Positions 1-54,029 of a stretch of 54,029 nucleotides of DNA are shown here, in pieces. Below the pieces are notes generated by a model. It saw nothing but the letters and a program-made list of their open reading frames with translations. It was not told the origin of the DNA and did no database searches. This DNA comes from an uncultured Bacteroidota bacterium (GTDB taxonomy: Bacteria; Bacteroidota; Bacteroidia; Chitinophagales; LD1). A program made the position numbers and the translations under genes. The stretch lies in assembly GCA_903861145.1 (NCBI GenBank), contig CAIOTH010000127.1, positions 1 through 54,029 on the forward strand, in the 5' to 3' direction. Every line of letters starts with the position of its first letter. The stretch's first letter is position 1.

Positions 1-1
1 C

Positions 2-577
2 GACCTTGGACACTACCTTGGTGATGCGCACATGCCTTTGCATACCTCGGTGAATTACGACGGGCAGTTAAGCAATCAAACCGGGGTGCACTCATTTTGG
101 GAGTCGCGGTTACCTGAAAAATTTGGCAACAGCTATAATCTAAACACGCGCAATGCAAAGTACATTGATGATGTAACGAAAGAGACCTGGCGCATTATTA
201 AAAGTTCACACCACCTAGTTGACACGTTACTTAGCGCTGATAAGGAGGTAAGACGCACATTACCCGAGGATAAGTGGTACAAGAAAGATGAAAAGGGAAT
301 TGTTATTAAAACCAAGTACAACACACGTATTCAATCGGATGAATATGCAGAGGCTTTTCATAAGGCTTTACATGGTATGGTTGAGGCGCAAATGAACGCA
401 TCCATTACAGCTGTTGCTGATTTTTGGTATACCGCCTGGGTAAATGCCGGCAAACCTGATTTGAGCGTTTTAGATGATACCGAGCTAACTGAATTAAACA
501 AAGCACCTTTAGCAAAAGATTATGCCGCCTGGAAGCAAGGTAAATTAACGAAAATGAAAGCCGAAGCAGAATACTAG
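2..577 (+). CDS. Zinc-dependent phospholipase C / S1-P1 nuclease-like protein, 3' part
   Basis: The reading frame is open from base 2, so this is the C-terminal 191 residues of a gene that starts outside the window. The first residues read DLGHYLGDAHMPLHT, with NYDGQLSNQTGVHSFWESR following. Paired HxxxD and H motifs of this kind supply metal ligands in the alpha-helical zinc-dependent phospholipase C and S1/P1 nuclease fold. The rest is helical and polar, and ends in a lysine-rich tail with no T9SS domain. The family acts on phosphodiesters, but I cannot tell phospholipid from nucleic acid as substrate. The first methionine in frame (base 32) lies inside the conserved motif and is not the real start. 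Confidence 0.75.
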   Translation, partial: DLGHYLGDAHMPLHTSVNYDGQLSNQTGVHSFWESRLPEKFGNSYNLNTRNAKYIDDVTKETWRIIKSSHHLVDTLLSADKEVRRTLPEDKWYKKDEKGIVIKTKYNTRIQSDEYAEAFHKALHGMVEAQMNASITAVADFWYTAWVNAGKPDLSVLDDTELTELNKAPLAKDYAAWKQGKLTKMKAEAEY

Positions 578-646
578 ACCTACATTGACATCAATTTATA
601 TATTCACGCCCCGTTTGTGTTAAATTGTTTAGGCAAATAAATTTAT

Positions 647-1858
647 ATGATGTCAAGATTTTTTGTTTTCTGTGCACTTTTACTCGCTGGCGGCTTTCAT
701 TCTTCAGCCCAGGTGAGAATACTTTTTGATTGTACTAAGGCCCAAACCGCGGGTAACGCCGATTGGGTGATTGATGCTGACGTGCATGATGTTTACTGGC
801 ATCCAAGTGCACTTGTCGGCCAGGGCCATGGCTCAGATCCGCAAATTTTGCCTACGCCGGCGCAAAGCTCCGTTACATCCACCACAGCCGAGACATATTG
901 GGAAGGTTCGCTTTCAAGTTGGGGTATTGATTGCGTAAATTATGGTTATGAGGTTGAAACTTTGCCGGTAACAGGTCAAATTACCTATGGGAATTCATCG
1001 AATGCTCAGGATCTGTCTAATTACAAAGTGTATGTAATGGATGAACCGAACATCAAATTTACGACTGCTGAGAAAACGGCTATTTTACAGTTTGTTGAAA
1101 ATGGCGGAGGCTTATTTATGATTTCGGATCATAACATTTCGGACCGTAATAATGATGGATGGGATTCGCCAAGTATCTGGAATGATTTTATGGGTACGGT
1201 AAGCCCGAAAAATCCATTTGGCATCCGTTTTAATTTGGAAGAGTTTACCCAAACCAGTTCGAATGTAGCATCTCTGCCGTATGATTCAGTATTGCATGGC
1301 CCATTTGGGGCAGTAAGTAAGTTGCAATTTAACGGAGCAACGAGCATGACACTATCTCCGGATTCGAATAGTACCGTTACCGGCGTTATTTTTCTTACGG
1401 GTACCAGCACAAGTGCAGATACGGGAGTAATGTTTGCCCACTCACGTTTCGGAAAAGGGAAAGTAGCCGCTATATCTGATAGCTCGCCATTTGATGATGG
1501 AACCGGTAACCCGCAAACAACGCTTTATTCGAGCTATGCAACATCCGTTAGCGGTAATCACCGCAAACTGATTATGAACGCTACTATCTGGCTGGCAGCT
1601 ATGGATAGCAGTGGAGTATCAGGTATTATTGATGTGCTGCAGGATAATAGTTTCGAAATTTACAAAACCAGCAGCACTAGCTTGCGCATTGTAAATCAAA
1701 AATCAGATAACCAATTGCTGGAAATTTATGATGTGCTAGGCAATCGGGTTGCCGGCAAACAAATAGCTGATGTCGTAGATTACTTAGACATTACCCGGCT
1801 ATCTTCAGGTATCTATTTTGCCAGAATAGGAAATACAACGAAGAAGTTTTTCAGATAG
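647..1858 (+). CDS. Secreted T9SS type A cargo protein with GATase-like domain
   Basis: This 403-residue secreted protein has an N-terminal signal peptide (about residues 1-21, ending SSAQ). Its central part (about 120-330) contains a stretch where a flat strand is followed by a glycine run and a loop (YVMDEPN, FVENGGGLFMISDHN), resembling the GATase-like fold of many cell-surface proteins. The last 70 residues form a T9SS type A sorting domain: LEIYDVLGNRV, then LSSGIYFARIG, then a basic end KKFFR. The domain lacks the usual YPNP entry motif. I do not know its enzymatic role. The gene ends 15 bp from the convergent sterol desaturase gene. Two adjacent ATGs (647, 650) are possible starts. Confidence 0.8.
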   Translation: MMSRFFVFCALLLAGGFHSSAQVRILFDCTKAQTAGNADWVIDADVHDVYWHPSALVGQGHGSDPQILPTPAQSSVTSTTAETYWEGSLSSWGIDCVNYGYEVETLPVTGQITYGNSSNAQDLSNYKVYVMDEPNIKFTTAEKTAILQFVENGGGLFMISDHNISDRNNDGWDSPSIWNDFMGTVSPKNPFGIRFNLEEFTQTSSNVASLPYDSVLHGPFGAVSKLQFNGATSMTLSPDSNSTVTGVIFLTGTSTSADTGVMFAHSRFGKGKVAAISDSSPFDDGTGNPQTTLYSSYATSVSGNHRKLIMNATIWLAAMDSSGVSGIIDVLQDNSFEIYKTSSTSLRIVNQKSDNQLLEIYDVLGNRVAGKQIADVVDYLDITRLSSGIYFARIGNTTKKFFR

Positions 1859-1873
1859 AAATGTTCTAGGGGG

Positions 1874-2647
1874 CTATCCCTTATAATCCATTTTACCCCT
1901 AACCAGGTCAACAAAGCCGTGAAATACCAGCACAAAAGGGTTATGACTAACAAAGCCTGTTGAAATCCCATATTCCACTGGTTCAGTTTCAGCCTGATAA
2001 GTGCCGAACATCCGGTCCCAAATCATAAATACACCACCAAAGTTTTTATCAATATAAATTGGATTGCTGCCGTGATGAACCCTATGTGCTGCCGGTGTAT
2101 CGATAATGCCCTCAATCAAAGGTATTTTATCAACCGCCTCGGTATGTAGAAAAAGTTGGAAAATGAGGTTAAAACTAAAGCTGATAGCCACATATAATGG
2201 CGGCACTCCTAATAGCACAATGGGAATAAAGAAATAAGGGGTGATGAGTGCGCTGAACCAGTTGAGACGGTAAGCGGTTGTAAAATTCATCCACTTACTT
2301 GAGTGGTGAATTAAGTGGAATGCCCAGAAGAATTTACTATGGTGGGAAACGAGATGGAACCAATAATAACAGAAATCGGTTGCCACAAAGCTGATTGCAA
2401 AAACCCAACCGTTTTCGGGCAAATGAAAAAATGCAAAGTGAGACACAAATCTCAAAACCGCCAATTGATATCCTACCGTTAGCGCCTTGCTAAGAATGTA
2501 ACCAATAAGAATAACCGTATTTGAAAGGCTTTCTTTTAAATTAAATTGTTGCCGGCGTTTGAGATACACCCATATACCTTCGATAATAATAAGCACCAAA
2601 ACAAAAAGGAAGAACCATTTAGTATTAGAACCCAGAACGTGACTCAT
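1874..2647 (-). CDS. Sterol desaturase / fatty acid hydroxylase family membrane protein
   Basis: This 257-residue integral membrane protein belongs to the di-iron fatty acid hydroxylase superfamily. Its histidine clusters are visible in order: HLVSHH (about residues 97-102), HLIHHSS (about 110-116) and HRVHHG (about 190-195), separated by hydrophobic helices. These histidines bind the two irons used for O2-dependent hydroxylation or desaturation of lipids. Members act on sterols, fatty acids, carotenoids or ether lipids, and the substrate cannot be read from the sequence. The gene stands alone, convergent with the T9SS protein and divergent from cca. Confidence 0.85.
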   Translation of the reverse strand: MSHVLGSNTKWFFLFVLVLIIIEGIWVYLKRRQQFNLKESLSNTVILIGYILSKALTVGYQLAVLRFVSHFAFFHLPENGWVFAISFVATDFCYYWFHLVSHHSKFFWAFHLIHHSSKWMNFTTAYRLNWFSALITPYFFIPIVLLGVPPLYVAISFSFNLIFQLFLHTEAVDKIPLIEGIIDTPAAHRVHHGSNPIYIDKNFGGVFMIWDRMFGTYQAETEPVEYGISTGFVSHNPFVLVFHGFVDLVRGKMDYKG

Positions 2648-2820
2648 AAAAGAGGTTTGGAGCGTTATTAAGTTACAGCTAAGATATACAACCTGCGATA
2701 TGGTTTAAAACGCGGTTAAATTTATTTGCTGAAAAGGAGATATAACATAGCGAAGTGCCTTTTTTAAGAGGTAGAATAAACTCCGGTCTGATTAAATCAT
2801 CGAATTTTAAGCAACATCAT

Positions 2821-2828
2821 TAGTTTTG
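2821..2828 (+). promoter_or_regulatory. TAnnTTTG -7 box in front of cca
   Basis: TAGTTTTG matches the Bacteroidota -7 consensus and ends only 4 nt before the GTG start at 2833. No clear TTTG lies at the -33 position. If used, transcription would begin at or just after the start codon, so the mRNA would be leaderless or the true start lies further in. Confidence 0.45.
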
Positions 2829-2832
2829 CCGC

Positions 2833-4254
2833 GTGCAGCACAAAATCTCAATTACAAATCCTGTCTTCAAATTTATTGCAGATGCAGCGGATGAATTACA
2901 TTACGAAACGTACGCCGTTGGGGGATACGTGCGCGACCAATTACTAGAAAGAGAATGCAAAGATATTGACTTTGTGTGTGTTGGCAGTGGCATTGAACTT
3001 GCCGAAAGAGCTGCAAAAAAAATTGACAACAGGCTGCACGTAACGGTATTTAAAAACTTTGGCACCGCCCATTTTAAGTGGCATGACCTTGACCTTGAGT
3101 TTGTGGGTGCACGTAAAGAATCGTACCAGCGCGATTCGCGCAAGCCCATTGTGGAAGAGGGGACTTTACAGGACGATCAAAACAGGAGGGACTTTACTAT
3201 AAACGCGTTGGCGATTAGCCTGAACAAGGAAACTTATGGACAGCTAATTGATCCGTTTGGGGGAGTTGATGATTTGGAGAACAAACTAATCCGCACCCCG
3301 CTTGACCCGGATATAACTTTTAGTGATGATCCATTGCGTATGATGCGTGCAATAAGATTTGCATCGCAGCTTGGCTTTGTTATTCAACCCGAAACTTTTG
3401 AATCGATTACCCGAAATGCGGAAAGAATAAAAATTATATCGCAGGAGCGGATAACAGATGAGTTGAACAAGATTATCCTTTCCAGGGTGCCTTCGGTCGG
3501 ATTTAAGTTACTTGAAGAATCGGGCCTGCTGAAAATCATTTTCCCTGAAATGATAAAGCTGAAGGGGGTGGAAGAAATTGAAGGCAAGGGGCATAAAGAT
3601 AACTTCTATCACACCCTACAGGTTTTAGACAATGCCTCGAAATATTCGAAAGATTTATGGTTACGTTGGGCTGCTATTTTGCATGATATAGCCAAGCCGC
3701 CAACTAAAAAGTTTGTAGTGGGCGAGGGCTGGACTTTTCATGGCCACGAAGTACTGGGCAGCAAATGGGTGCCGGGTATATTCAGAAGGTTGAAATTGCC
3801 GATGGGTAATGAGATGAAGTTTGTGCAAAAGCTGGTGTTTCTTCACCTACGACCTATTGCGCTTACCAAGGAAGAAATTACGGATTCGGCTTTAAGAAGA
3901 TTACTATTTGAAGCGGGTGATGATATTGAAAGCCTTTTGGCGCTGTGCGAAGCCGATATAACATCTAAAAACCGTGAAAAGGTAAAACGTTATTTAGCCC
4001 GTTTTGAAACTGTGCGTGAAAAGCTGAAAGAAGTTGAAGAGAAAGACCAACTAAGAAACTTTCAGCCACCGGTATCGGGTGAGTTGATTATGGAAACTTT
4101 TGGTATAAAGCCATCGCGCGAGATTGGAATCATAAAAGAAGAAATTAAGGAAGCAATACTGGAAGGGAAGATTAGGAATGATTATAACGAGGCCTACGCT
4201 ATGATGATTGAACTGGGTGAAAAACTTGGTTTGAAAGTAGTGGGCAAAGCATGA
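2833..4254 (+). CDS. cca: CCA tRNA nucleotidyltransferase with HD domain
   Basis: The enzyme adds or repairs the 3'-CCA end of tRNAs. The 473-residue protein has the class II nucleotidyltransferase head: GGYVRD at about residues 29-34, the metal-binding DIDF at about 44-47 and RRDFTINALA at about 117-126. These are followed by the polyA polymerase RNA-binding segment (DPLRMMRAIRFASQLGF). A C-terminal HD phosphohydrolase domain carries LHDIAKPPTKK (about 283-293). The start used is GTG, since no ATG lies upstream of the conserved head. The stop overlaps the ATG of miaA by 4 nt, so the two tRNA-maturation genes are probably translationally coupled. Confidence 0.95.
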   Translation: MQHKISITNPVFKFIADAADELHYETYAVGGYVRDQLLERECKDIDFVCVGSGIELAERAAKKIDNRLHVTVFKNFGTAHFKWHDLDLEFVGARKESYQRDSRKPIVEEGTLQDDQNRRDFTINALAISLNKETYGQLIDPFGGVDDLENKLIRTPLDPDITFSDDPLRMMRAIRFASQLGFVIQPETFESITRNAERIKIISQERITDELNKIILSRVPSVGFKLLEESGLLKIIFPEMIKLKGVEEIEGKGHKDNFYHTLQVLDNASKYSKDLWLRWAAILHDIAKPPTKKFVVGEGWTFHGHEVLGSKWVPGIFRRLKLPMGNEMKFVQKLVFLHLRPIALTKEEITDSALRRLLFEAGDDIESLLALCEADITSKNREKVKRYLARFETVREKLKEVEEKDQLRNFQPPVSGELIMETFGIKPSREIGIIKEEIKEAILEGKIRNDYNEAYAMMIELGEKLGLKVVGKA

Positions 4255-5168
4255 GCGGTAATACAAAATATTTAATTGTTGTTTGCGGGCCAACAGCGGT
4301 TGGCAAAACTTCGCTTTCCGTTGAAATAGCTAAGCACTACGGAGCTGAAATTATTTCGGCGGACTCGAGACAGTTTTATAGGGAGATGAATATTGGTACG
4401 GCAAAACCATCGCCGCTGGAACTTGCGGAGGTTCCCCATCATTTTATCAATAACATTTCGATACACACCAAAAATTACAGCGCGGGCAAATACGAGCAAG
4501 AAGTTATTGAGTTTTTGGACGAGTATTTTAAAACAAAAGATATTGCTGTTTTGGTAGGTGGCTCGGGCCTTTTTATAAATGCCGTTTGCAGTGGATTTGA
4601 TTCGTTCGAGACTACCGACTTTAAACAGCAGCTTACCGCCAGGATTTTTTTGAACGGCAAGGACTTAAGCTGGCTACAACAGGAATTGGAAAGAATAGAC
4701 CCGGAATATTATGCTGAGGTTGACAAAAAAAACCCAGTACGACTAATCAGGGCGCTGGAAGTAATTTATACAACGGGTAAAAAATACTCGGAGCAACGAA
4801 TAGGTAAAAAGGCGGAGAGAAATTTCACCTCTATAAAAATCGGGCTTAACCTGGAAAGGGAAAAATTATACGAGCGCATAAACCAGCGGGTTGATGAAAT
4901 GATGAAGGCGGGTTTATTGGAGGAGGTTAAAGAGCTTTATACATTCAAAAAACTGCATACCCTCAATACGGTAGGCTACCAGGAATTATTCGATTATATT
5001 GAAGATAAGTTAACGCTGGAGCAGGCCGTGGAACTAATTAAACAAAACACCCGTAACTATGCGAAGAGGCAACTAACGTGGTTTAAAAAAGATAAGGGAA
5101 TTTATTGGTACGGACCTGAAGAAAAGAGTGAAATAATGAAATACATAGATTCTCAATTGATTTTTTAG
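4251..5168 (+). CDS. miaA: tRNA dimethylallyltransferase
   Basis: MiaA transfers a dimethylallyl group to N6 of A37 in tRNAs that read UNN codons. The 305-residue protein starts with the P-loop GPTAVGKTSL (residues 13-22). It continues with ISADSRQFYREMNIGTAKP, the family signature around the catalytic Asp and the tRNA-contacting loop, then VGGSGLF. Near the C-terminus it has LNTVGYQELFDY and the NTRNYAKRQLTWFK motif. The length is normal for the family. It overlaps cca by 4 nt. Its stop codon is followed at once by the left arm of the inverted repeat that brackets the GxxExxY gene. Confidence 0.97.
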   Translation: MSGNTKYLIVVCGPTAVGKTSLSVEIAKHYGAEIISADSRQFYREMNIGTAKPSPLELAEVPHHFINNISIHTKNYSAGKYEQEVIEFLDEYFKTKDIAVLVGGSGLFINAVCSGFDSFETTDFKQQLTARIFLNGKDLSWLQQELERIDPEYYAEVDKKNPVRLIRALEVIYTTGKKYSEQRIGKKAERNFTSIKIGLNLEREKLYERINQRVDEMMKAGLLEEVKELYTFKKLHTLNTVGYQELFDYIEDKLTLEQAVELIKQNTRNYAKRQLTWFKKDKGIYWYGPEEKSEIMKYIDSQLIF

Positions 5169-5194
5169 CCACAAAGGCACTAAGACACAAAGTA
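5169..5194 (+). repeat. Left copy of inverted repeat flanking the GxxExxY gene
   Basis: CCACAAAGGCACTAAG (5169-5184) begins on the base after the miaA stop codon. It is an exact reverse complement of 5620-5635. Imperfect similarity continues inward (ACACAAAGTA here, AATACAAAATA at the other end). A related solo copy lies at 14363-14399. The motif resembles a high-copy repeat family (CCACTAAGGCACGAAG-like) that I recall as common in Bacteroidota genomes. Confidence 0.8.
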
Positions 5195-5216
5195 ACAGCC
5201 TTAAGAACTACAAAAA

Positions 5217-5594
5217 ATGGAAATTGAATTAGAATACATTGGGAAAATAATTGTTGATTCGGCGTTCAAAGTTCATAATACACTGGGGCCCGGGTTGCTA
5301 GAAAAAGTTTATGAAACGTGCGTGGCCCATGAATTAACAAAGGCAGGATTAAAAGTACAAAGGCAATTGGATATCCCTATTTTTTACGATGGGATTGAAT
5401 TTAACGAAGGTTTTCGTCTTGATATCTTGGTTGAAGGAAAGGTAATTATTGAAATTAAAGCTATTGATGCTGTAAATCCGATTTGGGAGGCCCAAATAAT
5501 TAGTCATTTAAAACTGATGAACAAGAAACTAGGATTCCTTATAAACTTTAACGTACCAGTGATAAAAAAAGGGATACGAAGGTTCGCAAATTAA
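5217..5594 (+). CDS. GxxExxY family protein
   Basis: This 125-residue protein carries the family-defining GPGLLEKVY (about residues 24-32, the G-x2-E-x2-Y core). It also has the conserved RLDILVEGKVIIEIKA segment (about 67-82), whose Asp and Glu-x-Lys resemble a PD-(D/E)xK nuclease core (D69, E79, K81). Its function is not established, and a nuclease activity is only inferred from the fold. The gene fills the space between two inverted copies of a 16-bp repeat. It separates miaA from the MFS gene and has the look of an inserted passenger. Confidence 0.9.
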   Translation: MEIELEYIGKIIVDSAFKVHNTLGPGLLEKVYETCVAHELTKAGLKVQRQLDIPIFYDGIEFNEGFRLDILVEGKVIIEIKAIDAVNPIWEAQIISHLKLMNKKLGFLINFNVPVIKKGIRRFAN

Positions 5595-5608
5595 AGTTTG
5601 CGTTCTTA

Positions 5609-5635
5609 TATTTTGTATTCTTAGTGCCTTTGTGG
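5609..5635 (-). repeat. Right copy of inverted repeat flanking the GxxExxY gene
   Basis: CTTAGTGCCTTTGTGG at 5620-5635 is the exact reverse complement of 5169-5184. The flank TATTTTGTATT continues the symmetry imperfectly. The repeat overlaps the first possible start codon (GTG at 5632) of the MFS gene. Confidence 0.8.
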
Positions 5636-6879
5636 CAAGCAATAATGTGAAACACATAGTTCAGAAATATCTTTCAATACCGCGTATTATCATTTACCTA
5701 ATGATGATAGATGTTTCTATTCAGTTTATTAATGCGGCTTTTACGCTGCTGCTGAATTACGAAATGCTTGACCATGGGTTTAAGGATTACGAAATAACCT
5801 CGATGGTGGGCAATCGTTATCTCTCCGTTTTGTTATGTGCTTTCCCGTTGGCTATTATTGCCAAAGGCAAAAAACTAAAGCCCTTCCTATTAGCGGGCTC
5901 CATCCTCTCTCCTATTGTGGCGTTGCTGTTAATTTGGGGTATACACACGCACAATACCGAATTGATTAGAACCTTAATGTCGTTGTGGGGAGCTGCGTTT
6001 TCGTTAGTGCAGATATTAGTGCTGCCCTATATGCTGTTGAATGGAAGTAAAGAGCACGAAACTGAGTCTATAGCTTTGTTCTTCTCAGCAGGAAACTTCA
6101 CTCTGATAATTGTTGGGTTGTTCAGCTATATACTTCCGTTATTTCAAAAGGCCTTTTCAACTGAAGTGCTGCTTATTATATACTCGCTCATCGGATTTAC
6201 CGGAGTTTACTTTGTTCAAAAGCTGCCGGACGAGGAAAACATCGGCACAAAAATTCCGTTGGCCAATTTGCATAGCGATTATGATTGGGCACTCATTTTT
6301 CAGGCTGCTATACCCACCTTTATTATTGCTTTTGGTGCGGGCTTTACCATACCGTTTATTAACCTGTTTTTTAAAAATGTGCATGGTATGGAAGCGGGGC
6401 ATTTTTCGTTGATGAATTCGATTGCTTTTGGATTAGTAGTTGTAACCGCCTTTCTAATTCCCGAGATAAAAAGACGGCATGGCTACCAAGTAGCGATAAC
6501 GCTGATTCAGTGTTTTGCGATTTTGGCTTTATTCATTATGGGTACAACCGAATGGTATAAGGAAATGCCAATTGCGGTAGTAATTGCCGTGGTAGCGTTT
6601 ATAGTGAGGCAGCCTTTAATGAATATGGCCGGGCCAATGACCTCGGAACTGACCTTGAATTATGTGGGCGAAAAAAACCGCGAAATGATATCGGCTATTA
6701 ACGCTGCTATTTGGAGTGGTTGTTGGTTTGCCAGCGCCAAGATTTTTTCGATTTTGAGGGAAGAGGATATTGCTTACTCTAACATCATATTTATTACTGT
6801 AGGATTCTATATTATCGGTGTGGCGTGGTATTATTGGCTAATTAAAGCACACGAAAAGAAAATAGCCAACCATGGTTAA
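5632..6879 (+). CDS. MFS transporter
   Basis: This 415-residue hydrophobic protein has about 12 predicted membrane segments in two halves, split by a cytoplasmic stretch near residues 195-215 (KLPDEENIGTKIP). This is the layout of a major facilitator. The substrate is unknown. The start is uncertain: GTG at 5632 lies inside the flanking repeat, a second GTG is at 5647, and the first ATG (5701) falls within the first membrane helix and is less likely. The 3' end overlaps the next gene by 8 nt, so the two are probably co-translated. Confidence 0.85.
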   Translation: MASNNVKHIVQKYLSIPRIIIYLMMIDVSIQFINAAFTLLLNYEMLDHGFKDYEITSMVGNRYLSVLLCAFPLAIIAKGKKLKPFLLAGSILSPIVALLLIWGIHTHNTELIRTLMSLWGAAFSLVQILVLPYMLLNGSKEHETESIALFFSAGNFTLIIVGLFSYILPLFQKAFSTEVLLIIYSLIGFTGVYFVQKLPDEENIGTKIPLANLHSDYDWALIFQAAIPTFIIAFGAGFTIPFINLFFKNVHGMEAGHFSLMNSIAFGLVVVTAFLIPEIKRRHGYQVAITLIQCFAILALFIMGTTEWYKEMPIAVVIAVVAFIVRQPLMNMAGPMTSELTLNYVGEKNREMISAINAAIWSGCWFASAKIFSILREEDIAYSNIIFITVGFYIIGVAWYYWLIKAHEKKIANHG

Positions 6880-7384
6880 GATAGGATTAATGAGCGATAC
6901 CCACAGCTACCTCGATCCCAAAATATTGGAGGTTTTTAAGGATGTAGATGAAATATGGCATGCAGGCGATATTGGTACACTAGAATTATGCGATGAGCTA
7001 AAGAAGTTTAAGCCGTTTTATGCCGTTTACGGCAATATCGACGATAAAGACATAAGGATTGAATACCCCCTCAATCTTGAATTAGAGAGGGAGGGATTTA
7101 AAATACTTATTACCCATATCGGCGGTTACCCGGGCAATTATGAGCCTAAAGCCAGGCGAAAAATTGAAGAGATAAACCCAGATATTTTTATTTGCGGGCA
7201 TTCGCACATTTTAAAAGTGATGCGTGATGAAAAACGTGGCAATATGGTGGTTATGAACCCGGGCGCAGCGGGTACGCAGGGGTTTCACAAAATAAAAACG
7301 GTGTTACGCTTTACATTGAATAATAAGAAGATTGAAAATTTGGAAGTGGTAGAATTGGGGAAAAGAGGGGAGATTATTAGTTAA
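6872..7384 (+). CDS. YfcE/MJ0936-type metallophosphoesterase
   Basis: This 170-residue enzyme of the calcineurin-like phosphodiesterase superfamily shows all the metal motifs in order: SDTHS (8-12), HAGDIG (30-35), YGNIDD (52-57), THIGG (81-85) and CGHSH (110-114). The single domain and short length match the YfcE/MJ0936 group, which hydrolyses small phosphodiesters in vitro. The physiological substrate is not known. It overlaps the MFS gene by 8 nt. Confidence 0.92.
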   Translation: MVKIGLMSDTHSYLDPKILEVFKDVDEIWHAGDIGTLELCDELKKFKPFYAVYGNIDDKDIRIEYPLNLELEREGFKILITHIGGYPGNYEPKARRKIEEINPDIFICGHSHILKVMRDEKRGNMVVMNPGAAGTQGFHKIKTVLRFTLNNKKIENLEVVELGKRGEIIS

Positions 7385-7442
7385 ACCGCGGCGAATTTGA
7401 CACCTGAAATAATTACCCCAAAACCACTAATATTGCACCCGC

Positions 7443-8261
7443 ATGGAAAAATCGGTTCAACAGGATTTATTGAAAAAGGCGTTTAGCATTAAAAAGCGCT
7501 TTTTGGGTATGTACAAAGCTGCCAATGCGGGGCACGTTGGTTCTTCTTTATCGGTTGCTGAGATAATAACCTTTGTGCGTTTTAACTGGATGAGCGATAA
7601 TGATGAGATTATTCTATCCAAAGGGCATGCCGCAGCATCCATTTATTCGATGCTTGCGGAAGAGGGTATTTTAAGCGAAGAGGATATAAAGACTTTCTAC
7701 AAAAACAATACTTACCTGGCGGCCCACCCGCCCGTAAATAAATTAAAGAGAGTGCCTTTTGCGACAGGGAGTTTGGGTCACGGGCTTTCAATTGCGGCCG
7801 GGTTGGGTATGGCTCAAAGGCTTAAAAAATCGGACAAGAGGATTTTCTGTATTACATCGGATGGGGAAATTAATGAGGGCTCTACCTGGGAGGCGGCTTT
7901 GTTTATAGCCCACCATAATTTAAATAATGTGGTTTGGTTGGTAGATAGAAATATGTTGCAGGGGCTGGGCAGAACAGAAGACGTTATGAAGCTTGACCCC
8001 CTGGATAAAAAAATAGAGGCGTTTGGGTTTAATGTGATAATGGCGGATGGACATAGTTTCCATTCGTTGGAAGGGGCCAAGGAAAAGGCTCTAAAATCAA
8101 ATTTGCCAACCGCGATTATTTGCAATACCACCAAAGGCAAAGGCTGGAAATTATACGAGGATAAGTTGGATTCCCACTATTTACCTATGAAAGATAACCA
8201 GCATGATGTAGTGCTAGCCGACGTTGAAAAAGATTACAATCATCAAATCAGCCAACTTTAG
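7443..8261 (+). CDS. Transketolase-like enzyme, N-terminal (TPP-binding) subunit
   Basis: This 272-residue protein corresponds to the N-terminal half of transketolase. It has GHVGSSLSVAEI (about 29-40), LSKGHAAAS (58-66), TGSLGHGLSIAAGLG (108-122) and the thiamine diphosphate motif SDGEINEGSTWEAA (138-151) closed by VDRN (167-170). The usual GDG of the motif reads SDG here, a variant I associate with transketolase pairs in surface-polysaccharide clusters rather than the pentose phosphate enzyme. The partner subunit follows after 3 nt. TAATATTG, a -7-like box, lies 7 nt upstream of the ATG. Confidence 0.93.
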   Translation: MEKSVQQDLLKKAFSIKKRFLGMYKAANAGHVGSSLSVAEIITFVRFNWMSDNDEIILSKGHAAASIYSMLAEEGILSEEDIKTFYKNNTYLAAHPPVNKLKRVPFATGSLGHGLSIAAGLGMAQRLKKSDKRIFCITSDGEINEGSTWEAALFIAHHNLNNVVWLVDRNMLQGLGRTEDVMKLDPLDKKIEAFGFNVIMADGHSFHSLEGAKEKALKSNLPTAIICNTTKGKGWKLYEDKLDSHYLPMKDNQHDVVLADVEKDYNHQISQL

Positions 8262-8264
8262 AAT

Positions 8265-9158
8265 ATGCGCGTAGAATTTGCTGATTCAATGATTAAGTTT
8301 TTCGATACTCACCCGAAAATGGTATTCATTACCGGCGATTTGGGGTATATGGCCCTTGAAAAAGTGCGGGAAAGGTTTGGCGAAAAGTTTATTAATGCCG
8401 GTGTTGCTGAGCAGAACATGGTTACCGTGGCTGCAGCTATGGCACATGAAGGTTTTATCCCTTGGCTATATAGCATCTCGCCTTTTGTAACACTCCGTCC
8501 CTACGAGCAAATACGGAACGATGCCTGTTTGCATGATTTGCCAGTTAAATTGGTTGGTAATGGCGGTGGTTATGGATATGGCATTATGGGCGCAACCCAC
8601 CACAATATTGAGGATATAGGGGCCATGCGCCTGTTGCCCAATATGAGGGTTTATGTGCCTTTTACCGCCAGCGATGTTGAGCAAAGCATTGAACAAATGC
8701 TGGCCGACCCACATCCAAATTATTTGAGGTTAAACCAGGGAGCCAAAATTAAATATGAGGTTGCTCCATTTACACAATGGAGAAAAATTAAATCGGGAAC
8801 AAAGGGAACCGTGGTAGGCACTGGGCCGGTAGTGGAAAATATATGCAACCTGGAAATTGCGGAAGACCTGGAGATTTGGGTGGTGAGTGTCTTCCCTATC
8901 AAAGAAATTCCGGCGGAATTAATTGCGTCTATTAACTCAACAAAAAAACTGATTACCATTGAAGAGCACGCAGGGGAGTGCGGGTTACGCGAAACGCTAT
9001 CGTACCATATCATGAATCAGTTAAGCAGCCCTATCAAAATGCTTGCACTTTCGGCTTCGGGCTATATAAGCGGCAAATATGGCGACCAGAAGTGGCACCA
9101 GGCCGAAAACAACCTGGGGGGCGAGGGTTTAAAGCAACAGTTACAGGCTTTTATGTAA
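8265..9158 (+). CDS. Transketolase-like enzyme, C-terminal subunit
   Basis: This 297-residue second subunit carries the pyrimidine-binding and C-terminal transketolase domains. ITGDLGY and FINAGVAEQNMVTVAAAMA (about 47-65) contain the conserved catalytic Glu that activates the cofactor. YGYGIMGATHHNIEDIGAMR (about 103-122) follows, and the C-terminal domain has GTGPVVEN and TIEEHAGECGLRE. With the preceding protein it should form one heteromeric thiamine enzyme moving two-carbon units. Its position immediately upstream of an epimerase-glycosyltransferase fusion points to sugar-precursor synthesis for a surface glycan rather than central metabolism. Confidence 0.93.
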   Translation: MRVEFADSMIKFFDTHPKMVFITGDLGYMALEKVRERFGEKFINAGVAEQNMVTVAAAMAHEGFIPWLYSISPFVTLRPYEQIRNDACLHDLPVKLVGNGGGYGYGIMGATHHNIEDIGAMRLLPNMRVYVPFTASDVEQSIEQMLADPHPNYLRLNQGAKIKYEVAPFTQWRKIKSGTKGTVVGTGPVVENICNLEIAEDLEIWVVSVFPIKEIPAELIASINSTKKLITIEEHAGECGLRETLSYHIMNQLSSPIKMLALSASGYISGKYGDQKWHQAENNLGGEGLKQQLQAFM

Positions 9159-9213
9159 GCTTTACATTTCATTTCTTCAAATCTCTCTGGTTTTTCTACA
9201 TATTTACAGCTTA

Positions 9214-11145
9214 ATGTCTTTACAGGAAAAAATACAAGCAGAGGTTTTAAAACTTGAAGGCCCTATAGTGGTTTTCGGGGCGGGAGGGTTCATTGGGGCT
9301 AACCTTATTCGCACTATTTTACAGTACCGTAACGATGTTTTTGCTGTTACAAGCAAACCGTTTATACCCTGGAGGCTTGATGATATTAGCCCAAAAAACA
9401 TTCTGCACTGCAACATTATTAAGAAAGACCAGGTAGAGAACTTGTTTAAAAAGCATCGTTTTAAAACGATTTTCGACCTTGTAGCCTATGGCGCATATAG
9501 CAAGCAAAGCAACGTTGACCTGATTTACGAAACCAACTTTATTGGCCTGCTAAACCTGCTGGAAGTTTCATCGCAGTTTAGTATCAGGGCTTTTGTGCAT
9601 GCAGGTAGTTCGTCGGAATATGGACTGAATGCTTCGGCACCTAAAGAGGACGACCCTTTGGAACCGAACTCGCATTATGCAGTTACCAAAGTTGGTGCGG
9701 CGCACATGATAAAGTATTACGGCACTTTAAAAGAAATGCCGGTTGCTAACTTGCGCTACTATTCAATTTTCGGGCCGTTTGAGGAGCCGGACAGGCTTAT
9801 TCCTCAATTAATTGATAAGGGTATGAAGGGAACTTATCCTCCCCTCGTTCAGCCCGATATTTCGAGAGATTTTGTTTTTGTTGATGATGCGGTATTAGCT
9901 ACTCTTTTATCGGCGAATAAGATTCAGCATATTATGGGTAAGTCGCTCAATATTGCGAGCAACAAAAAAACTACCATTCGTGATATTGCCTCAGCCATTA
10001 AAGAGATTTTCAATCTTTCGGCTGATCCTGCCTGGGGTGACATGCCTAACCGTAAATGGGATTTGAAAGAATGGTATGGAAACGCATCGCTGGCTAAAGA
10101 ACTTTTAGGCTGGCAAAATGAAACATCGTTAAAAGACGGCCTGCAGCAAACGTATGAATGGCAGAAGAATTACGCCATGCCATTGTACGAAAAGAAGCTG
10201 GTTCAGGACAAAATACGGCACAAGTTAAGTGCAGTTATTGCCTGCTATAAAGATGCACAAGCTATTCCTTACATGCACGACAGGCTGACAAAAACGTTTA
10301 ATAAAATTGGTGTTGACTACGAGATAATTTTTGTAAACGATTGCTCGCCCGATAACACGGCTGAGGTATTACAGAAATTGGTAGATGAAGATGACCATGT
10401 AATCGCAATTGAGCACTCCCGAAACTTTGGTTCGCAATCTGCTTTCCTTTCGGGTATGGAAATTTCGACCGGTGATGGAGTTATTTTGCTGGATGGCGAT
10501 TTGCAAGACCCACCTGAGTTGATTGAACAATTTTATGCAGAATACCTAAAAGGTTTTGATGTGATTTATGGCCGCAGGGTTGCCCGTGAGGGAAACCAAA
10601 CATTGGTTTCGTTTTATAAAATGTTCTACCGATTGTTCCGCAGCGTTAGTTATGTGCCTATGCCTTTAGATGCGGGAGATTTTAGCCTGATGGACCGTAA
10701 AGTGGTTAACGAGCTTATAAAGTTGCCAGAAACCGACCAGTTTATGCGAGGCCTGCGCGCCTGGGTAGGCTTTAAGCAAACCGGTGTAGATTATACCCGA
10801 CCTGAGAGAATGTTTGGTGTAACTACGAATAACTGGCGCAAAAATATTGCATGGGCGCGTAAAGCTATTTTCAGCTTCAGTTATGTGCCATTGGAATTGC
10901 TGACGTATTTAGGAGTGCTACTTACGGTACTTTCGTTTGTGGCAATTATCATTCAAATTGTTCTGTACTTCGTAAAGCCGGGCAATCCGCATGGCATTAC
11001 AACTATTATAGTACTGATTTTGTTATTTGGCGGATTGCAGATGCTGGGTATTTCAACTTTGGGCGAATACCAGGCTAAGATTTTAGAGGAGTCGAAGAGA
11101 AGGCCGAAGTTTATTAGAAAGAATATTTACAGAAAGGTTTATTGA
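9214..11145 (+). CDS. Fusion: NAD-dependent epimerase/dehydratase + GT2 polyprenyl-phosphate glycosyltransferase
   Basis: This single 643-residue frame contains two enzymes. Residues 1 to about 315 form an extended short-chain dehydrogenase: Rossmann motif GAGGFIGANL, SSSEYG, catalytic YAVTK, then the sugar-binding part. Residues about 335-545 form a GT2 domain of the GtrB / dolichyl-phosphate mannose synthase type, with SAVIACYKD, FVNDCSPDNT, HSRNFGSQSAF and the metal-binding LLDGDLQDPPE. Two membrane helices follow (about 558-583 and 590-612), as in GtrB. The likely product is a polyprenyl-phosphate-linked sugar made from a nucleotide sugar that the N-terminal half has altered. These are normally separate proteins. 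The stop overlaps the next ATG by 1 nt. Confidence 0.92.
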   Translation: MSLQEKIQAEVLKLEGPIVVFGAGGFIGANLIRTILQYRNDVFAVTSKPFIPWRLDDISPKNILHCNIIKKDQVENLFKKHRFKTIFDLVAYGAYSKQSNVDLIYETNFIGLLNLLEVSSQFSIRAFVHAGSSSEYGLNASAPKEDDPLEPNSHYAVTKVGAAHMIKYYGTLKEMPVANLRYYSIFGPFEEPDRLIPQLIDKGMKGTYPPLVQPDISRDFVFVDDAVLATLLSANKIQHIMGKSLNIASNKKTTIRDIASAIKEIFNLSADPAWGDMPNRKWDLKEWYGNASLAKELLGWQNETSLKDGLQQTYEWQKNYAMPLYEKKLVQDKIRHKLSAVIACYKDAQAIPYMHDRLTKTFNKIGVDYEIIFVNDCSPDNTAEVLQKLVDEDDHVIAIEHSRNFGSQSAFLSGMEISTGDGVILLDGDLQDPPELIEQFYAEYLKGFDVIYGRRVAREGNQTLVSFYKMFYRLFRSVSYVPMPLDAGDFSLMDRKVVNELIKLPETDQFMRGLRAWVGFKQTGVDYTRPERMFGVTTNNWRKNIAWARKAIFSFSYVPLELLTYLGVLLTVLSFVAIIIQIVLYFVKPGNPHGITTIIVLILLFGGLQMLGISTLGEYQAKILEESKRRPKFIRKNIYRKVY

Positions 11146-11561
11146 TGAAGACGCTTTATATCATAGCTTTTCTACTATTAATAGCGAGACCATGCAATTG
11201 CCAAACAGCTAGCGGATCACCTAAATTGAATTCTTCAGACTCCATCTATACTTTTGTTGAACAAAACCCTCAATTTCCGGGAGGTGATGGGGAACTAATG
11301 AGGTTTTTGCAAAAAAACCTGCAATACCCATCAGATAAAAAAGATGATGAAATAGTTTGTGGAAGAATAGCAGTACGCTTCATAATTGACGTCGATGGTT
11401 CGGTTAAAGATCCCAAAATGGTCAAGGCATGTGAACCTCGCTTAGATGCAGAGTTAATTAGAGTAGTAAATTTGCTTCCAAAATTTAAACCAGGCTACCA
11501 GAACGGTAAACCTGTAAAAGTTTATTTTACGCTCCCAATTTCGTGCATTAAACTTCAATAA
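11145..11561 (+). CDS. Secreted protein with TonB C-terminal domain
   Basis: This 138-residue protein has a signal peptide (about 1-20, ending NCQ). Residues about 40-138 form a TonB C-terminal-like domain: PQFPGGDGELMRFLQKNLQYP, then GRIAVRFIIDVDGSVKD, then PKFKPGYQNGKPVKV. The ATG at 11145 overlaps the upstream stop (TGATG). An alternative TTG one codon earlier is less likely. It has no proline-rich spanning region, so it is a periplasmic or lipid-free stand-alone TonB-domain protein of the type common in Bacteroidota and need not energise a receptor. Its role in this glycan block is unclear. Confidence 0.85.
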   Translation: MKTLYIIAFLLLIARPCNCQTASGSPKLNSSDSIYTFVEQNPQFPGGDGELMRFLQKNLQYPSDKKDDEIVCGRIAVRFIIDVDGSVKDPKMVKACEPRLDAELIRVVNLLPKFKPGYQNGKPVKVYFTLPISCIKLQ

Positions 11562-11581
11562 GAAATCAGAATTAGATACAA

Positions 11582-12292
11582 ATGGCAAGTATAGTTGATG
11601 ATAGAGGTTATAACCAGGGCTTCAGGCTGGTTAAAAGTACAGAGGTAAGAAACCGGCGCAGGACGGATATGCTCATTTCGGAGATGAGCGAGCTGGAAAC
11701 CAAAAGTGTAATGGACGTGGGTTGTGGCACCGGTGAAATTGCATTTTGGATGGCCGAAAAAACGCCGGCTAAAGTTTTAGGAACGGACCTTTGTGTGCCG
11801 TTTATTGAAAACGCCAGCAAAAAATACCAGCTCCCTAATTTGCGATATGGCGTGCTTGACTTTAACAAAGCAGATGAATTTAAGGGCGAAACGTTTGACT
11901 ACATAGTAGGCAATGGCATTTTACATCACCTGTATTATCACCTTGATGAAGCGCTTGTTAATATGCGCAACCTTTTAAAAGAAAACGGCAAGCTTATTTT
12001 TTTAGAGCCTAATCTTTTAAATCCGTACGTATACCTGATTTTCTCTTACCAATCGTTGCGAAAAGTTGCCAAACTTGAGCCGGATGAAATGGCATTTTCA
12101 AAAAGGTTCATAACCGAAAAACTAAATAGGTTAGGGTATAAAGATGTTAAAGTAGAATACCGTGATTTTTTACTGCCAGGCATACCTGCTTTTTTAATTC
12201 AGCCATCGATAATAATTGGCGATGTGGTTGAAAAAGTGCCTTTGGCGAACAAGATGGCCCAATCGCTTTTTATTACCGCTACAAGGGCCTAA
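11582..12292 (+). CDS. Class I SAM-dependent methyltransferase
   Basis: The 236-residue protein has the Rossmann methyltransferase signature MDVGCGTGEIAFWMA (about 40-54), an acidic residue ending strand 2 (LGTDLC), and motif III/IV region VGNGILHHL (about 109-117), with KLIFLEPN further on. It is most like the Methyltransf_11 group that methylates small molecules, lipids or sugars. Lying between the GT2 fusion and the GT-C glycosyltransferase, it may methylate the sugar or lipid built by the block. That role is inferred from position only. Confidence 0.88.
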   Translation: MASIVDDRGYNQGFRLVKSTEVRNRRRTDMLISEMSELETKSVMDVGCGTGEIAFWMAEKTPAKVLGTDLCVPFIENASKKYQLPNLRYGVLDFNKADEFKGETFDYIVGNGILHHLYYHLDEALVNMRNLLKENGKLIFLEPNLLNPYVYLIFSYQSLRKVAKLEPDEMAFSKRFITEKLNRLGYKDVKVEYRDFLLPGIPAFLIQPSIIIGDVVEKVPLANKMAQSLFITATRA

Positions 12293-12348
12293 CGGTTAAC
12301 CGTTGAATACAGGAAAATCTTAGATTCGTCCCGTTAAAATCCCTGTAA

Positions 12349-14352
12349 ATGGCCAAGCAGTATAAAAAACCTCAACCAGTAGCCGAGAAAAAAGCTGAAC
12401 CTAAAAAAGAGGTTGTTCTTACACCCCTTATTCCTGAGCCGTTAGCTAAAAAGATATTTATTGGTTTTGCCGCAGCTTTACTATTGCTGATGATAGGTGT
12501 AAGCCATCAGTACGGTGTATCGGGCGATGAGAATTTTCACCGGGAGTACGGACACCATATCATCAACTTTTACACCTCTTTGGGTAAAGATACAACGGCA
12601 GCTTCTTCAAGCAACAATGGGCCTGACTCACTGATGGTTTTTTACGGTGGGCTTTATGATGGCACTGCTACTATTTTATCGAAAGCGCTACCATCTGTAA
12701 ACGAGTGGAACATACGGCACTTATGGAATTCGATATTTGGCTTTATGGCCATGCTTTGTGCCGGGCTTGTGGCCGTTGAAGTTGCAGGATGGCAAGCGGG
12801 TTTAATAACGCTGGTGTTTATGGCGTTTTCGCCGAGGTTTTTTGGCGAGAGTATGAATAACCCCAAAGATATTACCATGGCAGCGGGGTATATGTTGACT
12901 TACGTTTTTATCATTAAATTTTTGAAGCAATTACCCCGGCCTACGTTAAAAACGACTGTTGGATTAGGTATAAGCATTGGGGTTGCTATGGGCATCCGTA
13001 TTGGTGGTTTATTGCTGATACCTTACCTGGGCCTGTTTTGGCTTTTAGCCATGAGTGGTATTTACGGGTTTGGCAAGCTTTTCGACTTTTCGAAGTTTGG
13101 TGAAAATGTTTGGCCAAGCTTTAAGTTTGTTGTGTTGGCCTCGGCTTTAGGTTACTTAGTGAGCCTTATTTTTTGGCCTTACAGCTTAATGAATCCGTTT
13201 ACCCATCCACTCGAAGCTTTGACGGTTGCTGAAAAATTTCCCGTTAGGATAGCAGTACTTTTTCAAGGAAAACTGATACAATCAACCGAAGTGCCGTGGA
13301 ATTATGAGCCGCAGTGGATGTCGATAACCACCCCGCTTTTTGGTTTAATAGGGATGGCTCTTTCCTTTCTGCTAATTCCATCTATGAAAAAAAGCGGCAA
13401 ATTATTGATGCTTGCATTTTTGTACTTTACTATCCTGTTCCCTCTAAGTTATATTATTTACAAAAAGGCGGTTTTATATGATACCATGCGCCACTTCTTT
13501 TTTGTGTACCCAAGCATCATTATCCTTTCGGGATTGGCGTTTAATTACCTGCTGAGCCGATTTTCTAAAAACGCAAAATATGTTGTACTTGCTGTAATGG
13601 TTTTACTGGTGTTTCTACCTGCCAGGTTTATGTTTGCCAACCACCCTAACGAGTATGTTTATTTTAACGAATTGGAAGGGGGCATTAAGGGGGCATTCGG
13701 TAATTACGAAACAGATTACTACATGAACTCCATTAAGCAATGTGCCGATTGGATGAAAGAGCATGAAAACCTGAAACAAAGACGTAGCGATGGAGGCAAA
13801 TTAAGGCTATACTCGAATGGTGTTTCACCCATTAATGCTTATTTTAAGAATGATACCGCAGATGTTAGTACGGGCTACGTAAGCTATAGGGCAAGAGCTG
13901 AAAAGGATGCGGACTATGAAATATTATACAGCCGGTTTGTAGACCGTGAACTTTTGTTGAGTGGTTGCTTTCCGCCAGAGCAGGCTGTTTACACCGTTTA
14001 TGCTGATGGTGTGCCACTTTCGTGCGTAATTAAGAAAACTGATAAGAGCGACTATTTAGGAATTGAAGCGATGAAGCATGGTGATTATGAGATGGCTGTT
14101 AACTTGTTGGGCCCATATTGCCAAAAATACCCTAAGGCCGATGCCGCCCTTTTTAACCTTGGCCTGGCATACCTACAATCCGCAAAGGATGCGGCAAGGG
14201 TTCAAAAGGGAATAGATGCTTTAACCCAATGCCTTAATTTGAACCATGATAACCTTTACGTTATTAATGTTCTGGGCCAGGCCTATGGAATGATTGGCAA
14301 TAAGAGCCAGTCGGACTATTTTAAGGAAATGTTGAGGCAAAAGCAGCAATAG
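12349..14352 (+). CDS. GT-C (GT39/PMT-like) membrane glycosyltransferase with TPR tail
   Basis: This 667-residue protein has a lysine-rich cytoplasmic N-terminus and a first helix near residues 37-55. The loop GDENFHREYGHH (about 61-72) follows; its DE pair is placed where GT-C enzymes of the PMT/ArnT family keep the catalytic acid. About ten more membrane helices run to about residue 430. The soluble C-terminal part (about 430-667) ends in TPR-like helices (about 580-660). Such enzymes transfer sugars from polyprenyl-phosphate donors on the outer face of the membrane, which matches the donor type expected from the GT2 fusion upstream. The acceptor is unknown. Confidence 0.82.
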   Translation: MAKQYKKPQPVAEKKAEPKKEVVLTPLIPEPLAKKIFIGFAAALLLLMIGVSHQYGVSGDENFHREYGHHIINFYTSLGKDTTAASSSNNGPDSLMVFYGGLYDGTATILSKALPSVNEWNIRHLWNSIFGFMAMLCAGLVAVEVAGWQAGLITLVFMAFSPRFFGESMNNPKDITMAAGYMLTYVFIIKFLKQLPRPTLKTTVGLGISIGVAMGIRIGGLLLIPYLGLFWLLAMSGIYGFGKLFDFSKFGENVWPSFKFVVLASALGYLVSLIFWPYSLMNPFTHPLEALTVAEKFPVRIAVLFQGKLIQSTEVPWNYEPQWMSITTPLFGLIGMALSFLLIPSMKKSGKLLMLAFLYFTILFPLSYIIYKKAVLYDTMRHFFFVYPSIIILSGLAFNYLLSRFSKNAKYVVLAVMVLLVFLPARFMFANHPNEYVYFNELEGGIKGAFGNYETDYYMNSIKQCADWMKEHENLKQRRSDGGKLRLYSNGVSPINAYFKNDTADVSTGYVSYRARAEKDADYEILYSRFVDRELLLSGCFPPEQAVYTVYADGVPLSCVIKKTDKSDYLGIEAMKHGDYEMAVNLLGPYCQKYPKADAALFNLGLAYLQSAKDAARVQKGIDALTQCLNLNHDNLYVINVLGQAYGMIGNKSQSDYFKEMLRQKQQ

Positions 14353-14362
14353 GAGTAATTAA

Positions 14363-14399
14363 CCACTAAGGCACGAAGAACACCAAGAAGCACTAAGAA
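14363..14399 (+). repeat. Solo copy of the CCACTAAGGCACGAAG-type repeat
   Basis: CCACTAAGGCACGAAG differs from the exact inverted repeat around the GxxExxY gene (CCACAAAGGCACTAAG) at two of 16 positions. It is followed by a second partial unit, AAGCACTAAG. It sits just after the GT-C gene with no coding partner, as expected of a dispersed repeat or the remains of an element. Confidence 0.65.
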
Positions 14400-14501
14400 T
14401 TATATTCTGCAGCCTAAGATTTCGTACAATTGACCTTTGGCGGCCTTAAGGCCTGGTAATCGGTTGTGCTAACATTAAGATGATATTAACCCAACTTATT
14501 T

Positions 14502-14509
14502 TAATTTTG
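14502..14509 (+). promoter_or_regulatory. TAnnTTTG -7 box before the coiled-coil/zapA genes
   Basis: TAATTTTG is a perfect -7 match, 10 nt upstream of the ATG at 14520. No TTTG stands at the expected -33 position. It marks the probable start of a transcript through the coiled-coil gene and zapA, with a leader of only a few bases. Confidence 0.5.
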
Positions 14510-14519
14510 GTGCTATATC

Positions 14520-14822
14520 ATGCAAAAGTTAATAGCCAAAACCGATGTTTTAATTGACAAAGCGCGTAAGCTGACGGAACAAAACGCCAGATTGCGGGTT
14601 GTTAATGGACAACTTGAGCAGGAAGTTAAGAGCTTAAGGTTATTGCTTGATGCTGAGCAAGGTAAAACCAGCGAATTGAACAATAAGATTAAAATAATTA
14701 AGTTAGCGCAGAATATCAGTTCGGGAAAGCCTGATGAAAATCAGGAAACGACCGAATTGAAACGGAAAATTAACGAGTATATCAAAGAGATTGACAATTG
14801 TATAGCGATGCTGAATGATTAA
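14520..14822 (+). CDS. Small coiled-coil protein upstream of zapA
   Basis: This 100-residue protein has no signal peptide. Residues about 5-65 have a heptad pattern rich in Leu, Glu and Lys (LIDKARKLTEQNARL, LEQEVKSLRLLLD) typical of a coiled coil. A short break with Gly-Lys-Pro is followed by a second helix (about 75-98). The end is 2 nt from the ATG of zapA, so the two are almost surely co-transcribed. By position and shape it may be a ZapA partner in divisome assembly, similar in style to ZapB, but I see no sequence proof. Confidence 0.8.
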   Translation: MQKLIAKTDVLIDKARKLTEQNARLRVVNGQLEQEVKSLRLLLDAEQGKTSELNNKIKIIKLAQNISSGKPDENQETTELKRKINEYIKEIDNCIAMLND

Positions 14823-14824
14823 AT

Positions 14825-15121
14825 ATGGCGGAGAAGAGCGAAACAGTCAATATCAATGTTCAACTTGCGGAACGGCTCTACCCTTTAAAGGTTTTGAAGA
14901 GCGATGAAGAAAAAGTACACAGTGCAGTAAAGCTGGTGAATGAAAGAATAAAGGAGTACCAGACTCTGTATGACGGCAAAGACAAACAGGATTATATGGC
15001 GATGTGCCTCCTAAACTTTGCAGTGGAACATGAAAATCTTCAACACTCTTCTAAAGACGAAAGCCGTTTATTGGAAGAAAAAATGATAGAATTAGAAAAA
15101 ATCCTTTCAGGACAGCTCTAA
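14825..15121 (+). CDS. zapA: Cell division protein ZapA
   Basis: This 98-residue ZapA-type protein shows the N-terminal beta-rich INVQLAERLYPLKV (about 8-21). The conserved helix KVHSAVKLVNERIKEYQ follows (about 29-45), then MAMCLLNFAVEHE and a C-terminal helix for dimerisation. ZapA binds and bundles FtsZ filaments at the division site. It follows the coiled-coil gene by 2 nt and lies 144 nt upstream of rny, a placement I have come to expect in Bacteroidota. Confidence 0.85.
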   Translation: MAEKSETVNINVQLAERLYPLKVLKSDEEKVHSAVKLVNERIKEYQTLYDGKDKQDYMAMCLLNFAVEHENLQHSSKDESRLLEEKMIELEKILSGQL

Positions 15122-15265
15122 ATAAATCTTCCCGCACTTTGCCCATTAGGGTATACACTCCGTTTCAAATGTTTTACAACGCAACTGTTTTGCATGGTTA
15201 TTATGTTTTAAAGTTGCAACAGTTTTAGAGGAGTATTATTAAATCACCATAAATAAAAGCCCAAA

Positions 15266-16876
15266 ATGGATACCACAGTCATCATAATCATTGCGGCAGT
15301 ATTAGCCGTTGTGGTTGTCGGGATAGTGAGTTTTTTAGGTGGCAAGTCTATTACCCAAAAATCGAACCAGGAAATAGAGAAAAAAGCAGAAGAAGAAGTT
15401 AAAAAGAAACTTGCTGATGCCAAAATCGCCGCCGACAAACTTATTGCCGATGCCCAACGCAATGCCGAGAACACGAAGAAAGATAAAATGCTTGAAGCGA
15501 AAGAAAACTTCATTCAGCTAAAAGCAAAGCACGAAAGCGAAGTTGCAGAACGCAACAAAAAAGCTATTGAAAAAGAAACCCAGGTTAAACAATTACAAAA
15601 CGAGGTTTCGAACCGAACAGCAGAAATTTCGAAAAAAGAGAAAGAGGTTGATAGCTTACGTGATAACCTGAACAAACAATTGGAACTGGTAAACACCAAG
15701 AAGGACCAATTGGAAAAGAGCCATGAGATTTTTGTATCGAAATTGGAGCAAATCAGTAACCTGACAAAAGAAGATGCAAAGAAGGAATTGGTAGAAAACA
15801 TGAAAAAGGATGCCGAAACAGAGGCCCTTACACTTACCAAAACCATGATTGATGAGGCCAAAAGCAAAGCCAATAAAGAGGCTAAAAAAATCATCATTCA
15901 AACCATACAAAGAACTGCTGCTGAAAACGCGATAGAAAATACTGTGTCGGTGTTTAACCTGGATAGCGATGAGCAAAAAGGCCAGATTATTGGCCGCGAA
16001 GGAAGAAATATCCGCGCGCTAGAATCTGCTACAGGTTGCGAATTTGTGGTGGATGATACGCCAGAGGCAATCATTATTTCGGGATATGACCCGATTCGTC
16101 GTGAAATTGCGCGCCTTTCATTACAACGTCTTGTAGCCGACGGTAGAATTCACCCTGCACGTATTGAAGAAATAGTGGCAAAAACCAAAAAGCAATTAGA
16201 CGAGCACATCGTTGAAATTGGAGAAAGAACCGTGATTGATTTGGGCATACAAGGCCTGCATCAAGAGCTGATTCGTTATGTTGGCAGGATGCGTTTCCGT
16301 TCATCATACGGTCAAAATCTTTTACAGCACTCGCGTGAGGTGGCTAATCTTTGCGCCACCATGTCGGCCGAGTTGGGATTAAATCCTAAACTGGCTAAAC
16401 GTGCCGGATTACTGCACGATATTGGAAAAGTGCCTGATGAGGAAAGTGAACTTTCGCATGCCTTGCTTGGAGCGAAATTATGCGAGAAATATGGTGAACA
16501 TCCGGCGATTGTAAATGCTGTAGGTGCCCACCATGATGAGATGGAAATGAAGTATGTAATTTCTCCTATCATCCAGGCTTGCGATGCTATTTCAGGCGCA
16601 CGCCCTGGTGCAAGAAGGGAAATTATGGAAGGCTACCTGCTTCGTATTAAAGATTTGGAAGCATTGGCTCAAAACTTTGAAGGTGTTGAAAAGGCTTACG
16701 CCATACAAGCCGGAAGAGAGCTACGCGTGATTGTTGAGGCAGATAAGGTTGATGATAAAAAGAGCGAGGAATTGTCGTTCGCCATATCGCAGAAAATTGA
16801 AAAAGAGATGACTTACCCGGGCCAGGTTAAAGTAACGGTTATCCGCGAAAAAAGAAGTGTAAGCGTGGCCCGTTAA
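15266..16876 (+). CDS. rny: Ribonuclease Y
   Basis: This 536-residue endoribonuclease starts mRNA decay at the membrane. An N-terminal membrane anchor (about 3-24) is followed by a long Lys/Glu-rich coiled coil (about 30-210). A KH domain has the [11 protein letters not shown] loop (about 244-254). An HD domain has [12 protein letters not shown] and [13 protein letters not shown] (about 352-400), and the C-terminal Rny domain ends [14 protein letters not shown]. The length and order are normal for RNase Y. A strong intrinsic terminator follows the gene. Confidence 0.96.
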
Positions 16877-16907
16877 AAAGTATTTTTGAAGACAACGTTT
16901 TTATCTA

Positions 16908-16942
16908 AATTCCCGTCTGAACATAGGACGGGAATTTTTTTT
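16908..16942 (+). terminator. Intrinsic terminator after rny
   Basis: A 10-bp stem (AATTCCCGTC at 16908-16917 with GACGGGAATT at 16927-16936) and a 9-nt loop are followed by a run of eight T. This is a complete Rho-independent terminator 31 nt after the rny stop. Confidence 0.9.
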
Positions 16943-17080
16943 GCCCCGGATTGTGTATTTTAACGCAAAAGAAGAGATTTTTTATACTAAAGATGCCGGG
17001 TAAATTTTATCTTCAAACCTATAAAATTTATTCCTGCATTTTAAGGTAACCCATTAATACCCCTAAAGCTCTATACCCTG

Positions 17081-20000
17081 ATGAGAAAACTTTACTTTTC
17101 GTTATTACTTTTAATCACTTCGGTAACCGTATTTTCGCAAGGCAATTTTACTGTTTTAGGCAACGCCTCTCAACTACCACAGTGTAATTGCTTTCAACTT
17201 ACACCCAATGCCGGTGGCCAAGCAGGGGCTTTTTTCCAAAATAATACCATTAACCTTAACAACTCGTTCGACTTTACTTTCAGGAATTTTTTTGGATGTA
17301 ACGGAGCCAGCGGGGCGGATGGCGAAGCCTTTGTTTTAACAACCAACCCGAATGGATTAGGAAACCAGGGAGAAGGTTTGGGTTATGGGGGGTCAAATCA
17401 GCCTTGTTCATTTGCTGTTGAATTTGATACCTGGCAAAATGGGGACCATAATGACCCGGGTTTTGACCATACCGCCTATGAATCGGGTGGTAGTGTTGAC
17501 CATAATGTTGTGGGGCCGGTTTCGGCAACTGCCAGCGCAAGTAACCTGGATGATTGCCAATACCATACTATAGAAATTGTTTGGAACGCCAATACGCAAA
17601 CCTTATCGGATTATGTGGATGGATCTTTGCGGATAAGCCAACAAATGACTGGTTTTATTAACGGTTACATGTGTGGAAACCCGATAGTAAACTGGGGGTG
17701 GACGGGCTCGACCGGTGGGGGATGGAATTTGCAAACCGTATGCATGCGTAATTTTTCGACATGGGTGGCAGGTATTAATTTCGAAAGCTGCTCGACAACA
17801 ATACAGTTTACTGATGTTTCTACCAGTAACCCGGGCAACGTTGCATCGTGGAATTGGATTTTTGGAGATGGAACAACTTCTGCGCTTCAAAATCCATCGC
17901 ATACTTATCCAAGTACCGGAACATACAATGCCAGCCTTATTATAACCAACGTAAATGGATGCTCGGATACATCTGCGCATCCTGTAGTAATTGCTGCGCC
18001 CATTGTTTTTACGCCAACTTTAACTAACCCGTTGTGTAATGGGGGCTTAAACGGTAGTATAGTGTTATCGGAAACGGGGGGATTTGGATTGCAGGCTAAC
18101 CCAGGTGGTTATCATTATACCTGGAGCAACCCGGCTGGTGATAGTACTACGCTTGCAGGTGTTGGGGCCGGAACATATACTGTTTCGTGTACCGATGGCA
18201 TTTGCAGTGCATCGGGCCAATATACGCTTAACCAGCCACCGGCGCTTACTGCAACTACATCATCAACAGCAGCTAGTTGTAGTCAGAATAACGGTTCATG
18301 TACTATAACTATTTCGGGCGGCACGCCTCCTTACAATGGTGTAACATGGGCCGGTTTATCGGGAACAACAACGGGTAATACAACAACGGTAACGGGGCTT
18401 TTTGCCGGAAATTACATTGCCAATTTTCATGATGCCAATGGATGCTCGGCAATTTTGCAGTATACCGAAACGGTGGCCTCTTTGCCTTGCGGGATTAACT
18501 CGACATCATCCAGTACGAACGTAACGTGTTTTGGGGGTAGTAACGGCAGCGTGACCCTTACTGTAACCGGGGGAAATGCACCCGAAAATATTACCTGGAC
18601 CAATGCGGGAGGAACTACGGTTGGGACCGGTGCCACAGTAAGCAATTTGCCCGCCGGAATCTATAATTATAGTTATACCGATGCCAACGCCGGGCACGCT
18701 TTTACCGGTACGCTAACTATTACCCAGCCAGGTGCGGCTACTGTTATTAATCTTTCTACAACCAATATATCATGTGCCGGTGCCAATAACGGACAAGCGA
18801 TAGTTTCAGTAACCAGTGGCGGAGCTGCGCCGTTTAGTTATTCGTGGAGTGGTGGGAACCCTAATAACCCCGTGGCGAGTAACCTTGGGCCGGGTGCTAT
18901 AACAGTAACTGTTACTGACGCGAATAGTTGTACCTCTACAGCTACCGGTAATATTTCGAGTGTGCCGGCGTTGCAATTGAACATTACTACAACGAACAAT
19001 GGTTGTAACCAATATAATAACGGTAGCGCAACTGCCAACGTTACCGGTGGTACAACACCATACGGTTATTTTTGGAATAATATTTCGACGGCACAGACTG
19101 ATTTGAGTCTTGCGGCGGGAACGTACACAGTAACGGTTACTGATAGTAACTCATGTACCATTACAGGAACTGCGACGATATCATCATCGCCACCATTTAT
19201 CAATACTGTTGACTCGACCAATGTAAAGTGTTATGGTGGAACTACCGGGAGTGTTACCGTTAATTCATCGGGTGGAGCAACGCCTTATGTGTATAGCTGG
19301 AGTTCGGACTCGACAGGTACAGTTAACCCGGCTTTGGTGGGGGCTAACCTTGCTAATTTGAAGGCGGGTGAATACCTGTTAACCGTTACTGATGCACACG
19401 GATGTACTTTTTTTGATAGCACTTTTGTGCAACAACCAGCCGCACCACTATCGGTTGTTACTTCAACTAAAAACATTAATTGCACCGGGGGGCATACAGG
19501 TGTAATAGCAGTAATAGTGAGCGGAGGAACACCAACATATAGTTATGCCTGGACCGGTGGAGTTTCAACCACAGACTCGGCAATAAATTTGGCGGCCGGA
19601 ACTTATGTTGTGACGGTTACTGATTTGAATAGTTGTACTTTAGATTCATCGTTTACATTAACGGAACCTGCAGTTGCACTGACCCTTACCCCCAACCAAA
19701 CAAATTTAAGTTGCTACCAAAGCAACGACGGGGTAGCCAGAATTACAGCAGCGGGGGGAACTACTCCTTATACTTATGTTTGGACATTGAGCCCTAGCGT
19801 GGTGGATTCGGCAACCGGGCTTATTGCAGGTAACTATGGCGTATTAGTAACCGATAATAACCAGTGTACTGCGGCACAGGCGTTTGTTATTACACAGCCT
19901 ACGCAAATTGTGCCTACACCAACAGTGGTTAATGTGATGTGCTTTGGCCAAACTAATGGTTCAATCAATATTAATACCATTGGAGGGACGGGTGGATACA

Positions 20001-21835
20001 CTTATATATGGAGCCCTAACGTAAGTACTACGGCATCGGCTACAAACCTGGGTTTTGGCACTTATGATGTTACAGTTACCGATGTTACACTTTGCTCAGT
20101 ATCCTTCTCATCAACCGTTACACAACCTGCGGCTGCGTTAACAGCTAATTTTATAGTTAATAATGTGCCATGTTTTGGCACCAGTACTGGGTCGATACTT
20201 GTAAGTGCTACAGGTGGCACAGTTCCATATACTTACAGCTGGAACCCGAATGTTTCAGGTGCGGATTCAGCGGTTAATCTCCCGGTTGGAAATTACGCCG
20301 TAACCGTAACCGATTTAAATCAATGCAGCGTTAACTCATCGTTTACACTTACACAACCTGCAACTGCTTTAACGATTGATTCGACACAAACCGATTTAAC
20401 CTGTTATGGAAGTAACAACGGCGCTGCATACGTAACTGCAAGTGGTGGAACCAGCCCATATAGTGATGCGTGGTTCAACAGCGCAAGCGCACTGATTAGC
20501 ACAACAGATTCGGCTACAGGATTGGCGGCCGGCACATATAGTGTTTTAGTAACGGACAGCAATCATTGTATTGCCACACTTGTTTACACGATTACACAAC
20601 CAACCCAAATTGTACCTACAGCGGCAATAACGAATGTAAATTGCTTTGGACAATCGACCGGAGCAGTAACCATTAATACGGTTGGGGGTGCAGGGGGTTA
20701 TACTTACACATGGAACCCTAACGTAAGCACTACGGCTACGGCAACAAACCTTGCTGCGGGGCTTTATGATGTTACGGTAACAGATGCTACGACATGCACG
20801 GCATCGACCTCGGCCAATGTGACACAGATAGCTCAAATTAATTTGACTACATCAACAATACCGGTTAATTGTAATGGCGGAAGTGCCGGTTCGGCCATTA
20901 CAGTATCTGCTACAGGTGGAACCCCGGGATATAGTTATACGGCCAGTGCAGGTGGTGTACCTATTACCAATACAACCGGCCAGTTCAGTAATATACCTGC
21001 TGCTACTTACGTGATTATTACTACCGACCAGAATGGTTGCGCTGATACAACCTCGGCTATAGTTAGCCAACCTAACCCTTTGACCTATGCGCTGCAATTT
21101 GCATCGCCTACATGTAGTTATTTAACCAACGGGGAGATTATTATTAATGCTACCGGTGGCAATCCGAGCTATACTTTTTCGGGAACTAATCTTACCACAA
21201 ATTCGGCTGGATTATTTACCGGTTTGGCTGCCGGCACTTATGCTATTACGATAACCGATTCGAAGGGCTGCGATACAACTGCTACGGCAACACTAATTAA
21301 GCCGGATACATTATTGGTAAGTGTGGCTCCAACATCGGGCCAGGTTAAGTTGGGCGATAGTTTAGCACTTACAACTACTACGAACCAAACCGGAACAATT
21401 ACTTATGCATGGACCCCGGACTTTGGACTTAGCTGTTATGATTGTGCTGACCCTGTGTTTAACGGTGTTTATTCGCAACCGTATAAAGTAACGGTTACCA
21501 ATGATAGCGGCTGCGTGGCCACCTTTGGTTTTGAAGTAACAGTGATACCGAATTACGACTACTTTATACCTAACGCATTTACGCCAAACGGTGATGGCAA
21601 AAACGATTATTGGCAAATGTATGGCAACATGTCGGCGCTTAAGCAGGTTGATGTGATGGTGTTTGACCGTATTGGCGAAAAAGTTTTTGAAAGCACCGAC
21701 ATTAACTTTAAGTGGGATGGCACCTTTAAAGGCCAGGCAGCACCGCTTGGGGTGTATGTTTACGCTATTAAGCTGGTGTGGTTGGATAACCATTCGACAG
21801 ATGCAGTAAAGGGAACTATTACCTTGCTGAAATAG
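17081..21835 (+). CDS. Giant T9SS type B adhesin: L-type lectin, PKD, 14 SprB repeats
   Basis: This 1584-residue surface protein begins with a signal peptide (about 1-19). An L-type lectin-like domain follows (about 20-230; FAVEFDTWQNG and HTIEIVWNANTQ are typical strands). A PKD domain runs from about 235 to 308 (WNWIFGDGT, NPSHTYPSTGTY). Fourteen SprB repeats of about 75-82 residues follow, each with a Cys near its start, a GGTxPYxYxW strand and a (G)TYxVTVTDxxxC strand. After an Ig-like segment (LSCYDCADPVFNG) comes the type B gliding-associated sorting domain (FIPNAFTPNGDGKND, VMVFDRIGEKVFES). Similar proteins carry gliding or adhesion functions. Repeats 7-9 and 10-12 form a higher-order duplication. 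A paralogue follows downstream. Confidence 0.93.
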   Translation: MRKLYFSLLLLITSVTVFSQGNFTVLGNASQLPQCNCFQLTPNAGGQAGAFFQNNTINLNNSFDFTFRNFFGCNGASGADGEAFVLTTNPNGLGNQGEGLGYGGSNQPCSFAVEFDTWQNGDHNDPGFDHTAYESGGSVDHNVVGPVSATASASNLDDCQYHTIEIVWNANTQTLSDYVDGSLRISQQMTGFINGYMCGNPIVNWGWTGSTGGGWNLQTVCMRNFSTWVAGINFESCSTTIQFTDVSTSNPGNVASWNWIFGDGTTSALQNPSHTYPSTGTYNASLIITNVNGCSDTSAHPVVIAAPIVFTPTLTNPLCNGGLNGSIVLSETGGFGLQANPGGYHYTWSNPAGDSTTLAGVGAGTYTVSCTDGICSASGQYTLNQPPALTATTSSTAASCSQNNGSCTITISGGTPPYNGVTWAGLSGTTTGNTTTVTGLFAGNYIANFHDANGCSAILQYTETVASLPCGINSTSSSTNVTCFGGSNGSVTLTVTGGNAPENITWTNAGGTTVGTGATVSNLPAGIYNYSYTDANAGHAFTGTLTITQPGAATVINLSTTNISCAGANNGQAIVSVTSGGAAPFSYSWSGGNPNNPVASNLGPGAITVTVTDANSCTSTATGNISSVPALQLNITTTNNGCNQYNNGSATANVTGGTTPYGYFWNNISTAQTDLSLAAGTYTVTVTDSNSCTITGTATISSSPPFINTVDSTNVKCYGGTTGSVTVNSSGGATPYVYSWSSDSTGTVNPALVGANLANLKAGEYLLTVTDAHGCTFFDSTFVQQPAAPLSVVTSTKNINCTGGHTGVIAVIVSGGTPTYSYAWTGGVSTTDSAINLAAGTYVVTVTDLNSCTLDSSFTLTEPAVALTLTPNQTNLSCYQSNDGVARITAAGGTTPYTYVWTLSPSVVDSATGLIAGNYGVLVTDNNQCTAAQAFVITQPTQIVPTPTVVNVMCFGQTNGSININTIGGTGGYTYIWSPNVSTTASATNLGFGTYDVTVTDVTLCSVSFSSTVTQPAAALTANFIVNNVPCFGTSTGSILVSATGGTVPYTYSWNPNVSGADSAVNLPVGNYAVTVTDLNQCSVNSSFTLTQPATALTIDSTQTDLTCYGSNNGAAYVTASGGTSPYSDAWFNSASALISTTDSATGLAAGTYSVLVTDSNHCIATLVYTITQPTQIVPTAAITNVNCFGQSTGAVTINTVGGAGGYTYTWNPNVSTTATATNLAAGLYDVTVTDATTCTASTSANVTQIAQINLTTSTIPVNCNGGSAGSAITVSATGGTPGYSYTASAGGVPITNTTGQFSNIPAATYVIITTDQNGCADTTSAIVSQPNPLTYALQFASPTCSYLTNGEIIINATGGNPSYTFSGTNLTTNSAGLFTGLAAGTYAITITDSKGCDTTATATLIKPDTLLVSVAPTSGQVKLGDSLALTTTTNQTGTITYAWTPDFGLSCYDCADPVFNGVYSQPYKVTVTNDSGCVATFGFEVTVIPNYDYFIPNAFTPNGDGKNDYWQMYGNMSALKQVDVMVFDRIGEKVFESTDINFKWDGTFKGQAAPLGVYVYAIKLVWLDNHSTDAVKGTITLLK
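19441..20830 (+). repeat. Higher-order tandem duplication of a three-SprB-repeat block
   Basis: SprB repeats 7-8-9 (about 19441-20129) resemble 10-11-12 (about 20130-20830) more than their direct neighbours. Both blocks share SSFTLTxPA between the first and second repeat, a TxLxCYxSN opening of the second, TQPTQIVPT entering the third, and a CFGQ then GGYTYxWxPNVSTTAxATNL core in the third. The copies are diverged, so the duplication is old. Confidence 0.75.
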
Positions 21836-22407
21836 ATTAGGTGGTATTTAGAATGATAGCGAAAGATTAAAATAAGGCGATACATGATTACGTATCGCCT
21901 TATTATTTTCTGTTTGACTACAGATTTATCCTCCCCCTGCCTAAAACTGCTCAAATAGAATGCGCAGCGAAGGCTTACTTTTGTTATAATAAAGCAGGCT
22001 AATTGTTATTCCGAAAATGTTAAAAAGGCGATATTCGGGCATTTTATTATAAATAAGAAAAATATGAACAAAAACCCGTTAGGAGTGTTATAATCAATAG
22101 TTTATGAAATCAGGATTTTAAAAAAGTACACAAAAGTAGACCAAATTCATTCTTAAAACGGTGGGGCTGGTTTAATTAAAGGTGATGTTGAAAGAAATGA
22201 GAAATAGTAACCAATGCCATTGACGGAGGCAAAACAAAGACCAGGTTGGACCGGGGGATATGGCGCCTTTTCAATATTTCTTAACCCAATGATATTGCGT
22301 AGCACAGTGTTTGCTGTTAAAACAACGTTATTGGCTGAAACACTGTCTGTTTTGGGCGGGATTTGTTATTTTTCGGACCCCAAAAAACAGGTTTGCTATA
22401 AAGTAGT
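21836..22407. other. Intergenic region between the two adhesin genes
   Basis: This 572-nt stretch holds an intrinsic terminator at 21871-21910 and is otherwise AT-rich. A 65-codon open frame (22214-22411) overlaps the next ATG by 4 nt, but it has no signal peptide, no recognisable motif and atypical codons. CAGGTTTG at about 22389-22396, one mismatch from the -7 consensus, could be the promoter of the second adhesin. I see nothing else. Confidence 0.6.
21871..21910 (+). terminator. Intrinsic terminator after the first adhesin
   Basis: A perfect 13-bp stem (AATAAGGCGATAC at 21871-21883, GTATCGCCTTATT at 21892-21904) with an 8-nt loop is followed by a T-rich tail (ATTTTC). It lies 36 nt after the stop codon. 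Confidence 0.88.
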
Positions 22408-25041
22408 ATGAAACGTTATACGATATTTATTTTTCTGTTCATGGTGTTTCATGCTTTAGTAAATGCGCAAGCATTTATTGTACCGGCAAGCGGCAATAAT
22501 GATGCCTCTATATTGGGTTGCGATTCGGTGCAGTTAACGCCTAACGCTACGTTTCAGCAAGGTACGGTTTGGTACAGAAATCAATTGAACCTCAATAACC
22601 CGTTCGATTTTACCTTTCATGCTTTTTTTGGAATCAATAATGGAGTAGGTGCGGATGGCATGGCCTTTATTATTCAAAATCAAAACCAAACGTTGGGGCC
22701 GCAGGGTGCATTGGGTGGTGCACAATTGGGTTATTTCTCTTTTCCCGGAAAATCGATGGCGATTGAGTTTGATACACACAATAATGGCGCCGGTGCACCT
22801 TATGGTGATATACCCGTGCATCATATAGCTATTGATACGGGTGGTATTCAATTTCCACCTGCAGCAGCACCGGTGCCTGCGCTTCCTTCGTCGGCAAATC
22901 TTGATGACGGAGCTTGGCATAAAATTGAAATTGTATGGGTACCAGGTACGCAAACCATGACCGTTTATTTTGATGGCAACTTAAGGCTGAGTTGCGTATT
23001 TAACCCGGGATTAGTTGCCCAGGTATTTGGGGGACAAAATATGCTTTATTGGGGTTGGGCCGGTTGCACAGGAAGTAAATTCGACCAACAGCAAATTGCC
23101 ATATCACTTCAAGCCAATTTTACCGCTGCCATAAATTATAGCCAATGTAGTTTGGTTAATGTACCTTTTACCGATTCATCGGTATCGGGCCTTAAAAATA
23201 TTGCTTCGTGGAACTGGGACTTTGGTGACGGGGGGAGTTCAACACAACAAAACCCGGTACATACTTACGCAGCATCGGGAATTTACAACGTAAAATTGAC
23301 TGTGACCGATGGTGGCGGATGCACAAGCGATACCACGATAGCCGTTTCGGTTCATTCATCTCCACTTATAACGCCTTCGCAAAGCAATGTTACTTGCAAT
23401 GGCCTTAACAATGGTGTGGCCAGAGCGATTACTACGCAAGGAACGCCGCCTTATACCTTTACCTGGCTACCTGCAGTAAGTACCGTTGATTCGGCTATAA
23501 TGCTATCACCCGGAAATTATGTTGTGGTTGTAACTGACCCAAACCATTGTGGCGACACGGCAATTTATACTATTACCCAACCGGCGGCGCTAGTTGATAG
23601 TATAACCAAAACAAACGTATTGTGCTTTGGGCAAACCACCGGTAGCATAATAAATACGGTTACCGGAGGCACCAGTGCTTACACTTATTTGTGGAACCCG
23701 TCTGTGAGTACAACATCATCCGCATCTAATTTAGCCTCGGGCACCTACCTGATTACGATTGCTGACGCCAACGCCTGTAATTTGCACGAAACCGTAAATA
23801 TTACTGAGCCGACGCTGCTTACTGCTATGCAATCTGACTCGAACGTTTTATGTTATGGCACTACTACCGGATTTATGATTGTAAATACCAGTGGTGGTAC
23901 GCAGCCTTATAGTTATAACTGGAACCCTAATGTAACAATCGGCGATTCGGCCATGCAGTTGGGTGCCGGAACGTATAAGGTAACCGTTACTGACGCAAAT
24001 GCCTGCTCGCTTAGTCTTACGGCCACTATAACGCAGCCAACGCAATTGATAATTTACGCCGAAGCTAATTCGGTTTTGTGTTTTGGGCAGAATTCGGGCA
24101 CCATCATCATTCAAGCGAGCGGAGCTAGTCCGGCATATACTTATTCCATATCATCGGGTGGCGCGCCTATTACCCAGGCTGCTGATACATTTAATAACCT
24201 TGCGCCAACCACATACGCAGTACTTGTAACAGATACCAAAGGTTGCACTGCTGATACCACGGTAACAGTAAACCAGCCACCACAACTTGTTGCTCTTTTA
24301 GCCGATACAAACCCCACGTGCTATCACTACCACAATGGCAAAATTATAGTAACCGCTACCGGTGGCACAGGTGCTGATGTTTTTACTTTCTCGGATAGCA
24401 CTATACATTCAACCGGTGATTTTTACAACTTACCAGCAGGTTCATATGGAGTAACTGTTACAGATGCTGCAGGTTGCAAGGTATCAGACTCGGCAGTGCT
24501 TACCGAACCGGACTCGGTGTTAATTGAAGTTAGTCCAACACCCATACAGGTTAAGCTCGGGCAAACGTTGCAACTAACCTCAACCACCAACCAAACCGGG
24601 GCTGTCAATTATGCCTGGAGCCCTGATTTTGGATTAAGCTGTTATGACTGTTCCGACCCCGTATTTAACGGCGTTTACTCGCAGCCTTATTTTGTAATTG
24701 CCACTAACGAAAACCAATGTATTGGCACGTTTGCATTTACGGTTACCGTGGTGCCTGATTACGATATATTTTTCCCTAACGCGTTTACGCCTGGTACGGG
24801 TGGAGTGAATGCCGATTGGCAGGTTTTTGGCAACCTGATTGCCATTAAACAAATGGAGGTTAAGGTGTTTGACCGTATAGGTGAAAAGGTTTTTGAAAGC
24901 AACGATGTAAATTACCGTTGGGACGGCACTTTTAAAGGGCACCCGGTACCAGTTGGAGTTTATACTTACGAATGCAAAGTGGTGTGGTTAAATAATTATA
25001 CCGACAAAAGCTTTATAGGATCAATCACTTTGTTGAGATAG
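22408..25041 (+). CDS. T9SS type B adhesin: L-type lectin, PKD, 5 SprB repeats
   Basis: This 877-residue paralogue of the preceding adhesin has the same domain order: signal peptide (about 1-20), L-type lectin-like domain (about 22-235; MAIEFDTHNNG, HKIEIVWVPGTQ), PKD (about 240-310; WNWDFGDGGSS, NPVHTYAASG) and five SprB repeats. The nearly identical Ig-like segment (LSCYDCSDPVFNGVYSQPY) and the type B sorting domain (FFPNAFTPGTGGVNADW, VKVFDRIGEKVFES) complete it. The head and tail are conserved between the two, and the repeat number is the main difference (5 against 14). The lectin domain suggests glycan binding at the cell surface. Confidence 0.93.
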   Translation: MKRYTIFIFLFMVFHALVNAQAFIVPASGNNDASILGCDSVQLTPNATFQQGTVWYRNQLNLNNPFDFTFHAFFGINNGVGADGMAFIIQNQNQTLGPQGALGGAQLGYFSFPGKSMAIEFDTHNNGAGAPYGDIPVHHIAIDTGGIQFPPAAAPVPALPSSANLDDGAWHKIEIVWVPGTQTMTVYFDGNLRLSCVFNPGLVAQVFGGQNMLYWGWAGCTGSKFDQQQIAISLQANFTAAINYSQCSLVNVPFTDSSVSGLKNIASWNWDFGDGGSSTQQNPVHTYAASGIYNVKLTVTDGGGCTSDTTIAVSVHSSPLITPSQSNVTCNGLNNGVARAITTQGTPPYTFTWLPAVSTVDSAIMLSPGNYVVVVTDPNHCGDTAIYTITQPAALVDSITKTNVLCFGQTTGSIINTVTGGTSAYTYLWNPSVSTTSSASNLASGTYLITIADANACNLHETVNITEPTLLTAMQSDSNVLCYGTTTGFMIVNTSGGTQPYSYNWNPNVTIGDSAMQLGAGTYKVTVTDANACSLSLTATITQPTQLIIYAEANSVLCFGQNSGTIIIQASGASPAYTYSISSGGAPITQAADTFNNLAPTTYAVLVTDTKGCTADTTVTVNQPPQLVALLADTNPTCYHYHNGKIIVTATGGTGADVFTFSDSTIHSTGDFYNLPAGSYGVTVTDAAGCKVSDSAVLTEPDSVLIEVSPTPIQVKLGQTLQLTSTTNQTGAVNYAWSPDFGLSCYDCSDPVFNGVYSQPYFVIATNENQCIGTFAFTVTVVPDYDIFFPNAFTPGTGGVNADWQVFGNLIAIKQMEVKVFDRIGEKVFESNDVNYRWDGTFKGHPVPVGVYTYECKVVWLNNYTDKSFIGSITLLR

Positions 25042-25060
25042 TGCCAATGCACTATTTTGT
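25038..25060 (+). terminator. Weak hairpin overlapping the second adhesin stop codon
   Basis: ATAGTGC (25038-25044) pairs with GCACTAT (25049-25055) around a CAAT loop, followed by TTTTG. The stem is short and overlaps the stop, so termination here is uncertain. Confidence 0.3.
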
Positions 25061-25071
25061 AAGGGCGCCTT

Positions 25072-26256
25072 ATGAAATACAAAAACCTTTTTCAAAAACT
25101 CGGATTAGTTCTATTATCAGTTTCGCTTACCGTTTTGCTGGCCGAAACCGCGCTTAGATTTGTTTACCCGGCCCCATTGCATTATTACGTTTGGCCGCCG
25201 CACTTTAGGCATACGTTTAAAGCCGACACGACAGTACTTTCGGGAATCAACACGATAAGCAAGTTCACTATCAATTCGTATGGAGTTAGAGTGGGTGGTG
25301 GAAGTATTAATAAAGAAACGGACATTATTCGACCGACACATGATGGCCGCCATGTGTCAACAGGGCGTTATGTATTATGCCTAGGCGGAAGTACTACCGA
25401 ATGTTTGTACCTGGACGATAATAAAACCTGGGAGGCACAAATAGCTAACCAGGCAAAAGCAGCTTCAGATTCATCGTTGTTATTTATAGGCAGTATTGGC
25501 AAAAGTGGGTGTACCTCTACCGAAAATTATCTGCACCTGAAATACTGCGTTTCGCAATACAAAAAAATCAATACCGTGATTTTAATGGTGGGAATAAATG
25601 ATATGCTGAAGAGGTTAAGCCGGGATACTTTGTACCAGAACAATTTCGGCATTACGCCAACGATTGAAGACTCGCTGGTGAATGTGAACTTTGGGACGCA
25701 GGGAAGTAAAAACCCTACAAAGCACATGGCACTTTATCGTTTAGCACAAAGCGTTTACCATGGAGTAGACCGGAAAAACCAAGACGACTCAGCGCAGATA
25801 TATACCACCTGGAGAAAAAACCGGTTACATGCTTTGGCTTATATTGATACACTACCCGATTTGCAGCCTGCGCTGACTGCATTTGAGAGAAATATTAACC
25901 TGATTATTGATGAAGCCGAAAAGCAAAAGCTGGAAGTTATTTTTGTAAACCAGGCAGCATTTTGGCGAGATAGCATGAGCGCTAATGAGCATGCCAAATT
26001 ATGGATGGGCGGCATTGGCAATTTTCAGGAGACAAGCGGTCATAATTACTACACAACGCATGCCTTGCGCCAGGGCCTGATGTTATATAATGAGCGCCTG
26101 GCCAAAGTGTGCCGCGACAGAAAGGTAAAATACATTGATATTGATTCGCAACTGCCGCATACTGAAGAAGTATTTTATGATGATTGCCACTTTAACGAGG
26201 CAGGTGCCGAGATGGTTGGTAAGATTATTTATGGGGAGCTTAAAGCCAGATTTTAG
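25072..26256 (+). CDS. SGNH/GDSL-family hydrolase, membrane-anchored
   Basis: This 394-residue protein has one N-terminal membrane helix or signal anchor (about 9-28). The SGNH blocks are in order: nucleophile Ser in LCLGGSTTE (about 102-110), the oxyanion Gly, VGINDML with the conserved Asn (about 172-178), and DDCHFNEAGAEM near residue 375 with the Asp and His of the triad. Members deacylate esters, often acetyl groups on surface polysaccharides or peptidoglycan. It sits 30 nt after the lectin adhesin and may be read through from it. The substrate is unknown. Confidence 0.85.
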   Translation: MKYKNLFQKLGLVLLSVSLTVLLAETALRFVYPAPLHYYVWPPHFRHTFKADTTVLSGINTISKFTINSYGVRVGGGSINKETDIIRPTHDGRHVSTGRYVLCLGGSTTECLYLDDNKTWEAQIANQAKAASDSSLLFIGSIGKSGCTSTENYLHLKYCVSQYKKINTVILMVGINDMLKRLSRDTLYQNNFGITPTIEDSLVNVNFGTQGSKNPTKHMALYRLAQSVYHGVDRKNQDDSAQIYTTWRKNRLHALAYIDTLPDLQPALTAFERNINLIIDEAEKQKLEVIFVNQAAFWRDSMSANEHAKLWMGGIGNFQETSGHNYYTTHALRQGLMLYNERLAKVCRDRKVKYIDIDSQLPHTEEVFYDDCHFNEAGAEMVGKIIYGELKARF

Positions 26257-26310
26257 GGGCATATTCACACCGTGCTGAAAATTACTTTAGCTATGGTGCG
26301 GCAGCATTAT

Positions 26311-26318
26311 TACCTTTG
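26311..26318 (+). promoter_or_regulatory. TAnnTTTG -7 box before the CDGSH gene
   Basis: TACCTTTG is a perfect -7 match ending 5 nt before the ATG at 26324. A partial -33 element (TTTA at 26286-26289) lies 21 nt upstream. The resulting leader would be nearly absent. Confidence 0.45.
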
Positions 26319-26323
26319 AGCTT

Positions 26324-26533
26324 ATGGAGGAATTAGAACAAGAGAAAAAAGACTTTGGTACAATACAGTTGAAACCAAGAGGGCCGGTAACTATAACCGG
26401 TAACTTTGAGGTTATAATGGAAGATGGTACAACGCTAGAAAAGCGTGAAAAAGTATCTATATGCCGATGCGGCATGAGCCAGAAAATGCCTTTTTGTGAC
26501 GGTGCACATAAGGCATTAGCGGCTATTCTTTAA
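26324..26533 (+). CDS. CDGSH iron-sulfur domain protein
   Basis: This 69-residue protein contains the exact motif CRCGMSQKMPFCDGAH (about 47-62), i.e. C-x-C-x9-C-x3-H. Its three Cys and one His bind a redox-active [2Fe-2S] cluster. The first 45 residues form a beta-rich lead-in (LKPRGPVTITGNFEV) that is usual in bacterial single-CDGSH proteins. There is no signal peptide, so it is cytoplasmic. The role is probably redox sensing or iron-sulfur handling, and the partner is unknown. The next gene starts 21 nt downstream. Confidence 0.93.
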   Translation: MEELEQEKKDFGTIQLKPRGPVTITGNFEVIMEDGTTLEKREKVSICRCGMSQKMPFCDGAHKALAAIL

Positions 26534-26554
26534 ATCAGGATTAATATACCCGGC

Positions 26555-27394
26555 ATGATATTAATTGCAGAGAGCGGATCGACAAAAACGGCATGGTTAA
26601 CCCAAAAAAATGAGTTATTTGAAACCATGGGTTTTAGCCCGCTTTTTCATACCGCTGATTTTATATATGAAGAGTTGACGAAACACGCCGGGCTGTATGA
26701 AGTTAGGGGCAAGTTTACGAAGGTGTTTTTTTATGGCACCGGTTGTTCGAGTGAAGAGAGAAAAGACATTATCCGCTCGGCATTAAAAAGATATTTTATC
26801 AATGCGGAAGTAATAGAGGTTGATCACGACCTGAAAGCCGCTGCAGTTGCTACCTATGATGGCAGAAAGGCAATTGCTTGTATATTAGGTACAGGATCAA
26901 ACTCTTGCCTTTATGATGGGAAGGAGATTTATGAAGAGGTACCATCATTAGGTTATATTTTAGGTGATGAGGGTGGAGGGGCTTATTTTGGAAGAAAGAT
27001 AGTGGCGGCATATTTATACCACGAATTGCCCCCCGCAACACATCAGCTTTTGACCGAAAGATATAAGCTTGAAAAGGAAGAAGTTTTAAAGCGTGTATAT
27101 AAAGAGCCGGGCGCTATTGTTTACTTAGCCGGCTTTGCCAAAATAATGAGCGAATCGCCGGATAAGGAATATATGGATGAACTCGCTGAAGAGGGCTTTA
27201 CCGATTTCTTTAACCACCATGTTTGCTGCTATAAAAACTACAAGCTATACCCGGTTCATTTTGTGGGCTCGATAGCTTACCATTTTAAACATGTGCTAGA
27301 GCTGGTTGCAAATAAAAAAGGTTGCGAACTAGGTGTAGTAGAGCGCAACCCTGTATATGGTTTGTTGAACTGGCACTTGAAAAACTCCAAATAA
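26555..27394 (+). CDS. N-acetylglucosamine kinase-like protein (BadF/BcrA ATPase family)
   Basis: The 279-residue ASKHA-fold protein has a phosphate-1 loop IAESGSTKTAW (about 4-14), DHDLKAAAVA (about 90-99), a phosphate-2 loop LGTGSNSCLYDG (about 112-123), LGDEGGGAYFGRK (about 131-143) and an adenosine motif GSIAYHFKHVL. The set matches the BadF/BadG/BcrA/BcrD family that includes N-acetylglucosamine kinases, used for amino-sugar recycling. The first loop has Glu where Asp is usual (ADSGSTK), a conservative change. The gene ends 11 nt before the convergent clpX. Confidence 0.85.
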   Translation: MILIAESGSTKTAWLTQKNELFETMGFSPLFHTADFIYEELTKHAGLYEVRGKFTKVFFYGTGCSSEERKDIIRSALKRYFINAEVIEVDHDLKAAAVATYDGRKAIACILGTGSNSCLYDGKEIYEEVPSLGYILGDEGGGAYFGRKIVAAYLYHELPPATHQLLTERYKLEKEEVLKRVYKEPGAIVYLAGFAKIMSESPDKEYMDELAEEGFTDFFNHHVCCYKNYKLYPVHFVGSIAYHFKHVLELVANKKGCELGVVERNPVYGLLNWHLKNSK

Positions 27395-27405
27395 GTTAAA
27401 AGCGA

Positions 27406-28635
27406 TTACGCAGCCTTAAGTTTGCTAACGTTGGTTTTTTCCAAACGGCTTTCAACAAACTCCCTGGTAATTGTAAACTCTTTAACACCGGGCTCAGATG
27501 GCAGGTCGAACATAGCATCGGTCATAATAGCTTCGCAGATTGAGCGCAGGCCACGGGCACCAAGCTTAAATTCAAGTGCTTTTTCTACTATATATTCAAT
27601 AGCATCATCTTCAAAAGCAAGCTGTATGTTATCAGCCTTAAATATCTTCTTGTACTGCTTCAGCAACGCGTTTTTAGGCTCAGTTAATATTGAAGTAAGG
27701 GCTTCTCTATCAAGAGGGTCCAAATGCACCAATACTGGCAAACGGCCTATTAATTCAGGTATCAAACCAAAGGTGCGAAGGTCGAGTGGTGAAATGTGTG
27801 ACAGGAAGTTCTCTTTATTAACCTCTTTATCCTCACCTTTTTTAAACCCAACTTTAGATTGGTTGAGGCGTGTAGCGATAAGCTTATCAATACCTTCAAA
27901 AGCTCCGCCGCAAATAAACAGGATGTTTGAGGTATCCACTTTCACCATCTTTTGTTCTGGGTGTTTACGTCCGCCCTGAGGAGGAACCAATACTTCTGTT
28001 CCCTCCAACAACTTTAGCATGGCCTGTTGAACCCCTTCGCCTGAAACATCGCGGGTTATAGACGGGTTATCGCCTTTGCGCGAAATCTTATCTATTTCAT
28101 CAATATATATGATACCGTGTTGGGCAGCGTTAATGTCGTAATTACAAACCTGTAAAAGTCGAGATAAAATGCTCTCTACATCTTCACCCACGTAGCCGGC
28201 TTCAGTAAACACAGTGGCATCAACAATGGCAAAAGGAACGTTTAAGAATTTGGCAATGGTTTTAGCCAACAGGGTTTTACCGGTACCGGTTTGGCCTACC
28301 ATTAGTATGTTGCTTTTTTCAATTTCTACCTCATCACTTTTGCTTTGGTTTAAGCGCTTATAGTGATTGTAAACCGCAACAGCAATATACTTTTTGGCTT
28401 CGTCCTGGCCAATTACATAGCCATCCAAAAACTTCTTGATATCGCGTGGCTTAACAGTGCTTGGCAGGTTAAACTGGAACTTCTTATGCTTCTGAAATAG
28501 TTCTTCATCAATAATTTGCTGGGCCTGACTTACGCAGTTTTCGCATATATGCCCTTCGATACCGGAAATAAGAATCTGGGTTTCCTTTTTCTTACGTCCG
28601 CAAAAAGAGCAACTTGGTTCGGCTTCTTTCTTCAT
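27406..28635 (-). CDS. clpX: ATP-dependent Clp protease ATP-binding subunit ClpX
   Basis: This AAA+ unfoldase feeds substrates to ClpP. From the ATG at 28635 it is 409 residues. It has a C4 zinc domain (CSFCGRKK ... CENCV), Walker A GQTGTGKT, the pore loop GYVGED, Walker [12 protein letters not shown] and the sensor-2 Arg in LGARGLRS near the C-terminus. An earlier TTG (28641) is two codons upstream and less likely. It lies 67 nt after clpP on the same strand, the usual clpP-clpX order. Confidence 0.97.
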
Positions 28636-28702
28636 AATCAATCCTTCAGTCGTTTAATATAATCAATACGGAAGTTACTAAAAATGGTTGTAATTAACTC
28701 AA

Positions 28703-29407
28703 TTAGTCCTTCTTAGGTGTGCGTATCAGTACTTCGTCAATCATGCCATATTCTTTGGCTTCTTGTGCACCCATCCAGTAATCGCGGTCGCTATCGGCAG
28801 CAACTTTCTCTTTCGATTGGCCTGAATGCTCGCTAATGATGGTATAAAGTTCGTCCTTAATTTTGCGTATTTCTTTAACGGAAATCTCTATCTCACTGGC
28901 TTTACCACCGATGCCACCTAGTGGCTGGTGAATCATAACACGGGCATGCTTTAATGCAGTACGCTTTCCCTTCTCACCGGCGCAAAGTAACACCGCCGCC
29001 ATTGATGCTGCCATACCTGTGCAAATAGTTGCTACATCCATGGCAACGTATTGCATAGTATCATATATGCCAAGGCCTGAATAAACCTCACCTCCGGGGC
29101 TATGAACGTATATCTGCACATCGCTGCGAGAGTCGCTACTCTCAAGAAACAATAACTGGGCCTGTATAATGGCTGCAATGTAATCGTCAATAGGTGTTCC
29201 TAGAAAAATGATGCGGTCCATCATTAATCGCGAAAACACATCTACCTCTCTAAAAGGCATCTGGCGTTCTTCAATTACGGTACGGGTAAGGTTATCAATC
29301 TGACCTCCGCTATATACTTTCTTTTGATAATTCTCAAGGTGCATGCTGCTTAAACCGTGATGTTTTACAGCGTAGTTTTTAAAATCCTGGGCTTCTTTAA
29401 GGTTCAT
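28703..29407 (-). CDS. clpP: ATP-dependent Clp protease proteolytic subunit ClpP
   Basis: The 234-residue serine peptidase forms the chamber of the Clp protease. It shows the nucleophile Ser in GMAASMAAVLLCAG, the His in MIHQPLGG and the Asp in SDRDYWM, plus the conserved FLGTPIDDY. The ATG at 29407 (MNLKEAQDF) is preferred; a TTG at 29455 would add 16 residues that look like untranslated leader. It has a somewhat longer N-terminus than most ClpP (about 40 residues before the FLGTPI region), which may include a propeptide. clpX follows after 67 nt. Confidence 0.96.
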   Translation of the reverse strand: MNLKEAQDFKNYAVKHHGLSSMHLENYQKKVYSGGQIDNLTRTVIEERQMPFREVDVFSRLMMDRIIFLGTPIDDYIAAIIQAQLLFLESSDSRSDVQIYVHSPGGEVYSGLGIYDTMQYVAMDVATICTGMAASMAAVLLCAGEKGKRTALKHARVMIHQPLGGIGGKASEIEISVKEIRKIKDELYTIISEHSGQSKEKVAADSDRDYWMGAQEAKEYGMIDEVLIRTPKKD

Positions 29408-29671
29408 AGTTTTATATTTCGGTTCTAAAATGATGTTGTTTTTCCAAATAAACAAGCTGAATGATAAGACGACAAAGTACGGTTTGTATTTTAGTCTATG
29501 TTAAATACTTTTCCCCACCCCGATTCATTGGCTCACTAACAAACTTTGTCTACCAATTGTTTACACAAGTTAAAACAATTCGATATTATCAAACATGGCA
29601 CAAAATTGGCCTATCAGCATAGAATAACAAATTAGTATCCTTATTATTACGCTGTAAAACAAACCCATAAA

Positions 29672-31000
29672 ATGAAGAACCTTATATTTTTAGTTGGCTT
29701 ATTAGCCCTAGGCTCCTGTGCACGCCAAAACCTGAATTATCAAAGTAGCCATCCTAACGGCTACAACCAGGATAACAACCCTGCACCCGATCAAGCCAAT
29801 TACACGCAGGCCCCTCAAAACAATAATCAGCAGAACGATTATTACGTAAACAATAACAATGGTAGTTATAACAACAACATCGACTATAACGCTCCATCCT
29901 ATCAAACTTTTTACGACGAATTGAGCCCTTACGGAAGTTGGGTGAGCAATCCGAGTTATGGCTATGTGTGGGTACCAAACGCAGGCCCAGGCTTTTCACC
30001 TTATTGCACCAACGGCCAATGGGTATATACTACCTATGGGTGGACCTGGTCATCAAACTACAGTTGGGGATGGGCACCATTTCACTACGGGCGTTGGTTA
30101 ATGGACCCTATGTATGGTTGGATGTGGGTTCCGGGCCACGAATGGGGACCAGCATGGGTTACCTGGGGACAAACCAACGGTTATTATGGTTGGGCGCCAA
30201 TTGGCCCGGGGGTAGTAGTATACGAGGGTTATCGTCCCGCTGCTCAATACTGGGTATATGTACCGCAAGAGCGCATTATGTATGGTAATGTTTCCGGCTA
30301 CGCCATTAACTCATACTCGGTTAATTATGGAACTGCCATTAACTATAACAATGTAAACATAATCAACAACCATAACACCTATAACAACGCGGTTTACAAC
30401 TCGGGTCCGCAGCCCAATGAAGTTGAACATGTTACCGGGAACAAAATAACCCCTGTTACTGTAAACACAACAGCTAAACCGATCGCCGGCGGAAACAACA
30501 CCAACCAGCTCAACTTATACAGGCCGGCTATCAATAGCACCAGCGTTAAAACAGCCACACCGGTAAAAGTTACACCGGTAAATAACCTTAAGCCTGTAAA
30601 TACTAACGTGGCACCGGCCAATCCTAAATCGCAGCCAGTTATCCATAACAATCCAAGTCAGCCCGTTAATAACCAAAGACCCATCGAACCGGTGCACGAA
30701 CAACCGGTTCAACACGAACAGCCTATACAACACCAACAGCCGGTTCAACATGAACAACCTGTTCAGCACCAACAGCCTATTCAGCACGAGCAACCCATAC
30801 AACACGAACAACCTATTCAACACGAACAGCCCATACAGCATCAGCAACCTGTCCAAAACGAAAGACCGTCTGAGCCTATCAGAGAACAACCAAGGCCTGT
30901 TCAGCAAAATAACAACCAAAGGCCTCCGGTTCAACAAATTAAGCCTAAACCTCAACCTAAACCTGTGCAGCCAAGGCCAGCGCCTGAGAAAAAGAAATAA
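29672..31000 (+). CDS. DUF6600 lipoprotein with Gln-rich hexapeptide repeats
   Basis: This 442-residue lipoprotein has a signal ending in the lipobox LGSC. Residues about 20-75 are a low-complexity Asn/Gln/Tyr stretch. Residues about 75-210 form the Trp/Tyr/Gly-rich DUF6600 domain (SPYGSWVSNPSYGYVWVP, GWAPFHYGRW, GWMWVPGHEWGPAWV). The C-terminal third is extended: nine hexapeptides of the form H-E/Q-Q-P-V/I-Q (about 342-395), then a Pro/Arg/Lys tail ending EKKK. The domain function is not established, and the tail looks like a spacer across the periplasm or a cell-wall binding region. A 20-bp hairpin terminator follows. Confidence 0.85.
   Translation: MKNLIFLVGLLALGSCARQNLNYQSSHPNGYNQDNNPAPDQANYTQAPQNNNQQNDYYVNNNNGSYNNNIDYNAPSYQTFYDELSPYGSWVSNPSYGYVWVPNAGPGFSPYCTNGQWVYTTYGWTWSSNYSWGWAPFHYGRWLMDPMYGWMWVPGHEWGPAWVTWGQTNGYYGWAPIGPGVVVYEGYRPAAQYWVYVPQERIMYGNVSGYAINSYSVNYGTAINYNNVNIINNHNTYNNAVYNSGPQPNEVEHVTGNKITPVTVNTTAKPIAGGNNTNQLNLYRPAINSTSVKTATPVKVTPVNNLKPVNTNVAPANPKSQPVIHNNPSQPVNNQRPIEPVHEQPVQHEQPIQHQQPVQHEQPVQHQQPIQHEQPIQHEQPIQHEQPIQHQQPVQNERPSEPIREQPRPVQQNNNQRPPVQQIKPKPQPKPVQPRPAPEKKK
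30695..30856 (+). repeat. Tandem 18-nt repeat, nine copies, in coding sequence
   Basis: Nine in-frame units of 18 nt encode HEQPVQ-like hexapeptides (H-E/Q-Q-P-V/I-Q) without spacer. Synonymous changes between units (CAC/CAT, CCG/CCT/CCC) show that they are not freshly duplicated. Such arrays change copy number by slippage. Confidence 0.9.
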
Positions 31001-31025
31001 CCATATTTAATTAATACAAGCTAAT

Positions 31026-31070
31026 AAGCAAAACCCCGATGGTCAGGTTGACCATCGGGGTTTTGCTTTA
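31026..31070 (+). terminator. Strong hairpin terminator after the DUF6600 gene
   Basis: Two 20-nt arms (31026-31045 and 31049-31068) pair around a 3-nt GGT loop. The stem core is ACCCCGATGGTCA. T-rich and A-rich flanks let it work on either strand. Confidence 0.88.
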
Positions 31071-31130
31071 AGAGGCTGAATACAAATAAACTTTAGCAAC
31101 CCGGCTTACGTTGTAATAAAAACGCTGATT

Positions 31131-32492
31131 ATGGCTTCTATTATTTCAAAAGTTAAACAGGCCTATTTATTGTTTAAGCATATCGACCTTGATCAAATAA
31201 GCCATCTGGCCTCTAAAGTCGATTTGGGCGAAGTGGTTCATAATGTTAGCAACCTAGACGATAAGCAACTGGCTCAATTAATGAAGATGCTAAACACCGG
31301 CAATCATAAGGAAAGAATCCTTCCACCTATTGAAGGCGACTTTTACCATTTGGATCATGTGCTTACAACCGGGGAGCGTGAACTACAATTGAGATTACGC
31401 AACTTTATGGAAACCGATGTCAAACCCTTGGTAAATCATTACTGGCTTAAGGCTGAATTCCCATTTGAGATTATACCTAAGTTGGCAGCCCTTAATATTT
31501 GCGGTACCACTTACCAGGGTTACGGGTGCCCCAATCTTACGCCTATGATGGAGGGTATGTTAGCCATGGAATTAGCCAGAGTTGACACGTCCATTTCCAC
31601 CTTTTTCGGGGTTCAGAGCGGGTTAGTGATGGGCTCAATTTACCTGCTGGGCAGTGAAGAACAAAAGCAGGAGTGGTTGCCCAATCTGCAGCAGTTTAAA
31701 AAGATTGGCGCCTTCGGATTAACCGAGCCCGAAGTTGGTTCTGCAGTTGCTGCAGGCCTTACAACGGAAGCTCGGCGCAATGGAGATACCTGGATATTGA
31801 ATGGCCAAAAGAAATGGATAGGTAACTCCACCTTTGCCGATGTTATTATTATTTGGGCTAAAGATGTAGCCGATGGTGAGGTAAAGGGCTTTTTAGTGCG
31901 CAAGGGCTCAGTAGGGCTGAATGTAGAAAAGATGGAAGATAAGATGGCGCTGCGCATAGTTCAGAACGGTTTAATAACACTCACCAATTGCGAAGTGCTT
32001 GAAACGGACCGGTTGCAAAAAGCCAACTCATTTAAAGATACTGCAAACGTGTTGCGTATGACCCGCGCTGCTGTAGCCTGGCAGGCTGTCGGCTGTGCCC
32101 GCGGTGCCTACGAAAGTGCGCTTGATTATACCCGTAAAAGAAACCAGTTTGGCAAGCCCATTGCTTCATTTCAACTAATACAAAACCACCTGGTCGAAAT
32201 GCTATCAAACCTAACAGCCATGCAAACTATGGTATTGCGCCTCTCTCAATTGCAACATGAAGAAAAAATAACAGATGAACACGCCTCTTTGGCCAAGGTA
32301 TTTTGCAGCCTGCGTACCAGGGATGTGGTGAGCCACGCCCGAGAAGTAATGGGTGGAAATGGGATTTTGCTGCAATATGATGTAGCCCGCTTTGTTGCCG
32401 ATGCTGAAGCCATTTACTCGTACGAGGGCACTAAAGAAATTAACTTGCTAATTGTTGGGCGCGCTATAACGGGCTTTAGCGCGTTTGTGTAA
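31131..32492 (+). CDS. Acyl-CoA dehydrogenase (ACX4 / glutaryl-CoA dehydrogenase-like)
   Basis: This 453-residue flavoenzyme oxidises an acyl-CoA, probably in fatty or dicarboxylic acid breakdown. FAD and substrate motifs are visible: GAFGLTEPEVGS (about 197-208), NGQKKWIGNSTFAD (about 223-236), YTRKRNQFGKPI and, near the end, SYEGTKEINLLIVGRAITG with the catalytic Glu. The sequence flavour (YGCPNLTP, ARVDTSISTFFGVQSGL) is that of plant ACX4 and bacterial glutaryl-CoA-type enzymes. The first 65 residues are an extra helical segment (DLDQISHLASKVDLG) not needed for catalysis and unusual for the family. A strong hairpin separates it from the upstream gene. Confidence 0.93.
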   Translation: MASIISKVKQAYLLFKHIDLDQISHLASKVDLGEVVHNVSNLDDKQLAQLMKMLNTGNHKERILPPIEGDFYHLDHVLTTGERELQLRLRNFMETDVKPLVNHYWLKAEFPFEIIPKLAALNICGTTYQGYGCPNLTPMMEGMLAMELARVDTSISTFFGVQSGLVMGSIYLLGSEEQKQEWLPNLQQFKKIGAFGLTEPEVGSAVAAGLTTEARRNGDTWILNGQKKWIGNSTFADVIIIWAKDVADGEVKGFLVRKGSVGLNVEKMEDKMALRIVQNGLITLTNCEVLETDRLQKANSFKDTANVLRMTRAAVAWQAVGCARGAYESALDYTRKRNQFGKPIASFQLIQNHLVEMLSNLTAMQTMVLRLSQLQHEEKITDEHASLAKVFCSLRTRDVVSHAREVMGGNGILLQYDVARFVADAEAIYSYEGTKEINLLIVGRAITGFSAFV

Positions 32493-32534
32493 ATTTGCCA
32501 TACAGACTTAAATTAGGTATAACATAAAATAATT

Positions 32535-32948
32535 ATGTCAAACAGAGTAGCCGTATTTCGCAAGGTAACCTTTAACGCTGCCCACAGGCTTTATCGTAAA
32601 GACTGGAGCGACGATAAAAACAAAGAGGTATTTGGCCTTTGCGCCAACCCCCATTATCACGGTCATAACTACCGGTTGGATGTACGGGTAGTTGGCGAAA
32701 TTGACCCCGAAACCGGTTATGTAATCGACCTCAAACAACTCAACGATTTGATTACTGAAGAGATAACCGAGCGCTTTGACCACCGCAACCTCAATCTCGA
32801 CTGCCCCGAATTTAAAACCCTGAATCCCACAGGTGAAAACATCGTGGTGGTAATTTATCACCTTATTCGCAAACGCCTGGCAGAGCGGTTCGACCTGCAG
32901 GTTCGCTTATGGGAAACCGAAAAGAACTACTTCGAATATCCTGCTTAA
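32535..32948 (+). CDS. 6-pyruvoyl tetrahydropterin synthase / QueD family
   Basis: The 137-residue enzyme has the zinc-binding FNAAHRL (about 12-18) and LCANPHYHGHNYRL (about 36-49), i.e. the three His zinc ligands and the catalytic Cys in the order Cys-x5-His-x-His. FDHRNLNLDCPEF and LWETEKNYFEY with a conserved Glu follow. Such enzymes turn dihydroneopterin triphosphate into pyruvoyl- or carboxy-tetrahydropterin, for biopterin or queuosine. The spacing of Cys and His fits a PTPS activity, but QueD cannot be excluded. No other pterin or queuosine gene lies near. Confidence 0.9.
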   Translation: MSNRVAVFRKVTFNAAHRLYRKDWSDDKNKEVFGLCANPHYHGHNYRLDVRVVGEIDPETGYVIDLKQLNDLITEEITERFDHRNLNLDCPEFKTLNPTGENIVVVIYHLIRKRLAERFDLQVRLWETEKNYFEYPA

Positions 32949-32969
32949 TATACAATAAATTAATTAACG

Positions 32970-33731
32970 TTACGGCATAACAAAACTCGTTGTTGCCGCG
33001 TTTGCGCTTATTGCGCTAAACGAAAGTCTTCCTGTATTGGCTAAATCTTCCACATCCGACGTACTTGCAAAACTTGCTGCTGCACCGTAGGCCGCAAAAT
33101 AAACGGTCGAACCACTGGTAAAGCCCGCATCGTTTAAATCCGAAACCGGAATTTTTACTGTAAAAGTAGTTAGGTTATTATTAGCTGTACCCGAGTAATA
33201 TATCAGGTAATTAGCCGGTAGCGAAGATACCGATGGAGACGAACCAACAAATACAACATAGGTTCTTTTCCTGGTGTCAGAACCTGAAAACGTTCCTTGT
33301 AGTACTACATTACCAAGGGTATCGGTAGGCGGAGCAAGAATCGAATCAAAAAAATTAGGTATAGCGCTCAATTTGGCATCATGGTCAATATTGCCTTCTC
33401 CCAAAAAACCCAAAGCCGAATTCAGAAGGCTTCCAAAACCCGGACAGGTATAACCAATAGTATACTGTCCCTGTGCAATACCATTAAAACCGTATTTACC
33501 TGTTGAATCAGTCGTTGCGTTTGAAACGCTGCCCGAGGAAGTATTTAATGTAACCGTTACAGCATTAAGCCCCGAAAAAATCTTGCCACCGTATTGATCG
33601 TACAAGGTAACATAGCCATACAAATTGCCAGTTACCTGAGTGTTAGTAGCAGTCGGTTGCTTCTTGCATCCTGATTCAAGAAACAAGGCCAGAATTAAAA
33701 CAACTAACGGAAGGGAGGATATTTTTTTCAT
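32970..33731 (-). CDS. Secreted protein with carboxypeptidase-regulatory-like domain
   Basis: This 253-residue protein has an N-terminal signal peptide ending LESGCKK. The Cys fits a lipoprotein, although the -3 residue (Glu) is unusual for a lipobox. Residues about 36-110 have the beta-sandwich pattern of Ig/CarboxypepD_reg-like domains (GNLYGYVTLYDQYGGKIF, TTDSTGKYGFNGIAQGQYTI). The rest is beta-rich and Ser/Thr-rich with no recognised motif. The function is unknown. It lies 70 nt from the next same-strand gene. Confidence 0.7.
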   Translation of the reverse strand: MKKISSLPLVVLILALFLESGCKKQPTATNTQVTGNLYGYVTLYDQYGGKIFSGLNAVTVTLNTSSGSVSNATTDSTGKYGFNGIAQGQYTIGYTCPGFGSLLNSALGFLGEGNIDHDAKLSAIPNFFDSILAPPTDTLGNVVLQGTFSGSDTRKRTYVVFVGSSPSVSSLPANYLIYYSGTANNNLTTFTVKIPVSDLNDAGFTSGSTVYFAAYGAAASFASTSDVEDLANTGRLSFSAISANAATTSFVMP

Positions 33732-33802
33732 GTTTAGGATTTATGGTTGATTGTTGTAGACTACAATTATACTTAGAAGTTTAAAGGGCATAAAAAATAT
33801 TT

Positions 33803-34822
33803 TTAGTGGAAGCAAATATCCATGTAAACCGGAAGATGGTCGGAGTAACCACCCACCCAAAAATCGCCTAAATAAGTACGGCTGGGCACTAAACCATATT
33901 TAGGGTTGTCATACATAATCCATAGTGGCTTAAAAATATGTGCCGCGGAGTTTTTGATGTAATAAGGATTCTCAGAGGTTAGCATGTTCTTGGAAACGAT
34001 AAGCTGGTCAAAAACATCATTCTGCTCATGGTACTTTAAAGTAAACTCATGCCTTGATTGCGGCAATCTCATAAGGTTCACCAAATTTTGATTAAGCGGA
34101 TATTTGTAATTGCCCGAACACAAATATTCAACGCTCTTATTATCTGGGTTATCATTAAAATCGCCCATAATAACAATACGCGCAAAAGGCTCACCTTTAT
34201 AAATGTCCTCAACTTTGGCTTTAAGCACCATGGCAGCCGTAATTCTTTTCTTTTCACTGTCACCGTTGGCGGCTCTCCTGCTTGGCCAGTGATTCACAAA
34301 AAAGTATACCGGAAACTGTTCAGTCATGTAACCTTTAAAATAAATGATGTCCCGGGTTTTATCATCAGGGTCAAAAGTAAATTCAACCTTTAAAAAGGCA
34401 TCAAATACTTCCTGAATCATGTCCTTGTTATAAAGCAATGCCACATCAATGCCCCGTTCATCCGGCGACTCATGATGCACAATGCCAAGGTTAAAATTTT
34501 GCAATGCCGGCTGCGCAATTAAATCTTCAACCACCTTACGGTTTTCTACTTCCGATAACCCAATAGCTATCGGTTGAATTGAATCTAACAATGCAGCAAT
34601 CACTTTCGAGATATGCTCAAGCTTCAGTTGGTATTTCTTTGTATCCCACTTGCTCTTTGCGGTAGGTAAAAACTCTTCGTCATGTTTTACCGGGTCCTTA
34701 ATCGTATCAAACAGATTCTCAACATTGTAAAAAATTACCCTGCCCGGCTTAAGCAACGGTTCTTCCTGTGCGCAAATGCGCCCATAAACAAACAGGAGAG
34801 ATATGAATAAAAGCCTCTTCAC
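33803..34822 (-). CDS. Secreted endonuclease/exonuclease/phosphatase-fold protein
   Basis: This 339-residue protein has a signal peptide (MKRLLFISLLFVYGRICAQ, cleavage about residue 19) and the EEP catalytic motifs: FYNVENLFD (about 31-39), LSEVENR (about 88-94), IMGDFNDNPDN (about 218-228) and SDHLPVYMDI near the C-terminus. The family hydrolyses DNA, sphingolipid or phosphoinositide phosphodiesters; the substrate is not predicted. The start is GTG, placed one base after the stop codon of the upstream rmlD-like gene (TGAGTG), so translation is coupled to that gene. Confidence 0.88.
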   Translation of the reverse strand: MKRLLFISLLFVYGRICAQEEPLLKPGRVIFYNVENLFDTIKDPVKHDEEFLPTAKSKWDTKKYQLKLEHISKVIAALLDSIQPIAIGLSEVENRKVVEDLIAQPALQNFNLGIVHHESPDERGIDVALLYNKDMIQEVFDAFLKVEFTFDPDDKTRDIIYFKGYMTEQFPVYFFVNHWPSRRAANGDSEKKRITAAMVLKAKVEDIYKGEPFARIVIMGDFNDNPDNKSVEYLCSGNYKYPLNQNLVNLMRLPQSRHEFTLKYHEQNDVFDQLIVSKNMLTSENPYYIKNSAAHIFKPLWIMYDNPKYGLVPSRTYLGDFWVGGYSDHLPVYMDICFH

Positions 34823-35707
34823 TCAAAAATATTTTTCGGTTGCAATTCTCTCAAGTTCCTCATCTGCACTCATAGGGTAAAAACCTAAGGCCATTGCCTT
34901 ATTTATATTTAAAGAAACATCAGCCGGCCGCGGTGCCATATTTACTACATCCTTTTGGCTACCCTGTTTAATCAGTCCGCCATTTAAATCAAAAACCTTA
35001 ACCACTTTCATCCCAAAATCATACCTCGATAACCGCTCTCTACCGGCAACATGCACAATACCCGAAGTCTTTCCCATTAGCTTAAATATTCCTTCGCTAA
35101 TGCTTCTGGCCCCGCAAATACTTCGATATTCGTCAACAAACAGCGTAGTCTCCTCGCCTTGTTTTAACCGCTTAATAAAGCCGTGCATATAATTTTCCGG
35201 TGATGCCTGGGGGTACCCAAACATAATGGGCAACCTATAAACCGTAGCTTCCGGATATATCTTCAATATTTCATCTTCCGCAATTGCCTTTTGCTCCCCG
35301 TAAACACTTAACGGATTTTTTTCATCCTCCTCAGTGTACATGCCCTTTTTCCCATCAAAAACAAGGTCCGTAGATGTAAACACAAAAGGAATCTGAAAAT
35401 CACAACAAATACCCGCTATGTTTTTACTGGCCTCAACATTTACCGAGTGCGATACCTCTTTATTTTGTTCGCAAAAATTAGCGTCGGCAATGGCTGCAGT
35501 ATGTATAACTGCATCCGGCTCTATATCATCAAAATAATTGCCAAGTTCAATGTAGTTGGTAAGGTCACACTTTACGGGTATAGCGCCCGTAAAATCAAAT
35601 TCGTTCGCATTTGTAATGCCGTAAATATCCCAATCGTTGGCAAAAACCCGTAATAGGTGGTAACCCAAAAAGCCTGAGGCACCGGTAAGAAGCAATTTTT
35701 TCTTCAT
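34823..35707 (-). CDS. RmlD-like NAD(P)-dependent sugar-nucleotide reductase
   Basis: This 294-residue extended short-chain dehydrogenase has GASGFLGYHLL (about 8-18), the HTAAIADANFCEQN segment and an active-site YGEQK (Y and K four apart, about 132-136). The nearest group is dTDP-4-dehydrorhamnose reductase (RmlD). No RmlABC genes lie near, so the sugar it acts on is unknown. Its stop abuts the GTG start of the EEP protein. The next gene upstream (P450) is 191 nt away. Confidence 0.85.
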   Translation of the reverse strand: MKKKLLLTGASGFLGYHLLRVFANDWDIYGITNANEFDFTGAIPVKCDLTNYIELGNYFDDIEPDAVIHTAAIADANFCEQNKEVSHSVNVEASKNIAGICCDFQIPFVFTSTDLVFDGKKGMYTEEDEKNPLSVYGEQKAIAEDEILKIYPEATVYRLPIMFGYPQASPENYMHGFIKRLKQGEETTLFVDEYRSICGARSISEGIFKLMGKTSGIVHVAGRERLSRYDFGMKVVKVFDLNGGLIKQGSQKDVVNMAPRPADVSLNINKAMALGFYPMSADEELERIATEKYF

Positions 35708-35898
35708 GTAATAAATGCCATCGCAAGTAAGTTAATTTTCGGCATTCCAGATTAATCTCTTCTTAAACGCTTTCCCACGCCATACCCCATGCATAACCTT
35801 GCCGTTAACTCTATTCATATCACATGGAATAAAATCTATACAACAAATGTAAAGCGTTTGATAGCTGTATAAAAGGGGTGAGGATAACTTTAAAGCAT

Positions 35899-37275
35899 TT
35901 AATTCCTTTTCTCCACATCAACCATCATGCCGTGTTTCATGCGCAAAGTTACCATGGGGTACTTCTCGGGCTTAAAACCGGCACTTACTTTAAACCTGAA
36001 TTTTTGTAACATCATAACTATGATTATCTGCATTTCCATCAATGCAAAATTATTGCCAATACATTGCCTTGGCCCCCCACCAAATGGGAAATAGGCAAAC
36101 CGGTGATGGTTTTTTGCATTTTCCTTGCTAAATCGCTCGGGCTTAAAAGCATCCGGTTCATCCCACAAACGCACATCGTGGTGAATTTCATACACCGGTA
36201 TCATAAACGTATAACCTTTAGGTATCCGGTATCCTCCAATTTCATCATCTTCCAGGTTTTCGCGCATAATCATCCATGCCGGCGGATAAAGCCTCAGCGC
36301 TTCATCCATCACCATCCTGGTATACGGCATTTGCTGCAGGTGCTCAAGGGTTGGTGTTCGGCCTTGTGTTACCTGGTCAATTTCATCGTACAATTTCTGC
36401 GCTTGCACCGGGTTATTATCCAACAAATACCAAAGCCAGCTTAAAGCAAGCGCAGTAGTCTCGTGTCCGGCCAAAAATATCGTCATGGTTTCATCGCGCA
36501 ATTGCTGGTCACTCATTTGTTCCCCGGTATCCTCGTCCTTGGCTTCCATTAGCATCGCCAGCAAATCATGATGTTCTTCGGTGCTTTTGCGCCTTTCGCG
36601 GATAATAGGGTTCAATACATCATCAAGGTTCTTTACCGCTTTCCTTTCTCTCAAATTAACCGGCGTAGGATATTTAACGGGCAACCTGAAAGGATTATTA
36701 AATCTCGCAGTGGCCATTTCGCTGGTTCGTTCAATCTCCCTGCTCACTACTTCAATAGCTCCTTCAACGTGGGTCGTAAACATAGCGCCGGCTACAATAT
36801 TCAAGGTTAGCTCCATCATCTCCGTGCTAATATCAACGTGCTTTTTATTGCTTAACTGCCCCAGCTTTATTATTTGCTGCTCGGTACAGCTAGTCATCGT
36901 ATCTACCATTTTTACCAGTCGCTCTTTATGAAAAGCTGGTTGCGCAAGCCGCCTTTGTTTTCGCCAAAAGTCGCCCTCGCTGGTAAGTAGGCCTTTGCCA
37001 AGTATTAACTCCAACACATCGTTTTTAAACCACTTTTTGTAGTTCTTATTATTATCCAGCATTACGTACTTCACATATTCGGGCTCAGTAATTACCACAA
37101 TATTTATTAAGCGCGAGGTTAACGTGAAGATACCTTTAAACTGTGGCGAGCTTTCCCTTAAATACGTTATAGGGTCCTTAAGCAGATGATAAACATTACC
37201 AAAAAGCCAATGTCCTTTTTTAGGATGCGGCGGTATACTGCGGACTGGGGTTGGGGCGGTTGCTGTGTTAGACAT
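35899..37275 (-). CDS. Cytochrome P450
   Basis: This 458-residue soluble P450 has the I-helix AGHETTA (about 270-276), ExxR in DEALRLYPPAW (about 328-338) and the haem motif FGGGPRQCIGNNFA with its Cys ligand (about 400-413). It uses a separate redox partner; none is adjacent. The sequence reads like class-I bacterial P450s related to CYP102 and carotenoid or fatty-acid hydroxylases, but motif similarity alone cannot set the substrate. The ATG at 37275 gives a proline-rich start typical of the family. Confidence 0.95.
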   Translation of the reverse strand: MSNTATAPTPVRSIPPHPKKGHWLFGNVYHLLKDPITYLRESSPQFKGIFTLTSRLINIVVITEPEYVKYVMLDNNKNYKKWFKNDVLELILGKGLLTSEGDFWRKQRRLAQPAFHKERLVKMVDTMTSCTEQQIIKLGQLSNKKHVDISTEMMELTLNIVAGAMFTTHVEGAIEVVSREIERTSEMATARFNNPFRLPVKYPTPVNLRERKAVKNLDDVLNPIIRERRKSTEEHHDLLAMLMEAKDEDTGEQMSDQQLRDETMTIFLAGHETTALALSWLWYLLDNNPVQAQKLYDEIDQVTQGRTPTLEHLQQMPYTRMVMDEALRLYPPAWMIMRENLEDDEIGGYRIPKGYTFMIPVYEIHHDVRLWDEPDAFKPERFSKENAKNHHRFAYFPFGGGPRQCIGNNFALMEMQIIIVMMLQKFRFKVSAGFKPEKYPMVTLRMKHGMMVDVEKRN

Positions 37276-37379
37276 AGTTGGGTAAATTTAGTATAACCAA
37301 ATTAATGCAGCGCATTGTAATCAGTATGACGATATAACATCGGCAATATTTTTTATACTTGCATTACAAGCACAATATT

Positions 37380-38489
37380 TTGAAAGCCAATAAGCTTATA
37401 AAGGCGATTTTCATCCTCTTTTTGTCCCTCACCCTTATTCTGATATTGATTCTATCTGGTGAAATATTTTTTAGGATAAAAAAGCCTTACGCCCTTGCCC
37501 CGGTTGAGTATAACCGGAACGAGATATGGCATTGGAGCAAAAATCTCAACTACATCAGCAAATGCGAAGAAGGCACGCAGATTCACGTCCGCACCGATTG
37601 GTTTGGCTTTCGCAATTATGGAAAAACGATTAAAAAACCGAAAAACGTTATCCGGATAGTAGTGATCGGGGATTCCTACACGGAAGGGCTTGGTTATTCC
37701 GATAACCAGGTTTTCACTTCGTTGTTGGAGCAAAACCTGGCAGGCCTTAATCCCCATAATTGCAAAATAGAAGTATTGGGGGCTTCGTCACCCGCATGGA
37801 GCACTGAACAGGAATGGCGCTGCCTATTGAACGAAGCTAAATGGTTTGAGCCCGATTATGTGCTGCTGATGGTTTGCCCTAATGATATCCGCGAGGCTTA
37901 TTGCAAAAAATTTGTTGAACTTACTTCGTGGGGCGAGGCAAAGTTTAACAAGATTAACTTTAACGATAGCAGGATATTTTACTGGAAACTAGCTGCCCAT
38001 TCATACTTGTACCAGTTTCTTCAGGCTAAAGTATTTCATACCGATTTTGGCACCTTCCCATTTCTGTTTGCACATTACAAATTCAACTTCGGCAAAGAGG
38101 ATAGTACCAATTGGGATAGGCCCATGTATTTAAAATCTGCATTTCCCGAGTTAACTAATGCGCGCAAACTATTCTTTACGTTAGTAGATGAAATGCACCA
38201 CGAGTGCAATAAGAACAAGGTAAAGTTCACAGTTTCATTGGTGCCCATGGTAATGGAATTTGACAGCACCATGGTTAAAGATACCGCCTTGCAAAGCGGA
38301 CTTGTTTCGGATATGATAAGTTATCACTGCGATACAGCCCACATTGATTATGTAAACTTGTACAAAAGATTTAAAGCCGATAACGACCCAACAACCTTCT
38401 TCTTAAAATCAGATCAGCACTTCAATGCAAAAGGGCATATAACTACCGCCCAGGGCCTGGCCGAATATTATAAAGAGATCATTAAATGA
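37380..38489 (+). CDS. SGNH/GDSL-family hydrolase, membrane-anchored
   Basis: This second SGNH hydrolase has an N-terminal anchor of about 20 hydrophobic residues (AIFILFLSLTLILIL). Its triad blocks are IVVIGDSYTEG, MVCPNDIREAY and DQHFNAKGH. I place the start at TTG 37380, giving 369 residues beginning MKANKLIKAIF. A longer frame from TTG 37359 is unlikely, because that codon lies in TATACTTG, a -7-like box. It may deacylate surface polysaccharides. It shares the general plan of the SGNH gene at 25072 but is not a close copy. Its 3' end overlaps the convergent reductase gene by 8 nt. Confidence 0.82.
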   Translation: MKANKLIKAIFILFLSLTLILILILSGEIFFRIKKPYALAPVEYNRNEIWHWSKNLNYISKCEEGTQIHVRTDWFGFRNYGKTIKKPKNVIRIVVIGDSYTEGLGYSDNQVFTSLLEQNLAGLNPHNCKIEVLGASSPAWSTEQEWRCLLNEAKWFEPDYVLLMVCPNDIREAYCKKFVELTSWGEAKFNKINFNDSRIFYWKLAAHSYLYQFLQAKVFHTDFGTFPFLFAHYKFNFGKEDSTNWDRPMYLKSAFPELTNARKLFFTLVDEMHHECNKNKVKFTVSLVPMVMEFDSTMVKDTALQSGLVSDMISYHCDTAHIDYVNLYKRFKADNDPTTFFLKSDQHFNAKGHITTAQGLAEYYKEIIK

Positions 38490-39798
38490 CCCCCGGTATA
38501 ATTTTATAAGGTACCAGTTTTCTGTATTCCTCCCAATGCTCGCCGTATTTTTTGCTGCACTTGGCTTCATCTCTAAATGCCCTATGCGTCAGCAACACAC
38601 AAAGAAAAATGACATAAAAGAAAGGAGCGAAATAAGAAAACCCCGTAGCACAGCTCCAAAAAAAAGCCGACATAATTTCAGGCACATAATGAAAATGGCT
38701 GCTTATACCCCAAAAGCCTGAAGCCAACAAAAGGTTCTTCTTTTTTTCCCCGGTTTCAGTTTCGTAGTGCGCATGTATCAGTACCGGCACCTCACCCCAA
38801 ATGGTAGTCTCGCCATTGGTTGAACGCACCACCTGCCTTTGACGGTCAGCCCAGTAATTAATAAAGATAGAACCAAGGCCAGCTATAAAAATAAGAGTAG
38901 CAATCCAAACCGGTAAACCTATAGGATGTAGCACCATAAACATAACCGGCGAAGTATAAACAGCGGGCACCCAAACCAAACAACCCCAGCAAATATAAAA
39001 GCCCGCCCTATCAACAATAATATCCATCGAGCGCATATAGCCCGATTCCCAGATAAAAAACTTGAAAAGATAAATAACAATAAGCGCTGCCGAAATGATA
39101 ATTGAAGGATCCGCCTTTCCGTAAATATGCGCTTGCGCAAATGCAAACGAAGTAACAGCAACCGCCCATCCGGTCATACCAAATCTGCAATTGGTAAACT
39201 GCTTAACATCCCAACCCAAAATACGTGGATACAACTCAGTACCCCAGTAATAATCAAAAAGAAAGTTACCTGTCGAACCATTATCCGTAGATGAAGGCGC
39301 ATACCTGCCTTTAAAATAAAGCACCAGACAAAAAATAAGCGCCGTTAAATTCAAAGCGCCTAAAATATCGCCAAAGTTGTCGTACACTATTGATGGCTGA
39401 AATAACTTTAACCCAAGGGTGCAAACAAAGAAAAGAACAAACGTAATGATGTATGAAGCCAGCCCATTGTCTTTATACTCAGGCAAATTACCCATAGGAG
39501 TAATAGTGCCGGTAAATTTTTTGCCCGGCAAAAACTTCATCAACGCAAGCTGAAGAGCCGCAAAAATGCCAATGATTTTCCATGCCGTAGCCGAGCCAAA
39601 AAAGTGCGCCCACCAAACATTAACCAGTTCATTGAACAGGCCATTTTTCATTAATTCGTCAGACAAGTTTGCAAACGAACCATTGAGGTTAACATTAACA
39701 TGCCACATAAGCATGGCAAAGGGCGGACAAACAAAAACCAGAAATGCAGGAACGAGGTAACGGGTTAAGGCATTTTCTTCAGTTACGGTCTTACTCAT
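38482..39798 (-). CDS. Sterol reductase homologue (7-dehydrocholesterol reductase / ERG4-ERG24 family)
   Basis: This 438-residue protein with about nine membrane helices aligns by eye with eukaryotic DHCR7 over its whole length. FLPGKKFTGTITP, the GTELYPRILGWDVKQF segment (residues shared with the GIEFNPR part of DHCR7), WESGYMRSMDIIVDRAGFY and the C-terminal LTHRAFRDEAKCSKKYGEHW and YRKLVPYK all correspond. Family members reduce double bonds in sterols with NADPH. The signature usually reading RHFNYVGD is SHFHYVPE here (about 367-374), so substrate or activity may differ. No oxidosqualene cyclase or other sterol synthesis gene is in the window, so the substrate could be acquired or not a sterol. 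Confidence 0.85.
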   Translation of the reverse strand: MSKTVTEENALTRYLVPAFLVFVCPPFAMLMWHVNVNLNGSFANLSDELMKNGLFNELVNVWWAHFFGSATAWKIIGIFAALQLALMKFLPGKKFTGTITPMGNLPEYKDNGLASYIITFVLFFVCTLGLKLFQPSIVYDNFGDILGALNLTALIFCLVLYFKGRYAPSSTDNGSTGNFLFDYYWGTELYPRILGWDVKQFTNCRFGMTGWAVAVTSFAFAQAHIYGKADPSIIISAALIVIYLFKFFIWESGYMRSMDIIVDRAGFYICWGCLVWVPAVYTSPVMFMVLHPIGLPVWIATLIFIAGLGSIFINYWADRQRQVVRSTNGETTIWGEVPVLIHAHYETETGEKKKNLLLASGFWGISSHFHYVPEIMSAFFWSCATGFSYFAPFFYVIFLCVLLTHRAFRDEAKCSKKYGEHWEEYRKLVPYKIIPGVI

Positions 39799-39897
39799 AT
39801 TGATTAGGGGTTATAGCGGCTTCAAGGATATAAAAATTCTTCGAATTGCGAGAGGCAATCCCTTAAATGCTTCAAAAAGCATGGCACTCAAACTATT

Positions 39898-40650
39898 TCA
39901 TTCATCAAGCGCTATACGAAATCCGCCATTTTGTTTATGATGGTCTTTAATATCCCTGTTTCGCGCCTTTGAATAGCACCTCTCTTTTGGGCTGCGCCAA
40001 GACCCTCCACGCACCACGCGATGTTGAGCCCTTTTGTCGTTTCTCGGATTTACACCAGCGCTTTTTTTGTAGTAGTTAGCATCATACCAATCGCTGCACA
40101 TCTCCCATACATTTCCGCTCATATCATAAAGACCAAGTTCATTGGATTTCTTTTGCCCTACCCCGTGAGTCTTGTTTTCAGAATTGCTTTTATACCAGGC
40201 AACTTCATCAAGGTTATCGCTGCCACTATATTTATATCCTTTACTTCTATTCCCTCCCATGGCCGCGTACTCCCATTCAGCCTCGGTTGGCAAACGATAA
40301 TGCTTACCAAACCTTTGATATAGCTTCGTCAAAAATATTTCTATTTGCTCTCTCGAAACATTTTCAACGGGGCAAGCACTACACTGGTTAAAATAAGAAG
40401 GTTTATCTCCCATCACATTCCACCAAAGTGCCTGAGACACTTCATATTTATCTATGTAAAAGCTTTTCAAGGTAACCGGGTGCACCGGTCCTTCGTTCTT
40501 TAAGCCATCAGTAGACCCCATTGAAAAAGTTCCCCCAACTACCAACACCATACCCATTGTTGGTTCAAATACAGTAGTGTCCTGCTGCTCTTGCGCATTG
40601 ATAGTAATATGCGTTATTATAAATGCTATAGCAAAAAAGATACTCTTCAT
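39898..40650 (-). CDS. Secreted SUMF1/FGE-fold protein
   Basis: This 250-residue protein has a signal peptide (about 1-19, ending INAQ) and the formylglycine-generating-enzyme fold: FSMGSTDG, YEVSQALWWNVMG, YRLPTEAEWEYAA (about 118-130), GLYDMSGNVWEMCSDWY and HRVVRGGSW near 208-216. The catalytic pair seems incomplete: the segment SWRSPKERCYSKAR has only the second of the two active-site cysteines of FGE. It is thus more likely a structural or binding SUMF1-fold protein, as in gliding and T9SS components GldJ/GldK, than a sulfatase activator. No sulfatase gene is nearby. Confidence 0.88.
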   Translation of the reverse strand: MKSIFFAIAFIITHITINAQEQQDTTVFEPTMGMVLVVGGTFSMGSTDGLKNEGPVHPVTLKSFYIDKYEVSQALWWNVMGDKPSYFNQCSACPVENVSREQIEIFLTKLYQRFGKHYRLPTEAEWEYAAMGGNRSKGYKYSGSDNLDEVAWYKSNSENKTHGVGQKKSNELGLYDMSGNVWEMCSDWYDANYYKKSAGVNPRNDKRAQHRVVRGGSWRSPKERCYSKARNRDIKDHHKQNGGFRIALDE

Positions 40651-40738
40651 AAACGGCTATTCTCCTTTCTTTTCAATATGTTTAACATTACCGTTAGCAT
40701 GGTTTGAAAGGTAATTATAATTAATCTGATTTACACAA

Positions 40739-41914
40739 GTGCAGAAAGCATTACGTCCTTGTAATTTTATGCTCTTACTCCTCGTCGCTATACCCTGCTT
40801 AAGCCAAAGCTGGGTCGATACCCTCGACACTTACGCCCGCCAGTCTTATTTACCTCCTTCAAAGTATATGTGGTTGTGGACCGATGCCGCGTTGCTTAAT
40901 ACTATGACCAAGGAATATGACCTAAGCGTCTCCTCACAAAAACAAATCTATCTCAATTATATCGAAAAGGCGATGAACACATCATCGGTTGTTGCCAATG
41001 GACACACGCCTAATGATGTAGCCTCCGGTTTGGGTCTTGCATTTTTGTACCGGGTTACTAAAAATGAAAAATACAAACGAAAGGCCGATAAGATTTATGC
41101 CGATTATCAAAAAATAAGGCGCACAAAAGAAGGTGGCGTTTCGCATATAGCGCTCTTTACAGAGTTATGGGATGACACCATTTTTATGATTGGTGAGTTT
41201 CTGCTTGAAATGTATAAAGCTACCGGTGATAGAAAATACCTTGATGAACTGGTTAAACAAATACGGTTGCATCGCGAGAAACTGCTGGATAAAGATTGGG
41301 GCCTTTGGTATCATGGATGGGATGGTGACTACAAAAATCATGTTACCATGTTCAGCCAAAGATATTGGCCCGATAAAAATACCGGCAGAAGCGCCGAGAT
41401 GTGGGGACGCGGAAACGGATGGATAGTTGTAACCCTTTCCGATGCCCTGGAGGCTCTGCCTAAAAGCGACCCATATTGGAACGAACTTGCAGGGTATTTA
41501 AAAGAGATGGTTAAACATTTACCCGAACTACAGGATAAAAAAACGGGCCACTGGTGCCAATTACCGGTAAGGAACCTTGACCCTGATAATTTTATTGAAA
41601 GTTCATGCACCGCCATGTTTGGCTATGGAATTAGCACCGCATTGCGCTTAGGTATCGTTACCGATACCTCATTCAGTAACAGCGTTACACTTGCCTACCG
41701 GGGTTTAAGGGAACATAGCATCGTACCGGTAGGTAAAAAATATCTTACGACGTCCAATGTATGCACCGCTACCTGTATTGGCAATAAGGATTACTACTTC
41801 AAGCGTAAGGTTCAAAAGGGCAAACCGTACGCCATAGGTATGTTTATTCAATTCGGATTGCGATATGAAATGGATAACGGCTTACGTCAGTTAGCCCCGC
41901 TTACTAATAAATGA
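40739..41914 (+). CDS. Glycoside hydrolase family 88/105 (unsaturated uronyl hydrolase-like)
   Basis: The 391-residue secreted enzyme has an (alpha/alpha)6-barrel pattern and starts at GTG, giving the signal peptide MQKALRPCNFMLLLL and cleavage near SLSQS. Conserved blocks are GHTPNDVASGLGLAFLY, TELWDDTIFMIGEFLLEMY, GWDGDYKNH and WGRGNGWIVVTLSDAL. GH88 and GH105 remove the 4,5-unsaturated uronic acid that polysaccharide lyases leave at the end of oligosaccharides such as pectin or glycosaminoglycans. It overlaps the next gene by 4 nt, so both should act together. No SusC/SusD pair is present. Confidence 0.9.
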   Translation: MQKALRPCNFMLLLLVAIPCLSQSWVDTLDTYARQSYLPPSKYMWLWTDAALLNTMTKEYDLSVSSQKQIYLNYIEKAMNTSSVVANGHTPNDVASGLGLAFLYRVTKNEKYKRKADKIYADYQKIRRTKEGGVSHIALFTELWDDTIFMIGEFLLEMYKATGDRKYLDELVKQIRLHREKLLDKDWGLWYHGWDGDYKNHVTMFSQRYWPDKNTGRSAEMWGRGNGWIVVTLSDALEALPKSDPYWNELAGYLKEMVKHLPELQDKKTGHWCQLPVRNLDPDNFIESSCTAMFGYGISTALRLGIVTDTSFSNSVTLAYRGLREHSIVPVGKKYLTTSNVCTATCIGNKDYYFKRKVQKGKPYAIGMFIQFGLRYEMDNGLRQLAPLTNK

Positions 41915-43584
41915 ATGCATATTCTATGAAAGCGCGGCTCCAAATTTTTCCGGCCATTTTTTTTCTGTGTGGGCTTGCTTCGTGCACCTACTATGTAGGG
42001 CCCAATCAGTTAACCAGACAATTTAAAGCCAATCCGATAACCCATCCTGCAGTATATAGCTATATTAATGCCGAGGCGATCAATCCGGAGAGTTATAGCC
42101 ACGATTCACTCGTTGTTTATTATGCGAGCATGCCTATCCCTGTAAAAAATGAGATCCTGGATAGAGATTTTGTGAGAATAATATTGGCCCACCTGGTGCT
42201 AGGGCGCGACATCGAACAAATAAACGCCAACCTGGTAAAACTTAAACCATGGGCTGACCATGGTAGCACAGGCCCTTTTCATAAAAGCGGTGATTATGAT
42301 TTTAGTGAAATAAGCTGGTGCAGCCTGCTCTATCTTTTTGGCGATAAGCCTGCAATACTTTATCCCGATACGCGTAACCACCTTGTAGCTGTTTTGATAG
42401 GTAACAGTGGTGCCAAACCCTCGTTGCGTATGCCCGGAACCGGTAAGCTTTTCAGAGAAACAGAAAACCATATTTTGATGGGAGAAGTTTCACGATACCT
42501 CAAAAACCAGTGGCTAAACGAGCATGGTGACACCTCACTTGCATTCAATAACGAAAAAAGCGGCTTTGAAAGCTGGCTGTTAAATCACCTGGATGAAAAA
42601 TTTAAAGGAGGGTTTTACGAATTTAATTCTAACCCGTACGCCGGGTATTCATTCCAGGCATTGAACACTCTATTTTCTTTTGCGCACTCGGATACCGTAC
42701 GAAAAGCAGCTAATAAATTGCTGAACGAAATCATTTATGAATACTCGCTCAGCAGTATCGAGTTAAAACGCTATCCGGTTTACCGCCGTCAGCCCTGGCG
42801 CGCTTCAAATACCTCATTTGATTGGGACCCTATTAGTTCCATCGTTCGCGTCCTGGTTACGAAAAAAACCGGCGTTCAATGGCCGGTGCGTGAAAAACAG
42901 CACGGGCTTATAACCCTATTGCTTCGCTATGAGTTGAACAACCAACTTGCCAACCTGTTGCTGGAAAAGAACACAGCCTATTCGGCAACTTTGGGACATG
43001 GTAGAAAGGGCTCACCGGAAATTTATAGCAGCAACAAAAATTATGTATTAAGTGCCGGAGGTGTGCAGCGGGGGTTACTATCGCAACTTGCAGCGCGCCC
43101 CATTGTACTGCTATTAAATGACGGTGTACAACATGCCGATAGCTGTTTTCGTTTATGCGGCAAGGGGGAAATGCCACACTGGAATAACACTGGTGTTTAT
43201 GGAAACTTGGCTTGCACCAATCAACCGGTTATGATACCACCCCAATATAAACCGGTTGCGGAAAAGAGTGGATGGATGGCATTTTATCTGCCCAAATTAC
43301 AACTTGGCATTTATGTGTATTCAAAGAAAAATCTCGGCCTCATGCTGGTGAGCACAGAATATGGCAAACCCGATGAAACCAGTTTGGATGAATTAATTAA
43401 AGCCAACAGCGCGCTCAATATTAATAAGCAGTTAAATCTTGTTGGAAGAGGTATTGTAAGTTACCGCCCCAGCAGTCCAAAAAACCGGTGGGTTATTTAT
43501 AAAATGAACAACCGAAAGCTTGATAGAAAATTTGACAAATGGAAACGTGTGAATGTTTTAGTATCAGTAGCGAGGCAAGAATAA
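41911..43584 (+). CDS. Unrecognised secreted lipoprotein next to GH88/105, possible polysaccharide lyase
   Basis: I do not recognise a family. The 557-residue protein has a lipoprotein signal (from the second ATG at 41926: MKARLQIFPAIFF, lipobox LASC). An alpha-helical region (about 60-320) contains TENHILMGEVSRYLK. Similar Glu-Asn-His clusters sit in the toroid catalytic domains of alginate/heparinase-type lyases. A more beta-rich C-terminal third follows (YVLSAGGVQRG, WMAFYLPKLQLGIYVYSKK). The ATGA overlap with the GH88/105 gene suggests joint work on a uronate-containing glycan. A lyase activity is inferred from neighbour and layout, not shown. Confidence 0.6.
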   Translation: MNAYSMKARLQIFPAIFFLCGLASCTYYVGPNQLTRQFKANPITHPAVYSYINAEAINPESYSHDSLVVYYASMPIPVKNEILDRDFVRIILAHLVLGRDIEQINANLVKLKPWADHGSTGPFHKSGDYDFSEISWCSLLYLFGDKPAILYPDTRNHLVAVLIGNSGAKPSLRMPGTGKLFRETENHILMGEVSRYLKNQWLNEHGDTSLAFNNEKSGFESWLLNHLDEKFKGGFYEFNSNPYAGYSFQALNTLFSFAHSDTVRKAANKLLNEIIYEYSLSSIELKRYPVYRRQPWRASNTSFDWDPISSIVRVLVTKKTGVQWPVREKQHGLITLLLRYELNNQLANLLLEKNTAYSATLGHGRKGSPEIYSSNKNYVLSAGGVQRGLLSQLAARPIVLLLNDGVQHADSCFRLCGKGEMPHWNNTGVYGNLACTNQPVMIPPQYKPVAEKSGWMAFYLPKLQLGIYVYSKKNLGLMLVSTEYGKPDETSLDELIKANSALNINKQLNLVGRGIVSYRPSSPKNRWVIYKMNNRKLDRKFDKWKRVNVLVSVARQE

Positions 43585-44988
43585 TTACATATTCAAAGCC
43601 CTGTTATCGGTAGCTATCAAACAAGCCTCTTTAAATGCCTCTGTATAAGTAGGGTGCGGATGGCTCATTCTCGAAATATCCTCAGCACTTGCGCGATATT
43701 CAAGTGCAACAACGCCTTCAATAATCAAATCAGCTGCGCGGGCGCCTACTATATGCACACCTAATATTTCGTCAGTTTCTTTAGATGCCAGCACTTTTAC
43801 AAAGCCATCTAAATCACCACTCGCCCTTGCTCGCCCCAGCGCGCGGAAAGGAAATTTGCCCGTTTTATAAGCAGTGCCGTTCTTCTTCAGGTCAGCTTCA
43901 GTTGCACCAACACTAGCCGCCTCCGGCCAAGTGTAACACACACCGGGTATCATATTGTAATTAATGTGCGGCTTTTGTCCGGCAATTGTCTCGGCCACAA
44001 AAGCGCCCTCCTCCTCTGCTTTGTGCGCTAACATCGCTCCACGCACCACATCGCCTATAGCATATATACCCGGCACATTTGTTTCCAAATATTGATCAAC
44101 ATTTATCCGTCCTTTCTCATCCGCCTTTAAATTGGCGTTCTCCAATGCCAGTCCATCTGTATACGGCACTCGTCCCACAGCCACTAAACAGTAATCACCT
44201 TTTACCTCTACCTTCTCGCCATTCTTATTTTCCGCCGAAACCGTTACTTCATTTCCTTGCACCACCGCACCGGTCACCTTATGCGAAAGCATAAACTCAA
44301 TGCCATCTTTGCGGAGGATACGTAGCATTTCCTTGCTGATGTCCTCATCCATCGTGGCAACTATCTTATCCAGAAACTCAACTACTGTAACCTTTGCTCC
44401 AAGGCGCTTATAAACCGAACCCAACTCCAAGCCTATAACGCCACCGCCTATAATAATTAAATGTTCCGGCACCTCGGTAAGCGTCAACGCTTCGGTTGAA
44501 GTAATCACTCTCTTTTTATCAACTGCAATAAACGGAAGCTTAGTAGGTTTGCTACCGGTAGCAATAATTACTTTCTCCGTTTCAATCTCCTGCTTCTCGC
44601 CTTTATCGTTGGTAATGGCAATTTTATTTTTTGTAACAAACGAACCAAGCCCGGTGTAAACATCAATCTTGTTTTTCTTCATCAGGTATGCAATGCCGTC
44701 ATTATTTGATTTAACAACACCGGCCTTACGCGCAATCATTTTCCCAAAATCAAACGATAAACGCGTAGTGCCTATACCATGGCCCGCAAACACGCTCTCT
44801 GCATTATGATAATGCTCTGATGAATCCAACAAAGCCTTTGATGGTATACATCCCACATTGGTACAAGTCCCGCCTAACACACTATATTTTTCAACAATAG
44901 CCACTTTCATACCCAACTGCGCGCAACGAATAGCTGCAACATATCCACCGGGTCCAGAACCAATAACAACAACATTATAATTTGACAT
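43585..44988 (-). CDS. lpd: Dihydrolipoyl dehydrogenase (E3)
   Basis: From ATG 44988 the protein has 467 residues and the full E3 set: FAD motif GSGPGGYVAA (about 9-18), redox disulfide GGTCTNVGCIPSK (about 39-51), NAD motif IGGGVIGLELG (about 177-187), ATGSKP and the interface His-x4-Glu in HPHPTYTEAFKEA (C-terminus). It reoxidises the lipoyl groups of the 2-oxo acid dehydrogenase complexes. It follows sucB by 11 nt and closes the 2-oxoglutarate dehydrogenase operon. An in-frame TTG two codons upstream (44994) is possible but less likely. Confidence 0.96.
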   Translation of the reverse strand: MSNYNVVVIGSGPGGYVAAIRCAQLGMKVAIVEKYSVLGGTCTNVGCIPSKALLDSSEHYHNAESVFAGHGIGTTRLSFDFGKMIARKAGVVKSNNDGIAYLMKKNKIDVYTGLGSFVTKNKIAITNDKGEKQEIETEKVIIATGSKPTKLPFIAVDKKRVITSTEALTLTEVPEHLIIIGGGVIGLELGSVYKRLGAKVTVVEFLDKIVATMDEDISKEMLRILRKDGIEFMLSHKVTGAVVQGNEVTVSAENKNGEKVEVKGDYCLVAVGRVPYTDGLALENANLKADEKGRINVDQYLETNVPGIYAIGDVVRGAMLAHKAEEEGAFVAETIAGQKPHINYNMIPGVCYTWPEAASVGATEADLKKNGTAYKTGKFPFRALGRARASGDLDGFVKVLASKETDEILGVHIVGARAADLIIEGVVALEYRASAEDISRMSHPHPTYTEAFKEACLIATDNRALNM

Positions 44989-44999
44989 CAACAATTATT

Positions 45000-46268
45000 T
45001 TATAATTCAATTAATAACTCAACCGGATCTGCACCCAACAACATTTTGTGGGGGTTTTCCAAAAAGTCCTTCACCGCCACTAAAAAGCTTACAGATTCTT
45101 TTCCATCAATAATTCTATGGTCGTACGAAAGGGCTACATACATCATCGGCCTAACCTCAACCTTACCATCAATTACCATAGCCCGGTCCTGCACCTTGTG
45201 CATACCTAGTATGGCAGATTGAGGAGGATTGATAATCGGCGTGCTCATCAACGAACCAAACACACCACCATTCGAAATAGTAAACGTGCCACCGGTCATT
45301 TCATCCATCGTTAATAATCCATCGCGGCCTTTAATGGCTAACTCTTTTACTTTCTTTTCGATGCCGGCAAGCGACAGCGATTCCGCATTTCGAATAACCG
45401 GCACTACCAACCCTTTGGGAGTTGAAACAGCAATGGAAATATCGCAGTAATCATGATAAACAATATTCCCTTCATCAATGTATGCATTCACCGATGCGAA
45501 TTTTTCGAGCGCCAGGCAACACGCTTTTGCAAAAAAACTCATCATGCCCAAATTCACTTCATACTTCTTTTTAAACGTATCACCATACTTTGCCCTAATG
45601 GCGTTTATCGCAGTCATATCCACCTCGTTAAAAGTGGTAAGCATCGCTGTTGAGTTTTTTGAATACACCAAACGCTCCGAAATCGTTTTTCTCAACCTGC
45701 TCATTTTCTCCATCCGCTCGTTTCGGCTAAAAGCTTCTTTCTGCGGCATGTTGGCTTTAGCTCTTACTGCATTAATAGCATCTTCCTTTGTAATTCTTCC
45801 ACTAACTCCGGTAGTTGCTTTTACATCTTTTGCAGCAACGTTACCTTCATCCAAAATTTTCTTAGCTGCCGGTGATGGAGTATTAGCCGCATAGCTTTGT
45901 TTAGTCTCTTCTTTCTTCTCTTCTGTTTTTGGTTGTTCCTCTACCGGTTTGGTTTCAGCAGGTTTTTTCACTTCCGCCTTTTTTTCAACCTTAGGTTCTT
46001 TAACTTCTGCTGCTTTCGTTTCCTCGGGCTTCTTGGCGCTTTCGTCAATGTTGCATATAACAGCGCCCACTTTTAAATCTTCGCCTTCTTTAGCAACAAA
46101 CTTTACCACACCGGCAATAGTTGCGGGTATTTCCTGTGAGGCCTTATCTGTTTCCAGTTCGCAAATAGGCTGGTCAAGCTGCACATAATCACCATCTTTC
46201 ACTAAATATTTGGATAGTGTTACTTCCGTAATCGATTCCGCCACCGAGGGCACTTTTAATTCTGTCAT
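45000..46268 (-). CDS. sucB: 2-Oxoglutarate dehydrogenase E2 (dihydrolipoyl succinyltransferase)
   Basis: This 422-residue E2 component has a lipoyl domain (residues 1-75; [11 protein letters not shown] with the lipoylated Lys at about 43). A flexible Lys/Glu/Pro-rich linker (about 78-130) and an E3-binding domain (about 128-165; [13 protein letters not shown]) follow. The catalytic core ends with [16 protein letters not shown] (the His and Asp of catalysis). The core shows [13 protein letters not shown] and the succinyltransferase-typical [20 protein letters not shown]. The gene starts 11 nt after the end of sucA, so it sits in the middle of the operon. Confidence 0.97.
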
Positions 46269-46279
46269 GTCTTTATTAT

Positions 46280-48985
46280 TTATTCAAACGCTCTTGTCAA
46301 AATAACTTCCTGCTCTTGTAAATGTACTTTCTTAAAGCCAGTGGCCGTACTGGCAGCATTCTTTCTTGCAATACCACGCATCGGTAATTTTTCGTGCAAA
46401 CGCGCCAATAAAAAATGCCACGCTCCCATATTTTCCGACTCTTCCTGCACCCACCAAACCTCGGCTTTAGGATATTTTTTGGTAAGCGCAATCATTTTAT
46501 CCTGTGGTACCGGGTAAAGTTGCTCAACTCTCGCAATCACCACATCATCATGCTTATCTCTTTCTTTTCTCTCCAGCAAATCGTAATATATTTTACCACT
46601 GCAGAAAAGTATTTTCCTCACTTTCTTACTCTTCGTTTCATCTACTATCAACTCCTGGAAACCACCCTTCAATATATTCTCAACGGGCGATACACAACGC
46701 GGATGGCGAAGTAATGACTTAGGACTCATTACAATCAATGGCTTACGGAATGGCCAAGCCATTTGCCTACGCAGCGCATGGAAAAAATTAGCAGGGTCGC
46801 TAATATTCACCACCACCATATTCATTTCGGCGCACAGTTGTAAGTAACGCTCCAACCTTGCACTACTATGCTCTGGGCCCTGCCCTTCGTAACCATGTGG
46901 CAATAACATTACCAAACCCGAGCCCCTTTGCCACTTCGATTCACCTGAGGCTATAAACTGGTCTATCACCGTTTGTGCACCATTGGCAAAATCGCCGTAT
47001 TGCGCTTCCCACAACACCAATGCTTCCGGATGTGGAAGCGTATATCCATATTCGAATCCTAAAACGCCATACTCACTCAGGTGCGAGTTGTAAATAAAAA
47101 AGCGTCCCTGTTTTTTGCCCAGGTTGCAAAGCCTGCAATATTCTGCATCTGTGTTTTCATCTGTTATAACAGCATGGCGCGAGGTGAACGTTCCGCGCTT
47201 AACATCTTCACCACTTAATCTCACATCTTTTCCTTCCAGCAATACCGAACCATAAGCCATCAACTCAGCCGCAGGCCAGTCAAGTTTACCATCTACCTGC
47301 ATCAACCGGTTCCGGTCATCCAGGTATTTCTTCACCTTTTTTAAAGGCACAAAACCCTCAGGGTATTTATTTAAGCCGGCAATAAGTTGGGTAGCTGTTT
47401 CTTTCGAAATAAAAGTATCCGGCGAATCTTGAAAATCATTGATAGTTGCCTTTCTCAGTTTCTGCCAGGCCAATTCCGTGGGCTGTGGTTGATAAGGCAG
47501 TGGATGCTGTTTCACTGAATCAAGGCGCTGTTGCAAAAAGTCCCAAAACTCCTTTTCCAGGCGCTTGGCAATTTCTGCTGTTACTGAGCCTTCATTAATC
47601 AGTTGCTCAGAATATATATCGCGTGGATTTTTGTGCCCTTCAATCAATTTATACATCAATGGCTGCGTATACTTAGGGTCGTCGCTTTCGTTATGCCCGT
47701 GCTTGCGGTAGCATACCATATCTACAAAAACATCTTTGTTGAATTTCTGGCGGTACTCAGCAGCTAACTCGCATGCAAAAACCGTTGCTTCAATATCATC
47801 GCCATTAACATGCAAAACCGGTGCATCAATAGTCGCCGCTATCGAAGTGCAATAATCCGACGACCTTGCCTCATCAAAATCAGTAGTAAAACCAATTTGG
47901 TTATTAATTACAAAATGGAAGGTGCCACCGGTATAATACCCGTTTAACTTAGCCATTTGCAACACCTCATAAATAATACCCTGTCCCGCAACCGCGGCAT
48001 CACCGTGTATTAAAACCGGTAAAATTTTATTGTAATTCGATTTATAAATCGCATCTGCTTTAGCACGGGTAAAACCCTCAACAATTGGGTTCACCGCTTC
48101 CAGGTGCGAAGGATTTGGCATCAGTTTCATATAAACCGATTTGCCGTTTTCGGTTTTGTATTGCGAAGAAAACCCGAGGTGATATTTCACATCGCCATCA
48201 CCCATAGTCAGGTCATAATCGGCGTTGCCTTCAAACTCATTAAAAATCTCTTCGTAGGTTTTGCCCATTATGTTTACCAAAACATTCAGGCGTCCGCGGT
48301 GGGCCATGCCTAACACCACTTCTTCAACACCTGCGTTGCTTGCAGTTTGTATTACTGCATCCAAAGCCGGGATAGTAGTTTCTCCACCTTCTAACGAAAA
48401 ACGCTTTTCGCCAATGTACTTGGTACCTAAAAACTTCTCAAACACTACCGCCTGGTTCAGCCTGCGCAGTATATATTCCTTCTTCTCAGGGGTATAGTTT
48501 ATAACCGAATCGCCTTTTTCAATCCTCTCTCTAAAAAAATCCACCTCTTCTTTAACTCTAACATAACCGTACTCAAAACCAATGCTCTCGGTATAAATTT
48601 TCTTTAGCTTGGTAATAATTTCATTCAGCGAGGCATTAGGCAAACCTATTTCAGCCCCAATCGCAAACTTTCTGTCAAGGTCTTTCTCGCTCAGGTCAAA
48701 ATTTTCGAGGCCAAGGTTAGCATGTCGGTCTTTACGCGGTTTAAGGGGGTTTGTATGGGCTATTAAATGGCCCTTCTCTCTATAAGCCTGTATCAGGCCA
48801 TAAACTTTCCATTCGTCCGATGAAACAGTGGCCGATTTACCATTATAGTTTAGCTGTGCAAAATCAAAACCCTCGAAAAATTTGCGAAATTCAGGGTCAA
48901 TCGCTTCGGGTTTACTCTTAAAATCTCTATACAGGTTTTCAAGGTATTCAGGTGTGGCATTAGCGAGATACGAGTATTTATCCAT
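46280..48985 (-). CDS. sucA: 2-Oxoglutarate dehydrogenase E1
   Basis: This 901-residue thiamine enzyme decarboxylates 2-oxoglutarate. The start at 48985 gives [19 protein letters not shown], typical of the E1 N-terminal arm. A further upstream start at 49012 is rejected, because that stretch contains a -7 promoter box. Motifs include [13 protein letters not shown], the TPP motif [10 protein letters not shown] ... [18 protein letters not shown] and [16 protein letters not shown] in the C-terminal part. The gene leads the sucA-sucB-lpd operon on the minus strand. It completes a TCA cycle complex with its own E3. Confidence 0.97.
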
Positions 48986-49009
48986 TTTCTTCTTCCGGAA
49001 ATTTTTGTG

Positions 49010-49017
49010 CAAACCTA
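49010..49017 (-). promoter_or_regulatory. TAnnTTTG -7 box of the sucA operon
   Basis: On the minus strand this reads TAGGTTTG, a perfect -7 element. A TTTT, one mismatch from TTTG, stands at the -33 distance (spacer 19). It leaves a leader of about 18 nt ending GGAAGAAGAAA before the ATG at 48985. It shows that the longer frame from 49012 is not the true start. Confidence 0.6.
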
Positions 49018-49084
49018 ACTTATAACAACAACACAGAAAAGAGAAAGTTGGTGTTACAGAACGATTTTGCCCGTTTTTTCCGGC

Positions 49085-49495
49085 CTAAACTCTAACGGCT
49101 GTACCCTGCCTTTGGGTTTCAGTATTTCCGGGGCCTTTACCTTTTTTAAGAATACCCGTTACCTCAAACGCCAGTCGTATTGCTTTTATGTCTCCTTCCA
49201 TAGCCGATTCCATAAGCCTGGCAAGTATTTGTGACGACATAAACTTAAATTCCCCCAACTCTGAACCAATTACATCTCCTCGGTCAAATTCCACCATATG
49301 CACATATACCGTTGGCCGGCTTAAGCCGGTCTCGTCAGCTATTTCAGCCTTTGTAGGCCATCTTTCGTTTTTGCGTATTAAATAAATCATGGCCCTGGTA
49401 ATGGCAACATGGTTGGTTTCCCAAACCTTACTTCTCTCGTTATAGGCCTTTTCCATTTCGCCAAAATCTGTAGTGTCGGTACCTGGTGTTTCCAT
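49085..49495 (-). CDS. Small helix-turn-helix protein
   Basis: This 136-residue protein has no signal peptide. Residues about 46-80 form a helix-turn-helix: WPTKAEIADETGLSRPTVYVHMVEF, with the ALSRxTVY-type recognition helix. A helical C-terminal part (about 85-115; MSSQILARLMESAMEGDIKAIRLAFEVTG) and a basic tail follow. The layout (HTH plus a helical repeat) also resembles phage terminase small subunits, but no phage gene is present, so a regulator is the simpler reading. A 10-bp dyad in its upstream region (49553-49577) is a candidate operator. The target is unknown. Confidence 0.7.
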   Translation of the reverse strand: METPGTDTTDFGEMEKAYNERSKVWETNHVAITRAMIYLIRKNERWPTKAEIADETGLSRPTVYVHMVEFDRGDVIGSELGEFKFMSSQILARLMESAMEGDIKAIRLAFEVTGILKKGKGPGNTETQRQGTAVRV

Positions 49496-49552
49496 ATAGT
49501 TTATTTTAAAAAAAGTGTAAAGTTTGTAAACCCAATTTCATTTTATTTTGCC

Positions 49553-49577
49553 TAAATAATTGACAATCAATTATTTA
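49553..49577. promoter_or_regulatory. Candidate operator: 10-bp inverted repeat
   Basis: TAAATAATTG (49553-49562) and CAATTATTTA (49568-49577) are exact reverse complements around ACAAT. The dyad lies 58-82 nt upstream of the ATG of the HTH gene and has no T run, so it fits a dimeric repressor or activator site better than a terminator. Confidence 0.5.
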
Positions 49578-49604
49578 TCATATTGAAAATTTATTTAATT
49601 ATGA

Positions 49605-49617
49605 CCTAATAATTAGG
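49605..49617. promoter_or_regulatory. Second small palindrome
   Basis: CCTAAT and ATTAGG flank a single A (49605-49617). GCCTAAAT just left of the first dyad repeats part of it. It may be a second binding half-site, but it is short and could be chance in AT-rich DNA. Confidence 0.3.
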
Positions 49618-49768
49618 CATCCTCAAAAATTAAAAAATCGTTTTACCACTTATTTAATGCTATTAATACAACAAAGTAAACGCGTCACTACGCAACCAAT
49701 TTGCGCAGTAAAATAAATAATGCAAAAAATTTGTACTAAGCCTCTCCCTCGAATATTTAATCCTCGTT

Positions 49769-49799
49769 TTTGGAAATAAGCTTAAGAACGCTATATTTG
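49769..49799 (+). promoter_or_regulatory. rpsT promoter (TTTG-N19-TATATTTG)
   Basis: TTTG at 49769-49772, a 19-nt spacer and TATATTTG at 49792-49799 match the Bacteroidota housekeeping sigma-factor consensus exactly. The predicted start is about 49806, giving a leader of about 20 nt before the ATG at 49826. Confidence 0.85.
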
Positions 49800-49825
49800 C
49801 AGTCCTTTTTAAAAGAAATAAGAAA

Positions 49826-50080
49826 ATGGCACATCACAAATCAGCAATCAAACGTATCCGTCAAACGGCTAAAAGAAGAATTTCTAACAGGTATTATGCA
49901 AAAACTACCCGTAACGAAATACGCGACCTGAGGGCAGAAACCAAACCTACCGAAGCTAAAAAAGCGCTTTCTAAGGTATTTGCTTCTATCGATAAGTTAG
50001 CTAAACGCGGCTATATCCACCAAAACAAAGCAGCCAACCTAAAATCAGGTTTAGCTACTAAAGTGGCTGGTTTAAAGTAA
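49826..50080 (+). CDS. rpsT: 30S ribosomal protein S20
   Basis: This 84-residue basic protein starts MAHHKSAIKRIRQTAKRRIS and continues with the helical bundle typical of S20, including KALSKVFASIDKLAKRGYIHQNKAANLKSGL. It binds 16S rRNA helices h9 and h44 during 30S assembly. It is a single-gene unit with a clear promoter upstream and an intrinsic terminator downstream. Confidence 0.97.
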   Translation: MAHHKSAIKRIRQTAKRRISNRYYAKTTRNEIRDLRAETKPTEAKKALSKVFASIDKLAKRGYIHQNKAANLKSGLATKVAGLK

Positions 50081-50105
50081 TTACTACCACACCATCAATA
50101 TATTG

Positions 50106-50140
50106 AAGGCATTCCTTTGGGAGTGCCTTTTTGTTTTTTG
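50106..50140 (+). terminator. Intrinsic terminator after rpsT
   Basis: AAGGCATTCC (50106-50115) pairs with GGAGTGCCTT (50120-50129, one G-T pair) around a 4-nt loop, followed by TTTTGTTTTTTG. Confidence 0.85.
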
Positions 50141-50151
50141 ACTGTTTGCAT

Positions 50152-50499
50152 CTAATTGTGTTCAACACACGAATCCCCCTTACTAATAGCATAATTATAA
50201 TCAGCCTTCGCGCAAATTTGCTGGTTAAGCTGAGGGTATTGAACTGAATATGTAGCCAGTGTGTCAACATGGTAACCCATACCTGTATAAAACGCTATCG
50301 AATCCGCTATCGAGCTTTTCGAGTACACTGTAAAGTTTACAGTATCCAATCCTTTAATTGCCCGGTAATTTCCCTCTTCTGCATAACAGTAATAGCATTT
50401 GTTGCAACTCATTACAAGCATTAGCGCTAATAACATCGCTCCACAAAACATACCCCTCGCGCCATCTAATCGGCTAATATTTACAACCATGCTTTTCAT
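50152..50499 (-). CDS. Small putative lipoprotein, Cys-rich N-terminus
   Basis: This 115-residue protein starts at ATG 50499; another ATG eight codons further up (50523) is also possible. A hydrophobic segment (GAMLLALMLVMSC) ends in a Cys of lipobox type. CNKCYYCYAEE then adds two more cysteines of a Cys-x2-Cys-x2-Cys run counted with the lipobox Cys. The rest is soluble (FTVYSKSSIADSIAFYTGMG). I do not recognise a family. It is convergent with rpsT and divergent from radC. Confidence 0.6.
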   Translation of the reverse strand: MKSMVVNISRLDGARGMFCGAMLLALMLVMSCNKCYYCYAEEGNYRAIKGLDTVNFTVYSKSSIADSIAFYTGMGYHVDTLATYSVQYPQLNQQICAKADYNYAISKGDSCVEHN

Positions 50500-50593
50500 A
50501 TTTAAATCTACCGTAAAGATCATTTATTCGCGCAACTCCAAAAAACAAGGTTAAAACGTTGGCAGATATAACCAAAAAGCACAACTTTATTTA

Positions 50594-51295
50594 ATGGAAG
50601 AGTCCAAAGATTTTCTCTCAATTAAAAGCTGGGCCGAAGAAGACCAACCCCGCGAAAAATTATTGCTAAAAGGCAAATCAGCCCTTAGCGATGCCGAGCT
50701 TATTACCATTCTTTTGCGAACCGGTGTTACCGGCAGTTCAGCCCTCGATATTGCCAAAAAAATAATCAATCACGTTAACGGCGATTTAAATGCCCTCGGT
50801 AAACTATCGGTACCCGACTTGAAAAAAATAGCCAAAGGCCTGGGCGATACCAAAGCCATTACCATCGTCGCCGCCCTCGAGTTGGGCCGCCGCAGGCAAA
50901 GCAGCGAAGTGCGCGAAAAACCCATGATACGCACCAGCCAGGACTCTTACAACTATATCTACGCCGAGGTAGCCGACCTTGGGCACGAAGAGTTTTATGT
51001 AATGTACCTTAACCGCGCTAACAAGGTGCTTACTCATAAGCACATCAGTTCGGGCGGCATATCGGGCACGGTAGCGGATATTAAAATAATGCTGAAACAT
51101 GGCATTGAGCTACTGGCTTCATCCATTGTTGCCGTGCACAATCACCCATCCGATAACATAAAACCCAGCCATGCCGATATTGAACTCACCAAAAAATTAA
51201 AAGAAGCGGCAAAGCTTATCGACATCCATCTCCTCGACCATCTCATTATAGGCGAAAAAAAGTATTACAGCTTTGCCGACGAGGGAATGCTTTGA
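50594..51295 (+). CDS. radC: RadC family JAB-domain protein
   Basis: This 233-residue member of the UPF0758/RadC family has an N-terminal helix-hairpin-helix region (about 25-105; LSVPDLKKIAKGLGDTKA) and a JAB/MPN metalloprotease-like domain. The metal site is in IVAVHNHPSDNIKPSHAD (about 179-196; H-x-H with the distal Asp), with HKHISSGGISGT before it. The name comes from an old repair mutation, and its role in DNA repair is not established. The length is normal. No phage or plasmid marker is near, so this is the chromosomal form. Confidence 0.93.
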   Translation: MEESKDFLSIKSWAEEDQPREKLLLKGKSALSDAELITILLRTGVTGSSALDIAKKIINHVNGDLNALGKLSVPDLKKIAKGLGDTKAITIVAALELGRRRQSSEVREKPMIRTSQDSYNYIYAEVADLGHEEFYVMYLNRANKVLTHKHISSGGISGTVADIKIMLKHGIELLASSIVAVHNHPSDNIKPSHADIELTKKLKEAAKLIDIHLLDHLIIGEKKYYSFADEGML

Positions 51296-51355
51296 GAACT
51301 TGCTGCTATTACTATTCCAATCGTTGAATTTTAGAAGGTAACTACCATACATCTG

Positions 51356-51420
51356 CCCTCTCTAGAGCTAGCGATGGAGAGGGTGACCCAGCGAAGGGGG
51401 GGGCGGGAGAGGCCCGGTTG
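51356..51420. repeat. GC-rich palindromic repeat-like segment
   Basis: After AT-rich spacer DNA, composition changes sharply. CCCTCTC (51356-51362) can pair with GAGAGGG (51377-51383) around a 14-nt loop, GGGTGACCC (51381-51389) is a further palindrome, and a G-run leads to GGGAGAGGCCCGG. It looks like a dispersed REP-type element, though only one copy is seen here. Confidence 0.5.
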
Positions 51421-51431
51421 TTTAAACCTGA

Positions 51432-51485
51432 AAATATAGAAAGGGCGATAGGATCAGATCCTATCGCCCTTTCTATATTTTTTAA
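51432..51485. terminator. Bidirectional hairpin terminator between radC and the Omp28-like gene
   Basis: Two exact 23-nt arms (51432-51454 and 51458-51480) enclose a CAG loop, with core AAAGGGCGATAGGAT. A runs on the left and T runs on the right allow termination of both convergent genes. Confidence 0.9.
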
Positions 51486-51492
51486 ATCGCTA

Positions 51493-53535
51493 TTACTTAG
51501 CTATAACGAATTTTAAAGTCTGAACAACTTTCGCTTCGTCCTTTACAGTAACAAAGTAAATACCGTTCGGAAATTCGCTGGTATTAATCTGAGTAGTATA
51601 GCTGCCCTTGTTAAAGTTCGAAGGCGCATCAGCCGACACCATTTGGCCAAGCATATTGTAAACTTCAAAACTCAGTCTGGCATCGTTATCCAATGTATAA
51701 GCAAGTGTTACAACATTTTGAGCGGGGTTTGGATACAAAACTATTTTCTCATTATTGGTAACGCTCAACTCATCAACACCCGTAGTAGTCGAAGAGTTTA
51801 ACTTCATTGAAGCAGCATTCCAAACGATGTTATATTCAGACTTGGTAATGCTGGCATTATACTGGCTTACAAATGGTACCAACTTTATAAATTGAGTTCT
51901 CCACGTACCTGGCAAGGTATAAGTATAGGTCTGAGTATAAGTAGTGCCCGGTGTTACAGTAGAAGGTATGTTACCAACCGAACTGGCCTCCCCATAGGTT
52001 CCGTTTAATAGCTTGCGATCAACGTGGTTGTGAACATAACCTGATATAGTAGCATACCCGTTGCTGGCAGAATACGAACCAACGTGAAACCATGGATTAC
52101 TTCCCGCAGCCGGACTTGAATAGTAATATGAGTGTTGGTTATATCCTCCACCACTTCCAACCACGCTATCCTCAGTTATATAGCAATTCATCCTGAATGC
52201 GCCACTTGCCGGTCCATAAAACGTAGAGTTAACTGTAACAGTTACCACCCTCGTAGATGCGTTATAAACGTTTGACGCTGTTATACTAACCGGAGATATA
52301 ACTCCATGCTCAGTTTCAGCCGCAGTTTGCCAGTCGTTTGGACCAGGAAGGCCCGGTACACCAATTGTCAATCCCGGGTTAGCCCAATAAAGTTCACGGT
52401 CAATAGCTGCACTTGGCGCACCTTGTTGGTCAAGATCATTAGCTAATGTATCATCATATGTGGTGGTCATTCCATCGGTTCCAAACCCGGCATGTATGCT
52501 CACCGGTATAACAAAAGCACTATCGGCCGATTCCATAATTTCTTTTATATACGTAGCTCCACCCGGGCAATAACCGCAAATGGCCGTTGAAAATTCTTCT
52601 ACCAAAACGTTTCTGCTTGGCACTTCTGTAAGGCCCACTATTTGGCGGGTAGCAGAATTATTAGCAGAATTAGCATCAGCTCCTCCATTTGGGGAAGCGC
52701 CAGTAATCTTTACCGCATAAGCAATTGCCGAATCAAAATTTGCCTGGGTAGTAAACTGTACCGTTGAAGACCCAAAGGGCGAAATACCTAAAGTGCTAAA
52801 CGTTTGTGTTACAGGCGTATTACTACCAATCTGGTATGATAAATCAACGCTGTTTAAAGGGGCCCCTCCGGCGTTACGTATAGTTGCCTGTACCGTAGTA
52901 GTGCCATTGCTTGCTGGTACGTAATTAGGAAGTACCACCGAATCAACTGCTACGTCGTTTGTTGGCAAAACATAAACTTTGATATCATCTACAGCATACC
53001 AAAGATCGTTGGTTGCCTGGTAATTCCATTTTACCCATACTTTAGGCTGATTTGCAGCGTAGGCCGAAATATCTAATTGCACCAACTCAGGGTCAAGTAC
53101 TTGTCCGCCATTATTTACCAAATCCTGGAAGGCATCAAATACCTGTGTCCAGTTAACGCTATCGGTACTTACCGATACCGTTGCTGTTGCAGTATTATAT
53201 ACGTCCAAAAACTGGTCGAATTGCAACGCCACGTAAGTTTGGCCGGTGCAATTAATAGCCGGGGTAATAAGGTCCGTATTAATCGCGTTCGCATTTCCGT
53301 CAGATAATATCAAAGCCGCACCATTATTGCCTGTTGGCGAATTAAAATACACCGTTCCAAAATTCGGGTCACTAAACCCATACGCCGAAAACGCCCATGC
53401 AAGGGCACCGGTATTGTAATTAACAACCGTGCAATTGCCCAGGCTACCGTTAAATGTTTGTGAGTACAGTGTTTGACCGAATGATAAGCTTGTCATAACG
53501 GTTGCCAACAGTGTTACGAGTAAATATTTTTTCAT
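51493..53535 (-). CDS. Omp28-like secreted protein with T9SS type A domain
   Basis: The 680-residue protein has a signal peptide (about 1-20, ending SFGQ). A jelly-roll anchor-type domain follows (about 25-190; GNNGAALILSD, VALQFDQFLDVYN, VNWTQVFDAF, WYAVDDIKVY). A CARDB/Ig-like domain covers about 195-300. The Omp28 region (about 305-600) has a thioredoxin-like LVEEFSTAICGYCPGGA with the CGYC motif. The T9SS type A sorting domain begins LYPNPAQNVVTL and ends KFVIAK. Omp28-type proteins are outer-surface lipoproteins or adhesins of unclear role; the CxxC may be structural or redox-active. Confidence 0.9.
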   Translation of the reverse strand: MKKYLLVTLLATVMTSLSFGQTLYSQTFNGSLGNCTVVNYNTGALAWAFSAYGFSDPNFGTVYFNSPTGNNGAALILSDGNANAINTDLITPAINCTGQTYVALQFDQFLDVYNTATATVSVSTDSVNWTQVFDAFQDLVNNGGQVLDPELVQLDISAYAANQPKVWVKWNYQATNDLWYAVDDIKVYVLPTNDVAVDSVVLPNYVPASNGTTTVQATIRNAGGAPLNSVDLSYQIGSNTPVTQTFSTLGISPFGSSTVQFTTQANFDSAIAYAVKITGASPNGGADANSANNSATRQIVGLTEVPSRNVLVEEFSTAICGYCPGGATYIKEIMESADSAFVIPVSIHAGFGTDGMTTTYDDTLANDLDQQGAPSAAIDRELYWANPGLTIGVPGLPGPNDWQTAAETEHGVISPVSITASNVYNASTRVVTVTVNSTFYGPASGAFRMNCYITEDSVVGSGGGYNQHSYYYSSPAAGSNPWFHVGSYSASNGYATISGYVHNHVDRKLLNGTYGEASSVGNIPSTVTPGTTYTQTYTYTLPGTWRTQFIKLVPFVSQYNASITKSEYNIVWNAASMKLNSSTTTGVDELSVTNNEKIVLYPNPAQNVVTLAYTLDNDARLSFEVYNMLGQMVSADAPSNFNKGSYTTQINTSEFPNGIYFVTVKDEAKVVQTLKFVIAK

Positions 53536-53674
53536 GGTGAAGTTTGAGATTAAAAAGATTTGGAAACGAAAATAGACTTTTAAAGCAATAAAAAAACAGC
53601 GGCGCTACCTAAAAGCAAAATAAATTTTAGCCTGTTAAATGCCCCGCCTAACTTCATAAACACAGGTTATTAAT

Positions 53675-53682
53675 TACTTTTG
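53675..53682 (+). promoter_or_regulatory. TAnnTTTG -7 box before the last gene
   Basis: TACTTTTG is a perfect -7 match, 18 nt upstream of the ATG at 53701. No TTTG is found at -33. Confidence 0.4.
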
Positions 53683-53700
53683 GTGGCTAAATAAGTATTG

Positions 53701-54029
53701 ATGAATAAAATATTTACACTGATCCTGTTTTTCTGCGGTTTAAACTTGGTAAACGCCCAAAGCTTAACCATTACCCCGTCCGATTCAATTTACATTACTG
53801 CAGTTGATTCAGATCAGTTTACAACCATCAACGGTTTAATTTTTCTGCACAACAACCAGCCCGATTCTATCATCGTAAGGTGGCACTTAGCCTCAGATAC
53901 TGTTCCTACAGGTTGGAGCATTTTGTTTTGCGATAACAACAACTGCTATCAGTTACCAACTGCTCCCAAAGTATCATCCCCTATTGCCCCAGGCGATTCC
54001 ATCGACTTACACGCCGAGTTTTCACCTGC
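53701..54029 (+). CDS. Secreted protein, 5' part (likely T9SS cargo)
   Basis: The frame stays open to the end of the window, so only the first 109 residues are seen. The signal peptide (MNKIFTLILFFCGLNLVNAQ, cleavage about residue 20) is clear. The mature part is beta-rich (SLTITPSDSIYITAV, GLIFLHNNQPDSIIVRW) with a CDNNNC pair (about 81-86). The style matches the Ig-like start of T9SS or Omp28-related surface proteins, but the sorting domain would lie outside, so this is not proven. Confidence 0.7.
   Translation, partial: MNKIFTLILFFCGLNLVNAQSLTITPSDSIYITAVDSDQFTTINGLIFLHNNQPDSIIVRWHLASDTVPTGWSILFCDNNNCYQLPTAPKVSSPIAPGDSIDLHAEFSP

Follow-up and report, generated by a model that had tools for sequence, protein, structure and literature searches.

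A split transketolase encoded next to glycosylation genes at positions 7443–14352 of the window (the whole stretch of 54,029 nucleotides that was analysed from an uncultured Bacteroidota bacterium) raises the question of whether this enzyme serves central metabolism or the synthesis of an unusual cell-surface sugar. The segment carries six intact genes, each open from start to stop and all on the plus strand, spaced by 3, 55, −4, 20 and 56 nt. Genes, strand, coordinates and close spacing are as given in the preliminary description of a six-gene block. The block is better framed, as detailed below, as a core of three genes accompanied by variable partners.

The six genes and their products

The first two genes encode the halves of the transketolase. 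TktN (7443..8261, plus strand; 272 aa) is the ThDP-binding half and matches Transketolase_N with 105 bits, while TktC (8265..9158, plus strand; 297 aa), the pyrimidine-binding and C-terminal half, matches Transket_pyr (98 bits) and Transketolase_C (35 bits). Their nearest solved chains are from the split-chain transketolase of Carboxydothermus: the N component 6yak for TktN (E 2.5e-47) and 6yaj for TktC (E 4.8e-28). The third gene (9214..11145, plus strand; 643 aa) codes in a single chain, as had been claimed, for an extended SDR (Epimerase, 133 bits; approximately residues 18–320) and a GtrB/PgfS-type GT2 with C-terminal hydrophobic stretches (Glycos_transf_2, 94 bits; approximately residues 337–640). 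SDR residues Y155 and K159 and GT2 residues D427, D429 and Q431–E435 are invariant across the 28 aligned fusion rows. The DGDLQDP-type motif, the C-terminal membrane part and the similarity to Synechocystis sll0501 (5ekp; E 7.4e-62 over residues 331–639) place the GT2 half among GtrB-type polyprenyl-phosphate sugar synthases. The SDR half has 4-epimerases as closest solved structures, and its closest models (LegB, RmlB and GalE) all score far below their cut-offs.

The fourth gene (11142..11561, plus strand) starts with TTG and encodes a small protein with a TonB C-terminal domain (TonB_C, 42 bits). It is followed by a gene for a class I SAM methyltransferase (11582..12292, plus strand; 236 aa; Methyltransf_12, 60 bits) and by one for a GT-C-type glycosyltransferase with C-terminal TPR (12349..14352, plus strand; 667 aa). 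The match of the latter to PMT_2 is borderline: against a cut-off of 26.1 bits, the protein scan gave 22.7 bits and the genome search 27.1 bits. A Foldseek search with its AlphaFold2 model (mean pLDDT 72) retrieved OST/STT3 (best E 1.8e-6), ArnT (8.6e-5) and AftA (4.6e-4), which supports a GT-C fold as modelled. The DE loop described earlier for this enzyme was found again: D60 and E61 are invariant in 9/9 aligned homologues. The host genome has 22 PMT_2 stretches, so that the GT-C enzyme of the block need not be the user of a lipid-linked sugar.

No flippase was seen among the block genes and, in line with the preliminary description, the GtrA profile PF04138 gave 0 matches in the genome while it was positive in 7 of 14 control genomes. 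Given the missing GtrA, a flippase of another type is possible.

Conservation of the three-gene core

TktN, TktC and the fusion are the conserved core of the locus. Among 298 genomes of the order the fusion is present in 25, block-type TktN in 26 and block-type TktC in 26; 23 genomes hold all three parts and 27 hold any of them. Each of the four incomplete carriers is without one part: three are genomes of 69–80% completeness, and the fourth (G121, 98% complete) is without TktC. A weak match over fusion residues 18–634 in another genome (G030; 28%, with an internal stop) was left out of these counts. All parts are kept in three genomes where the pair and the fusion lie on separate contigs (G027, G007, G040) and in three where TktN is on another contig than TktC and the fusion (G053, G172, G145). 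Since 26 of the 27 carriers belong to one family, this co-retention is partly shared descent.

The gene order, on which the preliminary description had made its reading depend, is conserved across loci. At least one transketolase half is found at 31 of 35 fusion loci, and two of the other four begin within the fusion gene. The order TktN-fusion-TktC is found in six of the eight loci whose fusion is 54–57% identical (matches covering <75% of the query were dropped); three of four upstream proteins scanned in loci of this kind exceed the PMT_2 cut-off and one is below it. Further cases of the trio come from Cytophagales and from a plasmid of Methylobacterium aquaticum, where TktN, TktC and the fusion (48.7%) stand in a row, followed by an ORF without Pfam match and then by a methyltransferase gene on the opposite strand.

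Outside the trio, conservation of the block members is looser. Contig ends truncate many of the 35 loci, so the partner counts, for which matches <60 residues were dropped, are lower bounds. The methyltransferase is a frequent but looser partner (at least 16/35 loci) and the GT-C enzyme, with a homologue at at least 9/35, is a partner of variable type. The TonB gene is the least conserved member (at least 6/35); this rules it out as part of the core and its product is probably outside the system, either accessory or unrelated. The gene for a YfcE-type phosphodiesterase lying just 5′ of the block (6872..7384, plus strand; TIGR00040, 73.5 bits) is a common neighbour in near relatives (at least 13/35 loci) and is not counted as core.

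Synteny could result from descent alone, with an ordinary pentose-phosphate enzyme standing beside unrelated glycan genes. The upstream YfcE and MFS genes do stay with TktN in near relatives (matches that were shorter than 80 residues and covered less than a quarter of the query were dropped). However, at the eight loci whose fusion is 54–57% identical neither gene was detected next to the trio, and inspection by eye found neither in Methylobacterium. The retention of the trio even when unlinked, and the presence of a transketolase pair with a standard acceptor pocket elsewhere in the genome (the C145 pair, see below), also leave this explanation strongly disfavoured, with a very small probability. 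That pair and fusion act together is well supported.

Active site of the transketolase pair and its relatives

The host genome encodes two further transketolase pairs, C145 and C45. The block pair is thus not the housekeeping transketolase, a reading that the preliminary description had considered and that is ruled out here. In E. coli TktA numbering, residues H26, H66, H100, D155, N185, H261 and E411, which we take to bind ThDP or act in catalysis, are all retained in 19/19 aligned block pairs. The acceptor side is changed. H461 and D469, presumably acceptor-side residues in E. coli TktA, are replaced by G and M in 19/19 block pairs, which likewise carry F434I, Q474H and G262Y; the C145 pair keeps the E. 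coli residue at all five positions. The LGEDGPTHQ motif of E. coli is substituted in the window TktC by GYGIMGATHH (8574..8603, plus strand), and YGIMG(A/S/G)(T/S)HH is present in 42/42 block TktC rows, in contrast to the Carboxydothermus 6yaj/6yak enzyme that keeps EDGASHQ. In TktN, the catalytic His is followed by Tyr (SHYLP; 8172..8186, plus strand). The SDG variant of the TPP motif noted before (SDGEINE; 7857..7877, plus strand) is real and fixed: G154 of E. coli TktA is S in 39/39 block TktN rows (identical sequences were merged in the alignments of 39 TktN and 42 TktC rows), and the alignments give SDG also for the TktN of locus L009. The alignments do not place R520 with certainty. The loss of the phosphate-binding S385 was set aside because all split rows, C145 included, have a gap there. 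The C45 pair is without HH and shows differences in several of the columns compared, part of which may come from misalignment; judged by its sequence, it is not of block type.

The pair might still be a normal sugar-phosphate transketolase that feeds a pentulose, heptulose or tetrose phosphate into an unbranched rare sugar, epimerised and loaded by the fusion. Surface glycans often contain heptoses and pentoses, the ThDP and catalytic residues, H26, H66 and H100 included, are retained, and the 4-epimerase likeness of the SDR half would fit such a role. Against it stand the replacement of H461 and D469 in every block pair while C145 keeps both, the availability of the two other pairs, and the finding that no sugar kinase or nucleotidyltransferase gene adjoins the trio in eight loci read gene by gene by eye. 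We consider this origin of the precursor unlikely.

Four pairs outside such blocks share I434, G461, H474 and Y262 with the block pairs. Three of them adjoin RfbF and RfbG (CDP-keto-sugar clusters), and two of these three also adjoin RfbH (yersiniose-like clusters), there standing in what we take, from the layout of the yersiniose pathway, to be the place of YerE. One of the four is an SDR-TktN fusion; SDR and TktN are fused in Paenibacillus. The fourth, from Azospirillum (L129), adjoins radical-SAM, cobalamin and methyltransferase genes, with no RfbF or RfbG within 12.8 kb. The changed pocket and the relatives in CDP-keto-sugar clusters make a branched or otherwise altered sugar likelier; the Azospirillum pair, a like-pocket relative in another context, counts against it. 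The trio could also be a real module whose transketolase acts on a lipid, acyl or amino-acid part of the same glycan, an assignment for which the absence of sugar-nucleotide genes from the Azospirillum surroundings speaks. We rate it as quite unlikely, for three of the four like-pocket pairs are in sugar-nucleotide clusters and SDR and TktN are joined in the Paenibacillus protein. In a related cluster of genome G103, the equivalent place is taken by an acetolactate-synthase-type ThDP enzyme. Roseibium and Palleronia encode an SDR and a GT2 as separate proteins resembling the fusion halves (about 27%); their genes follow rfbF, rfbG, a gene of aminotransferase type and a methyltransferase gene.

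The AptAB enzyme of E. coli is likewise a split transketolase that has lost H461 and D469 and carries HH. HH without the ED of E. coli TktA is found in addition in one Streptomyces pair and in FGGY-linked pairs, so that some of the signature may be typical of small transketolases outside housekeeping in general. Transketolases are reversible and AptAB presumably works in the cleaving direction during D-apiose breakdown, its AptB reaction making or splitting, as we understand it, a tertiary alcohol at a ketone. The block pair might by analogy cut a two-carbon unit from a keto-sugar, the shortened or remodelled chain being loaded afterwards. This direction seems improbable, as the CDP-linked relatives occupy the place of a YerE-type enzyme that adds to the chain. 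AptAB is without I434, G461 and Y262 and belongs to a catabolic cluster with an FGGY kinase and a sugar transporter, neither of which turned up when the surroundings of the block and the eight loci read gene by gene were inspected by eye. A cluster of the AptB type is shown in PMC13001218 to let other strains of E. coli grow on D-apiose. A tree of 31 pairs (including 19 block pairs hand-picked for spread; Solidesulfovibrio, the C145 pair, Streptomyces and E. coli AptAB left out) separates the FGGY-linked pairs, AptAB being absent, as a group of their own (98/99). It does not resolve a sister relation between the block pairs and the CDP-linked ones, and its backbone is unsafe owing to long branches (E. 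coli TktA, 5.76; C45, 3.06).

Candidate pathway and known systems

From what was computed (the genes and domains, their linked occurrence and joint retention, the altered active site and the GT-C fold), we infer a scheme that extends from complex formation, through donor, acceptor, product and order of steps, to a surface location. TktN and TktC would form one ThDP enzyme that transfers a ketol unit of two carbons (glycolaldehyde), probably to a ketone on a nucleotide-activated sugar; the resulting sugar would carry a two-carbon branch and a tertiary alcohol. On the same sugar the SDR half may act too, either by introducing the keto group or by reducing the ketone that the branch brings in. 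Loading of the finished sugar onto polyprenyl phosphate would fall to the GT2 half. A putative flippase would then bring the lipid-linked sugar across the membrane for attachment outside by a GT-C enzyme, in this locus the 12349–14352 product; the methyltransferase may methylate sugar or glycan. To this reading, in which the pair adds two carbons to a keto-sugar processed outward by SDR, GT2 and GT-C, we assign a probability of roughly 0.45, the branching itself being inferred. More generally, the trio probably builds an unusual, perhaps carbon-branched, cell-surface sugar. The preliminary proposal that transketolase pair, fusion and GT-C protein cooperate on an altered sugar is partly supported: well for pair and fusion acting together, moderately for the joining of the GT-C enzyme.

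The block has no dedicated sugar dehydratase among its genes. CDP-glucose 4,6-dehydratase (RfbG, TIGR02622) has no match over cut-off in the window genome, and CDP-4-keto-6-deoxyglucose is accordingly not supported as acceptor in this host; over-cut-off matches occur in only two of the 27 genomes with any trio part, so the CDP route of the relatives is not transferable to the trio. RmlB exceeds its cut-off in 24 of these 27 carriers but is common everywhere, and GDP-mannose 4,6-dehydratase has in the window genome a sub-cut-off match only (347.4 vs. 415 bits).

No paper on the trio module was found in the open-licence literature, and each known system shares only some of its features. The Pgf protein glycosylation of Streptococcus mutans follows the logic of an epimerase, a GT2 and a GT-C enzyme and has, to our knowledge, no transketolase; among NCBIfam models PgfS (NF047588) scores highest on the GT2 half, its 240.7 bits being far under the equivalog cut-off of 500 bits. 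The GtrA/GtrB/Gtr* systems of Shigella and Salmonella are presented in parts of PMC11127046 as three-component extracytoplasmic glycosylation, with a pentofuranose variant using GT136. They likewise pair a GtrB-type polyprenyl-phosphate sugar synthase with a GT-C enzyme, whereas here GtrA has no match, and the synthase shares its chain with an SDR and is linked to a transketolase pair. YerE/YerF of yersiniose synthesis also combine a ThDP enzyme and an SDR beside glycan genes. YerE, however, is assigned to the decarboxylase superfamily in sections of the 2025 review PMC12247030, while the block pair has transketolase domains and is no member of that superfamily. The same sections describe split transketolases of the Streptomyces miharamycin and amipurimycin pathways, for which hydroxyacetyl addition to a keto-sugar is proposed and "still pending", and 13 further candidates, all from Streptomycetes and none characterised in vitro. 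These resemble the block pair by description but serve secondary metabolism.

We tentatively propose, with somewhat less than even confidence, that transketolase-type rather than YerE-type enzymes put two-carbon branches on surface-glycan sugars in Bacteroidota as well as on at least one alphaproteobacterial plasmid, the trio passing the sugar through the SDR-GtrB fusion to polyprenyl phosphate and other clusters using such an enzyme in the place of YerE. I434, G461, H474 and Y262 may be the marks of these branching transketolases. The trio and the CDP-linked pairs provide concrete candidate enzymes together with a residue signature, and make the natural formation of tertiary alcohols by transketolases on ketones testable; such enzymes would be useful for making chiral tertiary alcohols. 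If true, the proposal would mean that carbon-branched sugars can arise by a new route and that lipid-linked extracytoplasmic glycosylation has a new input.

The six-gene block and its transketolase

The six genes at 7443-14352 are intact and lie on the same strand with gaps of 3, 55, −4, 20 and 56 nt, in agreement with the single-strand block with gaps of at most 57 nt of the preliminary description. TktN (7443-8261, +) and TktC (8265-9158, +) together encode a split transketolase, one half each, for which both chains of the Carboxydothermus split enzyme are the nearest solved structures. The third gene (9214-11145, +) codes a single chain of 643 residues, the fusion, in which an extended SDR is joined to a GtrB-type GT2, as proposed earlier for an epimerase fused to such an enzyme. 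Its GT2 half matches Synechocystis sll0501 across almost the full length, and SDR Y155 and K159 as well as GT2 D427 and D429 are invariant in an alignment of 28 sequences. Genes for a TonB-domain protein and a methyltransferase precede the last one (12349-14352, +), whose product has a GT-C fold according to structure modelling and Foldseek, TPR-like matches in its tail and, in its first loop, the previously described D-E pair, invariant in the nine proteins aligned (9/9).

MFS and YfcE genes (5632-7384) are found directly upstream of TktN, also in loci L141 and L152, and stay there even where TktN is separated from TktC and the fusion. A small protein of the PD-(D/E)XK nuclease superfamily (5217-5594; PDDEXK_3, 135 bits) is encoded between miaA and the MFS gene. 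Further downstream, a 1584-residue protein (17081-21835) has many repeats and a C-terminus that by eye resembles secreted gliding/T9SS-type proteins; it is possibly a client of surface glycosylation.

The cofactor and catalytic residues H26, H66, H100, D155, N185, H261 and E411 (E. coli TktA numbering) are retained in the block pairs, the TktN/TktC pairs that accompany the fusion. All 19 feature F434I, H461G, D469M, Q474H and G262Y; H461 and D469 contact the acceptor in the E. coli and yeast transketolases. The SDG variant of the TPP motif, noticed before in the window and resulting from G154S, is found in 39/39 TktN rows. YGIMG(A/S/G)(T/S)HH is present in 42/42 Bacteroidota TktC rows, its Methylobacterium equivalent being YGVMGPTHH.

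The genome of the window (G000; 4.7 Mb, 174 contigs) carries three Transketolase_N genes. The earlier reading depended on the existence of another transketolase, and two further pairs are present: the block pair is not the housekeeping enzyme. The pair on contig C145 retains F434, H461, D469, Q474 and G262, while the one on contig C45 sits in a different cluster that appears glycan-related by eye. This third pair (L151, 5529-14084) is accompanied by cytidylyltransferase-like, aminotransferase-like and NeuB-like genes, identified by eye, and its compared residues are unlike both the block and the C145 types.

Conservation of a three-gene core

A pattern-based, non-exhaustive scan of genome contigs identified 35 fusion loci. 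TktN is found in 26/35, TktC in 30/35 and at least one transketolase half in 31/35; two of the four loci without a half start within the fusion gene. The methyltransferase (16 loci), the window-type GT-C (9) and the TonB protein (6) are less frequent partners, these counts being lower bounds owing to contig ends. Of the six-gene system suggested initially, the linkage of the trio is upheld and the other three genes are more loosely associated: the conserved core is TktN, TktC and the fusion.

Of 298 genomes from the order, 25 have the fusion (including one truncated at a contig end and one in which it is read in two frames that overlap), 26 have block-type TktN and 26 have block-type TktC; 23 combine all three parts and 27 have at least one. 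In the family of the window, 26 of the 30 genomes sampled have at least one part, against 1/268 from the rest of the order. Two of 395 genomes sampled across the phylum have the fusion (E ≤ 1e-120), one being G000 itself. Fisher tests of co-occurrence gave P values from 5e-32 to 4e-34, which are descriptive only because kinship is ignored. Six genomes have the parts scattered over different contigs, yet none was lost, which argues for a common task beyond inherited gene order. In L026 (9001-10940) and G160:C317:56274-58213 the fusion is spread over two reading frames that overlap (about residues 1-250 and 240-643), owing either to a frameshift or to a genuine SDR/GT2 split.

Eight more distant loci encode a fusion that is 54-57% identical. 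Their sources are the Cytophagales genera Rudanella, Arsenicibacter and Siphonobacter, a "Cytophagales bacterium", Flavobacterium sp. SUN052 and an unplaced Bacteroidetes MAG. The order is TktN-fusion-TktC in 6/8; one of the others has TktN-TktC-fusion-methyltransferase and the last stops after the fusion. Three of the four proteins scanned immediately upstream of TktN pass the PMT_2 cut-off of 26.1 bits (47.1, 41.9 and 41.2 bits; the fourth, at 20.1, fails), and the three downstream proteins scanned had no Pfam match. Plasmid pMaq22A_1p of Methylobacterium aquaticum carries TktN, TktC (41%) and the fusion (48.7%) consecutively, each with the expected Pfam domains, followed by an ORF without Pfam match and by a methyltransferase gene on the opposite strand. 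In the tree all 19 block pairs fall into a single group, with the Methylobacterium pair among them (support 100/100).

Similar pockets in other gene clusters

Residue comparison identified four pairs outside the block with I434, G461, H474 and Y262. The pairs of L139 (G127:C134, 5483-12330) and L138 (G145:C106, 4842-11714) are preceded by genes for glucose-1-phosphate cytidylyltransferase, CDP-glucose 4,6-dehydratase and RfbH, every one above its NCBIfam cut-off, and SDR and FkbM-type methyltransferase genes come after these three. The known layout of yersiniose clusters is our basis for comparison. In L153 (G103:C97) an acetolactate-synthase-type ThDP enzyme (8992-10800) comes after genes for a nucleotidyltransferase, RfbG, a DegT-type enzyme and an SDR-like protein; YerE belongs to the superfamily of this ThDP enzyme (PMC12247030). 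From this layout we infer that L138 and L139 are yersiniose-like clusters with a split transketolase in place of YerE. Two of the four sampled family members lacking the trio (G103 and G127) have instead a CDP-glucose dehydratase cluster that includes a ThDP enzyme, too few cases to weigh.

A Paenibacillus cellulosilyticus plasmid (L127, 6097-8004) codes an SDR-TktN single gene and then a TktC half behind rfbF and rfbG. On an Azospirillum argentinense plasmid (L129, 5159-6921) the pair, whose pocket resembles that of the block, neighbours B12-binding radical-SAM, cobalamin-dependent and methyltransferase genes rather than genes for nucleotide sugars; no RfbF or RfbG was found in the stretch read. 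A Solidesulfovibrio TktC gene agrees with these pairs in I434 and G461 but carries THW; pseB and pseC are only a few genes away. The E. coli SE15 protein whose gene is named aptB in PMC13001218 resembles the block pairs in the loss of H461 and D469 and in the HH, but differs by A434, N461 and H262. In Roseibium and Palleronia each half of the fusion has a homologue encoded by a gene of its own; the two genes adjoin each other and are preceded by rfbF, rfbG, an aminotransferase-type gene and a methyltransferase gene.

Proposed pathway and novelty

The block transketolase would transfer a ketol unit onto a keto-sugar, the SDR half of the fusion would act on the same sugar, and the fused GT2 half would load it onto polyprenyl phosphate. 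Another protein would flip the lipid-linked sugar, which a GT-C protein would then transfer. The acceptor is the weak point of this mechanism. CDP-glucose 4,6-dehydratase fails to reach its cut-off in G000 and in 24 others of the 27 genomes that carry at least one member of the trio. RmlB is above cut-off in 24/27, so that dTDP-4-keto-6-deoxyglucose should be available, but this enzyme is common in bacteria; the keto group could also be opened by the SDR half itself.

The absence of a visible GtrA-type flippase, reported before for the block, extends to the whole of G000, where a search gave no match to the family. The same genome has 22 PMT_2 stretches, 18 of them above cut-off (including the block's own), and the donor could therefore serve GT-C enzymes other than that of the block. 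These 22 GT-C stretches in 4.7 Mb against zero GtrA matches possibly reflect much lipid-linked glycosylation with a non-GtrA flippase.

The individual parts of the module are of known kinds. A 2025 review (PMC12247030) describes split-gene transketolases as proposed, not shown, to carry out hydroxyacetyl branching in two antibiotics, and lists 13 further candidates, all from Streptomycetes. Our searches of open-licence literature did not find the combination of a transketolase pair with an SDR-GtrB chain, which Bacteroidota retain as a set and which is also present on an alphaproteobacterial plasmid.
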